DNA from: Rhizobium sp. Root1220
GTDB lineage: Bacteria; Pseudomonadota; Alphaproteobacteria; Rhizobiales; Rhizobiaceae
DNA: 64,000 nt
Direction of reading: 5' to 3'
NCBI RefSeq assembly: GCF_001426265.1
Contig: NZ_LMDG01000035.1
Coordinates: forward strand, 248,001-312,000
The notes beneath the pieces are model-generated. The model was not told the DNA's origin. It searched no databases and worked only from the letters and a program-made list of their open reading frames with translations. A program made the position numbers and the translations under genes. This document shows, one piece after another, positions 1 to 64,000 of this stretch. Each line of letters begins with the position of its first letter. Position 1 is the stretch's first letter.

Positions 1-592
1 ACAGCGTCTGCCAGGCATCGGAGGTTCCTACAAAGCCGACCGATCGGGCAAGCCAGGGCACCGACGAAGCGACGGCGAGCGCGCGGCCGGACCCCTGCGC
101 AAAGAGCATCGGGTGACCCTTGAACTCATCGTACCAGCCCGTATTGTTCGCACCGCCGTTGACCAGATGGGGCGAGACGAGTGCGTGGAGGCGGTAGTCG
201 GAGAGTTGGCCGATCAGTGCTTCGAAGTGGATGTCTTGCAAAACGACTTCACGATCGGCGTCTGTCAGGATCGTCTTGGTAATCCGATAGCGTCCGTCCG
301 CGGATGTGTTGACGAGGCGAAAGGCGGGAACACCATCTTCGATGGTCTCGACAGTGTGACGGGTGTCGCGCTTTTCCTCCGAAAAATAGTCTTGCGCCGT
401 CACGATGAACCCAAAATCCCGAATACTCGCCTGGTCCAGGCGTGGTGCGTAGACCTCGTTCAGAATTCCGTGGCTCGCGGTGAACCACACGCGGCCAGCT
501 TGGCCCGCGGCCCGGCCGACTGCTGTCTTGGCGCTCGATGTCCAGCGCGGAGCTATTCCGGGCGCGCCCGGTGGAGTACAGGACTGGGGCAA
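1..592 (-). CDS. Glucoamylase-like GH15 protein, 5' part (runs off left edge)
   Basis: The N-terminal 197 codons of a minus-strand gene are present; the rest lies outside the window. The only start that fits is a TTG at 592 with GGGAGG just upstream and an in-frame TGA right before that. The translated stretch contains GIAPRWTSSAK, VWFTASHGILNEVYAPRLDQ, FSEEKRDT and a VSPHLVNGG segment. These are typical of the N-terminal beta-sandwich domain of bacterial glucan 1,4-alpha-glucosidases (GH15), which release glucose from alpha-glucan ends. No signal peptide is visible, so the enzyme may act in the cytoplasm. The catalytic (alpha/alpha)6 barrel is not in the window, so activity cannot be judged. 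Confidence 0.82.
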   Translation of the reverse strand, partial: MPQSCTPPGAPGIAPRWTSSAKTAVGRAAGQAGRVWFTASHGILNEVYAPRLDQASIRDFGFIVTAQDYFSEEKRDTRHTVETIEDGVPAFRLVNTSADGRYRITKTILTDADREVVLQDIHFEALIGQLSDYRLHALVSPHLVNGGANNTGWYDEFKGHPMLFAQGSGRALAVASSVPWLARSVGFVGTSDAWQTL

Positions 593-814
593 TGATTTCC
601 TCCCTCATTGACGCTCGTTTGCGAAGGTCGGCTTCGGTCCTCGCCCGGACGCTCTGTTGTCTTGCACCTAAGAAAGCAGCTTAGTTGATAACTGTCGAGA
701 TCGGACAGTTGATGCCGGCTGCCCGCAAGCGCTCTGAGATTTATGGAATTTCCCGATTGCCGATCTAGTTTCCTCCCGGCACACTGACATACCGACACCC
801 TTGGGAGGACCAGA

Positions 815-1072
815 ATGATCAGAAATGTCGCGCTTGCCAGCGCTCTTATAGGCGCTCTTGCATCCTGCACGGCGACGGAGAAGGGAACCGCAATAGGCGC
901 CGGCTCCGGCGCCATTATCGGCGGTGTCGTTGGCGGCAGTTGGGAAGGCGCTGCCATCGGTGCCGTCGCTGGCGGTGTCGCAGGCGCCCTGATCGGTCGC
1001 TCAACGGAACGTCGTGGCTACTGCGTATATAGGGATCGCTATGGCCGGACCTACGAGGCGCGTTGCCGCTAA
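815..1072 (+). CDS. Small glycine-zipper lipoprotein
   Basis: 85 residues. A short signal peptide ends in a lipobox (LASC, Cys18), so the mature protein should be lipid-anchored. Residues 25-62 form a Gly/Ala-rich glycine-zipper stretch with repeated GxxxG spacing, as in OsmB/YMGG-type envelope proteins. The C-terminus is short, basic and aromatic. A GGGAGG ribosome-binding site lies 7 bases before the ATG. Such proteins are common outer-membrane or periplasmic stress-related lipoproteins; the exact role is unknown. It is a stand-alone gene followed by a hairpin at 1093-1119. Confidence 0.8.
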   Translation: MIRNVALASALIGALASCTATEKGTAIGAGSGAIIGGVVGGSWEGAAIGAVAGGVAGALIGRSTERRGYCVYRDRYGRTYEARCR

Positions 1073-1472
1073 CGCACGCCTCTGAACAAACTGCCGCTTC
1101 TCCCGCAAGGAGGGGCGGCTTCGCGTTGCGCGGATGCCCATGCTGGCGGCCAGCGCCGAGTGCTGACCAATCCGTTCCCCTACACCGCAATTTCCGCCCC
1201 TGACAACGCCACGGCGTATTCTTGGCCAAAAGCAACCGAAAGTGTTGCATTGGGCTGGCGATCGCGTATCCTCACTTGCATTAGCATTTCGGCATACAGC
1301 CGTTAATCGAGGCGCCCGGTGCGCCCGTTCCGCTTCTGGATACACTTCACACGCAGACGAGGTAGTAGATGGTTCGCGTCATCGATACCGATCTCGTTTC
1401 ACCGTGGCGTACGGTTTGTGCAACGGTGCGCTCTGCAGCGGTAGTGTCCGAGCAGATCGCGAGACACCCGCG
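1073..1472. other. 400-base gap between lipoprotein and DMT permease genes
   Basis: Apart from the hairpin near its left end I see no supported gene or RNA here. The permease frame is open from 1242, but its first 77 codons do not resemble a membrane protein, so this part is read as 5' untranslated DNA. Confidence 0.5.
1093..1119 (+). terminator. Hairpin after the lipoprotein gene
   Basis: An 11-bp stem (GCCGCTTCTCC against GGAGGGGCGGC, two G-U pairs) with a CGCAA loop lies 20 bases after the lipoprotein stop. Only a weak T tract follows, so it may be a partial or Rho-assisted terminator. Confidence 0.5.
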
Positions 1473-2381
1473 ATGACCCGGGCCTGGGCTCATCTCTCCC
1501 TCATTCTTGCGGCCGCTTTCTGGGGCTTTGGAAACATATCCCAGAAGACCGTGCTCGAACACCTCGGGCCGTTGAGTGCTACCTGCCTGCGCTGCGCGAT
1601 CGCCGCGGTCGTCCTGTTGCCACTCGCCTGGGTTGAACGCAGCCTGGAGCGGGAAACTGGATGGTGGAAAAGCGCCGTCACGGTCGCTGCCGCCTTCGCG
1701 ACCGCGATTGCCCTGCAACAGACGGCCTACGTTTCGACAACGGTGACCAACGCCAGCTTCCTTGTCAACACAGCAACCGTTCTTACGCCGCTCTTTGCAT
1801 GGCTCCTGCTTGCCGAAGTCACCGGCAGGCTTGGCCTTGCAGCCGCGGCAATAACGTTGGTCGGCGTCTTCTTCATGGCAAACGGCCCCGCCGGATTTGA
1901 TGCCCTTCGATGGGGCGACCTCATATGCCTCGCATCCGCTATCTTCTATGCGCTTTGGATGGTGGCGCTGGGATATCACGCAAAGCGCTTCGGCCACCCC
2001 TTCCGTACTGCCCTTGTCCAGTTTGCATTTGCCACGGTAGTCGTCTTGTCTCCGGCTCTGCTTCTGGAAAATGCTTCGGTTTCGGCCATCGCATCGGCGG
2101 CACCGGACCTGGCGATCCTCGGTCTCTTGTCCACCGCCGCAGCCTTTTGCCTGCAGACCGTCGCACAGCGCTACACGACGGCATCGACCGCAGCCGTGCT
2201 CGTCTCCGGCGAGAGCGTTTTTGGCGCGATTGGAGCCTACGTGGTGCTCAGCGAGCGACCGACACCAACCACGATGGTTGGCGCGGCTCTTATCTTTGCC
2301 GCGATTGTCATCATCGGCCTGTTCTCTGGGGTACCCTTGGCAACCAAGCGTCAAGATGCCCGCAATGAGCGGATGGAATGA
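1473..2381 (+). CDS. DMT superfamily (EamA-type) permease
   Basis: 302 residues with about ten hydrophobic segments arranged as two EamA repeats. The first begins at LSLILAAAFWGFGN and the second around GDLICLASAIFYALWMVAL. Proteins of this drug/metabolite transporter superfamily are inner-membrane carriers, often exporting amino acids or metabolites; the substrate cannot be read from sequence. The frame is open further upstream (to 1242), but the start at 1473 gives the usual family length and a proper N-terminal membrane helix. The ribosome-binding site is weak. There is no clear operon partner. Confidence 0.85.
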   Translation: MTRAWAHLSLILAAAFWGFGNISQKTVLEHLGPLSATCLRCAIAAVVLLPLAWVERSLERETGWWKSAVTVAAAFATAIALQQTAYVSTTVTNASFLVNTATVLTPLFAWLLLAEVTGRLGLAAAAITLVGVFFMANGPAGFDALRWGDLICLASAIFYALWMVALGYHAKRFGHPFRTALVQFAFATVVVLSPALLLENASVSAIASAAPDLAILGLLSTAAAFCLQTVAQRYTTASTAAVLVSGESVFGAIGAYVVLSERPTPTTMVGAALIFAAIVIIGLFSGVPLATKRQDARNERME

Positions 2382-2493
2382 CGTCGGGACGACGGTCATC
2401 GGCTTGATCGAGCCTATAGCAACGCGTGTTAGTGGTTGACCCGATCACATGACGCTGTCAGGCAATGGAGGAACGATTTGAAAGGCTGCCACC

Positions 2494-2706
2494 ATGGATC
2501 AAACTCTCTTCACTAGCCTGTGCAAGGCCGGCAAATTCAAGGAGGCGCTCGGGCTCGCCATTCAGGGACATGAGAACGAAAAATTCACACCCAGCCGTTT
2601 CTCCATGGACAAGAACACCGGGCTTCCAATCTTCTACCGCGGCAACAAGCGCGTCGCGATCGATGAGACAGGCGAGTGGCAACTCGCGAAAAACCCGAAT
2701 CCATAG
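2494..2706 (+). CDS. Small hypothetical protein
   Basis: 70 residues, hydrophilic, with no signal peptide or membrane segment. An AAAGG sits 8 bases before the ATG. The N-terminal half (MDQTLFTSLCKAGKFKEAL) looks like an amphipathic helix pair; the C-terminal half has short alternating polar and hydrophobic stretches. I do not recognise the family. Codon composition is compatible with a real gene. It stands alone, converging with putA. Confidence 0.5.
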   Translation: MDQTLFTSLCKAGKFKEALGLAIQGHENEKFTPSRFSMDKNTGLPIFYRGNKRVAIDETGEWQLAKNPNP

Positions 2707-2763
2707 CCGGGCCACGCGGCGCAACTGGACCCGGACCTAGTTGTGCTGGAAGCCCAGACCCCA

Positions 2764-2791
2764 CGCGGATATCCTCCGCGAAGGGTATTTT
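2764..2791 (+). terminator. Weak hairpin between the small gene and putA
   Basis: A CGCGGA/TCCGCG stem with a 5-base loop is followed a few bases later by TATTTTT on the plus strand. It fits a weak terminator for the small gene at 2494. Confidence 0.4.
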
Positions 2792-2805
2792 TCCAAACGC
2801 CTGGC

Positions 2806-5800
2806 TCAGCCGATCGACATCAAGCTGGCGTTTCCGCCGGCAGCGGCCGTGTTGATGGATGTCGACACTTCCTCGAGCAGCCAGTTGAGGCAATAGGCTT
2901 CCGGATCTCGCATAAGCTCCTCCGTCGACGCCGACTGCGCCAGCAGCAACGGCCCCGACATCTCGGCGATCTTCACAAGCATCGCGGACACGCGATCCGC
3001 GTTTCCTTCTATCAGGGCTCCTGACATCGATTCCGTGGGTGCGGATGCGCTTGCCCAGGAAATGCGTTGTGCGACGCTCGCCGGGATACCGCTCAAACTG
3101 CTGCGAAGCCCGTCGTCGCAATCGATGACCGCGCTGTTGCCGGTGGCCAGCACCGATGACACCTGTCTGTGAAGACCGGTCGGCGAAACCGGAGCGCAGA
3201 GGATCGTTCCGCGGGGGTGAAGCGCGTAAATGTTGCGCTCGCCGACTGGGCCTGCAAGTTCGGTCTCCAGGCCCAGCGCCGACTGGCTCCCCAGGTGGCG
3301 CGCCATTTCCACCTCCTCGGTGAAGCCCTGCTGGCCTAGCCATTTTGCGAAGTCGGAGAGAGCCGGATCGCTGTAGACGGAGCTGTGCTGCGGCGGGATC
3401 GGCGGGGTCGTGACCAGCCGGCCCAGATAGAGCGGCCCGCCGGCCTTTGGCCCCGTTCCGGACAAGCCGCGTCCGCCGAACGGCTGGACGCCGACCACCG
3501 CGCCGATGACGTTGCGGTTCACGTAGATGTTGCCGACCTTTATCTTCGACGTCACATGCGCAATTGTCTCATCCAGGCGCGTGTGAAGCCCGAAAGTCAG
3601 GCCGTAGCCGGTTCCGTTGATCTCGTCGATCAAATGGTCAAGATCCTGGCGACGCCACCGGATGACGTGGAGCACCGGGCCGAAAACCTCGCGCTTCACC
3701 TCCGATATCTGGTTGATTTCGATAATCGTCGGCGCGACGAAAGTTCCATGCTGCGTTTCCTCCGGCAGGGCGACGCGCTCGACGGTCAGGCCGAGGCTGC
3801 GCATGGTGTCGACGTGCGCTTCGATGATCCCTTGCGCCTCCGCCGTGATCACGGGGCCGATGTCGGAAGCCAGCCTGTTGGTGTTGGCAATCGAGAGTTC
3901 GCGCAAGGCACCCTTCAGCATCGCAAGCGTCCGGTCGGCCACATCTTCTTGCAGGCAGAGAATGCGTAGCGCCGAGCAGCGCTGCCCGGCACTGTCGAGG
4001 GCCGAGGCTATGACGTCGCCGACGACCTGCTCGGCGAGCGCCGAGGAATCGACGATCATCGCGTTCTGACCCCCGGTCTCGGCAATCAGCGGGATCGGCT
4101 TGCCGGTCTTTGACAAACGCTTGGCAAGTTCGGCCTGAATGATCCGAGCGACCTCCGTCGATCCCGTAAACATCACCGCTGCCGTTTCCGGTGCTGCGAC
4201 GAGTGCCCCTCCGACCCGTCCGTCGCCCGGCACCAGCTGGACAACGTCCTGCGGAACGCCTGCCTCATGCAGGATGCGAATGCCTTCCGCGGCGATCAAC
4301 GGGGTTTCTTCGGCGGGCTTGGCAAGAACGGGATTGCCGGCCACCAGTGCTGCGGCGACCTGTCCTGTGAAAATCGCGAGCGGGAAGTTCCATGGGCTGA
4401 TGCAGACGACGGGGCCGAGCGGCGCATGTGACGGGCCGAGCGTTCGACGGGCCTGCTCCGCGTAGTAGCGCAGGAAGTCGATCGCTTCCCGCACTTCGGC
4501 GACCGCGTTCAGCACCGACTTTCCGGCTTCGCGAATGATCAATCCCAAAAGGATCTCCATCCGTGCCTGCATGATATCGGCAGCACGATCAAGCAGCGCT
4601 GCTCTCGCGCTTGGGGATACCGCGGCCCAGGCCGGCGCGGCCTTCAGGGCGGTCGCTGCGGCCAAGGCCGTTTCCGCTGTGCTCGCCTCGCGCACGCTGC
4701 CGACCACGTCGCGCCTGTCAGCAGGGTTGAGGACGTCGCGCGCTGCCTGCCCGGCATCCACCTCCTGCGTGGGCGTTGCCGACCATGCCCTTGTCGCACT
4801 CGTCTCCAGTGCCTCCGTCAACGCCCGCAGTGAAGCTTCATTGGAGATATCCAGACCGGCGGAATTGCGGCGGGCGCCGTAGAGATCAGCTGGAAGCGCA
4901 ATCTTGTCATGCCTTTGGCCGGCGACTGTCATCCTGGCGATCGTGTCGACCGGATCGGCGACGAGGTCGTCGATGGAGACGTTGGGATCGGCTATTCTGT
5001 TAACGAATGAGGAGTTGGCGCCGTTTTCGAGAAGGCGACGCACCAAATAGGCGAGCAGCGTCTCATGGGTGCCGACGGGGGCGTAGATGCGGCACGGGCG
5101 ATTGAGGTTCTGCCGGCCCACGACCTCGTCATAGAGCGGCTCTCCCATCCCGTGCAGGCACTGGAACTCATATTTGCCGACATGATAGTCGGAACCGGCG
5201 AGGTGGTAGATGGTCGCCAGCGTCTGGGCGTTGTGCGTGGCAAATTGCGGGAAGACGGCATCCGTCGCCGCCAGCAGCTTTCTCGCGCAGGCGATATAGG
5301 AGACGTCGGTATAGATCTTGCGGGTGAAGACCGGAAAGTCCTCCAGTCCGTCGACCTGGGCGCGCTTGATTTCCGCGTCCCAGTATGCGCCCTTGACCAG
5401 CCGCACCATGATGCGGCGGCCCGCGCGGCGCGCAAGATCGATAATGTAGTCGAGCACATAGGGGCAGCGCTTGCCGTAGGCCTGAACGACGAAGCCCATG
5501 CCGTTCCAGCCGGAAAGATCCTCGTCGAGGCACAGCGCCTCCAGAATGTCGAGCGACAGTTCCAGCCGGTCGGCTTCTTCGGCATCGATGTTCAGGCCGA
5601 TGTCGTACGACTTGGCGATCAGCGCCAGCGCCCTCACCTTCGGCAGCAACTCTCCCATGACGCGGGCGCTCTGAGCGCGCGAGTAGCGCGGATGCAGCGC
5701 CGACAGTTTGATGGAGATGCCGGGTCCCTCGTAGATGCCACGGCGATCCGATGCCTTGCCGATCGCGTGGATCGCGGCCTCATAGTCCCGGTAATAGCGC

Positions 5801-6519
5801 TCGGCATCGGCGCCCGTCGTCGCGGCTTCCCCGAGCATGTCATAGGAATAGCGGAACCCGCGCTGTTCGAGCGGTTTGGCGCGTTGCAGCGCCTCGTCGA
5901 TGGTTTCGCCGGTGACGAACTGCTCGCCCATCATGCGCATCGCCATATCGACGCCGCGCCGGATCACCGGCTCGCCGCAGCGTGCGATCAACCGCGTCAG
6001 TGCGGCGGAAAGACTGCGGTCGTTGACAGTGGAAGTCAATTTGCCGGTGACGACGAGCCCCCAGGTTGCCGCGTTGACGAACAGCGAACGGCCACCGCCG
6101 AGATGCGCCTTCCAGTCCCCTTCGGCCACCTTGTCGCGGATCAGCGCGTCGCGCGTCGCCTTGTCGGGAATGCGCAGCAGCGCCTCGGCAAGACACATCA
6201 GCGCCACACCTTCCTGGCTCGACAGCGAATACTCGTGCACAAGCCCTTCGACGCCGGTGCCCTTGTGCTTGGCGCGAAGCGCCTCGATGAGCTTGCGTGC
6301 CGTTGCCGCAGCGCCCTGCTTGACCTTCTCGGGAAGACTTGCAGCCTCGACAAGCCGCGGAACACAGACGGTTTCAGGCGTACGGTAGGAAGCTGTTATG
6401 GCGCGGCGCAAATCGCTCTGCGGCTGGATCGGCGGCGCAAAGCCCTCGAATGGATTTACGGCGCCCTTCGGCTTTTGAATGGTGGCCTCGGTCGTCACCG
6501 TGCCGCTGCGGATCGTCAT
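2806..6519 (-). CDS. putA: Bifunctional proline dehydrogenase / glutamate-semialdehyde dehydrogenase PutA
   Basis: 1237 residues. It oxidises proline to pyrroline-5-carboxylate (FAD) and then to glutamate (NAD+). The first half carries the proline dehydrogenase barrel (RGFRYSYDMLGEAA, GPGISIKLSALHPRYSRAQ, RLVKGAYWDAEIKRAQ). The second half is the aldehyde dehydrogenase, with ETGGQNAMIVDSSALAEQV and the catalytic Cys in SAGQRCSALRIL. The N-terminus lacks the ribbon-helix-helix domain of enteric PutA, so it should not repress its own gene; the divergent Lrp-type regulator probably does the control. The ATG at 6519 is chosen because AGGAG lies 8 bases upstream; the frame extends 10 codons further. 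Confidence 0.96.
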   Translation of the reverse strand: MTIRSGTVTTEATIQKPKGAVNPFEGFAPPIQPQSDLRRAITASYRTPETVCVPRLVEAASLPEKVKQGAAATARKLIEALRAKHKGTGVEGLVHEYSLSSQEGVALMCLAEALLRIPDKATRDALIRDKVAEGDWKAHLGGGRSLFVNAATWGLVVTGKLTSTVNDRSLSAALTRLIARCGEPVIRRGVDMAMRMMGEQFVTGETIDEALQRAKPLEQRGFRYSYDMLGEAATTGADAERYYRDYEAAIHAIGKASDRRGIYEGPGISIKLSALHPRYSRAQSARVMGELLPKVRALALIAKSYDIGLNIDAEEADRLELSLDILEALCLDEDLSGWNGMGFVVQAYGKRCPYVLDYIIDLARRAGRRIMVRLVKGAYWDAEIKRAQVDGLEDFPVFTRKIYTDVSYIACARKLLAATDAVFPQFATHNAQTLATIYHLAGSDYHVGKYEFQCLHGMGEPLYDEVVGRQNLNRPCRIYAPVGTHETLLAYLVRRLLENGANSSFVNRIADPNVSIDDLVADPVDTIARMTVAGQRHDKIALPADLYGARRNSAGLDISNEASLRALTEALETSATRAWSATPTQEVDAGQAARDVLNPADRRDVVGSVREASTAETALAAATALKAAPAWAAVSPSARAALLDRAADIMQARMEILLGLIIREAGKSVLNAVAEVREAIDFLRYYAEQARRTLGPSHAPLGPVVCISPWNFPLAIFTGQVAAALVAGNPVLAKPAEETPLIAAEGIRILHEAGVPQDVVQLVPGDGRVGGALVAAPETAAVMFTGSTEVARIIQAELAKRLSKTGKPIPLIAETGGQNAMIVDSSALAEQVVGDVIASALDSAGQRCSALRILCLQEDVADRTLAMLKGALRELSIANTNRLASDIGPVITAEAQGIIEAHVDTMRSLGLTVERVALPEETQHGTFVAPTIIEINQISEVKREVFGPVLHVIRWRRQDLDHLIDEINGTGYGLTFGLHTRLDETIAHVTSKIKVGNIYVNRNVIGAVVGVQPFGGRGLSGTGPKAGGPLYLGRLVTTPPIPPQHSSVYSDPALSDFAKWLGQQGFTEEVEMARHLGSQSALGLETELAGPVGERNIYALHPRGTILCAPVSPTGLHRQVSSVLATGNSAVIDCDDGLRSSLSGIPASVAQRISWASASAPTESMSGALIEGNADRVSAMLVKIAEMSGPLLLAQSASTEELMRDPEAYCLNWLLEEVSTSINTAAAGGNASLMSIG

Positions 6520-6640
6520 CTCTTTGCTCCTGATCAGAACGTGAACCAATCATAACAGAACTCAAAAAGGCAATTTCACTTGAATGCAGCACCATCTGAC
6601 GATATTTTCCCAATTGCGGCGCAAGACAGAGGGTATATTT
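6520..6640. promoter_or_regulatory. putA / Lrp-regulator divergent promoter region
   Basis: About 120 AT-rich bases separate the two divergent starts and must hold both promoters and any PutR operator. I see no clean palindrome to name as the operator. Confidence 0.45.
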
Positions 6641-7111
6641 GTGAATATGGTTGCAAGTGGCAGGGAAATCGACCAATTCGATCACAAGATCATCGAGGCT
6701 CTGGTTGCGGACGGACGCATGTCGATTACCGACCTTGCAAAGAGGGTCGGACTATCGAATACGCCTTGCCAGGTGAGACTAAAGCGATTGATCGAGGATG
6801 GCTACATTCTCGGCTTTCGCGCAATCGTCGACGTCAAGAAACTCGGCAGAAACCATGTGGCCTTCACAGAAGTGAAGCTCTCCGATACCCGCGAGCATGC
6901 CCTGAATGCATTCAACGTTGCGGCGAGGAAACTTCAGGAGGTCGAGGAATGCCACATGATCGCCGGCGCCTTCGACTACCTCCTCAAGATTCGCACCTCC
7001 GACATCGCCAACTATCGCCACGTGCTTGGCGAGAAGATATCGAGCCTCCCCTTCGTGTCCAGCACCTCCACGTTTGTCGCCATGGAAGCGATCAAGGAGA
7101 ACGGCGCCTGA
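6641..7111 (+). CDS. putR: Lrp/AsnC family regulator, probable proline-dependent activator of putA
   Basis: 156 residues. An N-terminal winged-helix Lrp HTH (IDQFDHKIIEALVADGRM, ITDLAKRVGLSNTPCQVRLK) is followed by the RAM ligand-binding domain (ECHMIAGAFDYLLKIRTSD). It is transcribed away from putA, the usual arrangement for PutR, which activates putA with proline in Agrobacterium and relatives. The start is ambiguous. GTG at 6641 has AGAGGG at ideal spacing, ATG at 6647 is in frame, and the frame extends to an ATG at 6584 with a poor ribosome-binding site. Confidence 0.87.
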   Translation: MNMVASGREIDQFDHKIIEALVADGRMSITDLAKRVGLSNTPCQVRLKRLIEDGYILGFRAIVDVKKLGRNHVAFTEVKLSDTREHALNAFNVAARKLQEVEECHMIAGAFDYLLKIRTSDIANYRHVLGEKISSLPFVSSTSTFVAMEAIKENGA

Positions 7112-7190
7112 ATTGGCGTCGTCGCGGAACAAGCCCACATTTTTTGTAGTGACAGCTCATCCGTTGTCTGCGACAAGATCGGTGATGAGA

Positions 7191-7266
7191 GACAGGGGCG
7201 TCCGCCGAAAGGTGGGCTGAGAAGCACCCTTTGAACCTGAACCAGATCATGCTGGCGGAGGGAGTC
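7191..7266 (+). promoter_or_regulatory. TPP riboswitch (THI element)
   Basis: The conserved THI-box pieces appear in order: AGGGGCGTCC, GGGCTGAGA, ACCCTTTGAACCTGA, TCATGCTGGCG and GAGGGAGTC, with closing GAC/GTC ends. It lies about 60 bases before thiM and should shut off the thi salvage operon when thiamine pyrophosphate is plentiful. A CCCGC-rich stretch before the thiM ribosome-binding site may be the expression platform. Confidence 0.93.
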
Positions 7267-7328
7267 GCTCGGGACCTGCCGCATCTTGCGTGCGTCTCCC
7301 GCGCCTCGCCCCGCTTGAAAGGGGCAAT

Positions 7329-8135
7329 ATGCCAGACCAGACCTCACCGGGCACCCTGCTGACAGCCTTGCGCGAGCGCCCACCACTCGTCCAGTGCATC
7401 ACCAATTTCGTTGCAATGAATATTGCCGCCAACGTGCTGCTCGCCACCGGCGCGTCGCCTGCGATGGTGCATGCCGAAGAGGAGGCCGGCGAGTTCGCCG
7501 GTATCGCAGGCGCACTGACGGTCAACATAGGGACGCTCTCGGCGAGCTGGCTTAGGGGCATGCAGGCCGCTGCGACAGCGGCAAACGATATCGGTAAACC
7601 GTGGGTTCTCGATCCGGTCGCGCACTACGCGACGGCGTTTCGCCGGGAGGCGACGGAAGCACTCCTGGCACTTGGCCCCACGGTCATTCGTGGCAATGCA
7701 TCCGAGATTATCGCGCTAGCCGGTGGCACAGGCCGTGGACAGGGCGTCGATAGCGGCGATGCCGTGGATGGTCACGCCGAGGCTGCCGCCCGGCTGCTGG
7801 CGCGAACCCACGGCAGCGTCGTCGCCGTCACCGGCGCTGTTGATTTCGTTACCGATGGCGACAGCGCCGTGCGCATCGAGGGTGGCTCGCCCCTTATGCC
7901 GCAAGTCACCGCGCTTGGCTGCTCGCTCACCTGCCTTGTCGGTGCCTTTGTTGCCGTTCGCCCGGATTTGCCGCTCGAAGCGACTGTTGCGGCCCTCGCG
8001 ACCTTTGCCGTCGTCGGTGAAGACGCGGCCCACAGGGCCGAAGGTCCCGGCTCCTTCTCATGGCGCCTTCTCGATGCGCTTGCCGCGCTTGATGGTCCGG
8101 CGCTGGACGACCGCGCAAGGATCCGGATGGCATGA
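7329..8135 (+). CDS. thiM: Hydroxyethylthiazole kinase ThiM
   Basis: 268 residues. It phosphorylates 4-methyl-5-(2-hydroxyethyl)thiazole with ATP for thiamine salvage. Family marks are PPLVQCITNFVAMNIAANVL, TVNIGTLSASW, VLDPVAHYATAFR and the Cys-containing anion-hole segment TALGCSLTCLVGAF. The ATG at 7329 has AGGGG five bases upstream; an upstream in-frame ATG (7290) would place the start in the riboswitch expression platform. First gene of the thiM-thiE-thiD-SDR operon, overlapping thiE by four bases (ATGA). Confidence 0.95.
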   Translation: MPDQTSPGTLLTALRERPPLVQCITNFVAMNIAANVLLATGASPAMVHAEEEAGEFAGIAGALTVNIGTLSASWLRGMQAAATAANDIGKPWVLDPVAHYATAFRREATEALLALGPTVIRGNASEIIALAGGTGRGQGVDSGDAVDGHAEAAARLLARTHGSVVAVTGAVDFVTDGDSAVRIEGGSPLMPQVTALGCSLTCLVGAFVAVRPDLPLEATVAALATFAVVGEDAAHRAEGPGSFSWRLLDALAALDGPALDDRARIRMA

Positions 8136-8767
8136 AACATTTCGATCTCTCCCTCTACCTCGTCCTCGATCCCGAACTCTGCGCCGGGATCGGCATGGTC
8201 GAGACGGCACGGGCCGCTGTTGCTGGCGGCGCGACGATCGTCCAGCTGCGTGACAAGCACGCCGGCACGGCGATGCTGATCGAAACCGGACGGGCGCTGA
8301 AGGCGGTGCTCTCAGGCACAGGTGCAAAACTGATCATCAATGACGACGTCGAGGCAGCGATCGCGATCGGCGCCGACGGGCTGCACATCGGGCAAGAGGA
8401 CATGGACGCGCGCACCGCCCGCACGCGGATCGGGGCCGACATGATCCTCGGGCTTTCGGTGGAAACCGAGGCGCTTGCGGCGGCGGTCGATCCGGCAATC
8501 GTAGATTATGCCGGCATTGGCCCGGTCTTTGCGACGCCGACGAAGGCGGACCACAAGCAGCCGATCGGTTTCGATGGTCTTGCTCGCCTCGTAGAGCTCT
8601 GCCCCGTTCCGTCCGTCGCTATCGGCGGGCTGAAGGCGTCGCATGTCCCGCGGGCGTTTGCAGCTGGCGCCGACGGCCTTGCCGTCGTCTCAGCGATCTG
8701 CGGAATGGCCGATCCCGAAGCAGCAACCCGCCTCATCGCCGAAAACATCGGAAAGGTCCGCAGATGA
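8132..8767 (+). CDS. thiE: Thiamine phosphate synthase ThiE
   Basis: 211 residues forming a TIM barrel. It joins HMP-pyrophosphate and thiazole phosphate to give thiamine phosphate. Characteristic segments are IVQLRDKHAGTAMLIE, LIINDDVEAAIAIGADGLHI, YAGIGPVFATPTKAD and VAIGGLKASH. It overlaps thiM upstream and thiD downstream by four bases each, indicating translational coupling. The operon has no thiC or thiG in view, consistent with a salvage rather than a de novo pathway. Confidence 0.95.
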   Translation: MKHFDLSLYLVLDPELCAGIGMVETARAAVAGGATIVQLRDKHAGTAMLIETGRALKAVLSGTGAKLIINDDVEAAIAIGADGLHIGQEDMDARTARTRIGADMILGLSVETEALAAAVDPAIVDYAGIGPVFATPTKADHKQPIGFDGLARLVELCPVPSVAIGGLKASHVPRAFAAGADGLAVVSAICGMADPEAATRLIAENIGKVRR

Positions 8768-9585
8768 TCCGCAACGTTCTCTCCATCGCCGGTTCCGACC
8801 CCTCGGGTGGCGCCGGAATTCAGGCGGACCTGAAGGCATTTTCGGCTCGCGGCGTCTATGGCATGGCGGCGTTGACCGCCCTGACGGCACAGAACACCCA
8901 GGGTGTCTCCGGCGTCCATCTGGTTCCCGCCGCCTTTGTTGGAGACCAGATCAAGGCGGTCCTCGCCGACGTGCGTGTCGATGCAATCAAGATCGGCATG
9001 ATTGCCAACGCGGAAATCGCCGAAGCGGTCGCCGATGCGATCGCGCCGCACAAAGGGATTCCGATCGTCCTCGATCCGGTGATGGTCGCCAAGGGTGGTG
9101 CCGCCCTTCTCGATCCTTCTGCGGTCGATGTCCTCACCCGCCGCCTGCTGCCGCTCGCGACGCTGTTGACCCCCAACCTGCCCGAGGCTGCAGCGCTGCT
9201 GCATCGATCCTCAGCTGAGACCCGCGCGGAAATGGCGGATCAGGCGCAAGGCCTGCGCGCGCTCGGCCCGGAGGCGGTGCTGGTCAAGGGTGGCCATCTG
9301 TCCGGCCACGAGAGCCCGGACGTGCTGGCGACAGCTGCCGGCCTGAGCTGGTTCGAGGCGGCACGGGTACCAACGGCGAACACCCATGGCACCGGCTGCA
9401 CGCTGTCGAGCGCGCTGGCCGCCGAGCTTGCAAAGGGGGCGCCGCTGCACACGGCGGTGGCGGATGCGAAGGCCTACCTCGCCCTGGCTGTCGCGCATGC
9501 TGACGGGTTGTCCGTCGGCTCCGGGCACGGGCCGGTCCAACATTTTCACGAACTTTGGCAGATGAGAGAAGGACATTCCCAATGA
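8764..9585 (+). CDS. thiD: HMP / HMP-phosphate kinase ThiD
   Basis: 273 residues. It phosphorylates hydroxymethylpyrimidine twice to HMP-pyrophosphate, the ThiE substrate. Family marks are SIAGSDPSGGAGIQADLKAF, GMAALTALTAQNTQGV, KIGMIAN, VLDPVMVAKGG, LTPNLPEAAALL and THGTGCTLSSALAA (ATP-binding ribokinase fold). It is coupled to thiE and to the SDR gene downstream by four-base overlaps. Confidence 0.95.
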   Translation: MIRNVLSIAGSDPSGGAGIQADLKAFSARGVYGMAALTALTAQNTQGVSGVHLVPAAFVGDQIKAVLADVRVDAIKIGMIANAEIAEAVADAIAPHKGIPIVLDPVMVAKGGAALLDPSAVDVLTRRLLPLATLLTPNLPEAAALLHRSSAETRAEMADQAQGLRALGPEAVLVKGGHLSGHESPDVLATAAGLSWFEAARVPTANTHGTGCTLSSALAAELAKGAPLHTAVADAKAYLALAVAHADGLSVGSGHGPVQHFHELWQMREGHSQ

Positions 9586-10346
9586 CATCGGCGATCAGCG
9601 AACAGACGGTCATCGTCACCGGTGCCGCGCGCGGCCTGGGGGCAGCCATTGCCACCGCATTTGCCCGCGAAGGCGCGAAGGTCGCGATCAACTATCGCAA
9701 CAGCCGGGCCGAGGCCAAGAGCCTGGCCGAGAGCCTCGGCGATCGTGCGCGAGCGTTCCAGGCCGACGTCCGCGACCCGGACGCCGTTCAGCGCATGGTC
9801 GCCGAGATAGAAGATACCCTCGGCGCGCCGACGACGGTCGTGCATAACGCCCTGACGGATTTCAGCTTCAACGGCGATGCCCGCCCGAAGCTCGATCAGT
9901 TGACGTGGGAGAACATGACATCCCAGCTCGACACGGCGGTGAAGGGAGCGTTGAACCTCATTCAGGCAACCCGCCCGGCCATGGCATCAGCCGGTTTCGG
10001 GCGGATCGTCACGATCGGCACCAATCTCTTCCAGAACCCGGTCGTCCCCTATCATGACTATACAGCCGCCAAGGGCGCCCTGCTGTCGTTGACCCGCACC
10101 GCGGCGGCTGAACTCGGCCCGCTCGGCATTACCGTCAACATGGTCTCTGGTGGGTTGCTGAGAACCACCGCCGCCAGCAGCGCGACACCGGAGGCGGTTT
10201 TCGACCTGATCGCCGCCAGCACTCCGCTTCGGCAGGTGACCACGCCCGAGGAAGCCGCCGACGCGGTGCTTTTTTTCGCCAGCCCCTGGGCCCGCGCCGT
10301 CACCGGACAGAACCTCATCGTCGACGGCGGCCTGGTGTTCGGCTGA
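9582..10346 (+). CDS. SDR family oxidoreductase coupled to thiD
   Basis: 254 residues; Rossmann fold with TGAARGLGAAIA near the N-terminus and DYTAAK (Tyr/Lys pair). Two usual SDR marks are altered: NNAG reads HNAL, and the catalytic Ser position is Thr (GRIVTIGTN). It is annotated in other genomes as a 3-oxoacyl-ACP-reductase-like protein, but a role in fatty-acid synthesis is unlikely here. The ATG overlaps the thiD stop (ATGA) and AGAAGGA is upstream, so it belongs to the riboswitch-controlled operon. Possible roles are reduction of a thiamine breakdown product or precursor; this is inference. Confidence 0.85.
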   Translation: MTSAISEQTVIVTGAARGLGAAIATAFAREGAKVAINYRNSRAEAKSLAESLGDRARAFQADVRDPDAVQRMVAEIEDTLGAPTTVVHNALTDFSFNGDARPKLDQLTWENMTSQLDTAVKGALNLIQATRPAMASAGFGRIVTIGTNLFQNPVVPYHDYTAAKGALLSLTRTAAAELGPLGITVNMVSGGLLRTTAASSATPEAVFDLIAASTPLRQVTTPEEAADAVLFFASPWARAVTGQNLIVDGGLVFG

Positions 10347-10370
10347 GGCGCTTCCCCAGCCGGGATCGCA

Positions 10371-11219
10371 TCATGACTTGACCGCGCCGGCGGTCAAGCC
10401 GGCAATGATGTGCTTCTGCGCCAGGAAGAAGACGATGATGGTTGGCAGGATGGTCAGCGTGATGAAGGCCAGGACGAGTTGCCACGCCGTGCCGAATTCG
10501 CCGCGATAGACCATGATGCCGAGCGGCCAGGGATACATCGTTTCGGAATTCAGCATGATCAGCGGCAGGATGTAACTGTTCCAGCTGCCGACAAAGGAGA
10601 TGATGCTGACCGTTGCGATGATCGGGCGGGAGAGCGGCAGCGAGATGTGCCAGAAGAAGCGCATGTAGCCGCAGCCGTCGACGACCGCCGCCTGGAACAA
10701 TTCTTCCGGAAGGTTGCGAAAATAGTTCCTGAAAAGCAGGATGCTCATGCCGAGGCCGAAAGCGACCTGCGGGAGCACCACGCCCCAGTAGGAATTGAGC
10801 AACCCCAGATCGCGAATACGGATGAACAGAGGCAGGATGGCGGTTGCAGCCGGGAACATCAGCCCGATCAGGAAGTAGTTCAACAAATAATCCGAGCCGA
10901 AAAACTTCACGTGCGCGAAGGTGAAAGCCGCCATCGCCGACACGGAAACCGTCAGGAACACCGTCAGCACGGCGATGATCATCGAATTCATCATCTGCCG
11001 CCAGTAGCGGTCGCCAAACAGGATGTCTGTATAGTTCTCGATATGCCATTCAACCGGGAGGCCGAACGGATTCGTCCTGAGATCACCGAGCGACTTGAAG
11101 CCGCCCAACGCCGTCGTGACAAGCGGGATCAGCACGATCGCGGCGATGATCGTCAGCGATGCGTAGAGATAGAGCTTCGTGCCGGCATTCAGCCGCGTGG
11201 ATGAGGCCATGTCAGTCAT
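10371..11219 (-). CDS. Carbohydrate ABC transporter permease, MalG type
   Basis: 282 residues with six membrane segments. The EAA loop that docks with the ATPase reads EELFQAAVVDGCGYMRFFW followed by HISLPLSRP. It is the last gene of a binding-protein/permease/permease operon on the minus strand, and its start overlaps the end of the upstream permease by eight bases. The C-terminus (FLAQKHIIAGLTAGAVKS) is typical of the family. Substrate unknown; the neighbourhood (ROK, Gfo/Idh, ThuA) suggests a sugar or glycoside. Confidence 0.92.
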   Translation of the reverse strand: MTDMASSTRLNAGTKLYLYASLTIIAAIVLIPLVTTALGGFKSLGDLRTNPFGLPVEWHIENYTDILFGDRYWRQMMNSMIIAVLTVFLTVSVSAMAAFTFAHVKFFGSDYLLNYFLIGLMFPAATAILPLFIRIRDLGLLNSYWGVVLPQVAFGLGMSILLFRNYFRNLPEELFQAAVVDGCGYMRFFWHISLPLSRPIIATVSIISFVGSWNSYILPLIMLNSETMYPWPLGIMVYRGEFGTAWQLVLAFITLTILPTIIVFFLAQKHIIAGLTAGAVKS

Positions 11220-12150
11220 TGCGCATGAAAATCCGTTTGTAACTGAAGGCGAGCGTGACGCAGATCACGAACAGGACGACGCCGACGGCGCTGCCGAGGC
11301 CGACCTGCATGCGGGTGACGCCGAAGTTGAACAGGAAGGTGACCATTGTCTGCGTCGCGTTGAATGGCCCGCCGCCCGTCAGAGGCATGATCAGGTCGAA
11401 CAGCTGCAACGAGCCGACAACGGCGAAGAACACCGACAGGCGCACCGTCGAGCCAAGCAGCGGCAGGGTGATGTAGCGAAACCGCTGCCAGCCGCCAGCG
11501 CCGTCGATCTCGGCCGCTTCGAGTACGCTCTTGTCGAGCGACTGCAGCCCGGCAATGAACAGCATCATGTGGAAGCCGAAGTATTTCCACACGATCACCG
11601 CGAGCACCGCGTACATTGCAAGGTCCTTGTCGGCGAGCACGTAGGGCGTCTCGACCCCGAGAACATGGGCCACTGATGCAAACAGCCCGTAGTCGCCGTC
11701 ATAGACGAAGCGCCAGATCAGGCCCGCCGCCACTTCCGCCAGCACGTAGGGCAAAAAGAAGATCAGGCGGAAAAGCACGACACCCGCAATGCGGTGGGCC
11801 AGCATCATCGACAGCCATATAGCCAGGGGAATCTGGATCGCGATCGAGACGATGATGATCAGGGCATTGTTCTTGAGCGCGGTCAGAAAGGCGCTGTTCT
11901 TGAACAGAACCTCGAAGTTGCGCGTCCCGACGAACTGCGTCGGCAGCCCGTAGCCATCCCACTTGTAGACGCTGTACCAGGCCGCCTCTCCCATCGGGAG
12001 AATGACGAAGATGGTGAACAGCAGGAGCGCTGGCGGCAGGAACAGGAGCAACACCGGCAATCGCCCTGCGACGGTCGGATCCTTGCGCCGGACGGACGGT
12101 GCGGCCGCCGCCTGCGGGCGAATGGCGGTCGTTGCGCTGATTTGGGTCAT
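11212..12150 (-). CDS. Carbohydrate ABC transporter permease, MalF type
   Basis: 312 residues: a cytoplasmic N-terminal tail of about 30 residues, then six membrane segments and an EAA loop (SVLEAAEIDGAGGWQRFRYI). It pairs with the MalG-type permease downstream to form the heterodimeric channel. A 9-bp hairpin separates it from the binding-protein gene upstream. No ATPase gene is present in this operon. Confidence 0.92.
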   Translation of the reverse strand: MTQISATTAIRPQAAAAPSVRRKDPTVAGRLPVLLLFLPPALLLFTIFVILPMGEAAWYSVYKWDGYGLPTQFVGTRNFEVLFKNSAFLTALKNNALIIIVSIAIQIPLAIWLSMMLAHRIAGVVLFRLIFFLPYVLAEVAAGLIWRFVYDGDYGLFASVAHVLGVETPYVLADKDLAMYAVLAVIVWKYFGFHMMLFIAGLQSLDKSVLEAAEIDGAGGWQRFRYITLPLLGSTVRLSVFFAVVGSLQLFDLIMPLTGGGPFNATQTMVTFLFNFGVTRMQVGLGSAVGVVLFVICVTLAFSYKRIFMRND

Positions 12151-12177
12151 GACAGGCCCTTACTGGAAATGAAAATG

Positions 12178-12205
12178 GCGGCGCGGACCAAGAAGGCCGC
12201 GCCGC
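12178..12205 (-). promoter_or_regulatory. Intercistronic hairpin after binding-protein gene
   Basis: A 9-bp GC stem (GCGGCGCGG/CCGCGCCGC) with a 10-base loop lies in the 67-base gap between the binding-protein stop and the first permease. There is no T tract, so it probably stabilises the upstream message or attenuates read-through rather than ending the operon. Confidence 0.55.
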
Positions 12206-12217
12206 GATGATCTTTCG

Positions 12218-13528
12218 TCAGAGCTGGTCTTGCTCGAAGGCGTCCTGGATCTGTTGCGAACCGTCCTGCGGACTCATCTGCCCGGAAACGATCGCCACGG
12301 CAGCGTCATTGACGACGCGACCAACCGATGGCCCAAGATCCTGGTCGAAGAAGTTCTGGTGCCAGGTCGAGTGCGCGAGCTGTTCAGCCGATTCGTGCAA
12401 CAACGGATTCGTCACGCCGTCCAGCGCAGCCGTTGCGACAGGAATGAGCATGCCGGCCTTCGCCATCTCGCGCTCGTTGTCGGCGTTGGTCAGATAGGCG
12501 AGGAAGTCGAGCGCTTCCGGCGGTGCCTTCTTGGTCACGGCCCAGCCGTTCAGTCCACCGAGCGTGTCGGTGACCGCGCCGGCGCCACCGGCTACGGCCG
12601 GGAATGCGAAGCGGCCGATGTTTGCAGGATCGAGCCCCTTGCCATCACCGGCATTCGTGCGCTGGTTGGCGGCAGTGTTTTCGAATGCGAGGATCATCGC
12701 CGCCTTGCCGTCACCGAAGACGCCCAGCGTCTGTGGCCAGGTGGCGCCGAGATAGCCCGGCTGGAACGGCTCGAGCTTGCCGAGTTCGGCCAGCTGCTCG
12801 CCAGCCTTGATGATTGCGGGATCGTTGAAGCCTTCCCCCTGACCGGTCTTGGCGGCATCGAAGACCTGCTGGCCGCCGTTACGCATCACCAGATAGCTCC
12901 AGTAGAAATGGAGCGGCCATTTCTCGCCGCCACCGCCCGCAATCGGCACGATACCGGCATCCTTGAGTGTCTTGACCGCGCCAAGATAATCGTCCCAGGT
13001 CTTGATGCTTGCCGCGTCCACACCTGCCTTGGCGAAGAGCGCCTTGTTGTAGAAGAAGGAAACTGTGCCCATCTTGAAGGGAACGGCGCCGATCTTGCCG
13101 TCATAGGTCAGGCCCTTGACCGCGGCCGGGTTGTAGGTCTTTACCCAGGCGCCGTCCTTGGCGTTCATCGCCTCCGTCAGATCCATGAGCGTGCCGGTCG
13201 CCAGCTGCTGCTTCAGAACGCCGCCACCCCAGCTATAGAAAAAGTCCGGCGCGTCGCTGGACTGCAGCAATGTCGGGAGCTTGGCCTTGAAAGCCTCGTT
13301 TTCCAGGAATTGCATCTCGATCTTCACGCCGGGATGCTCGGCCTGGTATTTGTCCGCAATCTTGCGCCAAATCGCGACGTAGTTCGGATCGAGCTCGAGA
13401 TGCAGCCACTTCACTGTCGTATCGGCCGCAGCACTACCGGCGGCAATCAAGAGCGCCAGTCCGGTGGCAGCGGAACGAGCGATTAAACGGCTGCGAAACA
13501 GGGCTTTCGCCCTCATCTGATCAAACAT
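12218..13528 (-). CDS. Sugar ABC transporter substrate-binding protein (SBP family 1)
   Basis: 436 residues. The signal peptide has a basic N-terminus, a hydrophobic core (ATGLALLIAAGSAAA) and a cleavage site before DTTVKW. The mature protein is a MalE-like binding lobe pair, with YQAEHPGVKIEMQFLENEAF near the N-terminus and a FLAYLTNADNEREMAKAG segment late. It has a strong GGAGGAG ribosome-binding site. First gene of the operon with the two permeases and divergent from the ROK regulator. Ligand unknown. Confidence 0.92.
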   Translation of the reverse strand: MFDQMRAKALFRSRLIARSAATGLALLIAAGSAAADTTVKWLHLELDPNYVAIWRKIADKYQAEHPGVKIEMQFLENEAFKAKLPTLLQSSDAPDFFYSWGGGVLKQQLATGTLMDLTEAMNAKDGAWVKTYNPAAVKGLTYDGKIGAVPFKMGTVSFFYNKALFAKAGVDAASIKTWDDYLGAVKTLKDAGIVPIAGGGGEKWPLHFYWSYLVMRNGGQQVFDAAKTGQGEGFNDPAIIKAGEQLAELGKLEPFQPGYLGATWPQTLGVFGDGKAAMILAFENTAANQRTNAGDGKGLDPANIGRFAFPAVAGGAGAVTDTLGGLNGWAVTKKAPPEALDFLAYLTNADNEREMAKAGMLIPVATAALDGVTNPLLHESAEQLAHSTWHQNFFDQDLGPSVGRVVNDAAVAIVSGQMSPQDGSQQIQDAFEQDQL

Positions 13529-13585
13529 GGGGTTCTCCTCCTCAAGGCAAAAATCGTCCTCTACAATTTTTCCCTTATACGGATT

Positions 13586-13650
13586 AAATCATCCGGAGGT
13601 TTGGCCGAATGTCAACTCCCATTGCTAAAATAGGCAGATTTGGCTTGACA
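13586..13650. promoter_or_regulatory. Divergent promoter region, transporter / ROK regulator
   Basis: Two TTGACA -35-like boxes point in opposite directions: TGTCAA at 13610-13615 for the minus-strand transporter, and TTGACA at 13645-13650 for the ROK gene. They are 29 bases apart. The -10 elements are less clear (TGATTT near 13586-13591; TATTTA near 13670). As an inverted repeat the pair could also be a regulator site. Confidence 0.35.
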
Positions 13651-13739
13651 GGAGGGTGGACGGTCACGCTATTTAATTCGCATACCGACGAAAATACTCG
13701 CCTGTTTCGGCAGCGATAGGAAGAGCCCGGCCAGACCTC

Positions 13740-14939
13740 ATGAAGACCGCAGATCCGGAATTGATGCGCGCGATCAATCGCTTGAACGTGCTGGATACGG
13801 TCCGCCGACACGGGCCGATCTCACGCGTCGAGATCAGCGAGCGCACGCAACTGTCGACGACGACGGTCTCTGCCATCACGGCCTCCCTGCTCGATGACGG
13901 GCTTATCCTGCCGCGTCATGAGGGCGATATCCGCAACGAGGCGGCGCGCGGCCGGCCCCGTGTCATGCTGGAACTCAATCCGGATGCGGCGCGCGTCGTC
14001 GGGGCCAAGATCGCCGCAAACAGGCTGGTGTTCGTGGTCACCGATTTTCGCGGCGACGTGCTGTCCAAACTGGCCCTGCCTATCCGTATCGACCGCCAGC
14101 CGATCGGGGTCATAGCCGATCTCGTCGAAGACGGCGTACGCCGCTGCGTCGTCGATGCAGGCTTGTCGCTGGAGGATGTCGATACCGTCTGCCTCAGCTT
14201 GCCGGGCGTCATCGAACATCGCACCGGACATATTCGCAGCAGTCCGATTTTACGCGATACCAACGTCGACTTTGCCGGCGAGATGACCACCCGGCTCAAT
14301 ACGCCGACCATCGTCGAAAGCGACGCCCATGCGATCACGCTGGCGCACCACTGGTTCGGCAAGGCCCGCGATCTCGAGGACATGGTGCTGATTTCGCTGG
14401 AGCAGACGCTGGGTCTCGGCGTGCTCCACGGCAACCAGCTGTTTCGCGGCGCCGGCGGCCTCAGTCACAATCTTGGCGACCTTGTGCTCGGCATGGGGCC
14501 GCAGGGTATCGTGCGCTTGTCGAGCCAGGCCGGCGAGAACGAGATACTCGGCGAGCAGCCGGCCGGTGGCCGCTTTGCCGAGGCGATCCGTCTCGGTCGC
14601 GGCATGACCCATGCCCAGGCGCTCATCAAGGCCGAGGACACCGCGCTGATCAGCGCCGCCATCCGCGCCGGCGAAGCCGTCGGCGTGGCAGTTGCCAACA
14701 TCGTCACCATCTTCGCGCCGCCCCGCGTCATTCTCGTCGGATCCAGCCTGGCGCTGGGCGACCCCTTCCTGGACAGCCTGCGCAATGCCTACGCGCTCGC
14801 CATTCCGCCGTCGCTGACGGGCGTCGCCGAACTCGTCTTCGACGATTCGACAGACGATTTTTGGGCGCAAGGCGCCGCCGCGGTGGCGCTGTACGAACTC
14901 TACGAGTCGCCCTGGAACACCACCGGACCGGCGCTCTGA
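13740..14939 (+). CDS. ROK family transcriptional regulator
   Basis: 399 residues. The N-terminal winged HTH (GPISRVEISERTQLSTTTVS) is followed by a sugar-kinase-like ROK domain with LSLPGVIEHRTGHI and GNQLFRGAGGLSHNLGDLVL. The length is typical of NagC/XylR-type repressors rather than ROK kinases. It sits divergent from the ABC transporter and in line with the Gfo/Idh and ThuA genes, so it most likely controls both arms in response to the transported sugar or its derivative. Confidence 0.9.
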   Translation: MKTADPELMRAINRLNVLDTVRRHGPISRVEISERTQLSTTTVSAITASLLDDGLILPRHEGDIRNEAARGRPRVMLELNPDAARVVGAKIAANRLVFVVTDFRGDVLSKLALPIRIDRQPIGVIADLVEDGVRRCVVDAGLSLEDVDTVCLSLPGVIEHRTGHIRSSPILRDTNVDFAGEMTTRLNTPTIVESDAHAITLAHHWFGKARDLEDMVLISLEQTLGLGVLHGNQLFRGAGGLSHNLGDLVLGMGPQGIVRLSSQAGENEILGEQPAGGRFAEAIRLGRGMTHAQALIKAEDTALISAAIRAGEAVGVAVANIVTIFAPPRVILVGSSLALGDPFLDSLRNAYALAIPPSLTGVAELVFDDSTDDFWAQGAAAVALYELYESPWNTTGPAL

Positions 14940-14973
14940 ACCTTCAAACCAAAAAATCCATCGGGAGGAAATC

Positions 14974-16074
14974 ATGGATAAGGTCGGCATAGGCATCATC
15001 GGGTGTGGCAACATTTCCGGCGCCTATCTGAAAGCGATGGCCTCGTTTCCCATTCTGGACATACGGGGCGTGGCGGATCTCAATCAGACACTCGCCGAGG
15101 CGAAGGCCGCCGAATTCAACGTGCCCGCGCGCAGCATAGACCAGCTCTTTGCCGACCCCGCCATCGAGATCATCGTCAACCTGACGGTTCCGAAGGCGCA
15201 TGTTGCCGTTGGCCTGCAGGCTCTCGCTGCCGGCAAGCATACCTATTCGGAAAAGCCGCTCGGCATCAATTTTACCGAAGGCAAGACGCTGGCCGAGGCC
15301 GCCAAGGCCAAGGGACTGCGTATCGGTGCGGCACCTGACACCTTCCTCGGCGGCGGCCACCAGACGGCACGCGCGCTGATCGACCAGGGCGTGATCGGCC
15401 AGCCGGTCGGCGGCACCGCAACGTTCATGTGCCCCGGCCACGAGCGCTGGCATCCGAACCCGGCCTTCTACTATGAAATCGGCGGTGGCCCGATGCTGGA
15501 CATGGGCCCGTACTACATCACCGACCTCGTCAACCTATTCGGTCCGGTCGCGCAGGTCGCCGGTTTTGCCGTCACGCCGCGCAAGGAACGCGTCATTACC
15601 AGCGAACCCAGAAACGGCGAGCGTATCCCAGTACAAGTGCCGACCCATGTGTCGGGGCTCATGGCGTTCGCCAACGGCGCGGTCGTGCAGATCGGCATGA
15701 GCTTCGACGTTGCCGGCCACAAGCATGTGCCGCTGGAAATCTACGGCACCGAGGGCACGCTCATCGTGCCCGACCCCAACCACTTCGGCGGCGACGTCGA
15801 GCTGCTGAAAAAGGGCGGCGCCTTCGAGCCGCAGCCCCTGACAGCGCCCTATGCCGACGGAAACTACCGCTCCATCGGCGTTGCGGATCTCGCCCACGCC
15901 ATCCGCTCGAACCGGCCGCACCGGGCAAATGGCAGCCTTGCCCTGCATGTCCTGGAAGTCATGGAGGCATTCCAGACCGCGTCCGAGACCGGGCGCACGG
16001 TCGCCATCACCACTCAGACCGAGCGGCCTGCGCCGCTTTCGGAATCCCTCGTCGGCGGACGGCTGGGCAAGTAA
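14974..16074 (+). CDS. Gfo/Idh/MocA family oxidoreductase (ThuB-like position)
   Basis: 366 residues. N-terminal NAD(P)-binding Rossmann domain (GIIGCGNISGAYLKAMASF), the family EKP motif (SEKPLGINF) and a C-terminal alpha/beta dimer domain with GGGPMLDMGPYYITDLVNLF. It has a perfect GGGAGGAAA ribosome-binding site. The ThuA-like gene follows 18 bases later. In the rhizobial trehalose-utilisation system, ThuA and ThuB (a Gfo/Idh enzyme) together form 3-keto-disaccharides, so this pair may oxidise an imported glycoside. The exact substrate is unknown. Confidence 0.9.
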   Translation: MDKVGIGIIGCGNISGAYLKAMASFPILDIRGVADLNQTLAEAKAAEFNVPARSIDQLFADPAIEIIVNLTVPKAHVAVGLQALAAGKHTYSEKPLGINFTEGKTLAEAAKAKGLRIGAAPDTFLGGGHQTARALIDQGVIGQPVGGTATFMCPGHERWHPNPAFYYEIGGGPMLDMGPYYITDLVNLFGPVAQVAGFAVTPRKERVITSEPRNGERIPVQVPTHVSGLMAFANGAVVQIGMSFDVAGHKHVPLEIYGTEGTLIVPDPNHFGGDVELLKKGGAFEPQPLTAPYADGNYRSIGVADLAHAIRSNRPHRANGSLALHVLEVMEAFQTASETGRTVAITTQTERPAPLSESLVGGRLGK

Positions 16075-16092
16075 TCATCAGGAGGAAGTTTT

Positions 16093-16734
16093 ATGCGTGA
16101 AGCACTGATCGTATGGGGTGGATGGAGCGGCCACGAACCGCAGGAATGCTCTGCCATCATCAAGGACATCCTGGAGGAGGACGGCTTCAAGGTCTATGTC
16201 GAGCATACGACCGAAGCGTTTGCCGACCCGTCCGTGCATGATCTCTCGCTTGTCGTGCCGATCGTCACCATGTCGAAGATCGAAAAGGAGGAGATCAAGA
16301 ATCTCGCCGAGGCGATCGAAGGCGGCGTCGGCCTTGCCGGCTACCACGGCGGCGCCGGCGACAGTTTTCGCGAGTGCGTCGAATACCAGTTCATCGTCGG
16401 CGGCCAGTGGGTCGCCCATCCCGGCAACATCATCGACTATACGGTCAACATCACCCGACCGGATGACCCGGTCATGTCGGGCATCTCCGACTTCCCGTAT
16501 ACGTCCGAGCAGTACTACATGCACGTCGATCCCTCGAACGAGGTGCTGGCGACGACGACGTTCACGGGCGATCATGCCTACTGGATCGATGGCGTGGTGA
16601 TGCCGGTTGCGTGGAAGCGCAAATACGGCAAGGGCCGCGTGTTCTATTCGTCGCTCGGCCATCAGGCGAAGGAGTTTTCCGTTCCCGAGATGAGAACCAT
16701 CTTCCGCCGCGGTGCCAACTGGGCCGCACGCTGA
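16093..16734 (+). CDS. ThuA-like domain protein
   Basis: 213 residues covering one ThuA-like (class I glutamine-amidotransferase-fold) domain: LIVWGGWSGHEPQ at the N-terminus, GLAGYHGGAGDSFRECVEYQ in the middle, and VAWKRKYGKGRVFYSSLGH near the end. AGGAGGAAG precedes the ATG. It is the last gene of the ROK-Gfo/Idh-ThuA operon and is followed by a strong terminator. ThuA proteins act with Gfo/Idh enzymes on 3-keto sugars in rhizobia; the catalytic chemistry of this one is inferred. Confidence 0.88.
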   Translation: MREALIVWGGWSGHEPQECSAIIKDILEEDGFKVYVEHTTEAFADPSVHDLSLVVPIVTMSKIEKEEIKNLAEAIEGGVGLAGYHGGAGDSFRECVEYQFIVGGQWVAHPGNIIDYTVNITRPDDPVMSGISDFPYTSEQYYMHVDPSNEVLATTTFTGDHAYWIDGVVMPVAWKRKYGKGRVFYSSLGHQAKEFSVPEMRTIFRRGANWAAR

Positions 16735-16749
16735 GCGATATCGGATGAG

Positions 16750-16781
16750 AAAAGCCGGCGGGAATTTCCGCGCCGGCTTTT
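16750..16781. terminator. Strong rho-independent terminator (probably bidirectional)
   Basis: AAAAGCCGGCG and CGCCGGCTTTT form an 11-bp stem with a 10-base loop. The A and T tracts on either side let it serve both the ThuA operon (plus) and the converging ribose-type transporter operon (minus). Confidence 0.85.
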
Positions 16782-16824
16782 ATTGGATTCTGCGCCCACC
16801 CTCTGCCGGATCGAAAGGTGGTTT

Positions 16825-17808
16825 TCAGACCGGTTTCTGTCGGCCGTAGAGCAGCAGCATGCCGATAATCACCGCGCCGTAGATCAACTGGCGGCCGGCC
16901 TCTTCGATCTGCATCACCGAGAGGATCGACTGCAGCAGCGTGATCAGGATCACGCCTGCGACCGTCCCCAGATACGACCCCTTGCCGCCGAGGACATGGG
17001 TTCCGCCGAGGACCACGGCTGCGATCGACGGTAGCAGATAGGCATCGCCCATCGACTGCGAAGCCTTGGACGCATACCCGGCGAGCAATACGCCGCCAAG
17101 CGCGCTGAGCGCACCCGAAATCATGAAGGCGAGCAAGGTGATGCGCCGGGTGTCGATGCCCGACATGTAGGCGGCCCGCTCCCGGTTTCCGATTGCGTAT
17201 AGCGAGCGGCCGAACGTGGTTCGGGTGAGCAGGAAGACGGCGAGGATGCCGACAACAAGCCAGACGAGGACGCCGTTCGGAACCGACGGTATGATATAGC
17301 CGGTAGCAAGGAAGCGCATCGTCGGCGAGGCCGAATCCTGCGGTGAGAAGCCGCCGGTATAGACGACCATCAACCCCTGCACGACGGCGTTGGTCGCAAG
17401 CGTGATGATCATCGAGGGAATGCGCAGGTACGCGACGGCAAGCCCGTTGACGAGACCGATCGCCGCGCCACAGGCAATGCCGAAGGGGATGGCAAGAAAT
17501 GAGCCGCTGGTTCCATAGGCAGTCGCCGCGCAGGCCATCATCGCGCCGGCGGTCACGGTCCAAGGAATCGAAAGATCGATCTGCCCGAGCAGGATGACCA
17601 TCATCATGCCGGTCGCGATCACGCCGAGGAACGACGCGACTTTCAACTGTTGCAACAGATAGTCGGGCGACAGGAAGTTGGAGGAATAGATCGATCCGCC
17701 CAGAAGCAGCAGCAGGATGCAGCCGAAGGCGATCGCCACCGCCGGATCGCTCCCTCGCAATCGGAGGCGGACGGTTGATTGCCGCATGCTGGATGCATCC
17801 TCGCTCAT
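16825..17808 (-). CDS. Ribose-type ABC transporter permease (RbsC family) 1
   Basis: 327 residues with about eight to ten membrane segments. It has the BPD_transp_2 signature region (GMMMVILLGQIDLSIPWTVT), an ENGxxAY-like NRERAAYMSGI loop and AAVVLGGTHVLGGKGSYLGT. The ATG at 17808 overlaps the stop of the upstream permease (ATGA), so the two are coupled. The open frame continues upstream to 18834, but that part lies antiphase inside the second permease and is not coding. It probably forms a heterodimeric channel with permease 2. Confidence 0.92.
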   Translation of the reverse strand: MSEDASSMRQSTVRLRLRGSDPAVAIAFGCILLLLLGGSIYSSNFLSPDYLLQQLKVASFLGVIATGMMMVILLGQIDLSIPWTVTAGAMMACAATAYGTSGSFLAIPFGIACGAAIGLVNGLAVAYLRIPSMIITLATNAVVQGLMVVYTGGFSPQDSASPTMRFLATGYIIPSVPNGVLVWLVVGILAVFLLTRTTFGRSLYAIGNRERAAYMSGIDTRRITLLAFMISGALSALGGVLLAGYASKASQSMGDAYLLPSIAAVVLGGTHVLGGKGSYLGTVAGVILITLLQSILSVMQIEEAGRQLIYGAVIIGMLLLYGRQKPV

Positions 17809-18800
17809 TGGAACCATTCCAGTCGGTTGCGGACCCGCGCCAACCCGATCGCGCCGACGCCGATCGCCAGCATCAGCACAATGCCTTGGAACAACGGCTG
17901 CCAGAGGGGGTCGAGATCGAAGACGAAGAGCAGGTCGCCGATCGTGCGGAAGGCAAGCGCTCCGAATACGGCTCCGATAGCGCTGCCCTTGCCACCCGCC
18001 AGCGACACGCCTCCGAGAACGACCGCTGCAATCGAATAAAGCGTATAGGCGTTGCCGCTCGCGAAGGCCGCCTCGCCGGTATAGGAAAAGAACGTTAGGT
18101 AGAGCCCGCCCATGGCCGACAGAAGCCCGGCAAGCGCATAGGCGGCCAGTTTCGCCCGCTTCAGCGGCATGCCCGACATGTAGGCGGCATTTTCCGCGGA
18201 GCCCGCCGCATAGGCGGCCCGGCCGTAGACGGATCTGCTGAACGGCACCCAGACGAGGAGGATCGTCGCGGCAAGCACCAGCAGGCTGGTGGGAAATATC
18301 CCGAACAGCTTCGAGGTAAAGACGTCTGCCAGCGCCTCGTTGACAGATCCGCCCGGTGTTGGACGCAGCAGCAACGCCAACCCGAAGAAGATTGCGCTTG
18401 TGGCAATGGTGGTCACGATCGGCTGCAGTCTGCCGAAAATGATGATGAGACCGTTCAAGGTGCCGCATGCCAGCCCCGCGCCCAGCACTGCCACGATGCC
18501 GACGCCGGTCTGCAGCGGGGTGCCCACGACCAGCCAGGACGCCAGGCAGTTGCACAGCACCAGCACCATGCCCGCCGACAGGTCGATGCCCGCGGTGATG
18601 ACGACAAGGCACTGCGCCATCGCGACAAAGGCCAGCAATGTCGCTTTGTTCGAAGCCGTCTGCACGACATTTGGCGTAAACCCAGCGGGATGGTTGGTCA
18701 CGTAGATCACGAACATCACGACGAAGAGGATGGCGGCAAGCAGCGTTCCCCTGTGCAGTTCGTACCAGAAGCGCCATTCGGCGGAAGTGCCTGTCCTCAC
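17805..18800 (-). CDS. Ribose-type ABC transporter permease (RbsC family) 2
   Basis: 331 residues with the same fold as permease 1. It carries QCLVVITAGIDLSAGMVLVL, GSAENAAYMSGMPLKRAK and AAVVLGGVSLAGGKGS. A cytoplasmic N-terminus (EWRFWYELHRGT) precedes the first helix. It overlaps the ATPase gene upstream by four bases and permease 1 downstream by four bases. Ribose-type systems often use one permease as a homodimer; two distinct ones suggest a heterodimer. Confidence 0.92.
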   Translation of the reverse strand: MRTGTSAEWRFWYELHRGTLLAAILFVVMFVIYVTNHPAGFTPNVVQTASNKATLLAFVAMAQCLVVITAGIDLSAGMVLVLCNCLASWLVVGTPLQTGVGIVAVLGAGLACGTLNGLIIIFGRLQPIVTTIATSAIFFGLALLLRPTPGGSVNEALADVFTSKLFGIFPTSLLVLAATILLVWVPFSRSVYGRAAYAAGSAENAAYMSGMPLKRAKLAAYALAGLLSAMGGLYLTFFSYTGEAAFASGNAYTLYSIAAVVLGGVSLAGGKGSAIGAVFGALAFRTIGDLLFVFDLDPLWQPLFQGIVLMLAIGVGAIGLARVRNRLEWFQ

Positions 18801-20335
18801 TGCATTGTCCTCCTCTCCGCAGGTTGCACGGCAATGTTCAACGCACTCCCGATCAGCTCGCGTTCGTTGATGTCCTCGCCTTCAAGCGTGCGAATGATGG
18901 TGCCGTCGTACATGACGAGTACGCGGTCGCAGCAGCCGATCAACTCGTCGTAGTCGGTGGAATAAAAGATGATCGCGGCGCCGTCATCGGCAAGCTGTCG
19001 CAGCAGTTGATAGATTTCCTGCTTGGTACCGACGTCGATGCCGCGCGTCGGATCATTCAGCAGAATGATCCGCGGCCGGTTCATCAGCCATTTCGCGATC
19101 ACCACCTTCTGCTGGTTGCCGCCGGACAGACTGCTAACCGGCATGTCGATGGTTGCCGCCTTGATGGCAAGGAGCTTCAGCAGTTCATCGATGCGGGCAG
19201 CCTCCGCTCCCCGGTCGATGATGCCGTTGCGCGAGACGCTGCCGAGTGCGGCGATCGACAGGTTCTCGCGGACGGTCATCGGCAGCATCAAGCCTTCGGT
19301 CTTTCGATCCTCCGGAATGAGCGCAATGGAGGTCGCGCCGGACTTTGCCTCTTTGGGACTGCTCAAGCGCACGCTGCGACCGTCGATCCGCACATCGCCC
19401 TTGACGTCGCGAAGCACGCCGAACAGCGCGAGCAGGAGTTCCCGCTGACCTTGACCATCGAGGCCGCCGACGCCGACGATTTCGCCCGGGCGGGCATCGA
19501 AGGTGATGTCCGAGAGACGCCCTCCCCACGACAGGTCCCGGCACGACAGCACCGGAGCCTTGCTGCCGTCTGGCCCGGGCTTCGCCGGAAAGACGCTTTT
19601 GTATTCCCGCCCGATCATCAGTTCGACAACCTGCTGGTCGGTCTTGCTGCCGGCCGGGTAGGATTCGATGCTGCGACCGTTGCGGAATACCGTGCAATCG
19701 TCAGCAAGTTCCGCGATCTCATGCATGCGATGCGAGATGTAGACCAGAGCCAATCCTTCCGCCCGCAGCCTCTTCAGGACGCTGAAGACCCGCTCGACAT
19801 CGGACTTTGTCAAGGCGGACGTTGCCTCGTCGAGGATCATCAGCCGCGGCTTGCGGGCGAGCGCCTTGGCAATCTCGACCATCTGCCGGCGGGAAAGCGG
19901 GAGGTCCTTGACCAGCGACGACGGATGAATGTCCGAAGCGCCGGCACGCGCAAGGGCTTCCTCGGCGATCTGCCTCTGGGCGCGCCTGTCGATCATGCAG
20001 AAACGGCGCGGTGGATTGCTGATGACGATGTTGTCGGCAACGGAGAGGTCGGGTATCAGCGACAGTTCCTGGAAGACCGACACGATCCCCGCCGCATTTG
20101 CCGCTGCGGGCGATGAGAAGGCGACATCCCTGCCGTCGAGAAGCATGCGACCCTCATCGGGTGCGGTGACCCCTGCCATGATCTTGATCAACGTCGATTT
20201 ACCGGCACCGTTTTCGCCAAGCACGGCATGAATCGCGCTGGCGCGAATGGCAATATCGGCTTGCTTGAGTGCGATGACGCCGCCGTAGCGCTTCGATATG
20301 CCTTCCATCCGGAACAGCGGTTCTGACAAGATCAC
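18797..20335 (-). CDS. Sugar ABC transporter ATP-binding protein (RbsA/MglA type)
   Basis: 512 residues with two ABC domains. Domain 1 has Walker A GENGAGKST, a signature-like LPLSRRQMVEIAKAL and Walker B LMILDEATSAL. Domain 2 has a degenerate Walker A region (VGGLDGQGQRELLLAL), as usual for this family, with signature LSGGNQQKVVIAKWL and RIILLNDPTRGID. It energises the two RbsC-type permeases encoded downstream. A large 13-bp hairpin lies between it and the binding-protein gene. Confidence 0.94.
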   Translation of the reverse strand: MILSEPLFRMEGISKRYGGVIALKQADIAIRASAIHAVLGENGAGKSTLIKIMAGVTAPDEGRMLLDGRDVAFSSPAAANAAGIVSVFQELSLIPDLSVADNIVISNPPRRFCMIDRRAQRQIAEEALARAGASDIHPSSLVKDLPLSRRQMVEIAKALARKPRLMILDEATSALTKSDVERVFSVLKRLRAEGLALVYISHRMHEIAELADDCTVFRNGRSIESYPAGSKTDQQVVELMIGREYKSVFPAKPGPDGSKAPVLSCRDLSWGGRLSDITFDARPGEIVGVGGLDGQGQRELLLALFGVLRDVKGDVRIDGRSVRLSSPKEAKSGATSIALIPEDRKTEGLMLPMTVRENLSIAALGSVSRNGIIDRGAEAARIDELLKLLAIKAATIDMPVSSLSGGNQQKVVIAKWLMNRPRIILLNDPTRGIDVGTKQEIYQLLRQLADDGAAIIFYSTDYDELIGCCDRVLVMYDGTIIRTLEGEDINERELIGSALNIAVQPAERRTMQ

Positions 20336-20367
20336 GCGCCCAACCTCCCATCGGGTGCATTCAGCCT

Positions 20368-20397
20368 CGGACTGCGGGCGCGAGCGCCCGCAGTCCG
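20368..20397 (-). promoter_or_regulatory. 13-bp intercistronic hairpin after binding-protein gene
   Basis: CGGACTGCGGGCG and its exact reverse complement flank a CGAG loop in the 80-base gap between the binding-protein stop and the ATPase start. On the transcribed (minus) strand no T tract follows. It likely protects the 5' message or limits read-through to the transporter genes. Confidence 0.7.
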
Positions 20398-20415
20398 TTT
20401 CAACAGCAGCGATTG

Positions 20416-21555
20416 CTACTGGTTTTCCTTGCTTTGCCCCATGATTTCCTGGGCCGTGAAATTGATGCCGCAGGTCGGGAAGGCATTGCCGACGAAGAAG
20501 TTGTCGGATTGGTCAGGGTAGAAATCCTGGTCCTTCTTGAAGTCCGGGTGCGCCACGAGCGCCGTCGGTAGCTTGACGGCCTGCGGAACCACCTGGCCTT
20601 CAAGCGCGGCGATCGCCGTCTTGATGGCGACTGCGACCTGGGCGGGGCCGGTTCCTGCCGACGAGCACACCAGACCGTCTCCCGCATGGGCGGCGCACAG
20701 CTTGCGGAAGCCGTTTTCCGTCTCGCCCCCGAAGGGCACGAAGGGATGCTTCGCGTCTATCATCGCCTGCACGACGCCGGTATCGCCGCCCTGTGCGGTG
20801 ATGCCGTCAAACGGGCCGTTCGTCGCGATCGCATCCGCCGTCGCCTTCTGGGCAACGCCGTCGTCCCATTTGCCCACGACTTCGGTCACATCGAACTTCT
20901 TGCCGGAAGCGGCAAGCGTTTCCTTGATGCCGTTGTGACGGTCGGTATCGACCGAAGTGCCGGCAACGCCCCTCACTTCGAGAACCTTGCCGCCGTCAGG
21001 CATGTGCTTGATGAGCCACTCGGCCCAGGTGACGCCAAGCCCCTTCTGGTCGACGTTGACGTTGATCGCGTCCTTCGTATCCAGCGTGTTGTCGAACGCC
21101 ACGAGCACGACGCCAGCTTCCTTGGCGCGCTTGATCACGGGACCGAAGGCCGTCGGATTCTGGGCGTTGACCACGATCGCATCATAGCCGGCATCGATGA
21201 AGTTGTTGATTGCCGAAATCTGGGCCGGCACGTCCTCTCCCGTCGAGACGACCTTGAACTCCTTCAGCTTGGCCTTGACTTCCGGTTGTGCCGCATAGGC
21301 CTTTGCAGTCTGTACCATCTGGATGCGCCAGGTATTGGCGATGTAGCCATTGGCCAGCGCGACGCGGTACGGGCCTTCCTTCTTCGGATACTGCATGAAT
21401 TGGGTGTCGGACGCCCAAGGCGTCATGCACTCCGGATCTGCGGCCGGTCCGGCAACGATTTGCGGTTCGGCATAGGCGGCACTGCAGAGCAGCACCAGCA
21501 TGGGTGCGGAAACTGACGCAATGCGCGCAGCTCTTCCTTTCACGTCTCTAAGCAT
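20416..21555 (-). CDS. Ribose-type sugar ABC transporter substrate-binding protein
   Basis: 379 residues. The signal peptide (MLRDVKGRAARIASVSAPML, then VLLCSAAYA) is cleaved before EPQIV. The periplasmic-binding domain 4 pattern is present: YRVALANGYIANTWRIQMVQ, AGYDAIVVNAQNPTAFGPVI, GVVLVAFDN and DGITAQGGDTGVVQAMID. The ATG at 21555 has GAGGAGGAG upstream; the frame extends 43 codons further without signal-peptide character. First gene of the operon. Two operator-like palindromes lie 115-150 bases upstream. Ligand unknown. Confidence 0.92.
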   Translation of the reverse strand: MLRDVKGRAARIASVSAPMLVLLCSAAYAEPQIVAGPAADPECMTPWASDTQFMQYPKKEGPYRVALANGYIANTWRIQMVQTAKAYAAQPEVKAKLKEFKVVSTGEDVPAQISAINNFIDAGYDAIVVNAQNPTAFGPVIKRAKEAGVVLVAFDNTLDTKDAINVNVDQKGLGVTWAEWLIKHMPDGGKVLEVRGVAGTSVDTDRHNGIKETLAASGKKFDVTEVVGKWDDGVAQKATADAIATNGPFDGITAQGGDTGVVQAMIDAKHPFVPFGGETENGFRKLCAAHAGDGLVCSSAGTGPAQVAVAIKTAIAALEGQVVPQAVKLPTALVAHPDFKKDQDFYPDQSDNFFVGNAFPTCGINFTAQEIMGQSKENQ

Positions 21556-21669
21556 GGATGTTCTCCTCCTCGGGCGGTCCAAGCCGCCCCTCCAATATTC
21601 TGATTGGCATGCTTGGTCCGAAAGGTCTCCATCCCGTCCTTTGCGGAACAGATAAAAAATTAACACAGA

Positions 21670-21707
21670 TGATAGCGCTGTCAAATTCTATTTGATAGCG
21701 CTGTCAA
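21670..21707. promoter_or_regulatory. Tandem LacI-family operators
   Basis: TGATAGCGCTGTCAA occurs twice (21670-21684 and 21693-21707), 23 bases apart. Each is a near-palindrome around AGCGCT, the classic LacI/GalR half-site layout. They lie between the transporter operon and the lacI-type gene, so the regulator probably binds both sites on the same face of the helix and controls both directions. Confidence 0.85.
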
Positions 21708-21774
21708 TTGTGGAGTATCTGTTGATAGTACTTTGCCGCTCGTCTGTTCAATCCGCTTTACTGGGTAATAATTT

Positions 21775-22803
21775 ATGCGTCGAATAACTCTGGATGACGT
21801 TGCCAGTCTTGCGGGTGTCAGCCCGATTACCGTTTCACGGGTATTGCGCAAGCCGGCGTCCGTCTCGGAAGCATTGCAACTGCGGGTCAACAGCGCCGTC
21901 GAGAAACTCGGCTATGTTCCGAATGTCGCGGCAAGCAGGCTGGCTTCCTCCCGCACCCATACGATCGGCGTGATCGTGCCGACGCTCTATAACGTCATCT
22001 TTGCCGAATACCTGTTTGCTCTTCATGAGGTGCTGATCGCGGCAGGCTTCCAGGTCATTGTTATGAATAGCCGATATTCGGAAGTCGAGGAGGAGAATGC
22101 GATCAAGGCATTGCTGGGGCAGCGGGTGGAAGCAATCATCATTGCCGGCATTCACCACACCCCGATGTCACGCCAGCTTCTGATGCATGCGCACCTCCCG
22201 GTCGTTCAGACATTCGAATTGTCCGACGATCCAATCAACCTCAACATCGGCATGTCCCAGGAGCGCGCGGGTCATACCGCGACCCGCCACCTTGTGGACC
22301 GGGGGTTCCGGCGGATTGCCTTCCTGACCGGCAATCTCGACCATCGTGCCCAGTCGCGGTTTGACGGCTATCACGCGGCGATGCAGGAGGTCGGCTTGCG
22401 CAGCCTGGAAATGATTGCCCATCGGCCGCGCCACAGTTCCGTGGCGCTAGGGTCCGAGCTCTTTGGCGAAATGCACGACCGGGGCGATCTTCCGGAGGCG
22501 ATCTTCTGCACCGACGACAACCTGGCGCTCGGCGCCATGCAGGAATGCCGGAAGCGTCGCATCCGCGTGCCGGACGACATCTCGATCATCGGCTTTCACG
22601 ATCTCGAATTCTCGGCCTGTGCGGCCCCTTCCCTCTCATCGATCGCCACCCGGCGCTACCAGACCGGCAGGCTTGCCGCCGAGAAAGTTCTGCTGACGCT
22701 TGATGCGTCGACGAGGCCCGGCGTCGAGCGGATCGATATGGGGTTCTCTCTCGTCCCCCGCGAGAGCACGTCGGGGGAGACCCGTCCCTCTTCAACGCGC
22801 TGA
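21775..22803 (+). CDS. LacI family transcriptional regulator
   Basis: 342 residues. N-terminal LacI HTH (ITLDDVASLAGVSPITVSRV) with hinge helix (VAASRLASSRT), then a periplasmic-binding-like effector domain (IGVIVPTLYNVIFAEYLF; TDDNLALGAMQECRKRRIRV). It lies divergent from the ribose-type transporter, with two palindromic operators in between, so it is almost certainly the local repressor. Effector unknown, presumably the transported sugar or its phosphate. Confidence 0.94.
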   Translation: MRRITLDDVASLAGVSPITVSRVLRKPASVSEALQLRVNSAVEKLGYVPNVAASRLASSRTHTIGVIVPTLYNVIFAEYLFALHEVLIAAGFQVIVMNSRYSEVEEENAIKALLGQRVEAIIIAGIHHTPMSRQLLMHAHLPVVQTFELSDDPINLNIGMSQERAGHTATRHLVDRGFRRIAFLTGNLDHRAQSRFDGYHAAMQEVGLRSLEMIAHRPRHSSVALGSELFGEMHDRGDLPEAIFCTDDNLALGAMQECRKRRIRVPDDISIIGFHDLEFSACAAPSLSSIATRRYQTGRLAAEKVLLTLDASTRPGVERIDMGFSLVPRESTSGETRPSSTR

Positions 22804-22837
22804 TGTGCGGCCGACAGTCAGCCCGCTACGCCGCGCC

Positions 22838-23242
22838 TCAATCCTGCGGCGCGATCAGTTCCACCGTGGGGAAATAGGTTCGATAGCGGGCCTTGTCGCG
22901 AGTGAGCAGCGGTAGGCCTTGGACCGCTGCATGCGCGCCAATGAAGAAATCGGGGAGCACGCCGGTGCGGGACCCTCCGGCGCGGCGGTACTGCGTGAAA
23001 ACCTTGCCGGCGAGGAAAAGCGCCGGGCGCGGAATGTCTATCATCTCAAGCGTCGCGGTCTCAACGAATGCGTCGAGCGCCTCGATCCCGCCATAGCGAA
23101 CGGAAAGTTCCGCATAGATCGCACCGTTGATGAAAAGAGGCCCGCGCAGCGACGCTGCTTCCAGCTGTGTTATCGACCAGTCGGCCCATTGCGGGTCGTC
23201 CGTCACAAGGTCGAGGAGAACGTTGGTATCGACGAGCGTCAC
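22838..23242 (-). CDS. PIN-domain toxin, VapC-like
   Basis: 134 residues. The PIN fold opens with VDTNVLLDLVTDD (first catalytic Asp) and has a conserved late acidic segment (GVLPDFFIGAHA) and LLTRDKARYRTYFP. It is a probable Mg-dependent RNase. The GTG start overlaps the antitoxin stop (GTGA), so the two are translationally coupled, as expected for a toxin-antitoxin pair. The RNA target is not known. Confidence 0.87.
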   Translation of the reverse strand: MTLVDTNVLLDLVTDDPQWADWSITQLEAASLRGPLFINGAIYAELSVRYGGIEALDAFVETATLEMIDIPRPALFLAGKVFTQYRRAGGSRTGVLPDFFIGAHAAVQGLPLLTRDKARYRTYFPTVELIAPQD

Positions 23243-23472
23243 TCTTCACCGCGGGTCAAAGCCATGATCGCGTCGGTATCGAGGCCACCGCCCGCCTGTC
23301 CCCGAAGCCTGGCAAAACGGCTCGCCGGTCGCTTGTCGTCGGCGCGCGTCAACACGATCGTGCCGTCGGCGCCGCGCCGGAAATCGACCTTCGTTCCGGG
23401 GACGATACCCAGAAACTCCCGCACTTGCTTGGGAATGGTCACTTGACCCTTTGTCGTTACGGTCGCGCTCAT
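23239..23472 (-). CDS. AbrB/MazE-family antitoxin
   Basis: 77 residues. The N-terminal SpoVT-AbrB swapped-hairpin domain (TVTTKGQVTIPKQVREFLGI) binds DNA. The C-terminal tail (RLRGQAGGGLDTDAIMALTR) should wrap the toxin. It sits upstream of and overlapping the PIN toxin and likely autoregulates the pair. Confidence 0.87.
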   Translation of the reverse strand: MSATVTTKGQVTIPKQVREFLGIVPGTKVDFRRGADGTIVLTRADDKRPASRFARLRGQAGGGLDTDAIMALTRGEE

Positions 23473-23606
23473 CGGCTTTCTCGGTAAGGAATGATTTCTA
23501 CAAGGTATTACATGGGAAGCGGTATTTCAACACCGATGCCCGCATCGGGTAAAAGCGCTTGCGAAAACCTCGGGGGCTTTCCATCTTGGAGAAAATGGGA
23601 GGTTTC

Positions 23607-24632
23607 ATGAGCCGCAATATCATTCTTGTCGATCCGCTGCCGCGAACGCTCGACCTTATCATGACGCCGGACGTGCGCCGCCGGCTCGAGCAATTGGGCG
23701 AGGTCGTCGTCTCCGAGGACCGTCAGATGCCGGCCGAACAGGTCGACGCATTGTTGCCCGATACCGTGCTGATCTTCGGCCAGACCGACATGCCGAAAGA
23801 GCGCCTGGATCGGGCACCGCGCCTGAACGCGATCATCAATGTCGAATCGAACTTCCTGCCGAACATCGACTATCAGGCCTGTGTCGAGCGCGGTATTTGG
23901 GTCATCACGCCGGCTGCCGCTTTCGCCGCGCCGGTCGCCGAGGCTGCGCTTGGCATGGCCCTCGATCTGGCGCGCGGCATCACAAGGGCGGATCGCGCCT
24001 TTCGCAGCGGCGACGAAGAATACGGTCTCGCCGGCAACGAAGGCACCTTTCGCTTCGCCGGGGCGCCGGTCGGGCTGATCGGTTTCGGTGACCTTGGCCG
24101 GCAGCTGCGCGACCTCATCCGCCCCTTCAGGAACACAGTGCGCGTCTTCGATCCCTGGCTGCCGAGCGAGATCATCGACAGGCTTGACTGCCTCCCGGCG
24201 TCCCTTGACGCGGTCCTGAGCGAAAGTCGCGTCGTCTTTGTCTTCGCCAGCGTTACAAGCGACAATGAAGGCTTCATCGGCAGGCGCGAGTTCGCGATGA
24301 TGCAGCCGGGCTCGGCCTTCCTGCTGATGAGCCGGGCGGCGGTCGTCGATTTTCCGGCGATGCTGGATGCGGTAAGCTCGGGCCACATCCGCGCCGCCAC
24401 CGACGTCTTCCCCGAGGAACCCGTAGCACCCGATGACCCCGTAAGAAAGGTCGACGGACTGCTGCTCTCGGCGCACCGAACCGGCGGCACGCGCGATGCC
24501 TTCTACGCACTCGGCTCCATGGCGGTCGCCGATGCGGAGCTCATCATGAAAGGCCTGCCGCCGCAACTCTGCCGTCGGGCGGATCCTGCAACGGCAAGCC
24601 GCCTTCGATCGAAGCCGGTGAGCGTTTCCTGA
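23607..24632 (+). CDS. D-isomer-specific 2-hydroxyacid dehydrogenase family protein
   Basis: 341 residues. A Rossmann segment (GLIGFGDLGRQLRDLI) sits inside the split catalytic domain. The expected Arg (MSRAAVVD), Glu (DVFPEEP) and His (SAHRTGGT) are all present, so it should be an active NAD(P)-dependent enzyme. The ATG at 23607 is preceded by GGGAGG. The substrate is unknown; it is distinct from SerA and GhrA-type enzymes in its long C-terminal tail. It stands alone before the FMN reductase gene. Confidence 0.88.
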   Translation: MSRNIILVDPLPRTLDLIMTPDVRRRLEQLGEVVVSEDRQMPAEQVDALLPDTVLIFGQTDMPKERLDRAPRLNAIINVESNFLPNIDYQACVERGIWVITPAAAFAAPVAEAALGMALDLARGITRADRAFRSGDEEYGLAGNEGTFRFAGAPVGLIGFGDLGRQLRDLIRPFRNTVRVFDPWLPSEIIDRLDCLPASLDAVLSESRVVFVFASVTSDNEGFIGRREFAMMQPGSAFLLMSRAAVVDFPAMLDAVSSGHIRAATDVFPEEPVAPDDPVRKVDGLLLSAHRTGGTRDAFYALGSMAVADAELIMKGLPPQLCRRADPATASRLRSKPVSVS

Positions 24633-24751
24633 CCAATACGGGCATTGATTTTTTAGAAGGGCGACGAAACCGGGACGGACTTTCCTTTAATCCATAAGTT
24701 TTATAGACAATATTGTCGCCTAGTATGCTGGTGTGCCTCAAAGGAAATGCA

Positions 24752-25312
24752 ATGTCCGCTCCCAAACTTGTCGGCCTCGCGGGAAGCTTCAATCGCCCCT
24801 CGAAGACCTATGCGCTGGTGCGCACCGTTGCTGACCGCGCCGGTGGCCGCTACGGCTTCAACAACCGGATCTATGACCTCACAGACGTGGGTCCATCACT
24901 CGGCCAGGCGCAATGGCGCAAGGACCTCGACGACGCGGCGAAGCGGATCATCGACGATATCGCGAGCGCCGATGCGCTGGTCATCGGCTCGCCAACCTAC
25001 AAGGGCTCCTATCCCGGCCTGTTCAAGCATCTGATCGACCTGATCGATCCGCACGAGCTGCGCGCCAAACCGGTCATCATCACCGCAACGGGCGGCGGCG
25101 ATCGTCACGCGTTGATGGTCGAGCATCAACTGCGCCCGCTGTTCGGTTTCTTCATGGCACATACGCTGCCGACGGCGGTCTATGCGTCGGACCGCGACTT
25201 CAGCGACTACCAGGTCACGTCCGAACCGCTGTCAAAGCGAGTCGACGAGGTGATCGGCGAACTCGCAGCGTTCTTTCCGCGCCGCGATTCCGTCCTGGCG
25301 GCTGCGGAATGA
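24752..25312 (+). CDS. NAD(P)H-dependent FMN reductase (MsuE/SsuE-like)
   Basis: 186 residues with a flavodoxin-like fold. It has GLAGSFNRPSKTYALV at the N-terminus (phosphate-binding loop) and ADALVIGSPTYKGSYPGLFK in the middle. This family supplies reduced FMN to monooxygenases such as alkanesulfonate monooxygenases, but no monooxygenase gene is adjacent here. The ATG at 24752 has AAAGGAAA upstream. Confidence 0.87.
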   Translation: MSAPKLVGLAGSFNRPSKTYALVRTVADRAGGRYGFNNRIYDLTDVGPSLGQAQWRKDLDDAAKRIIDDIASADALVIGSPTYKGSYPGLFKHLIDLIDPHELRAKPVIITATGGGDRHALMVEHQLRPLFGFFMAHTLPTAVYASDRDFSDYQVTSEPLSKRVDEVIGELAAFFPRRDSVLAAAE

Positions 25313-25485
25313 CGTCATAGCGGCACTGTTTCGATCACCACGGAGCCAGGATTTCCGGCATTGTGGAGCAAGTGCCATCGCATGACAGAGGCGGCCGCCA
25401 AGTTGGTCGGTTGCACTCCAGGCTGTCCCGTCGAGAGGATCGGGTGTATGCTCCTCGGCTGCCGTGTTGGCAGAGGGAGAGAGAG

Positions 25486-26400
25486 ATGCGTGGGCTGATA
25501 GCAAGCGTACTCATCTACTTGAGCGTTCTCGCAACTTCACAAGCAGGCCCGCTTCACGAGGCCGCGACAAGCGGCGACTTGGCTGCCATCGCAGTAGCCC
25601 TCGATGCAGGGGCTGACATCGAGGCGCAAGACAAGGGAGCCACTCCTCTCTTCCTCGCCGTTCGTAGCGGCCACGCCGACGCAGCCGAATTGCTGATTAA
25701 GCGCGGGGCAAGCGTGACCAAGGAGTCGGCGATCGGCCTACCGCTAACCGGTGCGGTCCTGACGAACTCCGTCGACCTCATGCGGCTACTGTTGGCGCAC
25801 GGTGCCGACCCTGACTCCGCGGTGAGAGGCGAGCGCATGCTGCACTTCGCGGTTGCGAACGGCTGTCTCGATTGCGTCAAGGTGCTCGTTGAGGCCGGTG
25901 CGGATGTCAACGCCATCTGGGTGCGAGGAGACCCCACGCGCCTACCAACCATCATCACTCCCTACCACCTTGCAAGACACGACCATCATCCCGAAATCGC
26001 CGAGTACCTGCTGGCTCATGGCGTCGTCATTCAGAAACCCAAGCCGATCTCCACAAAGCTGGTCAACGCTGACCCGATAAAGGGCGCGGCGTTCTTTGCC
26101 TCAAACTGCTCCTCCTGTCATGTCACGCGTGTGCAGGACGCACCCACTAGGAGAGGGCCAAACTTGTGGAATGTTGTGGCACGCGACAAAGCCTCGACAA
26201 AGTTCGGCGGCTACTCTCCAATCCTGTTGGATTGGGAGGGTTCATGGACCTACGAGGACCTCAACATTTTTATCGCCGGGCCTACCCTCACAACGCCAGG
26301 GGTCAATATGGACGTTCGTGGTGCGCCGGATGAAACTGATCGGCTGAACGTGATCGCCTATCTGAGAACGCTTAGTGACTCGCCCGTTCCGCTGCCCTGA
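25486..26400 (+). CDS. Secreted ankyrin-repeat / cytochrome c fusion
   Basis: 304 residues. The signal peptide is about residues 1-20 (cleavage SQA/GP). Residues 22-183 are ankyrin repeats (LHEAATSGDLAAIAVALDAG; TPLFLAVRSGHADAAELLIK). Residues 195-304 form a class I cytochrome c domain with CSSCH at 208-212 for covalent haem and a likely axial Met in TPGVNMDV. It should be a periplasmic electron carrier with a protein-binding arm. GAGGGAGAGAG precedes the ATG at 25486. No oxidoreductase partner is adjacent. Confidence 0.9.
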   Translation: MRGLIASVLIYLSVLATSQAGPLHEAATSGDLAAIAVALDAGADIEAQDKGATPLFLAVRSGHADAAELLIKRGASVTKESAIGLPLTGAVLTNSVDLMRLLLAHGADPDSAVRGERMLHFAVANGCLDCVKVLVEAGADVNAIWVRGDPTRLPTIITPYHLARHDHHPEIAEYLLAHGVVIQKPKPISTKLVNADPIKGAAFFASNCSSCHVTRVQDAPTRRGPNLWNVVARDKASTKFGGYSPILLDWEGSWTYEDLNIFIAGPTLTTPGVNMDVRGAPDETDRLNVIAYLRTLSDSPVPLP

Positions 26401-26531
26401 GAGGTTCGATCAACGCAACGTCAGCACACGACGGCAATAAATGTGTGGCTCTACCAACCCGCCAGGAGCGACTTGGGGCACTCGATAACAACGAGGCCTT
26501 CCTGCATAAATTATCCTGAGGCTCTCTCGCC

Positions 26532-26560
26532 CCGCACGCCGTTGAGGTGATAGCGTGCGG
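26532..26560 (+). promoter_or_regulatory. Leader hairpin just before scpA
   Basis: A perfect 8-bp stem (CCGCACGC/GCGTGCGG) with a 13-base loop ends 27 bases before the mutase ATG, directly before its ribosome-binding site. No T tract follows, so it is more likely a 5' leader structure than a terminator. Confidence 0.45.
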
Positions 26561-26587
26561 CAAAAGAAGAATGCCGGAGGATGAAAA

Positions 26588-28726
26588 ATGACGAAGAAGA
26601 CGCTTGGCGATTGGCAGGCGCTTGCCGAGAAGGAGCTTCGCGCTTCACCCGAGACGCTCGTCTGGAAAACGCCCGAAGGGATCGACGTCAAGCCGCTTTA
26701 CACTGAAAGCGATGTCGAAGGGATCGCCCATCTGGGTTCGCTGCCGGGCCTTTCCCCGTTCACCCGAGGCCCGCGCGCGACGATGTATGCCGGTCGTCCA
26801 TGGACGATCCGGCAATATGCCGGCTTTTCGACCGCCGAAGCCTCGAATGCTTTCTACCGGAAGGCGCTTGCCGCCGGCCAGCAGGGTGTTTCGGTGGCCT
26901 TCGACCTCGCCACCCATCGCGGCTATGACAGCGATCACCCGCGGGTCATCGGCGATGTCGGCAAGGCGGGCGTCGCGATCGACAGCGTCGAGGACATGAA
27001 GATCCTGTTCGATGGCATTCCGTTGGAGAGGGTGTCGGTTTCCATGACCATGAATGGCGCGGTGATCCCGATCCTGGCCAGCTTCATCGTCGCCGGCGAG
27101 GAGCAGGGGGTTCCGCGCGCGGCGCTCTCGGGCACCATCCAGAACGACATCCTCAAGGAATTCATGGTCCGCAACACCTACATCTATCCGCCGGTGCCAT
27201 CGATGCGGATCGTCGCAGACATCATCGAGTACACGGCGCGGGAGATGCCGAAGTTCAATTCGATATCGATCTCCGGCTACCACATGCAGGAGGCCGGCGC
27301 GACGCTGGTACAGGAACTCGCCTTCACGCTGGCTGACGGGCGCGAATATGTCCGGGCAGCGCTTGCCAAGGGCCTGAACGTCGATGAATTTGCCGGCCGC
27401 CTTTCCTTCTTCTTCGCCATCGGCATGAATTTTTTCATGGAAGCCGCCAAGCTCCGCGCCGCGCGGCTGCTCTGGACGCGTATCATGCAGGAATTCAAGC
27501 CGCAGAAGGCGTCGTCACTGATGCTGCGCACGCATTGCCAGACGTCGGGTGTGTCACTGCAGGAGCAGGATCCCTACAACAACATCATCCGCACCGCCTT
27601 TGAGGCGATGTCTGCCGTGCTTGGCGGTACGCAATCGCTGCATACAAATTCCTTCGACGAAGCAATCGCCTTGCCGACCGAGTTTTCCGCACGCATCGCC
27701 CGCAACACGCAACTGATCCTTCAGCACGAGACCGGAGTGACCAGGGTGGTCGACCCGCTCGCCGGCTCCTACTATGTCGAGAGCCTGACCAAGGACCTCG
27801 CCGACAAGGCCTGGGCGCTGATCGAGGAGGTCGAGGCGCTCGGCGGCATGACCAAGGCCGTCAACGCTGGCTTGCCGAAGCGGCTGATCGAGGAAGCGGC
27901 AACCCGCCGTCAGGCCGCCGTCGACAAGGGTGACGAGGTCATCGTCGGGGTGAACAAGCACCGCCTCGACGACGAGCAGCCGATCGATATCCTCGAAATC
28001 GACAACAGCGCGGTCCGGGCCGCCCAGATCAGGCGACTCGAGGATACCAAGCGCCGGCGCGACGCCGCGGTGGTTGGCGAAACACTCGATCGGCTGGCCG
28101 CCGCGGCAAGCAGCGGAACAGGCAACCTGCTTGAGCTTGCCGTCGGCGCGGCGCGGGCCAGGGCGACCGTCGGAGAAATCTCCGACGCGATGCGACGCGT
28201 CTTTGGCGACCATGCCGCGACGCCCGAGGTCATCAGGGACGTCTATGGCGAGGCCTATCGCGACGAGCCTGAGCTGGCGGTGCTCAGGACCCGCATGTCG
28301 GATGTCAGCAAGGCGCTCGGACAAACGCCGAAAATCATGGTGGCCAAGCTTGGCCAGGACGGCCACGACCGCGGCGCCAAGGTGATTGCTTCGGCCTTCG
28401 GCGATATCGGCTTCGACGTGCTCGCCGGCCCCCTCTTCCAGACGCCTCAGGAGGCGGCCGACCTTGCAATTGCCAGCAAGGTTCATGTCGTCGGCATGTC
28501 GTCGCTGGCGGCCGGACACAAGACACTGGCACCGCAGCTGATCGACGCGCTGAAAGCGAACGGCGCCGGTGATGTTATTGTCGTCGTCGGCGGCGTCATA
28601 CCACGCCAGGACTATCAGTTCCTCACCGACCACGGCGTTGCCGCCGTCTTCGGGCCGGGAACCAACGTGCTGGAAGCGGCAAACTCGGTGCTCGATCTGC
28701 TTGAAGGAAAACGCCGCAATCAATAG
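26588..28726 (+). CDS. scpA: Methylmalonyl-CoA mutase (single-chain, B12-dependent)
   Basis: 712 residues, called bhbA in Sinorhizobium. It interconverts methylmalonyl-CoA and succinyl-CoA. The N-terminal TIM barrel binds CoA ([55 protein letters not shown]). The C-terminal domain has the B12 motif [10 protein letters not shown] (base-off His). The length matches the single-polypeptide large-subunit type. GGAGGATGAAAA precedes the ATG. A solitary gene; no epimerase or meaB chaperone is adjacent. Confidence 0.96.
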
Positions 28727-28878
28727 CAGGTTGCTGCCATGTTCCGTTCGGGAGGGCTCCTTTTATGGGCGACCTGCCCATTCCATTTGCAAGCTGGCCG
28801 GGCTCGACACCATCCGTTCATACGCCGTGAATGGGCCTTTCCCCGTGAAAGTCAAAATCCCACCGAAACAAGCGCTTA

Positions 28879-28893
28879 TGAAAATCAATTTCA
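28879..28893. promoter_or_regulatory. TGAAA-N5-TTTCA dyad upstream of Gfo/Idh-ABC operon
   Basis: The inverted repeat TGAAAATCAATTTCA lies about 95 bases before the Gfo/Idh start in an AT-rich leader. A close relative (TGAAA-N4-TTTCA) lies in the divergent promoter at 37916. It may be an RpiR-type operator shared by both operons. Confidence 0.45.
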
Positions 28894-28986
28894 TGGTTTC
28901 AACTTTTTCTGTGTTTCGTGTTGACGCCTTCGAAATTTTGTCCCAACTTGACGAAAATAAATTACGTAAGTGGGAACGAGAACGGC

Positions 28987-30144
28987 ATGAAAGTGGGAAT
29001 TATCGGGCTGGGTTTCCGGCTCGGCTATCTTGGCTATGTCTTCAAGTCTGTTGACGAAAGCTTCGAGATCGTCGGTTACGTCGATCCCGATCCGGCGGGT
29101 CTGCCTGGCCTTGTCGAACAGGGAATTTCCGCTGGCACTGCTTACGCTTCCCCCGAAGAGCTGATCGCCGGCGAAAAGCTTGATCTCCTCATGATCGGTT
29201 CACCGAACCATATGCATCTCGACCACATCCGGCTCGGCCTCGAGTCCGGGCTCAAGGTCTTCTGCGAAAAGCCCATCGTCACCACGATTTCCGAGAGCGT
29301 CGAGCTGGCGCGCTTGATGGCCAGGTTCGGTCATGAACGCTTGATGGTCGGCCTCGTGCTGCGTTATTCGCCGCTATACAAGGACCTGCGCGCCATTCAG
29401 GCCACCGGCAAGCTCGGCCAGATCGTTTCAATCGAGGCTTCGGAGCACATCGAGCCCTATCACGGCGCCTTCTTCATGCGCGACTGGCGCCGCTACGAGC
29501 GTTATTCCGGCAGTTTCATGCTGGAAAAATGCTGCCACGACCTCGACCTCTACAACGGCGTCGTCGGCGCTCGTCCCGAGCGCGTGGCAAGCTTCGGCGG
29601 CCGAAAGAGCTTCACGCCGGCAAACGATCCGGCCCGCGAAGGCATAAACGACCTTGAACTCTTCCATCGCAAGCCGAGCGGCTGGATGGGCTCCGACAAG
29701 GTTTTCGACAGCGATGCCGACATCATCGACTATCAGGTGGCAATCGTGGAGTATGCGAACGGCGTGGGCATGAACTTCCATACCAATCTCAATGTACCGG
29801 ACCAATTCCGCCGCTTCGCCATCATGGGCTCGCGCGGCATGGCCGAGGGCGATTTCGTGCGCGGCTATCTCGATGTTCACGAGCAGCTGACCGGCAAGAA
29901 GGTCGTCGAGAACAAGTATGTCGCGACCGAGCTTTCCCAGCACTACGGCGCCGACGAACAGATGGCCGCCGACCTGCTCGACAGCGTGCGGACCGGCACC
30001 GAGCTTCCCGTCTCGACATTGAATGCACTGGAGGCCGGCATCCTCGCCCTGTCGATGGACGAGGCGCGAATGAAGAAGGCGGTCATCGACCTGCGTCCCG
30101 TGTGGGACAGGTTCGACGAGGCCCTGCACGCCAGAGCGGCTTGA
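28987..30144 (+). CDS. Gfo/Idh/MocA family oxidoreductase
   Basis: 385 residues. Rossmann segment GIIGLGFRLGYLGYVF, substrate-loop CEKPIVTTI, and the C-terminal alpha/beta domain with FMLEKCCHDLDLYNGVVG. It is an NAD(P)-dependent sugar or inositol-type dehydrogenase. The start at 28987 follows a GGGAACGAG; the frame is open 23 codons further but without family similarity. First gene of an operon with two permeases, a binding protein and an ATPase, so it likely acts on the imported sugar. Substrate unknown. Confidence 0.9.
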   Translation: MKVGIIGLGFRLGYLGYVFKSVDESFEIVGYVDPDPAGLPGLVEQGISAGTAYASPEELIAGEKLDLLMIGSPNHMHLDHIRLGLESGLKVFCEKPIVTTISESVELARLMARFGHERLMVGLVLRYSPLYKDLRAIQATGKLGQIVSIEASEHIEPYHGAFFMRDWRRYERYSGSFMLEKCCHDLDLYNGVVGARPERVASFGGRKSFTPANDPAREGINDLELFHRKPSGWMGSDKVFDSDADIIDYQVAIVEYANGVGMNFHTNLNVPDQFRRFAIMGSRGMAEGDFVRGYLDVHEQLTGKKVVENKYVATELSQHYGADEQMAADLLDSVRTGTELPVSTLNALEAGILALSMDEARMKKAVIDLRPVWDRFDEALHARAA

Positions 30145-30157
30145 GGAGGGCGGCAAG

Positions 30158-31042
30158 ATGAGTGTTCAAAGAAGCACGGTCATCTTCGCCTGGATACTGC
30201 TTCTCCCGGCTGTCCTCTATGTCACGGTGATCGTCGCCTACCCGCTGGTCGACACCTTTATTCTTTCCTTCACCGACGCCTCGCTGAAGAAGACGACCAA
30301 CTGGGTCGGGTGGGCAAACTACAGCAAGATCTTCAACGCGACCTTTGCTGAAGTGATCATCAGGACCTTCATCTGGACCTTCTTCTCAGTCTCCATCAAG
30401 ATGATCATCGGCGTCTTCGGCGCCACGATGCTGAATTCGGCAGTACCCGGCCGTGCGCTGTTCCGGGTGCTGACCATGCCGCCCTGGATCGTCCCCATGG
30501 CGATCGGGATCTTCATGTGGGGCTGGATGTACAACGGCCAGTTCGGAATGATTTCCGGGCTTCTTCAGCGCTCCGGGCTCGCCTCCGGGCCTGTGGCTTT
30601 CCTTGCTGAAGGTTCGACCGCCTTCTGGGCGACCGTTATCACCGACGTCTGGATCGGCGTGCCTCTGGTGACCCTCTACATGCTCGCTGCCATGCAGGCG
30701 ATCCCGCAGGATCTCTACGAGGCCGCGTGGACGGATGGGGCTGGCCGTTTCTATCGCTTCCGCCGCATCACGCTGCCGCTCATCGTCCCCTCGATGATCA
30801 CCATGTCGATGCTGTCCCTGATCGCGACCTTCAACTCCTTCGACATCATCTGGATCCTCACGCGCGGCGGGCCGAGCGGCGAAACCACGACGATGATCAT
30901 CGACACTTACCGGACGGCGATCGGCTCGAACAAATACGGCGAAGGCGCGGCGCGCGCCGTGCTGATCTGCATCTTCCTGTCGATTTTCTGCCTCTGCTAC
31001 TTCCGCGTGACCAGCCGCCTTGCCTCCGGAGACAAGCGATGA
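30158..31042 (+). CDS. Sugar ABC transporter permease, MalF/UgpA type
   Basis: 294 residues, six membrane segments, EAA loop DLYEAAWTDGAGRFYRFRRI. GGAGGGCGGCAAG lies before the ATG, 14 bases after the Gfo/Idh stop. Its stop overlaps the next permease start (ATGA). Substrate unknown. Confidence 0.93.
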   Translation: MSVQRSTVIFAWILLLPAVLYVTVIVAYPLVDTFILSFTDASLKKTTNWVGWANYSKIFNATFAEVIIRTFIWTFFSVSIKMIIGVFGATMLNSAVPGRALFRVLTMPPWIVPMAIGIFMWGWMYNGQFGMISGLLQRSGLASGPVAFLAEGSTAFWATVITDVWIGVPLVTLYMLAAMQAIPQDLYEAAWTDGAGRFYRFRRITLPLIVPSMITMSMLSLIATFNSFDIIWILTRGGPSGETTTMIIDTYRTAIGSNKYGEGAARAVLICIFLSIFCLCYFRVTSRLASGDKR

Positions 31043-31899
31043 AACAGCCGCACATGATGATCAACCGGTACAAATGGTATGAGATCATCGGCATCTATGC
31101 CGGCATCTTTGTGTTCCTGACCTTCGTGCTAGCGCCGTTCGTCGAAGGCTTCCTCGTTTCGCTGAAGCCGCTCAGCCAGCTCTTCTCCTCGCCTTACCGT
31201 TTCATTCCCGAGAATGGCTCCTTCGAGGCCTACCGGACGATGTGGGTGAGCGTGCCGGGCTTTGCCCGCTACATCTTCAATTCGTTCTTCATCTCGACCA
31301 TCGTGACGGCTGTCGTACTGGTGCTCGTCGTTCCCGCCTCCTATGCGTTCGCGCGGTTTGAATTCAAGGGCGCAGGGCTGTTGCTCGGTGCGTTCCTGGC
31401 CGTCAACATGTTTTCGGGCGCCGTGCTGCTCATCCCGCTGTTCAGGCTGATGCGCACGCTTGGCCTGCTCAATACCTATTTCGCGATCATGGTCCCGGGC
31501 ATCGCCTTCCTGATCCCCTCGGCGATCTGGCTGCTCAGAACCTACATGATGCGCATTCCCCGGGAATTGGATGAGGCCGCCTTCGTCGATGGCGCCAGCC
31601 ACTTCTATACGCTGCGCCGCGTTATCCTGCCGATTGCCATGCCCGGTATCACCGTGGTGGCAATCACCACCTTCATCGGCTCCTATGCCCAACAGTTCAT
31701 CTTTGCGCTGACTTTCAATTCCAAGACCGAGTTCGCGCCGCTGCCGGTTGGGCTCTTCGCCTATTTCGGCCGTCAGGAAGTCATATGGAATGAGTTGATG
31801 GCCGCGAGCTTCGTCGGCATTGCGCCGGCGATGATCGTGATCTTCTTCCTTCAACGGTATCTCGTCAGCGGGCTCACCGCGGGCGCGGTGAAACAGTAA
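31039..31899 (+). CDS. Sugar ABC transporter permease, MalG/UgpE type
   Basis: 286 residues, six membrane segments, EAA loop ELDEAAFVDGASHFYTLRRV, and the family C-terminus (LQRYLVSGLTAGAVKQ). The ATG at 31039 overlaps the stop of the first permease by four bases, so the two subunits are coupled. The open frame extends upstream to 30727, but that part lies antiphase within the first permease. Confidence 0.93.
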   Translation: MKQPHMMINRYKWYEIIGIYAGIFVFLTFVLAPFVEGFLVSLKPLSQLFSSPYRFIPENGSFEAYRTMWVSVPGFARYIFNSFFISTIVTAVVLVLVVPASYAFARFEFKGAGLLLGAFLAVNMFSGAVLLIPLFRLMRTLGLLNTYFAIMVPGIAFLIPSAIWLLRTYMMRIPRELDEAAFVDGASHFYTLRRVILPIAMPGITVVAITTFIGSYAQQFIFALTFNSKTEFAPLPVGLFAYFGRQEVIWNELMAASFVGIAPAMIVIFFLQRYLVSGLTAGAVKQ

Positions 31900-31933
31900 G
31901 CCAACCACCAGAGAAAAAACGGGAGCTAATAAA

Positions 31934-33163
31934 GTGACAATTCAATTCAAAACCGGGCTGATGGCCCTTGCCCTGCTCGGCTCCACCGCGCTCGGCGCCA
32001 TGACCGCGCACGCTGCCGACCAGGAAATCACCTGGATCTATTGCGGCGACAAGATCGACCCGATCCACGAGAAGTACATCAAGGAATGGGAAGGCAAGAA
32101 CCCGGGCTGGAAGGTCACGCCCGAGGTTGTCGGCTGGGAACAGTGCCAGGACAAGGCGACGACGCTCGCTGCTGCCGGCACGCCCGTCGGCATGGCCTAT
32201 GTCGGCTCGCGCACGCTCAAGGAATTCGCCCAGAACGAGCTGATCGTTCCGGTGCCGATGACCGACGAAGAGAAGAAGAGCTACTATCCGAACATCGTCG
32301 ATACCGTTACCTTCAATGACACCCAGTGGGGCGTGCCGGTCGCCTTCTCGACCAAGGCCCTCTACTGGAACAAGGACCTCTTCAAGCAGGCCGGCCTCGA
32401 CCCGGAAAGCCCGCCGAAGACCTGGGCTGAAGAAATCGCCGATGCCAAGGCCATCAAGGAGAAGACCGGTATCGCTGGCTACGGCCTGCCGGCCAAGACC
32501 TTCGACAACACCATGCACCAGTTCATGCATTGGGTTTACACCAACAACGGCAAGGTCATCGACGGCGAAAAGATCACGATCGACAGCCCGGAAGTGTTGG
32601 CAGCGCTGCAGGCCTACAAGGACATCACGCCCTATTCCGTCGAAGGTGCCACCGCCTACGAACAGAACGAAATCCGCGCCATCTTCCTCGACGGCAAGGT
32701 CGGCATGATCCAGGCAGGCTCGGGTGCCGCCGCCCGCCTCAAGGACACCAAGATCAACTGGGGCGTCGCCCCGCTGCCGCTCGGCCCGTCGGCCAAGGGT
32801 GAAGGCACGCTGCTGATCACCGACAGCCTGGCCGTCTTCAAGGGCACGGGCGTAGAGGAAAAAGCGACTGAATTCGCCAAGTTCATCACCTCTCCCGGTC
32901 CGCAGGGCGAATACGAGCTTCAGGGCGGCGCCGGCCTCACGCCGCTGCGCCCGTCGCCGAAGGTCGATGAATTCGTCAAGGCCGATCCCTCGTGGAAGCC
33001 GTTCATCGATGGCATCGCCTTTGGTGGCCCCGAGCCGCTCTTCACCGACTACAAGGGCTTCCAGAACTCGATCATCGAAATGGTCCAGTCCGTCGTGACG
33101 GGCAAGGCCGAACCGGCCGATGCCCTCAAGAAGGCTTCTGGCGAAATCGACGCGTTCAAGTAA
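31934..33163 (+). CDS. Sugar ABC transporter substrate-binding protein (SBP family 1)
   Basis: 409 residues from a GTG start with GGGAGC upstream. Signal peptide [18 protein letters not shown] is cleaved near AADQEITW. The mature protein is MalE-like ([39 protein letters not shown]). Here the binding protein is the fourth gene, after the permeases, and is followed by a strong hairpin before the ATPase gene. Ligand unknown. Confidence 0.92.
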
Positions 33164-33172
33164 GCCTTTGTC

Positions 33173-33201
33173 AGGATCGCGGGCGCAACACCCGCGATCC
33201 T
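33173..33201 (+). promoter_or_regulatory. 11-bp intercistronic hairpin after binding-protein gene
   Basis: AGGATCGCGGG and its exact complement flank a 7-base loop, starting 10 bases after the binding-protein stop. There is no T tract. It fits message stabilisation or partial attenuation before the ATPase gene. Confidence 0.7.
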
Positions 33202-33251
33202 CCAACTATCGAGTGCAAACGCCGTCCGCGCAGCGGCGACCGGAGACAGTT

Positions 33252-34388
<1,137 letters not shown>

Positions 34389-34403
34389 TCGCAGTCAGGC
34401 TGC

Positions 34404-34706
34404 TCAGCGGTCCAGGAAGTGGTAGAAATAGTTGTTCGCCACGTAGGAGTATGATCCGCGGTCGATGATGTTCAGCCTGGACATGCAGCTTCGCAACGCG
34501 GTGACATACAAGAGGCTGTTGGGATTGGAAGATCCGCGACGGTAGGCCTCCGGCTCACAATAGCGCAGAGCACGATCGAACCGTGCCGTAAGCATAGGAT
34601 CGGAATCGACCCTGACGCCATGGTATGTCTGCCATTGCCATGGAGCTTCGGCTGCCGAAATGCACGCCAGGCTCGCCACCATTCCCAATGCCACCCAGAC
34701 TCTCAT
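34404..34706 (-). CDS. Small secreted protein of unknown function
   Basis: 100 residues. The N-terminus (MRVWVALGMVASLACISAAE) is a Sec-type signal peptide. The mature part is polar and aromatic-rich (PWQWQTYHGVRVDSDPML; YSYVANNYFYHFLD) and has two Cys that could pair. AGGAG lies 9 bases before the ATG at 34706; the frame is open 13 codons further upstream. I do not recognise the family. It converges with the ATPase gene on its left. Confidence 0.65.
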   Translation of the reverse strand: MRVWVALGMVASLACISAAEAPWQWQTYHGVRVDSDPMLTARFDRALRYCEPEAYRRGSSNPNSLLYVTALRSCMSRLNIIDRGSYSYVANNYFYHFLDR

Positions 34707-34816
34707 CGATTTGAACTCCTGATCGTCAATACCGTTGCTGCACAACAGAAGATGCGCTCCCCGGCAGCAACGTCAAGATGTCTAAGTCAAAGGAATGCGT
34801 TCGGTTTTCCGGATGG

Positions 34817-35923
34817 TTACCAGACCAGGCCGCGGGCCGCCACATCCTCGACGCGCGTCACCACGCCGTCGCGATGAAAGACCATGGTGTCGAACAGGTT
34901 GGAGACGACGCAGGTGTGGTTCGGAATGATACGGATCTTCTCGCCGATCTCCGGACGCTTGCCCGTGCACCTGGACAGATCGATCACCCCATGCTCTTCC
35001 GAGAGGCCGGTGATGACCGCGTCGGGATAACCGACAACGGTACCGAAGTCCGCGAAGCCGAGCAGGTCCGAGGTCAGCGCCTTCGAGCCGGCATCGACAA
35101 CGGCGCGGTCGGAGGTTGGACGGGAAACCACGGTTGCCAGCACGTGCATGGCGCAGTCGTCCTCACCGCAATGTCCGGCCCGAACCATCGAGCGGTCGTT
35201 GTAGATATAGGTTCCTGCCCGATGCTCGGTCGCGGCCGTCACCAGATGCGCCTCGAACAGGCTGGGTGTCCCGCCGTTGCTGACGATCGCGCAATCGATG
35301 CCTTCGGCCTTGAGGACCGACACCGTCTCGCTCAGGAACGCCTGCACCTCGGACGCTGAACCCGGCTTCGGATAGTTCAACAGGCCGCCGAATGTCAGGC
35401 CCGGTGCTTCGTGGATATGCCGCGCAAGGGCTGCGGCTTCCGATGGCGTCTGCACACCACAGCGCCCCCCACCGGTATCGCATTCGACGAGGACGACAAG
35501 CGGCCGGCGCGAGGCGAAGTGTGCGGAGAGACCGTCAACGGTCACGTCGCTGTCCGCCACCACCTTCAGCCCGGAAATCCGGTCGTTCAGGCCCGAAAGG
35601 CGCGTGAGTTTCTCGGGACCGAGAATGTTGAAGGTGATGAGGATGTCTTCGAAGCCGGCGGAGGCGAACACTTCCGCCTCGCTGATTTTCTGGCAGTTGA
35701 TGCCCTTCGCCCCTGCTGCTGTCTGTTGGGCCGCAAGCGCCGGTATCTTGTGGGTCTTGATATGCGGCCGAAAATTCAGCCCATGCTCGTCCATGTAGGC
35801 TTGTAAGCGCGTGATGTTCGCTGCCAGCCGGTCCTCGTCGATGATCGGCCGCGGTGTGGAGAGATCAGAAACCTTGTCGCCGACCTTGGCCACGACGGCA
35901 AACGGGTTGTCCTGCATTGTCAC
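34817..35923 (-). CDS. D-threonine aldolase / D-serine dehydratase-like PLP enzyme
   Basis: 368 residues. An alanine-racemase-like N-terminal barrel has RPHIKTHK (Lys56 should carry PLP) and LVECDTGGGRCGV. The C-terminal domain has PNHTCVVSN with the His336/Cys338 metal pair typical of DSD1/D-TA enzymes. These enzymes cleave or deaminate D-beta-hydroxy amino acids. The GTG start at 35923 overlaps the MlrC stop (GTGA); an ATG at 35917 is an alternative. Last gene of the left-hand arm of the divergent catabolic cluster. Confidence 0.9.
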   Translation of the reverse strand: MTMQDNPFAVVAKVGDKVSDLSTPRPIIDEDRLAANITRLQAYMDEHGLNFRPHIKTHKIPALAAQQTAAGAKGINCQKISEAEVFASAGFEDILITFNILGPEKLTRLSGLNDRISGLKVVADSDVTVDGLSAHFASRRPLVVLVECDTGGGRCGVQTPSEAAALARHIHEAPGLTFGGLLNYPKPGSASEVQAFLSETVSVLKAEGIDCAIVSNGGTPSLFEAHLVTAATEHRAGTYIYNDRSMVRAGHCGEDDCAMHVLATVVSRPTSDRAVVDAGSKALTSDLLGFADFGTVVGYPDAVITGLSEEHGVIDLSRCTGKRPEIGEKIRIIPNHTCVVSNLFDTMVFHRDGVVTRVEDVAARGLVW

Positions 35924-37395
35924 GCTGCTCCGTGTTGGATGCCGTGCGGATCGGCAATCATCGGCCAGATGTTCTTCGGTGCGCGACGATAGGGCGTCTT
36001 GGCCGGATTGTTGGGATAAGGCGTCCCGGCCGAACAGTAAATGATTTTCGCGGCGATTTGCGAGAAGGACGCGAAGAAGTGGTTGGTCGACTTGATCACC
36101 AGAATCTTCTTTGACAACGGATCTATTCCCATTGCCGAAAACAGGCTGGGGTCGAAGCTCTGCGCGCGCGTCGAGTTCAAGATGATGTCAATGCCATTGA
36201 GGACAACGTGCGCGGCGTCGCCGAATGGCGCGAAGCTCTCGCCAAAGCGCATTTCGGCATTCGGAACTAGCTTCACTACCTTGACGATGCCATCGATCGG
36301 ATTGCCGGTGCCGGGCGCGGATTTCGCACCGAACCGCAGTGGGATTCGCGCCCCCTCGCCGGCCGCCATGCAGATCTGCACGGCCATCGGATCCCAGATC
36401 GTGCCGATGGCTGTCTCCGTGGCGCCTTTATCGAGAAGTTCCTCCAGAAGCACCGTCGCATCGCCCGCCGTGCCGCCGCCGGGATTGTCCCAGACGTCGG
36501 CGATGACAACCGGCCACGACGTTGCGGCCAATGCTTCCTCGACGGCCTGCTTTTCATCGATCTGCGGCATGATGAAGGTGCCGCGCTTGGAGAAAAGTTC
36601 GAGCCCCAGTTCGCGGGCGAGCGCGTCACCCTTTTCTTCCCTGTCGTTCGTCACCACGAGAAGCTTGGTTCCCATCTCCGGCACGTCGCCAGCCATGAAG
36701 CCATGGATGACCGAAATCGAGAGAATATCCGCGTCCTCGTTCTCGATCCGCATGATCTTGTCGACAACGGAACGCATCGGATCGCGCGAGGTCGGGTAGA
36801 CGTCGATCATTCGGCAGTCGAAGACCGACATGACGGGCTTGACGCGGCCTTCCAGCGTGTCGACGGCAATGCGCCAGAGATCTTCCGCCCGATCAACGAA
36901 ATCGGTATGCGGGAATTCCTTGAAATAGACGAAGAAATCAGCCGCCTTGATTCGCTTGGCGGTCAGGTGGCTGTGCGGGTCGAGTTCTGAGCAGACCAGG
37001 ATATCGGGGCCGACGATCTCGCGCACGCGTGCAAGAATATCGCCTTCGCTATCCTCGTAACCGTCTGCGACCATTGCTCCGTGCAGGCCGAGCACGACCG
37101 CATCCACCGGCATCGCCGCCCTCAACTGGTCGAGCACTTCATCGCGCAGGCCTTCATAGGCCGCGCGGTTGAGGAGGCCTGCCGGATCGGCCCAGGCGGC
37201 TGTCCCCTCGATCAGGTCCCATCCCTTTTCCGCGCAGACTCGCCGTCCGACGGTGATCGGGGCGGAGCAGAGCGTCGGTGTTTCGGGATGCTCACCGGGA
37301 GGCGCGTAGAGGGAAGCTTCGAAAGCCCGGCGATCGACGCAAATGGGAGAAAAGGTGTTGGTCTCGGTCGCGAGCGTCGCCGTGAAAATGCGCAA
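35920..37395 (-). CDS. MlrC-like (M81 family) metalloenzyme 1
   Basis: About 491 residues. N-terminal DUF1485/M81 domain (FTATLATETNTFSPICVDR; LGLHGAMVADGYEDSEGDIL; DPHSHLTAKRI) and C-terminal MlrC domain (LVIKSTNHFFASFSQIAAKI). The metal-binding Glu/Asp/His set appears intact (TETNTFSP, HGAM, DPHSH). M81 proteins include microcystinase MlrC, but most members hydrolyse or otherwise act on unknown small amides. The TTG at 37395 with AAAGG upstream gives a start right before the family N-terminus. A second M81 gene lies in the opposite arm at 42058. Confidence 0.88.
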   Translation of the reverse strand: MRIFTATLATETNTFSPICVDRRAFEASLYAPPGEHPETPTLCSAPITVGRRVCAEKGWDLIEGTAAWADPAGLLNRAAYEGLRDEVLDQLRAAMPVDAVVLGLHGAMVADGYEDSEGDILARVREIVGPDILVCSELDPHSHLTAKRIKAADFFVYFKEFPHTDFVDRAEDLWRIAVDTLEGRVKPVMSVFDCRMIDVYPTSRDPMRSVVDKIMRIENEDADILSISVIHGFMAGDVPEMGTKLLVVTNDREEKGDALARELGLELFSKRGTFIMPQIDEKQAVEEALAATSWPVVIADVWDNPGGGTAGDATVLLEELLDKGATETAIGTIWDPMAVQICMAAGEGARIPLRFGAKSAPGTGNPIDGIVKVVKLVPNAEMRFGESFAPFGDAAHVVLNGIDIILNSTRAQSFDPSLFSAMGIDPLSKKILVIKSTNHFFASFSQIAAKIIYCSAGTPYPNNPAKTPYRRAPKNIWPMIADPHGIQHGAA

Positions 37396-37415
37396 GGGTT
37401 CGGCCTTTGTGTTGA

Positions 37416-37901
37416 TCAGCCCATCGGGTTCGGCAGGTATCCGGTAAAGCCGGAAATCCTCCAGTGACCTTCGTGCAGGCGGCAATAATAAAGTGTCTGC
37501 CACTGCATGATGTCTCGGCTGCCATCAGCCTTGTCGATGCCACCGTCGAACTTCTTTCGCACGAGTGCCATCTCGCCCTCGATCTCGATGTCTTCTAGCG
37601 TCGTCGTCGTGAAGATGGCGGTGCGGGTGTCCTCGGCGAAGGACTGCGTCGCAAAGTCCTTCGCCTGGCGCAGCCACTCGTCGCGATAGGCCGCGAGGGT
37701 CGGGAATGCCAGGCGCCATTTGTCCGGGCTTGCGTCCTTGCGGCCGTCGATGCCGATGAAACCGTCCTTCACGAAATCGCGTTCCACCATCGACCAGTCG
37801 GCAGCGAGGAAAGCGTCGATGTCACGCGGAACGAGCATTTCCCAGATGGAGTGTCTGGCGACGTCGGACTCGGAGAAGGGGTTTTTGAAAGGATCGCGCA
37901 T
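37416..37901 (-). CDS. NTF2-like / SnoaL-fold protein of unknown function
   Basis: 161 residues. The size and pattern suggest a cone-shaped NTF2-like fold: an N-terminal helix (RHSIWEMLVPRDIDAFLAAD), then beta-rich segments with TAIFTTTTLEDIEIEGEMAL and WQTLYYCRLHEGHWRISGFT. Such proteins can be small enzymes or ligand-binding subunits. The ATG at 37901 has GGGGAA upstream. First gene of the left-hand arm; an inverted repeat lies 15-28 bases upstream of its start. Confidence 0.7.
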   Translation of the reverse strand: MRDPFKNPFSESDVARHSIWEMLVPRDIDAFLAADWSMVERDFVKDGFIGIDGRKDASPDKWRLAFPTLAAYRDEWLRQAKDFATQSFAEDTRTAIFTTTTLEDIEIEGEMALVRKKFDGGIDKADGSRDIMQWQTLYYCRLHEGHWRISGFTGYLPNPMG

Positions 37902-37915
37902 AAATTCCCCAGTAT

Positions 37916-37929
37916 TGAAATTCTTTTCA
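37916..37929. promoter_or_regulatory. TGAAA-N4-TTTCA dyad in the divergent promoter
   Basis: TGAAATTCTTTTCA lies in the 111-base gap between the two arms of the catabolic cluster. A weaker related site (CGAAAATAATTTGC) is at 37988-38001. These are candidate binding sites for the RpiR regulator at 38426 and resemble the dyad at 28879. Confidence 0.5.
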
Positions 37930-38012
37930 TGAACGGCGTTTTTCGCTGGCCAAATTCGGCTTTCTATGGTCACTTGTCAACTTATCACGAAAATAATTTG
38001 CAGGATTGATCG

Positions 38013-38402
38013 ATGTCCATCAAGCGCTACGGCACGGTTCAAAAGGGTGCGGGCGGCAAGCCATTGCCTTTCGCGCGCGCGGTTGAGGCTGACGGATGGC
38101 TCTATGTTTCGGGCCAGGTCGCCATGGAAAACGGCGAAATCATTGACGGCAACATCGTTGCACAGACCCACAAGACGATCCAGAACGTTCTGGCCATACT
38201 TGATGAGGCCGGTTACGGCCTCGAGCATGTCGTGCGTTGCGGGGTCTGGCTCGACGATCCGCGCGATTTCTGGACCTTCAATGGCATCTATCAACAGTAT
38301 TTCGGTGAACATCCGCCGGCACGCGCCTGTGTCCAGTCGTCGATGATGGTCGATTGCAAGGTTGAAATCGACTGCGTCGCCTATAAGCCCAAGGGCGAAT
38401 AG
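38013..38402 (+). CDS. RidA-like (YjgF/UK114) family protein
   Basis: 129 residues; the trimeric chorismate-mutase-like fold is recognisable (WLYVSGQVAMENGEIIDGNI; TIQNVLAILDEAGYGLEHVV). RidA hydrolyses reactive imines from PLP enzymes. The conserved Arg of canonical RidA, expected shortly after ARACV, is replaced (SSMM), so this is probably one of the Rid subfamilies with another function. First gene of the right-hand arm, followed 23 bases later by the RpiR regulator. The D-TA/DSD-like PLP enzyme in the opposite arm may supply its substrate. Confidence 0.88.
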   Translation: MSIKRYGTVQKGAGGKPLPFARAVEADGWLYVSGQVAMENGEIIDGNIVAQTHKTIQNVLAILDEAGYGLEHVVRCGVWLDDPRDFWTFNGIYQQYFGEHPPARACVQSSMMVDCKVEIDCVAYKPKGE

Positions 38403-38425
38403 CGCGGAAGTCGGAGGGGAGCCGG

Positions 38426-39292
38426 ATGGATATTTTCTCTACGCTGCAAGAAGAGAAGGCCCGGCTTTCCCCATCCGAAAACCGCATCGCCGATATCCTG
38501 CTCACCGACTTCGAGTTCGCGGTCAACGCCTCGATTATCGGTCTTGCCGAAAGGGCGGACGTCTCGCCGCCGACCGTCACCCGCTTTTGCCGGCGCCTCG
38601 GCTGCGAAAGTTTCGCCGATTTCAAGATTCAGCTGGCGCGCACCGCCTATGTCGGCATGCGCTACCTGAAGCCGGAACCGAAAAGCACGGACCCCGCCGA
38701 TGTCGCGCAGGACATCATCACCAAGGCGCAGAACGCTCTGTTCCTGCTCCACCGCTCGCTCGACATGGCTGCGGTCGAGCAGGCGGCCGAACGGATAGCC
38801 CGAGCCGGGATGATCTATGCCTTCGGATCGGGCGGCAACTCCTCGATGATCGCCACTGAGTTCCAGAATCGCCTTTTCCGTTTTGGCCTGCACGTCACCG
38901 CCAGTTCCGATCACAGCATGCAGTTGATGATGGCTGCTGCGGCAAAGCCCGGCGATGTTCTGATCGGCTCGTCCTTCTCCGGCAGAAACGCCGAACTGGT
39001 GCGCGCCTTCACGCTTGCCCGGGAATCGAAGGTTCCGACGATCGCGCTCACGCAAAGCAACAGCCCGGTTGCCAAGGCCGCCGATGTCGTCGTGGCGATC
39101 GACCTGCCCGAGGGAAACAATATCTACCGCCCGACCTCGACGCGCATCGCCTACCTGGCGGCAGTCGATATTCTCGCCAGCCTCGTGGCCTACAGTATTC
39201 AAGCGCAGGCGACCGTCTCGCTTCGGCGGATCAAGCAGCAACTCGTTACCCACCGCGATGGCGATGATGACCGCCAGTTGCTCGGGGACTGA
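38426..39292 (+). CDS. RpiR/MurR family transcriptional regulator
   Basis: 288 residues. N-terminal HTH (LSPSENRIADILLTDFEFAV; ASIIGLAERADVSPPTVTRF) and C-terminal SIS domain (IYAFGSGGNSSMIATEFQNR; DVLIGSSFSGRNAELVRAFT) that binds a phosphosugar or related ligand. It sits inside the right-hand arm of the cluster and is the likely regulator of both arms, via the dyads in the 37902-38012 gap. Confidence 0.93.
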   Translation: MDIFSTLQEEKARLSPSENRIADILLTDFEFAVNASIIGLAERADVSPPTVTRFCRRLGCESFADFKIQLARTAYVGMRYLKPEPKSTDPADVAQDIITKAQNALFLLHRSLDMAAVEQAAERIARAGMIYAFGSGGNSSMIATEFQNRLFRFGLHVTASSDHSMQLMMAAAAKPGDVLIGSSFSGRNAELVRAFTLARESKVPTIALTQSNSPVAKAADVVVAIDLPEGNNIYRPTSTRIAYLAAVDILASLVAYSIQAQATVSLRRIKQQLVTHRDGDDDRQLLGD

Positions 39293-39319
39293 ACGTTTCA
39301 TGACAGGAAGGCACGCGGA

Positions 39320-40096
39320 ATGACAAAATCGGTAGCGATCGTGACGGGTGCTGCAGGCGACATTGGGCGGGCCATCGCCGGCCGGCTTGCCGACGATCAC
39401 GCTGTCATTCTGCTTGTCGACATCGATCACGCCGCTGCCGAGAAGGCCGTCCGCTCGCTTGGCCCTGCCGAGCGGTTTGTCGCGATGGGTTGCGATGTCA
39501 CCAATGCCGAAAGCGTCGCCGACATGGCGACAGCCGCGGCCAGGCTCGGCACGGTCAAGACGCTCGTCAACAACGCCGGTGCCGCGCGCGCCGTCAGCCT
39601 GCACGATACCACGCCGGAAATCTGGCGCATGGACAACGCCCTCAATCTGGAAGCGGCCTTTCTCTGCTTTCGCGCTGTCGAGGACATGCTGACGGCATCG
39701 AAGGGATCCGTGATCAACATCGCGTCGGTCAACGGCATGAACGTCTTCGGCCATCCGGCCTACAGCGCCGCCAAGGCGGGCCTCCTGCATCTGACCAAGC
39801 TGATCGCCGTCGAATACGGCAAGTTCGGTATCCGTGCCAACGCCGTAGCTCCAGGCACGGTGCGCACGCAGGCCTGGGAAGCGCGCGCCGCCGCCAATCC
39901 CAATGTCTTCGAGGAAGCGCGCCGCTGGTACCCGTTGCAGCGCGTCGTCGATCCGGCGGATGTCGCCAATGCCGTCAGCTTTCTCGCCAGCGCACAGGCC
40001 GCCGCCATCACCGGCGTTTGCCTTCCCGTCGATTGCGGACTGACGGCCGGCCAGGCCGAACTTGCCCGCACCTTCACACAATCGGACCACTACTGA
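39320..40096 (+). CDS. SDR family oxidoreductase
   Basis: 258 residues; a complete classical SDR: TGAAGDIGRAIA cofactor loop, NNAG, catalytic Ser (NIASVNG) and YSAAK. NAD-dependent dehydrogenase or ketoreductase of a hydroxy compound. It lies between the RpiR regulator and the GH20 gene in one operon; the likely substrate is an intermediate of the cluster's pathway. AGGAAGGCACGCGGA precedes the ATG. Confidence 0.92.
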   Translation: MTKSVAIVTGAAGDIGRAIAGRLADDHAVILLVDIDHAAAEKAVRSLGPAERFVAMGCDVTNAESVADMATAAARLGTVKTLVNNAGAARAVSLHDTTPEIWRMDNALNLEAAFLCFRAVEDMLTASKGSVINIASVNGMNVFGHPAYSAAKAGLLHLTKLIAVEYGKFGIRANAVAPGTVRTQAWEARAAANPNVFEEARRWYPLQRVVDPADVANAVSFLASAQAAAITGVCLPVDCGLTAGQAELARTFTQSDHY

Positions 40097-40128
40097 AAAC
40101 GACACACGATAATGAGAGAGGATTTGAG

Positions 40129-42048
40129 ATGAAAACGGTTTCTTATCGCCTGGAAAGCAAGTGGCACCCCGAGGGCGGGCCCAACGGGCGCTTCACCTTC
40201 ATCCTTTTCAATCTCTCTGGCGCGCCCCTCTCCGGCTTCAGGCTGGTCTACACCTCGCTGACGCGCGTCAACGACCCGAAGGCTTGCGAGAATGCCACTT
40301 TCTTGCGCCGCAACGCCAATTTCCACGAGTTCGAGCCCCTGCCGGGATTGATCCTGGAGCCCGGTGCAAGCTGGACCTTCACGGTGAGCGGCCTGCATCG
40401 CCCCGCCAAGCACTGCACGGATGGCGCCAAGTCGGCCTATCTGACGCTGTCGGGCGGCGAGCATGTGCCGGTCGCGGTATCCGATCTGCTGCTCGAAGGC
40501 CGCGTCAGCGAGCCGCCGCCGGTGCTCTTGCCGGAAGGCAAGCTCGACCTGCCTTTCGCCCTGCAGCCCTGGCCGGCCAAGATCGACGCGAAACCGGGCA
40601 CCGGGTTTCCGGTCGTTCTCTATCCGGCCGAAGGCTCCTCCATCCAGGAACTGGAGGCGGTCTCGACGGCGCTTTCGCTCTTTCATCGCCTCTTCGAGAG
40701 CGGTCACGCGCCGTTCAACCTCTCCATCTCACCACAGGGCCGGGCACTGCGCTTCTCCCACGACACTTCGATTGCGCGGGAAGGCTATGCGCTGAACTTT
40801 GCGGCAAATGAAATCACGCTCTGCTATTCCCATTCTGCCGGTCGGCAATACGGCCTGACGTCGCTGGCGCAACTGCTACACGGCGCCCGCAGCCAGCCCG
40901 GCACCTTCCGTTTCCCGGTCTCCGGCACAATTTCCGACCAGCCGCGCTACGGTTGGCGCGGTTGCCACCTCGACGTCTCCCGCCAGTTCTATCCGGTCGC
41001 CGACGTCAAGCGGCTGATCGATATCCTCGCCTGGCTGAAGCTCAACATCTTCCATTGGCACCTCAGCGACGACGAAGCCTGGCGGCTGGAAATCAAGGCC
41101 TATCCGCAGCTGACGACCACCGGCGTGCTGCGCGGCCCGGACGAGCCGCTGCTGCCGCAGCTCGGCAACGGCGCCGAGCCCGTCGGCGGTTTCTATTCGC
41201 AGGACGACATTCGCGAGATCGTCGCCCACGCCTCGTCGCTCTCGGTCGAGATCATTCCGGAAATCGACATTCCCGGACACAACACCGCGACGCTTGTGGC
41301 CCTGCCGGACCTGACCGACGGCCAGGAGGCGCCCGACAGCTACCATTCCGTCCAGGGTTATCCGAACAATGCGCTGAACCCGGCCGTGCCCTTCACCTAT
41401 CAGTTCCTCGAAACCGTCTTCGACGAAATGGTCGAGCTCTTCCCGTCGGCCTATATCCATATCGGCGGCGACGAGGTGGCCGATGGTTCCTGGCTCGCCT
41501 CGCCGCTCGCCAAGAAGCTGATGGAGCAGGAAGGCATTTCCGGCACCTTTGCGCTGCAGTCCTATTTCCTGACGCGCATCAAGGACATGCTGACGGCACG
41601 CGGCCGCAAGCTGGCCGGCTGGAACGAGGTCGCCCATGGCGGCGGCGTCGCGGCGAAGGACACGCTGCTGATGGCCTGGGAAAACCCGACGGTCGGCATC
41701 GAGCTTGCCCGCGAAGGCTATGACGTCGTCATGACCCCCGGCCAGGCCTATTATCTCGACATGGTGCAGGCCGAAGCCTTCCAGGAGCCAGGCGCAAGCT
41801 GGGCCGGCACCGTGCCGCCGGCGCATACCTATGGCTACGAGGCGGAAGGCGAATTCCCCGAGGAGCTGAAGGAGCGGATGCGCGGCGTGCAGGCCTGCAT
41901 CTGGTCGGAGCATTTCCTGTCGCGCGGCTATTTCAACCGCCTCGTCTTCCCTCGCCTTCCGGCAATTGCCGAAGCCGCGTGGACGCCCAGGGCGCAGAAG
42001 GACTGGCATCGTTTTGCTGCCATCGTTCCCCTCAGCCCGAATTTGTAA
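40129..42048 (+). CDS. Beta-N-acetylhexosaminidase, GH20
   Basis: 639 residues. N-terminal carbohydrate-binding-like domain (to about residue 130), GH20b domain, then the catalytic barrel from about residue 270 (YGWRGCHLDVSRQFYPVADV; IFHWHLSDDEAW). The catalytic Asp-Glu pair is in HIGGDE (Asp448/Glu449). There is no signal peptide, so it should act in the cytoplasm on imported GlcNAc- or GalNAc-containing glycosides. The ATG at 40129 has GAGAGAGG upstream; the frame is open back to 39490, but that part is antiphase to the SDR gene. Confidence 0.93.
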   Translation: MKTVSYRLESKWHPEGGPNGRFTFILFNLSGAPLSGFRLVYTSLTRVNDPKACENATFLRRNANFHEFEPLPGLILEPGASWTFTVSGLHRPAKHCTDGAKSAYLTLSGGEHVPVAVSDLLLEGRVSEPPPVLLPEGKLDLPFALQPWPAKIDAKPGTGFPVVLYPAEGSSIQELEAVSTALSLFHRLFESGHAPFNLSISPQGRALRFSHDTSIAREGYALNFAANEITLCYSHSAGRQYGLTSLAQLLHGARSQPGTFRFPVSGTISDQPRYGWRGCHLDVSRQFYPVADVKRLIDILAWLKLNIFHWHLSDDEAWRLEIKAYPQLTTTGVLRGPDEPLLPQLGNGAEPVGGFYSQDDIREIVAHASSLSVEIIPEIDIPGHNTATLVALPDLTDGQEAPDSYHSVQGYPNNALNPAVPFTYQFLETVFDEMVELFPSAYIHIGGDEVADGSWLASPLAKKLMEQEGISGTFALQSYFLTRIKDMLTARGRKLAGWNEVAHGGGVAAKDTLLMAWENPTVGIELAREGYDVVMTPGQAYYLDMVQAEAFQEPGASWAGTVPPAHTYGYEAEGEFPEELKERMRGVQACIWSEHFLSRGYFNRLVFPRLPAIAEAAWTPRAQKDWHRFAAIVPLSPNL

Positions 42049-42057
42049 GGTCCAGGC

Positions 42058-43494
42058 ATGCGCATTGCAGTTGGCGGAATTCATACGGAATGCAGCACTT
42101 ATTCACCGGTGCTGATGGGCGTCGAGGATTTTCGCGTCATGCGTGGCGCAGATCTCATCGGCTCGGAGTATTTCAGCTTCCTGGCGGCGGACGGTGTCGA
42201 GCCTTTGCCACTCCTGCATGCCCGCGCCGTCCCCGGTGGTCCGGTCTCGCGGGTAGCCTACGAGGCGTTCAAGGCGGAATTCCTGGATCTCCTGAAGGCG
42301 GCGCTGCCGCTCGATGGGCTCTACCTCGCCATGCACGGCGCGGTGAATGTCGAGGGCATGGACGATGCCGAGGGTGACTGGATCTCGTCGGCCCGGTCCG
42401 TCACCGGCCCCGAGTGCGTCGTTGCCGCAAGCTACGACCTGCACGGCAATGTCAGCCAGCGGGTCGTCGACCAACTCGACATCTTCGCGGCTTATCGCAC
42501 GGCGCCCCATATCGACGTGCGCTCGACCATGGTTCGCGCCTGGTCGATGCTCGTCGATGCGCTGACGTCAGGCAATCGCCCGGGCGTCGCCTGGGCGCCG
42601 GTGCCCGTGCTGCTGCCCGGCGAATGCACCTCGACGGAGGATGAGCCGGCAAAGGGCATCTATCTGTCGCTGCCGGAATTTGACGCCCGTCCCGGCATTC
42701 TCGATGCGAACCTGATGATCGGCTATGTATGGGCCGACGAACCGCGGGCGACGGCCTGCGCTGTCGTGACCGGCTCGGACCGGCAGGCCGCCGCAAGGGC
42801 TGCCGAGGAAATTGCGCTCTCCTATTGGAACGCCCGTGATGATTTCCGTTTCGGCCCGATCACGGGCCCGCTCGAAGACATGCTCGATATCGCCGAAGGC
42901 GCATCCACCGCGCCCGTCATTCTTGCCGACTCGGCCGACAACCCGACCGGTGGCGGCGTTGGCGATCGGGCCGATGTATTGAAGGCGTTGATCGCTCGTC
43001 GTTTCAGCGGCGCTCTGGTTGCTGGCATTACCGACCGGCCGGCCGTCGAGGCTTGTTTTGCCGTCGGCACGCGTGCGGCGCTCAGGCTGGACCTTGGCGG
43101 AAGTCTAGATCCCTCGAGCGTCCCCGTCGCGGTCGACGCTGAAGTTCTGGTGCTGGATGATCCGGGCGCCGCCGCCGAGCGGCAAGCCGTCATCCGCGTC
43201 GACGGCATTACCGTCGTGCTGGCCGCTCGCCGGCGGCCCTATCACAACATCGCCGATTTCAACCAGCTCGGCCTCGATCCGAAATCGGTGCGGCTGCTCG
43301 TCGTCAAATCCGGTTATCTATCGCCAGAGCTGGCGCCGCTCGCCAATCCCAACCTGATGGCTTTGACGGACGGTGTTGTCAATCAGCACATCGAAGGCCT
43401 CGCCAGCAACCGGCGGATTGGGCCCGTTTTTCCGTTCGACCGCGACTTTGCCTTCGAAGCGCATGCCCGCCTTTCGGCACGCTGGCAACAATGA
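42058..43494 (+). CDS. MlrC-like (M81 family) metalloenzyme 2
   Basis: 478 residues. Same architecture as the M81 protein at 35920: IAVGGIHTECSTYSPVLMG, YLAMHGAVNVEGMDDAEGDW, DLHGNVS and a C-terminal MlrC domain (RLLVVKSGYLSPELAPLANP). The two are clearly different in sequence, so this is not a recent duplication. It lies directly after GH20 and overlaps the MFS start by four bases. Having one M81 gene in each arm suggests two hydrolytic steps or two related substrates. Confidence 0.9.
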   Translation: MRIAVGGIHTECSTYSPVLMGVEDFRVMRGADLIGSEYFSFLAADGVEPLPLLHARAVPGGPVSRVAYEAFKAEFLDLLKAALPLDGLYLAMHGAVNVEGMDDAEGDWISSARSVTGPECVVAASYDLHGNVSQRVVDQLDIFAAYRTAPHIDVRSTMVRAWSMLVDALTSGNRPGVAWAPVPVLLPGECTSTEDEPAKGIYLSLPEFDARPGILDANLMIGYVWADEPRATACAVVTGSDRQAAARAAEEIALSYWNARDDFRFGPITGPLEDMLDIAEGASTAPVILADSADNPTGGGVGDRADVLKALIARRFSGALVAGITDRPAVEACFAVGTRAALRLDLGGSLDPSSVPVAVDAEVLVLDDPGAAAERQAVIRVDGITVVLAARRRPYHNIADFNQLGLDPKSVRLLVVKSGYLSPELAPLANPNLMALTDGVVNQHIEGLASNRRIGPVFPFDRDFAFEAHARLSARWQQ

Positions 43495-44786
43495 TATCCC
43501 GATCCCGCCTTGGCATGTTGGCCGACCTGCCGGGGCGCCGCCATACGCATGCGATCACCTTCCCACCCCCCTCGATCGAGACCATGACCCGCCTTCTCCC
43601 TGATGTATTCCGCAACCCGACGATCCGGGTCAGCATGCTTGCGATCTTTACCTTCGGATTCGCCGGCGCTGCCACGTCGCCCTATCAGTCCGTGGTCGGT
43701 ATTCGCGAACTCGGTCTCGGCAACGGTCTGTATTCTGCGCTGATCTTCTCGGCCGCCGCGGTGAACGTGATTGTCAGCGTCCTGCTCGGCAACCTGGCCG
43801 ACCGTCTCGGCGAGTATCGAACCATGATGCTGACCGTAAGCATCTTCGGCATCCTCGGCTACGGTGCGATCTACGTGTTGCCGACACAGGCAACGTTCGT
43901 CGTGAGTGCACTGCTGTTGCTCCCTATCTACGGATCCCTCAATTCGCTGCTTTTTGCCAATGTCCGGGCGGTCACCAGCGGAATGCCCCGTAACGATGTG
44001 GCGACGATAAACTCCGGCGTCCGGGCGATGATCTCGCTTTCGTGGGTCCTGGTACCCGGCATCACGGGTGTAATGCTGTCGCAATCGACCAGCATGCTCC
44101 CGGCCTATCTCTTTGCCGGCCTCGCATGTGTCGTCTGTCTCGTCCTCATCGCAGCCTTGCTGCCCCGCCAGACGGGCACCGACCGGGCAGCAACCCATCA
44201 CCTGACCTACCTCGGGGCCCTGGGTGAGGTGGTTTCGCCGGCTGTCTTTGTCAGGGTGATCGCCATCGCGCTGATCAGCAGCACGCTGCACGTGAACGGA
44301 GCGATCCTGCCGCTGATCGTCACCGGTGAAGCACACGGCACCGTTGCGGATATCGGCATTCTCGTCGGTATCGTCGCCTTCCTCGAGGTTGTGTTTATCG
44401 TCGTCTGGGGACGCGTACTGCGGGTGATGAGCGCGATCAAGGCGCTGGCGATCGGGACGATCATCTACCTGGTCTACCTGGTGCTGCTCGCCTTTGCCTC
44501 TGCACCCTGGCACGTCTACGCGCTCACGCTGATCAGCGGCATCGGGGCCGCCGCACTGATCAGCATTCCGATTACCTACCTGCAGGATCTGATCTCCGAG
44601 CGCCCCGGCCTCGGTAGCGCATTGATCTCGGTCAACATATTCCTGAGTGCAGGCCTGAGCGCCCTGCTGTTCGCAATTGGCACCGGCTTCAGCAGCTATT
44701 CCGGGACATCGCTCATCGGAGCGCTTGCCGGTTTAGCTGGGCTTGGTCTCCTGCTTTTCTTCGATGGAAGCAAGCGGCGGCGCTGA
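43491..44786 (+). CDS. MFS transporter, sugar-efflux (Set) type
   Basis: 431 residues with twelve predicted membrane segments in two halves of six. The first loop has LGNLADRLGEYRTMM, the MFS motif A region. The pattern (TSPYQSVVGIRELGLGNGLY; VNGAILPLIVTGEAHGTVAD) resembles SetA-type sugar efflux carriers. The start at 43491 overlaps the M81 stop (ATGA); ATG at 43584 would remove an atypical 31-residue leader and is equally possible. Last gene of the right-hand arm; it may export a toxic pathway sugar. Confidence 0.85.
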   Translation: MISRSRLGMLADLPGRRHTHAITFPPPSIETMTRLLPDVFRNPTIRVSMLAIFTFGFAGAATSPYQSVVGIRELGLGNGLYSALIFSAAAVNVIVSVLLGNLADRLGEYRTMMLTVSIFGILGYGAIYVLPTQATFVVSALLLLPIYGSLNSLLFANVRAVTSGMPRNDVATINSGVRAMISLSWVLVPGITGVMLSQSTSMLPAYLFAGLACVVCLVLIAALLPRQTGTDRAATHHLTYLGALGEVVSPAVFVRVIAIALISSTLHVNGAILPLIVTGEAHGTVADIGILVGIVAFLEVVFIVVWGRVLRVMSAIKALAIGTIIYLVYLVLLAFASAPWHVYALTLISGIGAAALISIPITYLQDLISERPGLGSALISVNIFLSAGLSALLFAIGTGFSSYSGTSLIGALAGLAGLGLLLFFDGSKRRR

Positions 44787-45452
44787 ACAACCTATACTGT
44801 CTTTTTTTGCAACACTACCGCGTGCGACAAAGGGTTGCATTATGCATATGGATTAAAATATAGGACTTATTTGGTAGGTATTTATCCGAATCATATGTGG
44901 ATAATACGTCAGCAATATAGTATTTTTTCACAGCGATAAAGACTTATCGTCGGCAGTGCGTTTACTAATGTTATGATGTCGACCGATGTTCGCAATCCTG
45001 AGATGATTTCACGCCAAAAGGTTGTGAAATACTATACTTGGAGCTTGCGTGGCCGCGCCTCACAAAATCTGCAACTATCACTAGCTCGGGTTGGAAAACT
45101 GATCGGATTCGGCTGCTGTAGTACAGGGATTTTGCCTGCAAGACTAAACACGCTCACATGATGTCTTTGACGCTCGATGGGAGGGCAAGATGGTTCCATT
45201 CCGGGATTACGCTTCATCCGCCTGACAATAAGACGATCGGAAACATGGACGCAACGTTTTCCGGTGTTGTGTCGAGCGCGCCTCCATCGGGTGCGCACAG
45301 CGGAATACACGCTGAAGGCCGCTGTTTGCCTTGAATTTCTTTCCTGGGGTTGGGACACGATGACACGTCGAGCACTCGACGAGGATCATCATTTGGGTGC
45401 GCTTCTTGGTCGGGCGCATGCCTATAAGAAAATATCCTAGGGAGTAGGTCCG
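44787..45452. other. 666-base AT-rich gap before the LuxR-type gene
   Basis: The left half (about 44800-45000) is clearly richer in A+T than its surroundings. It contains TTATCC-N11-GGATAA at 44882-44904 and a CGATAA-AGAC-TTATCG hairpin at 44934-44949. Two short open frames (44973-45161 and 45177-45440) have no recognisable protein features. It is probably regulatory DNA of the LuxR-type gene, or the scar of a transferred segment. Confidence 0.5.
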
Positions 45453-46580
45453 ATGATCAATGCGTTCGGTGAAGATACCTATCTGGCGCTTGTGCAGTCC
45501 ATTTACGAGACGGTCGTAACCCCCCACGAATGGGACAAGGTTATCGCGGAGACAATCGAGATCACGCAGGCCTCCGCGGCGGCGATCGTAGGTTTCAGGA
45601 GGCCTGACGATCGAAGGGTGTCTGGTTTCGCAAAGGGGATTTCGAAGGCGCAGCTATGCAGCCCGCAGGTGATTGGCGCGCTGTACGCCTGCACACTGAA
45701 CGCAGGCCAGGGTGCAGTGGTGAACATTGATTTCAAAACGCGACTTAGCCCGCAATGGGGCGCTTCGCTGCAGGAATGCTTCGGCAACGAAGGCATGCTG
45801 CTCGTGCTCGTCGTGATGAAGGAAAGCGGTCGGCAGATTTCCCTCATGGTGCATTTCAACCGTGCCGGCCGGACTGAGATCGAGCGGGCAACCGAGGCCT
45901 TGATGAAACTTCTTCCGCATTTTCAGACTGCGTTCGCCATCCAGAAGGCGACCCTTCTGGAGCGCGAACGATCCTCCAATATGGAGAGTGCCTTCTTTAG
46001 TTCGCCGGTTCCCTCAGCGATCATCACAGCCGACTACCAGGTTCGCCTGGCCAACACCGGTTTCGAGAAATTCGCTGAAGCATCCCACCAGCTGATCGAA
46101 TACCGGGATTCCATTTTGGATATTACCGATCCTGAGCTTCGCGATGTCATCGCTCGCCTCGTCGGCATGTCGGGGCAGCATAGCCGCATGCGGCATATCG
46201 CCTGCGCAGAGGACCGGACCAAGAGTGTCAAATGGCTGGTCAGCATCGATGCCTTGACGGGACGCTGCGCCTTCGGGGCACAATTCAAGAGCGTGTTTGC
46301 CAGCAGCGATCCGGTCTATATGCTCACCATGCGTGAACTGGGCAGAAACACGCTGCTTCAACCGGAAATGATAAGATCGGTTTTTGGCCTGACCTCGACC
46401 GAGGCCAATCTCGCCCATTGCCTGCTGAACGGCGAAACAGCTTCCGAGATTGCGCGGCAGCGCGGCGTGTCGAAAAACACGATTCACAACCAGCTCGCGT
46501 CGGCAATGGCCCGCATAGGCGTCAATCGGCAGACACAATTCATGCACTGCCTCGCCGAGCTCTCGTCCTTCACGTTCTGA
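45453..46580 (+). CDS. LuxR-family HTH transcriptional regulator
   Basis: 375 residues. The last ~65 residues form a LuxR/FixJ HTH (LTSTEANLAHCLLNGETASE; IARQRGVSKNTIHNQLASAM). The middle (FSSPVPSAIITADYQVRLAN) resembles a PAS sensor domain, and the first ~180 residues may be GAF-like. There is no REC domain, so it is not a classical response regulator. GGGAGTAGG precedes the ATG. It converges with the beta-barrel gene of the curli-like locus; CsgD, the E. coli curli regulator, is also of the LuxR/FixJ type, so a regulatory link is plausible but unproven. Confidence 0.88.
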   Translation: MINAFGEDTYLALVQSIYETVVTPHEWDKVIAETIEITQASAAAIVGFRRPDDRRVSGFAKGISKAQLCSPQVIGALYACTLNAGQGAVVNIDFKTRLSPQWGASLQECFGNEGMLLVLVVMKESGRQISLMVHFNRAGRTEIERATEALMKLLPHFQTAFAIQKATLLERERSSNMESAFFSSPVPSAIITADYQVRLANTGFEKFAEASHQLIEYRDSILDITDPELRDVIARLVGMSGQHSRMRHIACAEDRTKSVKWLVSIDALTGRCAFGAQFKSVFASSDPVYMLTMRELGRNTLLQPEMIRSVFGLTSTEANLAHCLLNGETASEIARQRGVSKNTIHNQLASAMARIGVNRQTQFMHCLAELSSFTF

Positions 46581-46598
46581 GAGGGTGGAGGGCCGGGA

Positions 46599-47906
46599 TC
46601 AGAAGTGCCACGTCACGTTGACTGAAGCATTGTAGCCAAGGGCATGGCTCATGTCGATCGTCGGGGAAACGACGCCGGCATCATTGACGTACTTGACCGT
46701 GGGAACCTTGCTGGTGAAATCAACACCCGTGTTGAAGCCGATTTCAACGTTCTCTTTCACGGCATAGCGCACGCCGGCATTCAGCCCGGCCAGCAGGGCA
46801 GCGCCGTTGCGCGTTTGCTCAAGCGCATCGAAACTCCCATTCGCCGCATTGGGGAGCATTGCCGAAAATTGACTTCGGTACTTCGAATGTAGATAGGCGC
46901 CACCCAATCTTGCATCAAGCGAGACACGTAGATCCGGCTGCACCCATTTCGTTATCGTCAGCCCACCGATCGCGCCGACATAGCGCGCATCCAGTTGATC
47001 GTTCTGGGCAAAACCAAGCGTGGGGACGTTAACTCCCGAGATGCTTTCGCCGATGTCGATCGTTCGCGTGAAGTCGACATCACGATCGATCGACCGATAG
47101 GTCGGCCCGAACTTGGGCGTCACGGACCAACCGTCGCTGAGGTCGATCGGCGCACCGAGCAGCAATGTCTGGTCGATGACGGTGGTATCTTCCGAGCGCG
47201 AGTCTATCACGGCGCTGTTGCTAAGGTCGCCCAACGCGCTGAAGGTGAAGCCTGTGTTGTCGCCATACGCGGCATAGGCTGCGGCACTCGGAGTGTCGCC
47301 ATTCGTGACGAGCGCCGTAAAGGCACCTCCGGTTATCGTGGTGCTCGATGCAAATTGGGTAACTTGTCCGCCTGCAGGAGACGAGGCGGATGAAGCGATG
47401 GTTGCCGTCCCACCCGCGCTATCATTGACGGTCACGAGGGCCGTAGCGGCAGCCGGCAGCACGCCGATCGCCGAAGCGGTCAGCGCGATGCTGCCGTTGG
47501 CCCTGTTGCCGAAGCTCATGTCGAACGTGTTCTGTCCCGCCAAGCTCGTCCTGCTGTTTGAACTGGAAGACAGATCGGCGATGCCGCCGTTCCATTCGAG
47601 GACCAGCGGCTGAGAGCCGATTTCTCCGAGCGGTATGTCCAGGCTGTAGCCAACGCCGAGCCCGTTGTCGGTCAGTCGGCTGCCCTCGCTTCCTCCAAAG
47701 AAATCCGTGCGTCGGGAATCCCAACTCGGCAGGTTCAGCCAGTTTACGCCGATCACGATGTCCAGCGATGAATCCGTTGGCGCATCACCCACTGGCTGCG
47801 GAGATTTGTTGTCGTCGGCCAAGGCGTCCTGACCGACCAAAATTGCGAGTGTCGCGAGAACAATAGCGACCGGTCTGCCCGACCGAACGGCTGCGCGGAT
47901 CCCCAT
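46599..47906 (-). CDS. Outer-membrane beta-barrel protein next to the curli-like genes
   Basis: 435 residues. The signal peptide (VAIVLATLAILVGQDALA) is followed by a long region of alternating residues and short Gly/Ser/Ala-rich turns. The last residues (LGYNASVNVTWHF) are a textbook C-terminal beta-signal ending in Phe, so it should be inserted by BAM. Residues about 130-230 are rich in Ala, Ser and Thr and could be an extended loop or plug. The family is not recognised. GGAGGAGA precedes the ATG. It follows the CsgH-like gene on the same strand, with a 134-base gap that may hold its own promoter. Confidence 0.8.
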   Translation of the reverse strand: MGIRAAVRSGRPVAIVLATLAILVGQDALADDNKSPQPVGDAPTDSSLDIVIGVNWLNLPSWDSRRTDFFGGSEGSRLTDNGLGVGYSLDIPLGEIGSQPLVLEWNGGIADLSSSSNSRTSLAGQNTFDMSFGNRANGSIALTASAIGVLPAAATALVTVNDSAGGTATIASSASSPAGGQVTQFASSTTITGGAFTALVTNGDTPSAAAYAAYGDNTGFTFSALGDLSNSAVIDSRSEDTTVIDQTLLLGAPIDLSDGWSVTPKFGPTYRSIDRDVDFTRTIDIGESISGVNVPTLGFAQNDQLDARYVGAIGGLTITKWVQPDLRVSLDARLGGAYLHSKYRSQFSAMLPNAANGSFDALEQTRNGAALLAGLNAGVRYAVKENVEIGFNTGVDFTSKVPTVKYVNDAGVVSPTIDMSHALGYNASVNVTWHF

Positions 47907-48040
47907 TCTCCTCCGTCACCCCAGTATGCGCCGGGAAAACCACGGCCGACTCACTGCGAGCAATTGTTACTATATATTAGAATATAATCAATCGGCTGCA
48001 CGCTTCTGTTCATCAAGCGATGACAAGCGGTGCAGAAATG

Positions 48041-48337
48041 TCACGGGACCGAGACGGTGCAGAGTTTCTCTCCATCCGGGCCATAGACCGTCAGACGGGC
48101 GGTCCAGCCGCCTTTCGATATTGTCGAGCGGGATAGTGCGAGGCGCCCCGAATCCGTTTTCTCGAAGTCGCCGCCTTGCGAGTTGCTGGATCTATTGCCT
48201 CCGGAGCTGGAAATGATCTCGAATTGAAAGGTCCCCTGGGTGCGACCGCCACCCACAATCGTAGGAACGACGGTCGTCATCCCGCCTTTGTCCTGATGCT
48301 CGATAGTGCAATGCATGGGAGGAAGGGCAGCCATCAT
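48041..48337 (-). CDS. csgH: Curli-assembly chaperone-like protein, CsgH family
   Basis: 98 residues. The pattern FEIISSSGGNRSSNSQGGDF, then LSRSTISKGGWTARLTVYG, matches the small beta-sandwich CsgH proteins of alphaproteobacteria, which relate functionally to CsgC and keep curlin from aggregating in the periplasm. Cys10 and Cys94 could form a disulfide. AGGAGG lies 7 bases before the ATG. No signal peptide is visible in this frame, although the family is periplasmic, and no start codon exists upstream in frame. It lies downstream of the curlin gene with a hairpin between them. Confidence 0.75.
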   Translation of the reverse strand: MMAALPPMHCTIEHQDKGGMTTVVPTIVGGGRTQGTFQFEIISSSGGNRSSNSQGGDFEKTDSGRLALSRSTISKGGWTARLTVYGPDGEKLCTVSVP

Positions 48338-48360
48338 TGTTTGCCTCCTGGAAGGAAGAA

Positions 48361-48383
48361 GGCCAGCGGTGTCAGCGCTGGCC
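48361..48383 (-). promoter_or_regulatory. Hairpin between curlin and CsgH-like genes
   Basis: An 8-bp stem (GGCCAGCG/CGCTGGCC) with a 7-base loop sits in the 62-base gap. On the transcribed strand it is followed by TTCTTCCTTCC, which is not a true T tract. It likely lets the curlin message exceed that of the chaperone. Confidence 0.6.
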
Positions 48384-48399
48384 GTTAGTTGTGTACGAA

Positions 48400-48762
48400 C
48401 TAGTACTGAACCGTGACAGAGCTGTTGCCCTTGCCGTTCTGATAGGTTGAAGAGTTGTTGCCATGGCCGAATTGCAGCGTTCCGGAGACGTTGCCTCTGC
48501 CGTTCTGATCGGTATACGAGGTGTTACCGAAACCGAATTGGGCAGTGCCGGACACATTGCGGCGGCCGCTCTGGACTGTCGTCGAGTCGTTCCAGCCACC
48601 AACCTGCAAGGTTCCGCTGAAATTACGTTTGCCGGATTGACCTGTGCCAGCCATGTTGCCCCAGCCATTCTGGCTGGTAACGGCGGTGTTGTCTGCCGCA
48701 TAAGCTGCAGTAACCGATGCAATTGCGATAAGTGCGGAAAATACTACGACCTTGATTCCCAT
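48400..48762 (-). CDS. Curlin-repeat amyloid subunit (CsgA/CsgB-like)
   Basis: 120 residues. The signal peptide (MGIKVVVFSALIAIASVTAA) is cleaved before ADNTAV. The mature part is almost entirely eight consecutive 11-residue units of the form S-x-T-x-Q-x-G-x-x-N-x (for example SGTLQVGGWND, SGTAQFGFGNT, SYTDQNGRGNV), plus a final SVTVQY. This Gln/Asn/Gly pattern is the curlin repeat, which stacks into the cross-beta fibre. GGAGG plus AGGAGA precede the ATG. A CsgH-like gene follows. CsgE, CsgF and CsgG genes are not in the window. Confidence 0.93.
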   Translation of the reverse strand: MGIKVVVFSALIAIASVTAAYAADNTAVTSQNGWGNMAGTGQSGKRNFSGTLQVGGWNDSTTVQSGRRNVSGTAQFGFGNTSYTDQNGRGNVSGTLQFGHGNNSSTYQNGKGNSSVTVQY

Positions 48763-49063
48763 TGTCTTTCTCCTATCCTCCCCGTCGGAATTGACGGTTG
48801 AGAAACACTACCGCAGAGTGTTCAAGACACGACCGTCAAAGCTTACCTACCCGAGAGTTGAAGTTCACAACGAGGACCAACGAAAGCATGATCGCCGTGA
48901 TGTAATTGATGGAACGCCATTGCCGTTTGCCTCGTCGCAATAGCGAAACATACTATGTGGCTGGTCGCTTTCACCGATCAATCGAAGGGCCAACGAATAT
49001 TTCAAGTTGAAGAATTCGGGCGCGGCCGCCGGAAACACCTCGCCTTGATTGTCGCGCAACAAT
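48763..49063. other. 301-base gap between curlin and AraC genes
   Basis: It holds the curlin ribosome-binding site, the nested dyad and presumably the curlin promoter. No supported gene is seen in the remaining part next to the AraC gene end. Confidence 0.5.
48791..48839 (-). promoter_or_regulatory. Nested dyad in front of the curlin gene
   Basis: Two nearly concentric inverted repeats: outer TTGACGGT (48791-48798) with ACCGTCAA (48832-48839), inner AACACT (48804-48809) with AGTGTT (48817-48822). It ends 28 bases before the curlin ATG. It may be a dimeric regulator site or a folded 5' leader of the curlin message. Confidence 0.6.
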
Positions 49064-49996
49064 CTACACGTCGCTGCCCATATCGGATTGTGCCCGCCGG
49101 AAACGGGAAGGCGTCAGTTCTCTCTTCGTCTTGAAGGCCTTGGCAAAGGCCGCTTCGGATTCGTAGCCGACAGCGACGGCGATGTCCGCGACGCTGCGGT
49201 GCGTCTGCAGCAGCAGGTCGCTTGCCATGCTCATCCGAAAATCAGTCAGAAAGGCGCCGACGGTGAACCCCGACCGGTCCCTGAAGCGCCGCGCGTAAGT
49301 CGCGCGGGACATTGCGGAAAGCCGCGCCAGATCGTCGATCGTCCAGGGATGCGACGGTGCAGCCACGATCGACCTGACCGATTTGCCAAGCCTGGGATCC
49401 GTGAGCAGCGGCAGCAGTCCCGGCACCTCAAGCGGCGAATTGCCGGTGGTTCTGACTGCCATGACGAAGAGGGCAAGACACATGGCGGTCACAACGGTCA
49501 GCGCGCCGGGCAGCTCGAGCGCAGTCTCCTGACGCAACAGCGAAACCATCGTCCTCAGCGTTTGCTCCGACTGTGCATTCGACAGGGACGCGTGAAAAAC
49601 ATCGGGCAAGGTGTCAAGCAGCAGCGTCGAGGTGGCGGAGGCCGAGGTGAAATGACCACAAAGCAGATCGACGTCCGGGTCGCCATCGCCATTTCTGCGC
49701 AGCGGCAACATGCCGTCCACCGTTACCTCCAGAGGTGCCGCGCGCCCATGCGGATGTGCGCCGACGATGGCGTGCGCCTCGCCTCTCGGGAACATCAGGA
49801 AATCGCCGGACTTCATTGTCACCTGCCGGCCTGCGCCCGTGCGGATGATGCATTGACCTCCGAGGACGAGGTGAAAGGGAATTGTCCCGCCCTCGACGAT
49901 ATCGTGTTCGATCTGGAACGTTCCCCTCAGCTTGCAGCGTATGTCCAGCGATGGCTGCAGGCGCGAGAGATCAATGAGGCGGCTGAGGACATCCAT
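49064..49996 (-). CDS. AraC family transcriptional regulator
   Basis: 310 residues. An N-terminal cupin-like ligand domain (SGDFLMFPRGEAHAIVGAHP) and a C-terminal double HTH (TIDDLARLSAMSRATYARRF; VADIAVAVGYESEAAFAKAF). This AraC subtype often lies divergent to the gene it activates, here the AhpD-like gene at 50114. The ATG at 49996 fits the family N-terminus (MDVLSRLIDLSRLQPS); the frame is open 12 codons further to 50032. Effector unknown. Confidence 0.9.
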   Translation of the reverse strand: MDVLSRLIDLSRLQPSLDIRCKLRGTFQIEHDIVEGGTIPFHLVLGGQCIIRTGAGRQVTMKSGDFLMFPRGEAHAIVGAHPHGRAAPLEVTVDGMLPLRRNGDGDPDVDLLCGHFTSASATSTLLLDTLPDVFHASLSNAQSEQTLRTMVSLLRQETALELPGALTVVTAMCLALFVMAVRTTGNSPLEVPGLLPLLTDPRLGKSVRSIVAAPSHPWTIDDLARLSAMSRATYARRFRDRSGFTVGAFLTDFRMSMASDLLLQTHRSVADIAVAVGYESEAAFAKAFKTKRELTPSRFRRAQSDMGSDV

Positions 49997-50113
49997 GAGA
50001 CGATCGCACCATAAAATGAGAGTCTGACGCATTTAAAGAAGCACGCGGCAGGTTCATATTCTCTTTCAACAGCACAGGCAATGACGCCCACGCTAATGGC
50101 AAAGGAGAGTTTT

Positions 50114-50452
50114 ATGTTGAACTGGAAAGAGTATCGCACCCAACTTCTCGGCCGCATCGGCGAGATCGCCAAAGTCGCTCCGGACACCATAAGGGGCTAC
50201 CAGACCCTGTCGTCTGCCGGCCAGAAGACCAACCATCTCGACCCCAAGCAGCGCGAGCTGATTGCGCTTGCCGTTGCCGTTTCGCTGCGTTGTGATGGCT
50301 GTATTGTCGTCCACACGACCGAGGCCAAGAAGCTCGGTGCGACCAACGAAGAGATCGCCGAGGCGCTGGGCGTTGCCATCGCCGTCAACGCGGGCGCCGC
50401 CCTTGTCTATTCGGCACGCGTCATGGATGCTGCGGAGGCTGTTGCCGCATAG
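50114..50452 (+). CDS. AhpD-like carboxymuconolactone-decarboxylase family protein
   Basis: 112 residues of the all-helical AhpD fold. Cys60 and Cys63 plus His67 (RCDGCIVVH) are the catalytic CxxCxxxH set of alkylhydroperoxidase-like proteins, so it may reduce peroxides through a thiol relay. AAAGGAGAG stands right before the ATG at 50114. It is divergent from the AraC regulator and followed by tehA in the same direction, likely as one operon. Confidence 0.9.
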   Translation: MLNWKEYRTQLLGRIGEIAKVAPDTIRGYQTLSSAGQKTNHLDPKQRELIALAVAVSLRCDGCIVVHTTEAKKLGATNEEIAEALGVAIAVNAGAALVYSARVMDAAEAVAA

Positions 50453-50514
50453 GAGCAAGGCGGCCGGCGGGCTTCATCCCGGCCGGCCGCGCTCACCAAA
50501 CCGGAGGCCTTGAG

Positions 50515-51534
50515 ATGACCATGGATTCCTCGCTGAAGCCGCCGATCGAGCTCGGTTCACGGCCGGTCCCGCGCACCATATTGCCGCGCGTCCCTGCTTC
50601 CTTCTTCGGAATTGTCCTCGGCACGGTCGGGCTTGGGAGCAGCTGGCGGACCGCTGCCTCGATCTGGTCGCTACCCGTCAATATCGGCGAGATCCTGAAC
50701 CTTGCTGCCGTCGCCATCTGGCTGGTGCTGGTGGTGCTGTACGCCGTGAAATGGATCGTCGATCCGAAAGCCGCGCTTGCCGAGGCGGAAAACGCCATTC
50801 AATGTTGCTTCATTGGCCTCGCCGGGGTGGCGACGATGCTGGTTGCGCTTGCGCTGTTGCCTTATTCGCGGCTCGCCGCCACGCTGCTCTTCGGGCTGGG
50901 CGCGCTCTTTACACTGTTCTTCGCATTGTGGCGCACCGGTGTCCTGTGGCGCGGCGGTCGCGACCCGACAACGACCACCGCCGTTCTTTACCTGCCGACC
51001 GTCGCGGGTTCCTTCGTCACAGCTATCGTTGCTGGCGCGCTCGGCTATGCAGATTGGGGTCAACTGGCGTTTGGTGCTGGCTTCTTCTCATGGTTGTCGA
51101 TCGAATCCGTTTTGCTCAATCGCCTGTTGACGGCGCCGGCCCTTGCCGAGCCGTTGCGCCCGGCGCTGGGCATCCAGCTCGCGCCACCGGCCGTGGGAAG
51201 TCTGGCCTATCTCAGTGTCACCGAGGGTGTGCCTGACATGCTTGCGCATGCCATGCTCGGTTACGCCATCCTCCAGGCGCTGCTGTTGTTCCGGATGCTC
51301 CCGTGGATCGGCAAGCAGCCTTTCGCCGCATCCTACTGGGCCTTCACTTTCGGCATCACCGCGCTTTCAACGGCGGCCCTCAGGATGGTGGCCCGCGGCG
51401 ATCCGGGCCCGGTGCACCAGCTGGCGCCTGCCCTCTTCGTGGTCGCCAATGTCGTCGTTTTCACGATTGCCTTCTGGACGGTTCTGCTGCTGGTTCGCGG
51501 CAAACTCCTGCCGGCGGTCGCTCCCCCTAAATGA
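50515..51534 (+). CDS. tehA: TehA/SLAC1 family anion channel
   Basis: 339 residues with ten membrane segments in five helical-hairpin repeats, opening with the TDT/SLAC1 mark PRVPASFFGIVLGTVGLG. E. coli TehA relatives confer tellurite tolerance when overexpressed, but the natural role is passive anion transport. A GGAGG ribosome-binding site is present. It lies 62 bases after the AhpD-like gene, followed by a hairpin shared with the converging agaL2. Confidence 0.88.
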   Translation: MTMDSSLKPPIELGSRPVPRTILPRVPASFFGIVLGTVGLGSSWRTAASIWSLPVNIGEILNLAAVAIWLVLVVLYAVKWIVDPKAALAEAENAIQCCFIGLAGVATMLVALALLPYSRLAATLLFGLGALFTLFFALWRTGVLWRGGRDPTTTTAVLYLPTVAGSFVTAIVAGALGYADWGQLAFGAGFFSWLSIESVLLNRLLTAPALAEPLRPALGIQLAPPAVGSLAYLSVTEGVPDMLAHAMLGYAILQALLLFRMLPWIGKQPFAASYWAFTFGITALSTAALRMVARGDPGPVHQLAPALFVVANVVVFTIAFWTVLLLVRGKLLPAVAPPK

Positions 51535-51553
51535 GCCGGGGCCAATAGAAAAA

Positions 51554-51581
51554 GTCCCGCGGCAATACATTGCCACGGGAC
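51554..51581. terminator. Convergent hairpin between tehA and agaL2
   Basis: GTCCCG-C-GGCAAT and ATTGCC-A-CGGGAC form a 13-position stem with one mismatch and a 2-base nominal loop, flanked by AAAAA on the left. It fits a bidirectional terminator. Confidence 0.65.
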
Positions 51582-51612
51582 CTCTTGAGACCACCGACCG
51601 GGAGAGAGATGG

Positions 51613-52983
51613 TCAGGCGGCCTGAACCTTGCGGGCGGTGCGCGCCCATTCCGGCAGCCAGTCGCCATGGGCGGCAAGCAGTTCGTCCGTCATCGCCCAG
51701 ATCTGGTCGAGATCGAGCTCGGCGGCCGTATGCGGGTCCATCATCGCGGCGTGGTAGATGTGTTCGCGATTTTCCGTCATCAGCGCCTGAACTGTCAGCT
51801 CCTGCACGTTGATGTTGGTGCGGATCAGCGCCGTCAGCTGCGGTGGCAGATCGCCGATATAGGTCGGCTGGATACCCGACGCGTCAACCAGGCAGGGAAC
51901 CTCCGCGGCGCAATTATCAGGCAGCGAAGTGATGCAGCCGTTATTGCGGACGTTGCCGTAGATGACGGAGGGCTCGCCCGTCCATACCGAGTTGATGATC
52001 GAGGAGGCGTACTCCTTCGACTGCGCGACCTCGATCTTGTCGGCGGATCGATAGGCTTCCGCCTGCCCTTTCCAGCGTGCGATCTGCTCGATGCAGCGCT
52101 TCGGATACTCATCGAGCGGAATGCCGAACTTTTCGATCAGGTCTTCGCGACCTTCCTTGATGAAGTAGGGCGTGTATTCGGCGAAGTGTTCCGAGCTTTC
52201 GGTGACGAAATAGCCGAGGCGGGTCAGCATTTCGTAGCGCACCTTGTTCGGGCAACGCGGGTTCCAGCCGGGCTTCGGCGCACGGCCTTCGCGATAGGCG
52301 CGTACCAGATCGGGATAGAGGTTCTTGTAGGAACCGTCGGCCTGGCGATGCTCGAACTTCAGATAGAAAGCCATGTGGTTGATGCCGGCCGAGCGGTAGC
52401 GGATCTCCTCGTAGGGAATGTCGAGGTCGTGCGCCAGCTCCATTGCCGTGCCCTGCACCGAGTGGCAGAGGCCGACCTGCTTGATCGTTGGATACTTCTC
52501 GGCGATTGCCCAGGTGTTGATCGCCATCGGGTTGACGTATTGCAGCATGATCGCCTCCGGGCAGACGGCGAGCATGTCCTCGCAGATCTTCCACAGATGC
52601 GGCACGGTGCGCAGCCCGCGCATGATGCCGCCGACGCCGAGCGTATCGGCAATCGTCTGGCGCAGGCCGAATTTCTTCGGGATTTCGAAGTCGGTCACGG
52701 TGCAGGGCTCATAGCCGCCGATCTGGAAGGCGACGACGACGAAGTCAGCGCCGGTCAGCGCTTTGCGCTGGTCCGAATAGGTCTCGGCCTTGGCCTTGAC
52801 GCCAAGCGTCGAGATCAGCTTGTTGACGACGATGGCGCTTTCTTCAAGCCGCTGCGGGTTGATGTCCATCAGGGCGATGGTCGCCCCGGACAGCGCGGGA
52901 CGCTGCAGCACGTCGCCGATGATGTTCTTCATGAAGACGGTGGAGCCCGCTCCGATAAATGTGATCTTGGGATTTCTTGCCAT
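51613..52983 (-). CDS. agaL2: Alpha-galactosidase, GH4
   Basis: 456 residues. NAD-dependent GH4 enzyme: ITFIGAGSTVFMKNIIGDVL (NAD loop), IMLQYVNPMAINTWAI and the metal-binding GLCHSVQGTAMELA. It hydrolyses melibiose and raffinose after uptake. There is no signal peptide. The ATG at 52983 has GGAGG upstream. Last gene of the agaL1-agpABCD-agaL2 operon; the other GH4 gene is the first, and the two enzymes are distinctly different in sequence. Confidence 0.92.
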   Translation of the reverse strand: MARNPKITFIGAGSTVFMKNIIGDVLQRPALSGATIALMDINPQRLEESAIVVNKLISTLGVKAKAETYSDQRKALTGADFVVVAFQIGGYEPCTVTDFEIPKKFGLRQTIADTLGVGGIMRGLRTVPHLWKICEDMLAVCPEAIMLQYVNPMAINTWAIAEKYPTIKQVGLCHSVQGTAMELAHDLDIPYEEIRYRSAGINHMAFYLKFEHRQADGSYKNLYPDLVRAYREGRAPKPGWNPRCPNKVRYEMLTRLGYFVTESSEHFAEYTPYFIKEGREDLIEKFGIPLDEYPKRCIEQIARWKGQAEAYRSADKIEVAQSKEYASSIINSVWTGEPSVIYGNVRNNGCITSLPDNCAAEVPCLVDASGIQPTYIGDLPPQLTALIRTNINVQELTVQALMTENREHIYHAAMMDPHTAAELDLDQIWAMTDELLAAHGDWLPEWARTARKVQAA

Positions 52984-53004
52984 TATAACCTCCGGCATGT
53001 GCAA

Positions 53005-54672
53005 TCAGGCTACTTCGAAAGCGGCTTTCACGAGCCGTTCGGTGTAGGCGGTCTTGGGATTGGTGAGAACTTCGTCGACGGGTCCCTCTTCCATGATCTT
53101 GCCATGCTGCATGACAATCACCCGGTGGCAGAGAGCACGCACGACCTTGAGATCGTGCGAAATGAAGAGATAGCTGAGACCCCGCTCGTCCTGCAGCTTG
53201 CGCAACAGTTCGATGATCTGCGCCTGAACCGAAAGGTCGAGCGCTGAAGTCGGTTCGTCGAGCAGGATGAATTCCGGTTCGAGCGCGATGGCGCGGGCAA
53301 TGGCGATGCGCTGGCGCTGACCGCCGGAAAATTCATGAGGAAAGCGCGACAGGATGTTGCCGGGCATGCCGGCCGCAATCAGCGCCTCGCGAACACGGTC
53401 CAGCCGCTCGGCCCTGGTGGAACCCAGCTTGTTGACCACCAGCCCTTCCTCGATGATCTGGCCGATCGTCATGCGCGGGTTGAGCGAGGAAAAGGGGTCC
53501 TGGAAGACGATCTGCATGCGCGAGCGCAACGGCCGCATCTCGGCACGCGACTTGCCGTGGATCGGCTGGCGATCGAAATAGATCTCGCCATTGTCGGCAT
53601 CGTTCAGCCTCAGCAACGCCTGGCCGAACGTTGTCTTGCCGGAGCCGGATTCGCCGACGATACCGAGCGTCTCATGCTTGCACAGCGTCAGGCCGAGGCT
53701 GTCGACGGCAACGAGTTCCTTGAGCTCCGGCTTGAAGAAGGTGCCGTGCCGCATCATGAACGAGACGCGGACATTCTTGGCATCGAGAATGACCTCTGAG
53801 CCCTCGGGCAGTGGATTGGCCTGGCCGCGTGGCTCGGAGCTCAACAGATGCTTGGTATAGGCGTGCTGCGGATTGGCGAAAAGCTTTTCCGTGGTGTTGT
53901 GCTCACGCATCTCGCCGTGCTGCATCACGTAGACGTAGTCGGAGAACTGTCGCACGACCGTCAGGTCATGGGTGATCAGGATCACCGCCATCCGCATTTC
54001 CTTCTGCAGGTTGCGGATCAGGTTGAGGATCTGCGCCTGCACCGTGACGTCGAGCGCTGTCGTCGGCTCGTCTGCAATCAGCACGTCGGGCTCGTTGGAG
54101 AGCGCCATGGCGATCATGACGCGCTGGCGCTGGCCGCCGGAGAGCTGGTGCGGGTATTGCCGCAGCCGCGCTTCGGGATCTGGGATCTGCACGTGCTTCA
54201 GCAGTTCCAGCGCGCGCGCCATCGCCTGCTTCTTGCTCATCTTCTGATGCACGCGGATCGCTTCGACGATCTGGCTGCCGATCGTGTAGATCGGGTTCAG
54301 CGAGCTCATCGGCTCCTGGAAGATCATCGAGATCCGGTCGCCGCGCAGCTTGCGGCGATCGCGCTCGGAGTATTTCAGGATGTTGGCACCGTCATATTCG
54401 ACGGTGGATTTCGGCGCGATCACGGCGCGCTTCGAAAGCAGCCCCATGACAGTGCGTGCCGTCACCGATTTGCCGGAACCGGACTCGCCGACGATGGCGA
54501 TGGTTTCACCGCGATAGAGCTGGAAGGAGATGTCCTTCACGGCCTCCACGGTGCCATGCTCGACCTTGAAGTTCACGCCGATGTTGCGGGCGTCGATGAC
54601 GGGGCTTTCCGTGCGTCCGTCGTGATCGAGGCGAACAGGCGGGGCGAAGGAATTGACGAGTGCAAGAGCCAT
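53005..54672 (-). CDS. agpD: Alpha-galactoside ABC transporter ATPase, two fused ABC domains
   Basis: 555 residues: two complete oligopeptide-type ABC domains in one chain. Domain 1 has GESGSGKSVTARTVMGLL and [15 protein letters not shown]; domain 2 has GESGSGKTTFGQALLRL and FSGGQRQRIAIARAI. Each ends with Walker B DEPT. Peptide-type transporters usually have two separate ATPases (DppD/DppF); here they are fused. The ATG at 54672 follows GAGGTGAAG; the frame extends 21 codons further. Confidence 0.92.
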   Translation of the reverse strand: MALALVNSFAPPVRLDHDGRTESPVIDARNIGVNFKVEHGTVEAVKDISFQLYRGETIAIVGESGSGKSVTARTVMGLLSKRAVIAPKSTVEYDGANILKYSERDRRKLRGDRISMIFQEPMSSLNPIYTIGSQIVEAIRVHQKMSKKQAMARALELLKHVQIPDPEARLRQYPHQLSGGQRQRVMIAMALSNEPDVLIADEPTTALDVTVQAQILNLIRNLQKEMRMAVILITHDLTVVRQFSDYVYVMQHGEMREHNTTEKLFANPQHAYTKHLLSSEPRGQANPLPEGSEVILDAKNVRVSFMMRHGTFFKPELKELVAVDSLGLTLCKHETLGIVGESGSGKTTFGQALLRLNDADNGEIYFDRQPIHGKSRAEMRPLRSRMQIVFQDPFSSLNPRMTIGQIIEEGLVVNKLGSTRAERLDRVREALIAAGMPGNILSRFPHEFSGGQRQRIAIARAIALEPEFILLDEPTSALDLSVQAQIIELLRKLQDERGLSYLFISHDLKVVRALCHRVIVMQHGKIMEEGPVDEVLTNPKTAYTERLVKAAFEVA

Positions 54673-54682
54673 GTTCTTCACC

Positions 54683-55816
54683 TCAATAAGGATCGACTGC
54701 ATCACGCAGACCGTCGCCCAGCGCATTGAACGCAAAGACGGTGATCAGGACGAAGCCGACGGGCGCGAGGATCCATGGGTAAGTGCCGATGACGGAATAG
54801 TTGGCCGTATCCTGCAGCATCAAACCCCATGAGATCAGCGGCGGCTTCACGGCAAAACCGAGGAAGCCGAGGAAGGATTCCAGCAGCACGACGCTCGGGA
54901 TGTGCAGCGTAACGGCAACGATGACGTGGCTCATCACGTTCGGAAAGATGTGCTGAAAGATGATGCGCCGGTCGGTGGCGCCGACAGCCATTGCAGCCCG
55001 GACATAATCGATGCGGGCGAGCGCCAGCGTCTTGCCGCGAACTTCGCGGGACATCTGCGCCCAGCCGAGCGCCGACATGACGATGATGACGAAGCCGAGG
55101 AAGACATTGGTCGGCGCCGTCACCGGGATCAGCGAGGTCAGCGCCAGATAGAGCGGCAACTGCGGGAAGGCCAACACCACTTCGACGAAGCGCTGCACCC
55201 AGGTGTCGAACGAGCCGCCGAAATAGCCGGAAACCATGCCGACCGTGGTACCGATGACGGTGACGATGAAGACAACGGTGAGCGCAATGGTCAGCGAAAT
55301 CCGCGAGCCGATGATGGCGCGAGACAGTACGTCGCGGCCGAACTTGTCGGTACCGAGGAAATGTACCGGCTGACCGTCGACCGAACCGAAGAAGTGGCGG
55401 TCGGCAGGGATCAGCCCGAACAGCTTGTATTCAGCGCCTTTGACGAGGAATCCGAGGTTTCGCGGATTGTCGTAGTCGGGACCGACGATCGGCTGGAAGG
55501 TCACAGGGTCGAGCTCCTCGGATTCGCCGAGCGCATAGACGCGCGGCGGAAAGGTGAGGTTGCCGTCCTTGTCGTGGAAGCTGATCATTTGCGGCGGGGC
55601 GAAGCCGACATCGGTCGCCTTCGGGTCCATCGGCGCAAAGAAATCCGCGAAGATCGCCATCAGCAGCAGCAGGCCAACCAGGATGAGGCCGATCATGCCG
55701 GTCCAGGACCGTCTCAACCGTCGCCAGACGAGCGACAGGTAGCTCTCATTGCCGTGCGGCGCGTTCTTGACGGTTTCTTCGTGCGGTGGCGGAGGGGAAG
55801 AGTCGAAAGCGAGCAT
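54683..55816 (-). CDS. agpC: Alpha-galactoside ABC transporter permease, DppC type
   Basis: 377 residues. A cytoplasmic N-terminal tail is followed by the first helix (MIGLILVGLLLLMAIFADFF), a long periplasmic loop of about 120 residues, then five more segments with an EAA-like loop (RIDYVRAAMAVGATDRRIIF). Belongs to the peptide/nickel permease family although the operon is sugar-directed. The ATG at 55816 has GGAGG upstream and follows the agpB stop by one base. Confidence 0.92.
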   Translation of the reverse strand: MLAFDSSPPPPHEETVKNAPHGNESYLSLVWRRLRRSWTGMIGLILVGLLLLMAIFADFFAPMDPKATDVGFAPPQMISFHDKDGNLTFPPRVYALGESEELDPVTFQPIVGPDYDNPRNLGFLVKGAEYKLFGLIPADRHFFGSVDGQPVHFLGTDKFGRDVLSRAIIGSRISLTIALTVVFIVTVIGTTVGMVSGYFGGSFDTWVQRFVEVVLAFPQLPLYLALTSLIPVTAPTNVFLGFVIIVMSALGWAQMSREVRGKTLALARIDYVRAAMAVGATDRRIIFQHIFPNVMSHVIVAVTLHIPSVVLLESFLGFLGFAVKPPLISWGLMLQDTANYSVIGTYPWILAPVGFVLITVFAFNALGDGLRDAVDPY

Positions 55817-55817
55817 A

Positions 55818-56825
55818 TCAGGCTCCTCCGTACTGGCGGACACGCGGGTCCAGCATGGCAAGCAGCATGTCGGCGATGATGTTGCCGACAATCAGCGTGG
55901 CCGAGAGCACCATCATGAAGGTCGCGGTGACATAGACGTCACCGACCGCCATGGAACCGACGATGGCCGGCCCGACTGTGGGCAGCGAGAAAATGATGGC
56001 CGTCTCGATTTCACCTGTGAGCATGTAGGGAAGCACGACGCCCTGGTACATGACGAGCGGATGCAGCGCATTCGGCACCGCATGGCGCATGACAACAGCA
56101 CTGCCCGACAGACCTTTTGCCTTCGCTGTCTCGACATACTGCGCATTCAGCGTATCGAGCAGATTGCCGCGCATGACGCGCATGTTGTAGGCGAGGCCGC
56201 CGAAAGTGGCGATGGCGACGACCGGCCAGACATGGTGGACGAGATCGACGAACTTGCCCCAGGACCACGGCGCTCCGCCATATTGCGGCGAGAAGAAGCT
56301 GCCGATCTCCGAGACGTTGAAATGGAAGACCATCAGGTAGACGATGATCAGCGCCATCAGGAAGCGCGGCACCGTCATGCCGAGGAATGAGATGCCTGAG
56401 AGCAGGCTGTCGATCCAGGAATACTGGCGGGTGGCCGCCCAGATGCCGAAACCGATGCCGAGCACCGATGCGAAGATGTGGCAGACCAGCGCCAGCAGCA
56501 GCGTGCGCGGCAGGCGCTCGCCGACCACGTCGGCGACCGGCTTGTTGTAATACATGCTGTAGCCGAAATCACCTTGGGTAATGATGCCCTTCATCCAGGC
56601 AAAATATTGGATGACCATCGGCTGATCGAGACCATGAGCGATGCGGTAGGCCTGGGCCTGTTCTTCCGCCTGAGCGAAGGACGCGCCACTCTGGTTGATC
56701 AGCTGGGAACGGATATAATCGGCATAGTCACCAGGCGGGGCCTGGATGATCGCGAAGGTCACGATGCTGAGGATGATCAGCACCGGAATCGCGGAGGCTA
56801 TGCGCACGAGCAGAAATCGTAACAT
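55818..56825 (-). CDS. agpB: Alpha-galactoside ABC transporter permease, DppB type
   Basis: 335 residues: FLLVRIASAIPVLIILSIVT starts the first helix, then QPMVIQYFAWMKGIITQGDF (the DppB periplasmic motif), and the EAA-like loop LLDTLNAQYVETAKAKGLS. It pairs with AgpC. The frame extends upstream 27 codons without family character; the ATG at 56825 is the natural start. A hairpin separates it from agpA. Confidence 0.92.
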   Translation of the reverse strand: MLRFLLVRIASAIPVLIILSIVTFAIIQAPPGDYADYIRSQLINQSGASFAQAEEQAQAYRIAHGLDQPMVIQYFAWMKGIITQGDFGYSMYYNKPVADVVGERLPRTLLLALVCHIFASVLGIGFGIWAATRQYSWIDSLLSGISFLGMTVPRFLMALIIVYLMVFHFNVSEIGSFFSPQYGGAPWSWGKFVDLVHHVWPVVAIATFGGLAYNMRVMRGNLLDTLNAQYVETAKAKGLSGSAVVMRHAVPNALHPLVMYQGVVLPYMLTGEIETAIIFSLPTVGPAIVGSMAVGDVYVTATFMMVLSATLIVGNIIADMLLAMLDPRVRQYGGA

Positions 56826-56892
56826 TGGAGGGTTCGCCTCTCCTTGCGGCCTGTCGCGCCATGTCGGTGCGGCCGGCTTGTTGGGGTCTTGT

Positions 56893-56915
56893 CGGCCGCG
56901 CATCACTCGCGGCCG
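56893..56915 (-). promoter_or_regulatory. Intercistronic hairpin after agpA
   Basis: An 8-bp GC-only stem (CGGCCGCG/CGCGGCCG) with a 7-base loop lies in the 114-base gap between agpA and agpB. There is no T tract. It likely keeps the binding protein more abundant than the permeases. Confidence 0.6.
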
Positions 56916-56939
56916 GTCCGTTTGCTGGGAGGAGGAAGC

Positions 56940-59027
56940 TTAGTTGATCGGGCCTTTTTCGCCGGGCTTGCCAGGCAGCTGTTGCGGGAACAGCTCGTAC
57001 TTGCCCTGCTTGTCGGCGGCCACCCAAAGACGTTCACGGATGACCGAGTCTTCGGCCCAGTTGAACATGAAGATCGGCGTACCCTCCGGCACGTTCGAGA
57101 AGCGCTTGTTGATGATCAGCGCACCCGGGTACTCCGTGAGACCGACCGTATCGACATTCTCGGTCGCGATCTTCTGGTACTGCTTCATCAAGGCGACGCG
57201 CTCGTCATTATCCTGGCTGGTGCGGAACTTGTTGACGATATCGACCAACTGCTGCTCGTAGGGCATCAGATCGACCTTGTCGTCCTTGCCGGCACGGTGC
57301 TGCCAGCTGGTGCGCGGTCCCACCGGAGCAAGCTGCTCTGTGTTCTGCACCACGGATGCAAGTTCCGTCGTATTGCGCTGGATCACCCAGTCGAAGCGGC
57401 CGCTGTAATGAGCATCGTCACGCTTCGGGCCATCGAGCGCATTGATGATGACCTTGATCCCGAGCTTCTCCATCTGCCCGACGACGCCTTCTGCAAGGCT
57501 CTTGTCGGTGGTGTAGGTGTTATTGACGAGAAGCACGACCTCGAGGTTCTTGCCGCCTTCGGTGGCCGCTGGGAAATTCACGAAGCCGTCGCCGTCCGTA
57601 TCCTTCAGCCCCACCTTTTCGAGCAGCGCCTTGGCGCCCTTGAGGTCGAACGGATAGTAGACCACCGAGTTGCGATCGTAGAAGCTGGTGCCTGAGGACA
57701 GGCCACCCGGATAGATCGCCGTGAACGGACCCTTGACCAGCGAGTCGCCGATTGCCTTGCGGTCGAGCGCCATGGTGATGGCCTTGCGGAATTCCTCGTT
57801 GCGGTTCAGCTCGCGGATCGCCTGGCTGCGTGCATCGGGTTCGCCCCAGCCATTGGCCGAGAAGTTCATGCGCATGTTGTAGCCGATCAGGCGCGGACCG
57901 AAGGCAAGGCGTGCGGGTGCGGTCTTTTCGGCCGCACGCTTCAGCGATGCCACGAAGTTTTCGGGCTGTTCGAGGTTGGAAATGTCGCCGGAGCCGGCCA
58001 CGGCCTGCACGTCACGGTCAGCCCACGTGGAGAGCTTGTAGTGCAGCTCGTTGAGGTAAGGCAACTGGTTGCCCTTCTCGTCGACCTTCCAGTAGTAAGG
58101 GTTGCGGCGCATCACGATGATATCGTCCGCACGATATTCGACCGGCACCCAGCCACCCATCACAGGCATGTTCATGAACTCTGGCGGGAACGCGTTCTTG
58201 AACTGGTCGTAGGTGTTCTTGGAGTATTTCGGATGCTGCGGCTTCAGGATATGCGACGGACCCGGGCAGAAGTTCGGGTACGCCATCGCGTAGAGATACT
58301 GTTTCGGGAAGGCTTCCTTGAAGGTCCATTCGACGGTGTGGTCGTCGATCTTCTTCAGCGTCGTTCCGGCGCCGAAGGCCTCGGGGGACGCACCGCCGCC
58401 GAGCGGCGAAACGTTCGGATCGATGACCTCGTCTTCCCAGTAGAACATGATGTCGTCAGCACCGAACGGCGCTCCATCGGACCACTTGGCGCCTTCGACC
58501 AGATGCATGGTCAGCTTGTGCCCGTCTTCGGACCAATCCCAGCCCTTGGCGAGGTTCGGCAACGGCTCGGTATCCTTGGCCTCAACCTGGAACAGCGGTG
58601 CGGTACGCGTCAGGCATTCGGACAGGCCGATATCGATACCGCCCCAGCCCTGTGTCTGGCCGGCGCCGTAGTTCCAGCCTTCCGGCCGGCCGCCGATGAC
58701 ATGGCGAAGCGTGTCGCCATAGACGCCGATGCCATCCACCATGTTGTCGGTCTTGAAGACCAACGGCTCCTTGGGAAGACGATCCTTGACCGGCGGCAGC
58801 TTGCCGGTGTCGACGAAGTTCTTCTTCACCCAGTCCGGTTCGTTATACGAAGGGAGCGCCTTGAACTCTTCGATCGAATCTCGCGATACGTATTTGATCT
58901 TGCCTTCCGCCGGGAATTGCGGCGGAGCGGGCGGTGCCGTCGGCTCGGAGGCGTAGGCGCTTAAAGCCGAGACCGAGACGCTCAGCGCCAGTCCGGCAAG
59001 AACGCCAATGTTACGGAAATTTCTCAT
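56940..59027 (-). CDS. agpA: Alpha-galactoside ABC transporter substrate-binding protein (SBP_bac_5)
   Basis: 695 residues. Signal peptide IGVLAGLALSVSVSALSAYA is cleaved before SEPTAPP. The mature chain is a peptide-type (DppA/OppA) binding protein: LAKGWDWSEDGHKLTMHLVE, GAKWSDGAPFGADDIMFYWE, and AIRELNRNEEFRKAITMALD. At nearly 700 residues it is longer than most OppA proteins. In Sinorhizobium the orthologous AgpA is needed for melibiose and raffinose use. The ATG at 59027 has GAGGGAGA upstream. Confidence 0.93.
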   Translation of the reverse strand: MRNFRNIGVLAGLALSVSVSALSAYASEPTAPPAPPQFPAEGKIKYVSRDSIEEFKALPSYNEPDWVKKNFVDTGKLPPVKDRLPKEPLVFKTDNMVDGIGVYGDTLRHVIGGRPEGWNYGAGQTQGWGGIDIGLSECLTRTAPLFQVEAKDTEPLPNLAKGWDWSEDGHKLTMHLVEGAKWSDGAPFGADDIMFYWEDEVIDPNVSPLGGGASPEAFGAGTTLKKIDDHTVEWTFKEAFPKQYLYAMAYPNFCPGPSHILKPQHPKYSKNTYDQFKNAFPPEFMNMPVMGGWVPVEYRADDIIVMRRNPYYWKVDEKGNQLPYLNELHYKLSTWADRDVQAVAGSGDISNLEQPENFVASLKRAAEKTAPARLAFGPRLIGYNMRMNFSANGWGEPDARSQAIRELNRNEEFRKAITMALDRKAIGDSLVKGPFTAIYPGGLSSGTSFYDRNSVVYYPFDLKGAKALLEKVGLKDTDGDGFVNFPAATEGGKNLEVVLLVNNTYTTDKSLAEGVVGQMEKLGIKVIINALDGPKRDDAHYSGRFDWVIQRNTTELASVVQNTEQLAPVGPRTSWQHRAGKDDKVDLMPYEQQLVDIVNKFRTSQDNDERVALMKQYQKIATENVDTVGLTEYPGALIINKRFSNVPEGTPIFMFNWAEDSVIRERLWVAADKQGKYELFPQQLPGKPGEKGPIN

Positions 59028-59148
59028 CGTCTCTCCCTCTTGTTTCGAGGTGCTTGCGGCGACCCCGGTTCTCCTCAACGATCCGGAAACGGGCTTGCGG
59101 CAATGAGGTCCCTCCCGGAGCCTCATTGCCACCCGTCCTCCGGGAAAC

Positions 59149-60615
59149 TCAGACGGCCTGCTTGAGCGCCGCTTTCTCGGCGCGAAGTTCGTCGATCGAG
59201 CGGACTTTACGCCGCGCCGCACCGGCCCATTCGCGGGTCTTCACCGTCGATTTCGCCAGACGCTCCTTGGCGGCAGGAACGGCATCCGCATATTGCGGCA
59301 GCCAGCGTGCCTGGGCGACGACCATTTCGTCGACCATCTGCCACACCTCTTCCGGCGTCGAGACGGCACCGACCAGCGGATCGTGCAGCACGGCAAGCTT
59401 CAGAAGGTCGATGTCCCCGCTGACCGCCGCATGCACCGACATGCGCTGGACATTGATCGACGCCATGCAGGTGGCGGCGCAGGCTTCCGGAATGGTGATG
59501 CCGGAGACCATGTTGATGCCGAAGCGGTCGACGAAGCCGGGCGATTCGATGATCGCGTCAGCCGGCAGGTTGGTGATGACGCCATTGTTCTTGACGTTGA
59601 AGTGGCCGCGATAGACGCGCCCTGTTTCCAGCGCCTCGAGAATATGGCTCGCATGCTCGTTCGAACGCTTGGACGGATCGATCGGCTTTTCGGCCGACGT
59701 CAGGAACTGCGGAAACTCCGTCTCGAACCAGTTACGGGTCTCGGTGGAGTGGCGCAGGTAGCCGCCGGTCTCGCCGTGGATCCAGTCGGACATGTCGATC
59801 CACTTGGTGATCTCTTCCGGCCGCTTGCGATACCATGGCAGGTATTCCGAGAGATGGCCGTTGCTTTCCGTCGAGTAGACGCCGAAGCGTTTCAGCACGT
59901 CGATGCGCAGCTTTTCCTGCTGCGAGAACACCGGATGCGCCTCGAAGGCGGCAACCAGCTCGTCCTTGCCGATCTTGCGACCGTTGAGCTTGAGATCGAC
60001 GAACCAGGTCTGGTGGTTGATGCCCGAGCAGATGTAGTCGAGTTCGGCGGGAGACTTTGCACCGAGCACTTCGGCGATCTGTTCGGCGCCATGCTGGACG
60101 CCATGGCAGAGGCCGACCGTGTCGACCTTGCCGTATTCGATCGCAGCCCAGGTGTTCATCGCCATCGGGTTTGCGTAGTTCAGGAATTTGGCGCCTGGCT
60201 CGGCAACCTCGCGGATGTCCTTGCAGAAGTCGAGGATGACCGGAATGTTGCGCTGGCCGTAGAGAATGCCGCCGGCGCAGATCGTGTCACCGACGCACTG
60301 GTCGATGCCGTATTTCAGCGGGATGCGGATATCGTCGGCATAGGCTTCAAGACCGCCGACGCGCACGCAGCTGATGATGTAGCGCGCGCCCGTCAGCGCT
60401 TCGCGGCGGTTGGTGGTGGCGGTCACCTTGGTCGGCAATTTGTTGGACGAGACGATCGTATCGAGGATCTGCTTGATCATCTGCAGATTGTGCTCGCTCA
60501 TATCGGTGAGCGCGAACTCGATGTCCCGGAATTCCGGAACGCACAGGATGTCGGTGAACAGCTTTTTCGTGAAGCCGACGCTGCCGGCGCCGATGATAGC
60601 GATTTTGAAACTCAT
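59149..60615 (-). CDS. agaL1: Alpha-galactosidase, GH4
   Basis: 488 residues. GH4 enzyme with IAIIGAGSVGFTKKLFTDIL, FLNYANPMAMNTWAAIEYGK and the metal site VGLCHGVQHGAEQIAE. First gene of the operon, divergent from the AraC activator. The ATG at 60615 has GAGGTTAGGA upstream; the frame is open 27 codons further without family similarity. Different enough from AgaL2 that the two probably differ in aglycone preference. Confidence 0.92.
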   Translation of the reverse strand: MSFKIAIIGAGSVGFTKKLFTDILCVPEFRDIEFALTDMSEHNLQMIKQILDTIVSSNKLPTKVTATTNRREALTGARYIISCVRVGGLEAYADDIRIPLKYGIDQCVGDTICAGGILYGQRNIPVILDFCKDIREVAEPGAKFLNYANPMAMNTWAAIEYGKVDTVGLCHGVQHGAEQIAEVLGAKSPAELDYICSGINHQTWFVDLKLNGRKIGKDELVAAFEAHPVFSQQEKLRIDVLKRFGVYSTESNGHLSEYLPWYRKRPEEITKWIDMSDWIHGETGGYLRHSTETRNWFETEFPQFLTSAEKPIDPSKRSNEHASHILEALETGRVYRGHFNVKNNGVITNLPADAIIESPGFVDRFGINMVSGITIPEACAATCMASINVQRMSVHAAVSGDIDLLKLAVLHDPLVGAVSTPEEVWQMVDEMVVAQARWLPQYADAVPAAKERLAKSTVKTREWAGAARRKVRSIDELRAEKAALKQAV

Positions 60616-60817
60616 GATCCTAACCTCGATGCGATCAAAATGCCGGCAATGGACGACGAGAAGAAGATTTGCACGCAGGCTTGCGCACTGCGCCAAAAAG
60701 GGCCAGAAATCAGGCTCATTCTCCTCCCCGCCACTTCTCGATGCTGGCGGTGTGCTCTCTCTTGAGGGCGGATTATGCGCAAATTCGGCGATGCCGCCAG
60801 AGAAGGATTATGCTTTC

Positions 60818-61708
60818 ATGGGTAATTTTGTGCTGCAAAAACTGATTGAGAATGGACCGGTCATGCGGACCGTGTCACTGCCACGCGGTCGACAGAGCCT
60901 GCACACCATGCCGACCAGCACCGGCTATGAGATCCGCGAGAATGCTACCTATGACTGGGATGGCCGCAAGCGCGGCCAGACGCCGTTCACCGTCTTGCAG
61001 CATACGATTCGCGGCTCCGGAAACCTCCGATACGAGAATCGCGAACTGCGCGTGAAGGAAGGCGAGACGCTGCTTGTCCTGGTGCCGCACAATCATCGCT
61101 ACTGGCTGGAGGACGGCGATCGTTGGGAGTTTTTCTGGATCTCGATGAACGGCGAGGAGGCCTTGCGAATCCATCGCTCGATCCTTGCGGTGACCGGCCC
61201 GATCCTCCGGCTGCAGCCTCATACGATCGAGCATCTCGCCGATTGCAGCCTGCGGCTGATCACCGGCGCCGAAACACCGGGGCTCGCCTCGGCGATCGCC
61301 TACGAGGCGGCGATGGCGCTGTACGACGACGTATTCGGCTCACATCCGGTCTTCAGCGAAGAATACCGGACGATGCAGCACGTCATCGACTACATCATGA
61401 GCAATCTGGAGCGCCCCTTGCCGGTCGAGGACCTTGCCAGGGTAGCCGGCCTCAGCCGGGCGCATTTCTCACGCATGTTTGCGGCGAACGAAGGTCTGCC
61501 GCCCGCCGAGTTCGTGTTGCAGAAGCGATTGAAGCGGGCGGTCAAGCTGCTGACGAAGACCGCCAACATGCCCGTCAAGGAGGTCGCGATCCGCTCCGGC
61601 TTCGAAGACGCGAACTATTTCTCCAAGGTCTTCCGGCGCGTCTATGGCACCAACCCGACGGAATTCCGCACGACTGGCATGTATGCCAGTGTCGGCAGGC
61701 AGGGCTGA
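60818..61708 (+). CDS. agpT: AraC family activator of the alpha-galactoside operon
   Basis: 296 residues. The N-terminal half is a cupin-like sugar-sensing domain (RGSGNLRYENRELRVKEGET; LVPHNHRYWLEDGDRWEFFW). The C-terminal double HTH is clear (VEDLARVAGLSRAHFSRMFA; VKEVAIRSGFEDANYFSKVF, then RRVYGTNPTEFR). It lies divergent from agaL1, as the Sinorhizobium AraC-type activator needed to induce agp genes does. The ATG at 60818 has AGAAGGA upstream; ATG at 60791 is in frame but lacks one. Confidence 0.9.
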   Translation: MGNFVLQKLIENGPVMRTVSLPRGRQSLHTMPTSTGYEIRENATYDWDGRKRGQTPFTVLQHTIRGSGNLRYENRELRVKEGETLLVLVPHNHRYWLEDGDRWEFFWISMNGEEALRIHRSILAVTGPILRLQPHTIEHLADCSLRLITGAETPGLASAIAYEAAMALYDDVFGSHPVFSEEYRTMQHVIDYIMSNLERPLPVEDLARVAGLSRAHFSRMFAANEGLPPAEFVLQKRLKRAVKLLTKTANMPVKEVAIRSGFEDANYFSKVFRRVYGTNPTEFRTTGMYASVGRQG

Positions 61709-61733
61709 CGCCCGCGACCGCTTGGCCTCGGCC

Positions 61734-62435
61734 CTAGTAGGATAGCTTTGGATACCAGGTCGGCGGCCGTCCTTCCGGGGTTGTGTCGAGCACGGTCCAG
61801 AGCGGCATGAAATCCGGCGCACCGCGCGGATCCTGTCCGGGATCGGCGGTCACCGGCCCCATCTCCTCGCTCCAGAAATGGCGGATCCGGCCATCCCTGC
61901 GCGTGAAGACGTTGTAGGCCGCATCGTCGCTGCCCTCCCGGCCGACGGCGCGATAGTCGCGGCTGTACTCGTCGTCGATGTCGGAATAGAGGGGAAGATG
62001 ATGCCAGCCACGCTCCCTCTTGAAGGCAAGTAGCCGTTCGATTGGAGAGCGACCGACAACTGCGAAGGCCGCCTGTTGCATGATATCGGGAACTTCGCCG
62101 TCGAGCGCCGAAAGCATCGAGGTGCACATTGGGCATGGGCGTTCCCGCTCCGGTCCGTACATGTAGCTGTAGACCACCAGAGTCTGCTTGTCGCCGAAGA
62201 GATCACCAAGGCCGACCGGCCCGTCAGGTCCCTGGAAACGGTAGTCCTTGGTCACTTCTCCGCCCGGTGGCAAGGCGCGGCGCATCTCGGCGACGCGCTC
62301 GATGTGCCGACGCAATTCGATCTCCTCGGCGAGCAGCACCTCGCGCGCCCTGCGGTAGTCCGCACTTTCATTCGGAATGCGCACAGTATTCCTTCTTGCC
62401 AACTCCACTGCCGAAACAAGACTTTGGGCATCCAT
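61734..62435 (-). CDS. DUF899 thioredoxin-like family protein
   Basis: 233 residues. The mark YMYGPERERPCPMCTSMLSA contains the CPMC pair of the DUF899 thioredoxin-like fold; late segments FTRRDGRIRHFWSEEMG and MPLWTVLDTTPEGR are also family-typical. Function unknown, possibly redox. AAGGAGGA precedes the ATG. It converges with agpT and has no operon partner. Confidence 0.87.
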   Translation of the reverse strand: MDAQSLVSAVELARRNTVRIPNESADYRRAREVLLAEEIELRRHIERVAEMRRALPPGGEVTKDYRFQGPDGPVGLGDLFGDKQTLVVYSYMYGPERERPCPMCTSMLSALDGEVPDIMQQAAFAVVGRSPIERLLAFKRERGWHHLPLYSDIDDEYSRDYRAVGREGSDDAAYNVFTRRDGRIRHFWSEEMGPVTADPGQDPRGAPDFMPLWTVLDTTPEGRPPTWYPKLSY

Positions 62436-62855
62436 CGAACGGTCCTCCTTCTCTCGTTCACATCAGACAACCTGCCGCCAGGCACGTAGGCGACACGGCG
62501 TGTCCTTCAAGAACGTTCGAGGAGAGAGAAAATCGACACCCCTCTGCATAAAAAGACGGGTGAAGACTGTCACGTCCCGCGCGGGCCTTCTCGTGGAGGG
62601 CATTTCGCCATGCCTAAGGAACGTCTCCGGCGCAAGGCGGACGGCTGCTTTCGATCCGTGGCGGTCGGATGCGCCGCGCTTGTACGTCGTCATTTACCGT
62701 AACGTACTTCCAATAGTGCAAGATCTGGTTTGTTCTCGGCGGAGAGATTGGAGCCGTGGAGGTGTTCGCCGACATGTCGAGCTCTCCATTCGACGCGGCA
62801 AGCAGGTGGAAAGCCCGAGCACTCTCCAGATGAATTGGTGGAAAGGAACGGAAGT
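62436..62855. other. 420-base gap between DUF899 and DUF1254 genes
   Basis: Divergent promoter region of the two flanking genes. Several short frames are open, but none has a good start signal or recognisable sequence, and I see no RNA gene or strong repeat. Confidence 0.45.
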
Positions 62856-63887
62856 ATGGTTCGGATCGCAATCGAGACGGCCTTGGTCTGGATGCTGGTT
62901 GCCGGGGGTGCCTTAGCGCAAGCCACCGGGAAGGATGTCATTCCGGTTACGCCCGACAACTTTCCACGCGCCGAATCCGATCTCTATTTCGGAAATATCG
63001 CCAAGGACGATGGCTTTGCGAAGTTCAAGCACCACCGCGAACTGAGCCCTATCGATCACCAGCTTGTCATCCGGACCAACCGCGACACGCTCTATTCCGG
63101 TGCCGTTTTCGACCTGGATGCCGGGCCAGTGACGATCACCCTGCCCGACGCGGGCAAGCGCTTCATGTCCATGCAGGTGATAGACCAGGATCAATACACG
63201 CCTGAAGTCGTCTACAAACCGGGGAGCTATTCGCTATCCAGGGAAAAGATCGGCACACGATACGTGCTGACCGCCGTTCGCATGCTTGTAAACCCGCAGG
63301 ACCCCGAAGACATGAAGCAGGCGCGTGCCCTCCAGGACGCCATCAAGACCGAGCAGAAGGCACCGGGAAGCTTCGACGTTCCGAAATGGGATCCGGCAAG
63401 CCAGAGCAAGGTCAGATCGGCACTCCTGGAACTGGCCGCGACACTGCCCGACACCAACCGCATGTTCGGGACCCGGGACGAAGTCGATCCCGTTCGACGC
63501 CTGATCGGCTCGGCTTCCGCCTGGGGCGGCAATCCGCAGAAGGAGGCGATCTATCTCAATGTGACGCCTGAGAAGAACGACGGCAAGACCATCTACAAGC
63601 TCGACGTAGGCGATGTGCCGGTTGAGGGTTTCTGGTCCATCAGTGTCTACGACGAGCAAGGCTACTATCAGCCAAACAAGCTCAACGCCTATACGCTGAA
63701 CAACGTCACGGCCAAGAAGAGCAACGACGGTTCGGTGCATATCCAGTTCGGTGGATGCGATGGAAAGACGGTTAACTGTCTGCCGACAACGAAAGGCTGG
63801 AACTACATGGTTCGCTTGTATCGCCCGAGCGCCGATATCCTGAACGGTAAGTGGAAATTTCCTGGGGCAAAGCCCCAGGCGGGCTGA
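62856..63887 (+). CDS. Secreted DUF1254/DUF1214 family protein
   Basis: 343 residues. Signal peptide AIETALVWMLVAGGALA is cleaved near QATGKD. The N-terminal DUF1254 region has LVIRTNRDTLYSGAVFDLDA and FMSMQVIDQDQYTPEV. The C-terminal DUF1214 region has VEGFWSISVYDEQGYYQPNK and WNYMVRLYRPSADILNGKW. These periplasmic proteins are widespread in rhizobia but without a known activity. AAAGGAACGGAAG precedes the ATG at 62856, which is the start that gives a signal peptide. Confidence 0.88.
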   Translation: MVRIAIETALVWMLVAGGALAQATGKDVIPVTPDNFPRAESDLYFGNIAKDDGFAKFKHHRELSPIDHQLVIRTNRDTLYSGAVFDLDAGPVTITLPDAGKRFMSMQVIDQDQYTPEVVYKPGSYSLSREKIGTRYVLTAVRMLVNPQDPEDMKQARALQDAIKTEQKAPGSFDVPKWDPASQSKVRSALLELAATLPDTNRMFGTRDEVDPVRRLIGSASAWGGNPQKEAIYLNVTPEKNDGKTIYKLDVGDVPVEGFWSISVYDEQGYYQPNKLNAYTLNNVTAKKSNDGSVHIQFGGCDGKTVNCLPTTKGWNYMVRLYRPSADILNGKWKFPGAKPQAG

Positions 63888-63907
63888 AAACCGTCCATAG
63901 CCTCCGG

Positions 63908-63929
63908 TGGGCGAGGGCAATCTCGCCCA
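63908..63929 (+). terminator. Hairpin after the DUF1254 gene
   Basis: TGGGCGAG and CTCGCCCA form an 8-bp stem with a 6-base loop 20 bases after the stop. No T tract follows, so termination may be Rho-assisted. Confidence 0.55.
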
Positions 63930-64000
63930 TACAACAGCGGCGCCGGCAGCGCTTAGACCAAGATATAGGCTTTTCACGACCTCCGTATGATTTCACGGCC

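Follow-up and report, generated by a model that had tools for sequence, protein, structure and literature searches.

How might a curlin subunit cross the outer membrane of a bacterium in whose genome neither CsgG nor CsgF is found, and what part is played by the secreted, barrel-like protein encoded beside it? Both questions are raised by a locus within the 64,000-nucleotide stretch of Rhizobium sp. Root1220 DNA analysed here (the window). The minus strand carries, in this order, genes for a curlin-repeat subunit, a CsgH-family chaperone and the barrel-like protein (hereafter the barrel), beyond which a gene for a LuxR-type regulator lies on the plus strand (Table 1). A preliminary description of this DNA had reported the first three genes, and its account of a 120-residue protein made of eight 11-residue units, of a CsgH-like gene 62 bases downstream, and of a barrel-like protein with a signal-peptide-like start (judged by eye) and a VTWHF terminus is borne out. 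The regulator gene, absent from that description, is an additional member of the set. As judged from sequence comparison, the four genes are a co-inherited module that constitutes a predicted new variant of curli. The barrel is very probably a dedicated functional partner of curlin in some role. We propose that this role may be that of a dedicated outer-membrane exit channel for curlin, by analogy with FapF, a reading to which we assign a probability of roughly 0.4.

Table 1. Features of the curlin locus, in positions of the window
Feature	Position	Strand	Remarks
LuxR-type (GerE) regulator, 375 aa	45453..46580	+	Convergent with the barrel gene; Pfam match
Secreted protein, outer-membrane-barrel-like, 435 aa	46599..47906	-	Signal-peptide-like N-terminus by eye; ends in VTWHF
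AT-rich block, possible promoter or operator	47960..47993	-	Upstream of the barrel gene; judged alike by eye in all six close loci
CsgH-family chaperone, 98 aa	48041..48337	-	No signal peptide; conserved Cys10 and Cys93 (NCBIfam, alignment)
Ribosome-binding site AGGAGG	48344..48349	-	6 nt upstream of the csgH ATG
8-pair stem-loop, terminator- or attenuator-like	48361..48383	-	Between the curlin gene and csgH
Curlin-repeat subunit, 120 aa	48400..48762	-	Signal peptide at about residues 1-22 (by eye), eight 11-residue units directly after

The curlin subunit and the barrel

The curlin protein contains eight Q-x-G-x-x-N units, and eight units of 11 residues amount to about four ordinary 22-residue curlin repeats. 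With 22.6 bits against Pfam Curlin_rpt (PF07012; cut-off 20.7) it belongs among the curlin-repeat proteins, and it matches the curlin-repeat chain 8c50 in the PDB (E 6.4e-12). In a six-frame search of the genome with Curlin_rpt, its two pieces scored 13.9 and 13.2 bits, below the cut-off. The AlphaFold prediction for curlin with the homolog from Rhizobium sp. R711 has a pLDDT of 49.6, too low for use; it contains eight short strands about 11 residues apart, which are compatible with a solenoid. A missing N22 export signal was considered as a mark of independence from CsgG and was dropped, since N22 seems to be missing from CsgG-linked curlins in the genus as well. An N22-like sequence is described as an outlier rather than the rule among curlins in a passage of PMC10192328.

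The barrel probably inserts into the outer membrane and adopts a barrel fold, as its signal-peptide-like start and terminal Phe would indicate; the C-terminal Phe is present in all 13 aligned barrels, the more distant of which retain as little as 21-33% identity with the protein from the window. No family in Pfam or NCBIfam matches the window's barrel at E values up to 1, and its sole match in the PDB is at chance level (UvrA, E 0.74). Likewise, a profile of nine barrels finds no solved chain at E values up to 10 in the PDB, where the chains searched presumably include the structures of FapF. One distant barrel (L107) shows a sub-threshold match to OMP_b-brl (E 0.31). The AlphaFold prediction for the window's barrel with its R711 homolog has a pLDDT of 27.9, and a count of amphipathic strands is not significant, with 17 peaks where 50 column shuffles gave 14.0 (sd 2.9, maximum 21).

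Distribution and inheritance of the module

Searches with barrel sequences recovered 13 distinct barrels scoring above 60 bits, the window's included, and these span three families of the order. Of the 13, 12 have both curlin and csgH genes within about 5 kb, in at least four gene orders, which gives 12 module loci (the window, G028, G052, G054, G001, R711, G044, G398, G167, G572, G644 and G574). This adjacency supports the proposal of the preliminary description that the barrel could be a new partner of the fibre. The exception is G417, where a barrel of 118 bits (L099, 9715-10938) has no curlin, csgH or luxR match within 20 kb, and where CsgG, CsgF and curlins are present elsewhere in the genome. 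This relative of the barrel has an odd repetitive N-terminus under its called start.

Homologs of the LuxR-type gene stand beside 11 of the 12 module barrels, the one missing being that of G574. Those of R711, G398 and G167 match GerE in Pfam. In G572 and G644 the homologs are remote (26% identity over 260-280 residues), and Pfam at E values up to 1 does not identify GerE in them.

Among 100 relatives, the window's genome included, a search with the single barrel sequence produced matches in 7 genomes, and the 13-member profile matched 12, of which 6 are full-length and the remainder partial at 18-50 bits. A scan of a genome collection added one barrel, that of Rhizobium sp. R711 (Rhizobiaceae). 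Barrels were also found in 5 of 394 genomes of the window's family (the window, G398, G167, G417 and one weak match), in 5 of 397 genomes of the order (the window, G572, G644, G574 and one weak match) and, among 385 genomes of the class, in the window only, in searches that scored at most four first-look candidates per genome and possibly missed distant barrels. Weak matches (18-50 bits) outside the 13 occur in G339, G555, G068, G091, G083, G094 and G058 and twice in G095; the neighbourhoods of those in G068, G339 and G555 contain no curlin, CsgH or LuxR match.

These weak matches bear on an explanation in which the barrel would be just an ordinary porin or receptor, sharing curlin's regulator and growth conditions without contacting curlin. 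Partial and mostly C-terminal similarity at 18-50 bits in G068, G091, G095, G083, G094 and G058 would fit such a protein, as would an additional Pfam match, to BBP2_2, in the N-terminal half of the 814-residue G068 protein. However, 12 of 13 barrels adjoin curlin and csgH genes across three families and despite several rearrangements, and none of the members scanned matches a Pfam or NCBIfam porin family above that family's cut-off. A known, unrelated porin family, which the preliminary description had considered as an outcome for the barrel, was therefore not encountered among these members, and we regard the ordinary-porin explanation as improbable.

All six close loci have one and the same gene order, from which G044, G398, G167 and the loci outside the family depart. 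Shared flanking clusters place the six close loci at three genomic sites (the window with G028, G052 with G001, and G054 with R711), and only the four genes are constant across these sites; the module moves as a unit. Its G+C content is mostly slightly below that of the flanks (56.6-59.0% versus 56.5-61.7%). Carriage on plasmids was considered and dropped after a tblastn search with the barrel gave no match in 72,556 plasmid records, among which close kin of the window's genome may be missing.

The four genes are under purifying selection, with dN/dS values of 0.03-0.45 in five pairs each (0.12-0.21 for the barrel) and some synonymous distances near saturation. Protein distances of the four genes correlate across 11-12 loci (rho 0.65-0.92), a pattern that shared descent alone could yield. 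In a tree of CsgH sequences (45 rows, comprising 39 of the 48 csgH places among the 100 relatives and six others), the nine CsgHs that belong to close or family modules (eight from the family, and R711) form one clade with support values of 99/97, within which, as elsewhere in the tree, long branches including those of distant members may have been joined falsely. The three module CsgHs from outside the family are placed elsewhere.

Absence of CsgG and CsgF

The window's genome (5.75 Mb, 99.4% complete) contains no match to CsgG, in a search that was positive in 4 of 14 control genomes, and no match to CsgF. The alternative offered in the preliminary description, that the export genes lie elsewhere, therefore finds no support for these two across the whole genome. 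CsgG is likewise absent from 11 of the 12 module genomes, and CsgF from 8 of the 9 that were searched for it. The sole module genome with CsgG is G044, a fragmented assembly with 6% contamination in which CsgG is on other contigs.

CsgH was found in 35 of the 100 relatives and CsgG in 19. At the 48 csgH places in these genomes, a barrel is near 6, CsgG is near 14 and neither is near 28. That the barrel would be missing beside csgH in most relatives, a possibility raised in the preliminary description, is thus literally the case. This count tests the association the wrong way round: csgH is often without a barrel, and a barrel is rarely without csgH.

The absence of CsgG from 11 of 12 module genomes compares with its absence from 15 of 29 other CsgH genomes (Fisher one-sided p 0.016, a comparison that pools different sampling schemes and related genomes). 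Restricted to the 100 relatives, the corresponding figures are 5 of 6 and 15 of 29 (p 0.17). Neither CsgG nor the barrel is present in 15 of the 35 CsgH-bearing relatives. Curlin loci free of CsgG can thus do without this barrel, and either another route must exist or the fibres of those genomes are not exported. These 15 genomes are the strongest evidence against the barrel being a general CsgG-free exporter.

Possible roles of the barrel

Since curlin and the barrel, both with signal-peptide-like starts, are encoded together in CsgG-free genomes, a dedicated outer-membrane partner is the simplest reading of the locus. Export is favoured over anchoring because curlin must cross the outer membrane and the locus holds no other candidate. 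The observations behind the exit-channel reading are the gene set, its co-inheritance, purifying selection, the lack of CsgG, and a barrel that begins with a signal-peptide-like sequence and ends in Phe.

In the proposed scheme, the LuxR-type protein would switch the locus on. Curlin would be exported by Sec and held unfolded by CsgH, at a site of action that may lie on either side of this step. The barrel, likewise a predicted Sec substrate, would insert into the outer membrane and let curlin out through its channel, presumably in direct contact with curlin, as FapF does for FapC in Pseudomonas. If true, the exit-channel reading would make the barrel the founder of a new class of amyloid exporters unrelated to CsgG and FapF and, together with CsgH and the LuxR-like regulator, part of a mobile, self-contained cassette of four genes for curlin secretion in Rhizobium and relatives, a broader claim that we put forward tentatively.

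The main rival is that the barrel anchors or nucleates the fibre at the cell surface, as CsgF and CsgB do, while curlin exits by a route common to CsgG-free loci. It holds this rank because CsgG-free loci without a barrel exist and because a second curlin occupies the place of the barrel there. Indeed, 19 of the 21 barrel-less loci mapped have curlin, CsgH and then a second curlin with 2-3 repeats, and in the six close modules the barrel takes that second-curlin place and a single curlin is found. The 15 genomes with CsgH and with neither CsgG nor barrel also suggest that another route exists. On the other hand, two modules from outside the family (L105 and L106) hold two curlins plus the barrel, and the window's barrel has no Pfam curlin-repeat match. 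An anchoring or nucleating role appears rather unlikely to us.

Among the barrel-less loci, L062-L080 (class A loci) have the arrangement curlin (about 8 repeats), CsgH, curlin (2-3 repeats). A further locus, L081 (G098), has five curlin ORFs and three copies of csgH in a span of 20 kb.

The CsgH chaperone and its missing leader

The csgH product is a member of NCBIfam chap_CsgH_alph (NF041112; 61.3 bits, cut-off 35), and it scores 23.5 bits against Pfam CsgH, under the cut-off of 27. With the single sequence from the window the solved CsgH was not found in the PDB, and a profile of eight module CsgHs matches it strongly (2N59, E 2e-17). Cys10 and Cys93 are invariant in all eight aligned CsgHs. 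According to an excerpt of PMC5135000, two distant cysteines pin the N- and C-terminal strands of CsgH, and the cysteine pair of this disulphide is thus retained in the module CsgHs.

The start of csgH is fixed by the AGGAGG sequence, and the curlin stop codon is only 62 bases away. Upstream of the ATG in the same open frame there is no hydrophobic leader, and the protein of the window accordingly has no Sec signal peptide. Of the 9 CsgHs in close and family modules, 7 show no hydrophobic leader upstream of the start. In L057 and L098, which make up the remainder, the open frame extends back into the curlin gene and includes hydrophobic stretches there; an ATG directly precedes the conserved CsgH core in both, and the longer frame is not common to other modules.

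A leaderless CsgH conflicts with the accepted periplasmic role of this chaperone. For the window's CsgH, which lacks a signal peptide, the periplasmic action taken for granted in the preliminary description cannot be assumed. For the solved structure, the CsgH of R. palustris was expressed from residue 10 (as given in a portion of PMC4838910), which suggests that this protein too may carry little or no leader.

We considered the lack of a signal peptide in CsgH as an exclusive mark of the module and dropped it. Three CsgG-linked CsgHs of the genus (L086-L088) also have no evident leader, and by eye the three module CsgHs from outside the family (L105-L107) begin with a sequence resembling a leader. 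With regard to L086-L088, the periplasmic role may not hold for all CsgHs.

The leaderless CsgH and the failure to find CsgG and CsgF in the genome would also be expected if the locus were a remnant, consisting of the curlin and chaperone of a lost curli system and making no fibres. Such decay is very improbable, given dN/dS values of 0.03-0.45 over the four genes (even with some synonymous distances near saturation), the retention of the ribosome-binding site and its spacing, and the joint occurrence of the four genes at different genomic sites.

Comparison with known systems

Like curli (type VIII secretion, csgBAC/csgDEFG), the locus combines curlin repeats, a chaperone of the CsgC/CsgH type and an adjoining LuxR-type regulator; CsgD of curli is also of the LuxR type. 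It differs from curli in that CsgG and CsgF are not found, that a secreted barrel-like protein of no known family is present, and that CsgH is leaderless. Alphaproteobacteria have been reported to be without CsgE, in a section of PMC3521004.

A closer parallel is provided by the CsgA/B+CsgH clusters of Alphaproteobacteria (PMC3521004; PMC12822426), in which curlin and csgH are likewise present and export genes missing. Extracts of these two papers name no additional partner, whereas a minority of such loci here carry the barrel and the LuxR-like gene. A passage of the 2012 study states that many Alphaproteobacteria have only curlins (with csgH) and that the remaining functions must fall to 'alternative proteins' (PMC3521004). 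In the corresponding parts of later work, a 2023 survey gives CsgG as missing in 1033 of 43279 curlin-bearing genomes (PMC10192328), and in a 2025 review CsgA/B+CsgH still ranks as one of the five most frequent curli gene compositions in GTDB, there with no exporter named (PMC12822426). Among the listed titles and abstract openings of open-licence papers, we found no description of a barrel in loci of this type. The module offers a concrete, unannotated candidate partner for part of the Alphaproteobacteria loci that have only curlin and CsgH.

FapF is described in an excerpt of PMC5557850 as a plugged 12-stranded outer-membrane barrel that is required for secretion of the amyloid FapC. The Fap system of Pseudomonas and the module have in common a (here predicted) outer-membrane barrel of similar length encoded with an amyloid subunit. 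They are unlike in that the nine-barrel profile matches no solved chain, that the subunit here is a curlin and the chaperone CsgH, and that genes for curlin, CsgH and LuxR surround the barrel gene in the window in place of a fap operon. FapF exporters are trimers, with an N-terminal coiled coil and a plug helix.

The holdfast anchor HfaABD of Caulobacter is similar in pairing a curlin-like subunit with an outer-membrane partner, and a part of PMC6707917 notes the resemblance of HfaA to curlin. By this likeness, the set might serve to anchor a different polymer at the cell surface, cellulose for instance, and include curlin as a minor component; cellulose synthase (PilZ) genes are indeed near the module in G054 and G001, with GH8 confirmed in G001. 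However, HfaB is CsgG-like and no CsgG/HfaB homolog was found in the window's genome, and three cellulose-type gene clusters are not among the genes called in the 20-kb locus of the window. We consider a polymer anchor of this kind quite improbable.

Noncoding features and neighbouring genes

An inverted repeat is also visible by eye in the gap between curlin and csgH in the other five close loci. The region 46400-49100 contains 4 terminator-like sites compared with 2.9 in shuffles, which is not significant, so the stem-loop of the window is not significant by itself; the 2 promoter-like sites in the same region, against 1.3 expected, are not significant either. A stem-loop at this position may reflect production of the subunit in excess of its chaperone.

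Directly upstream of the curlin gene is a gene for an AraC-type regulator (49064-50032, minus strand) with a cupin domain and an HTH, whose best NCBIfam match is RclR, below the cut-off of that family; it is not a conserved part of the module. Cellulose synthase genes (glycosyltransferase 2 with PilZ, confirmed in both loci) lie to one side of the module in L056 (778-6523) and to the other side in L057 (14261-19991, with a confirmed GH8 gene). Ordinary neighbours in the window include genes for an M81/MlrC metallopeptidase (42058-43494, plus strand) and a family 4 glycosyl hydrolase (51613-53004, minus strand), both identified with Pfam.
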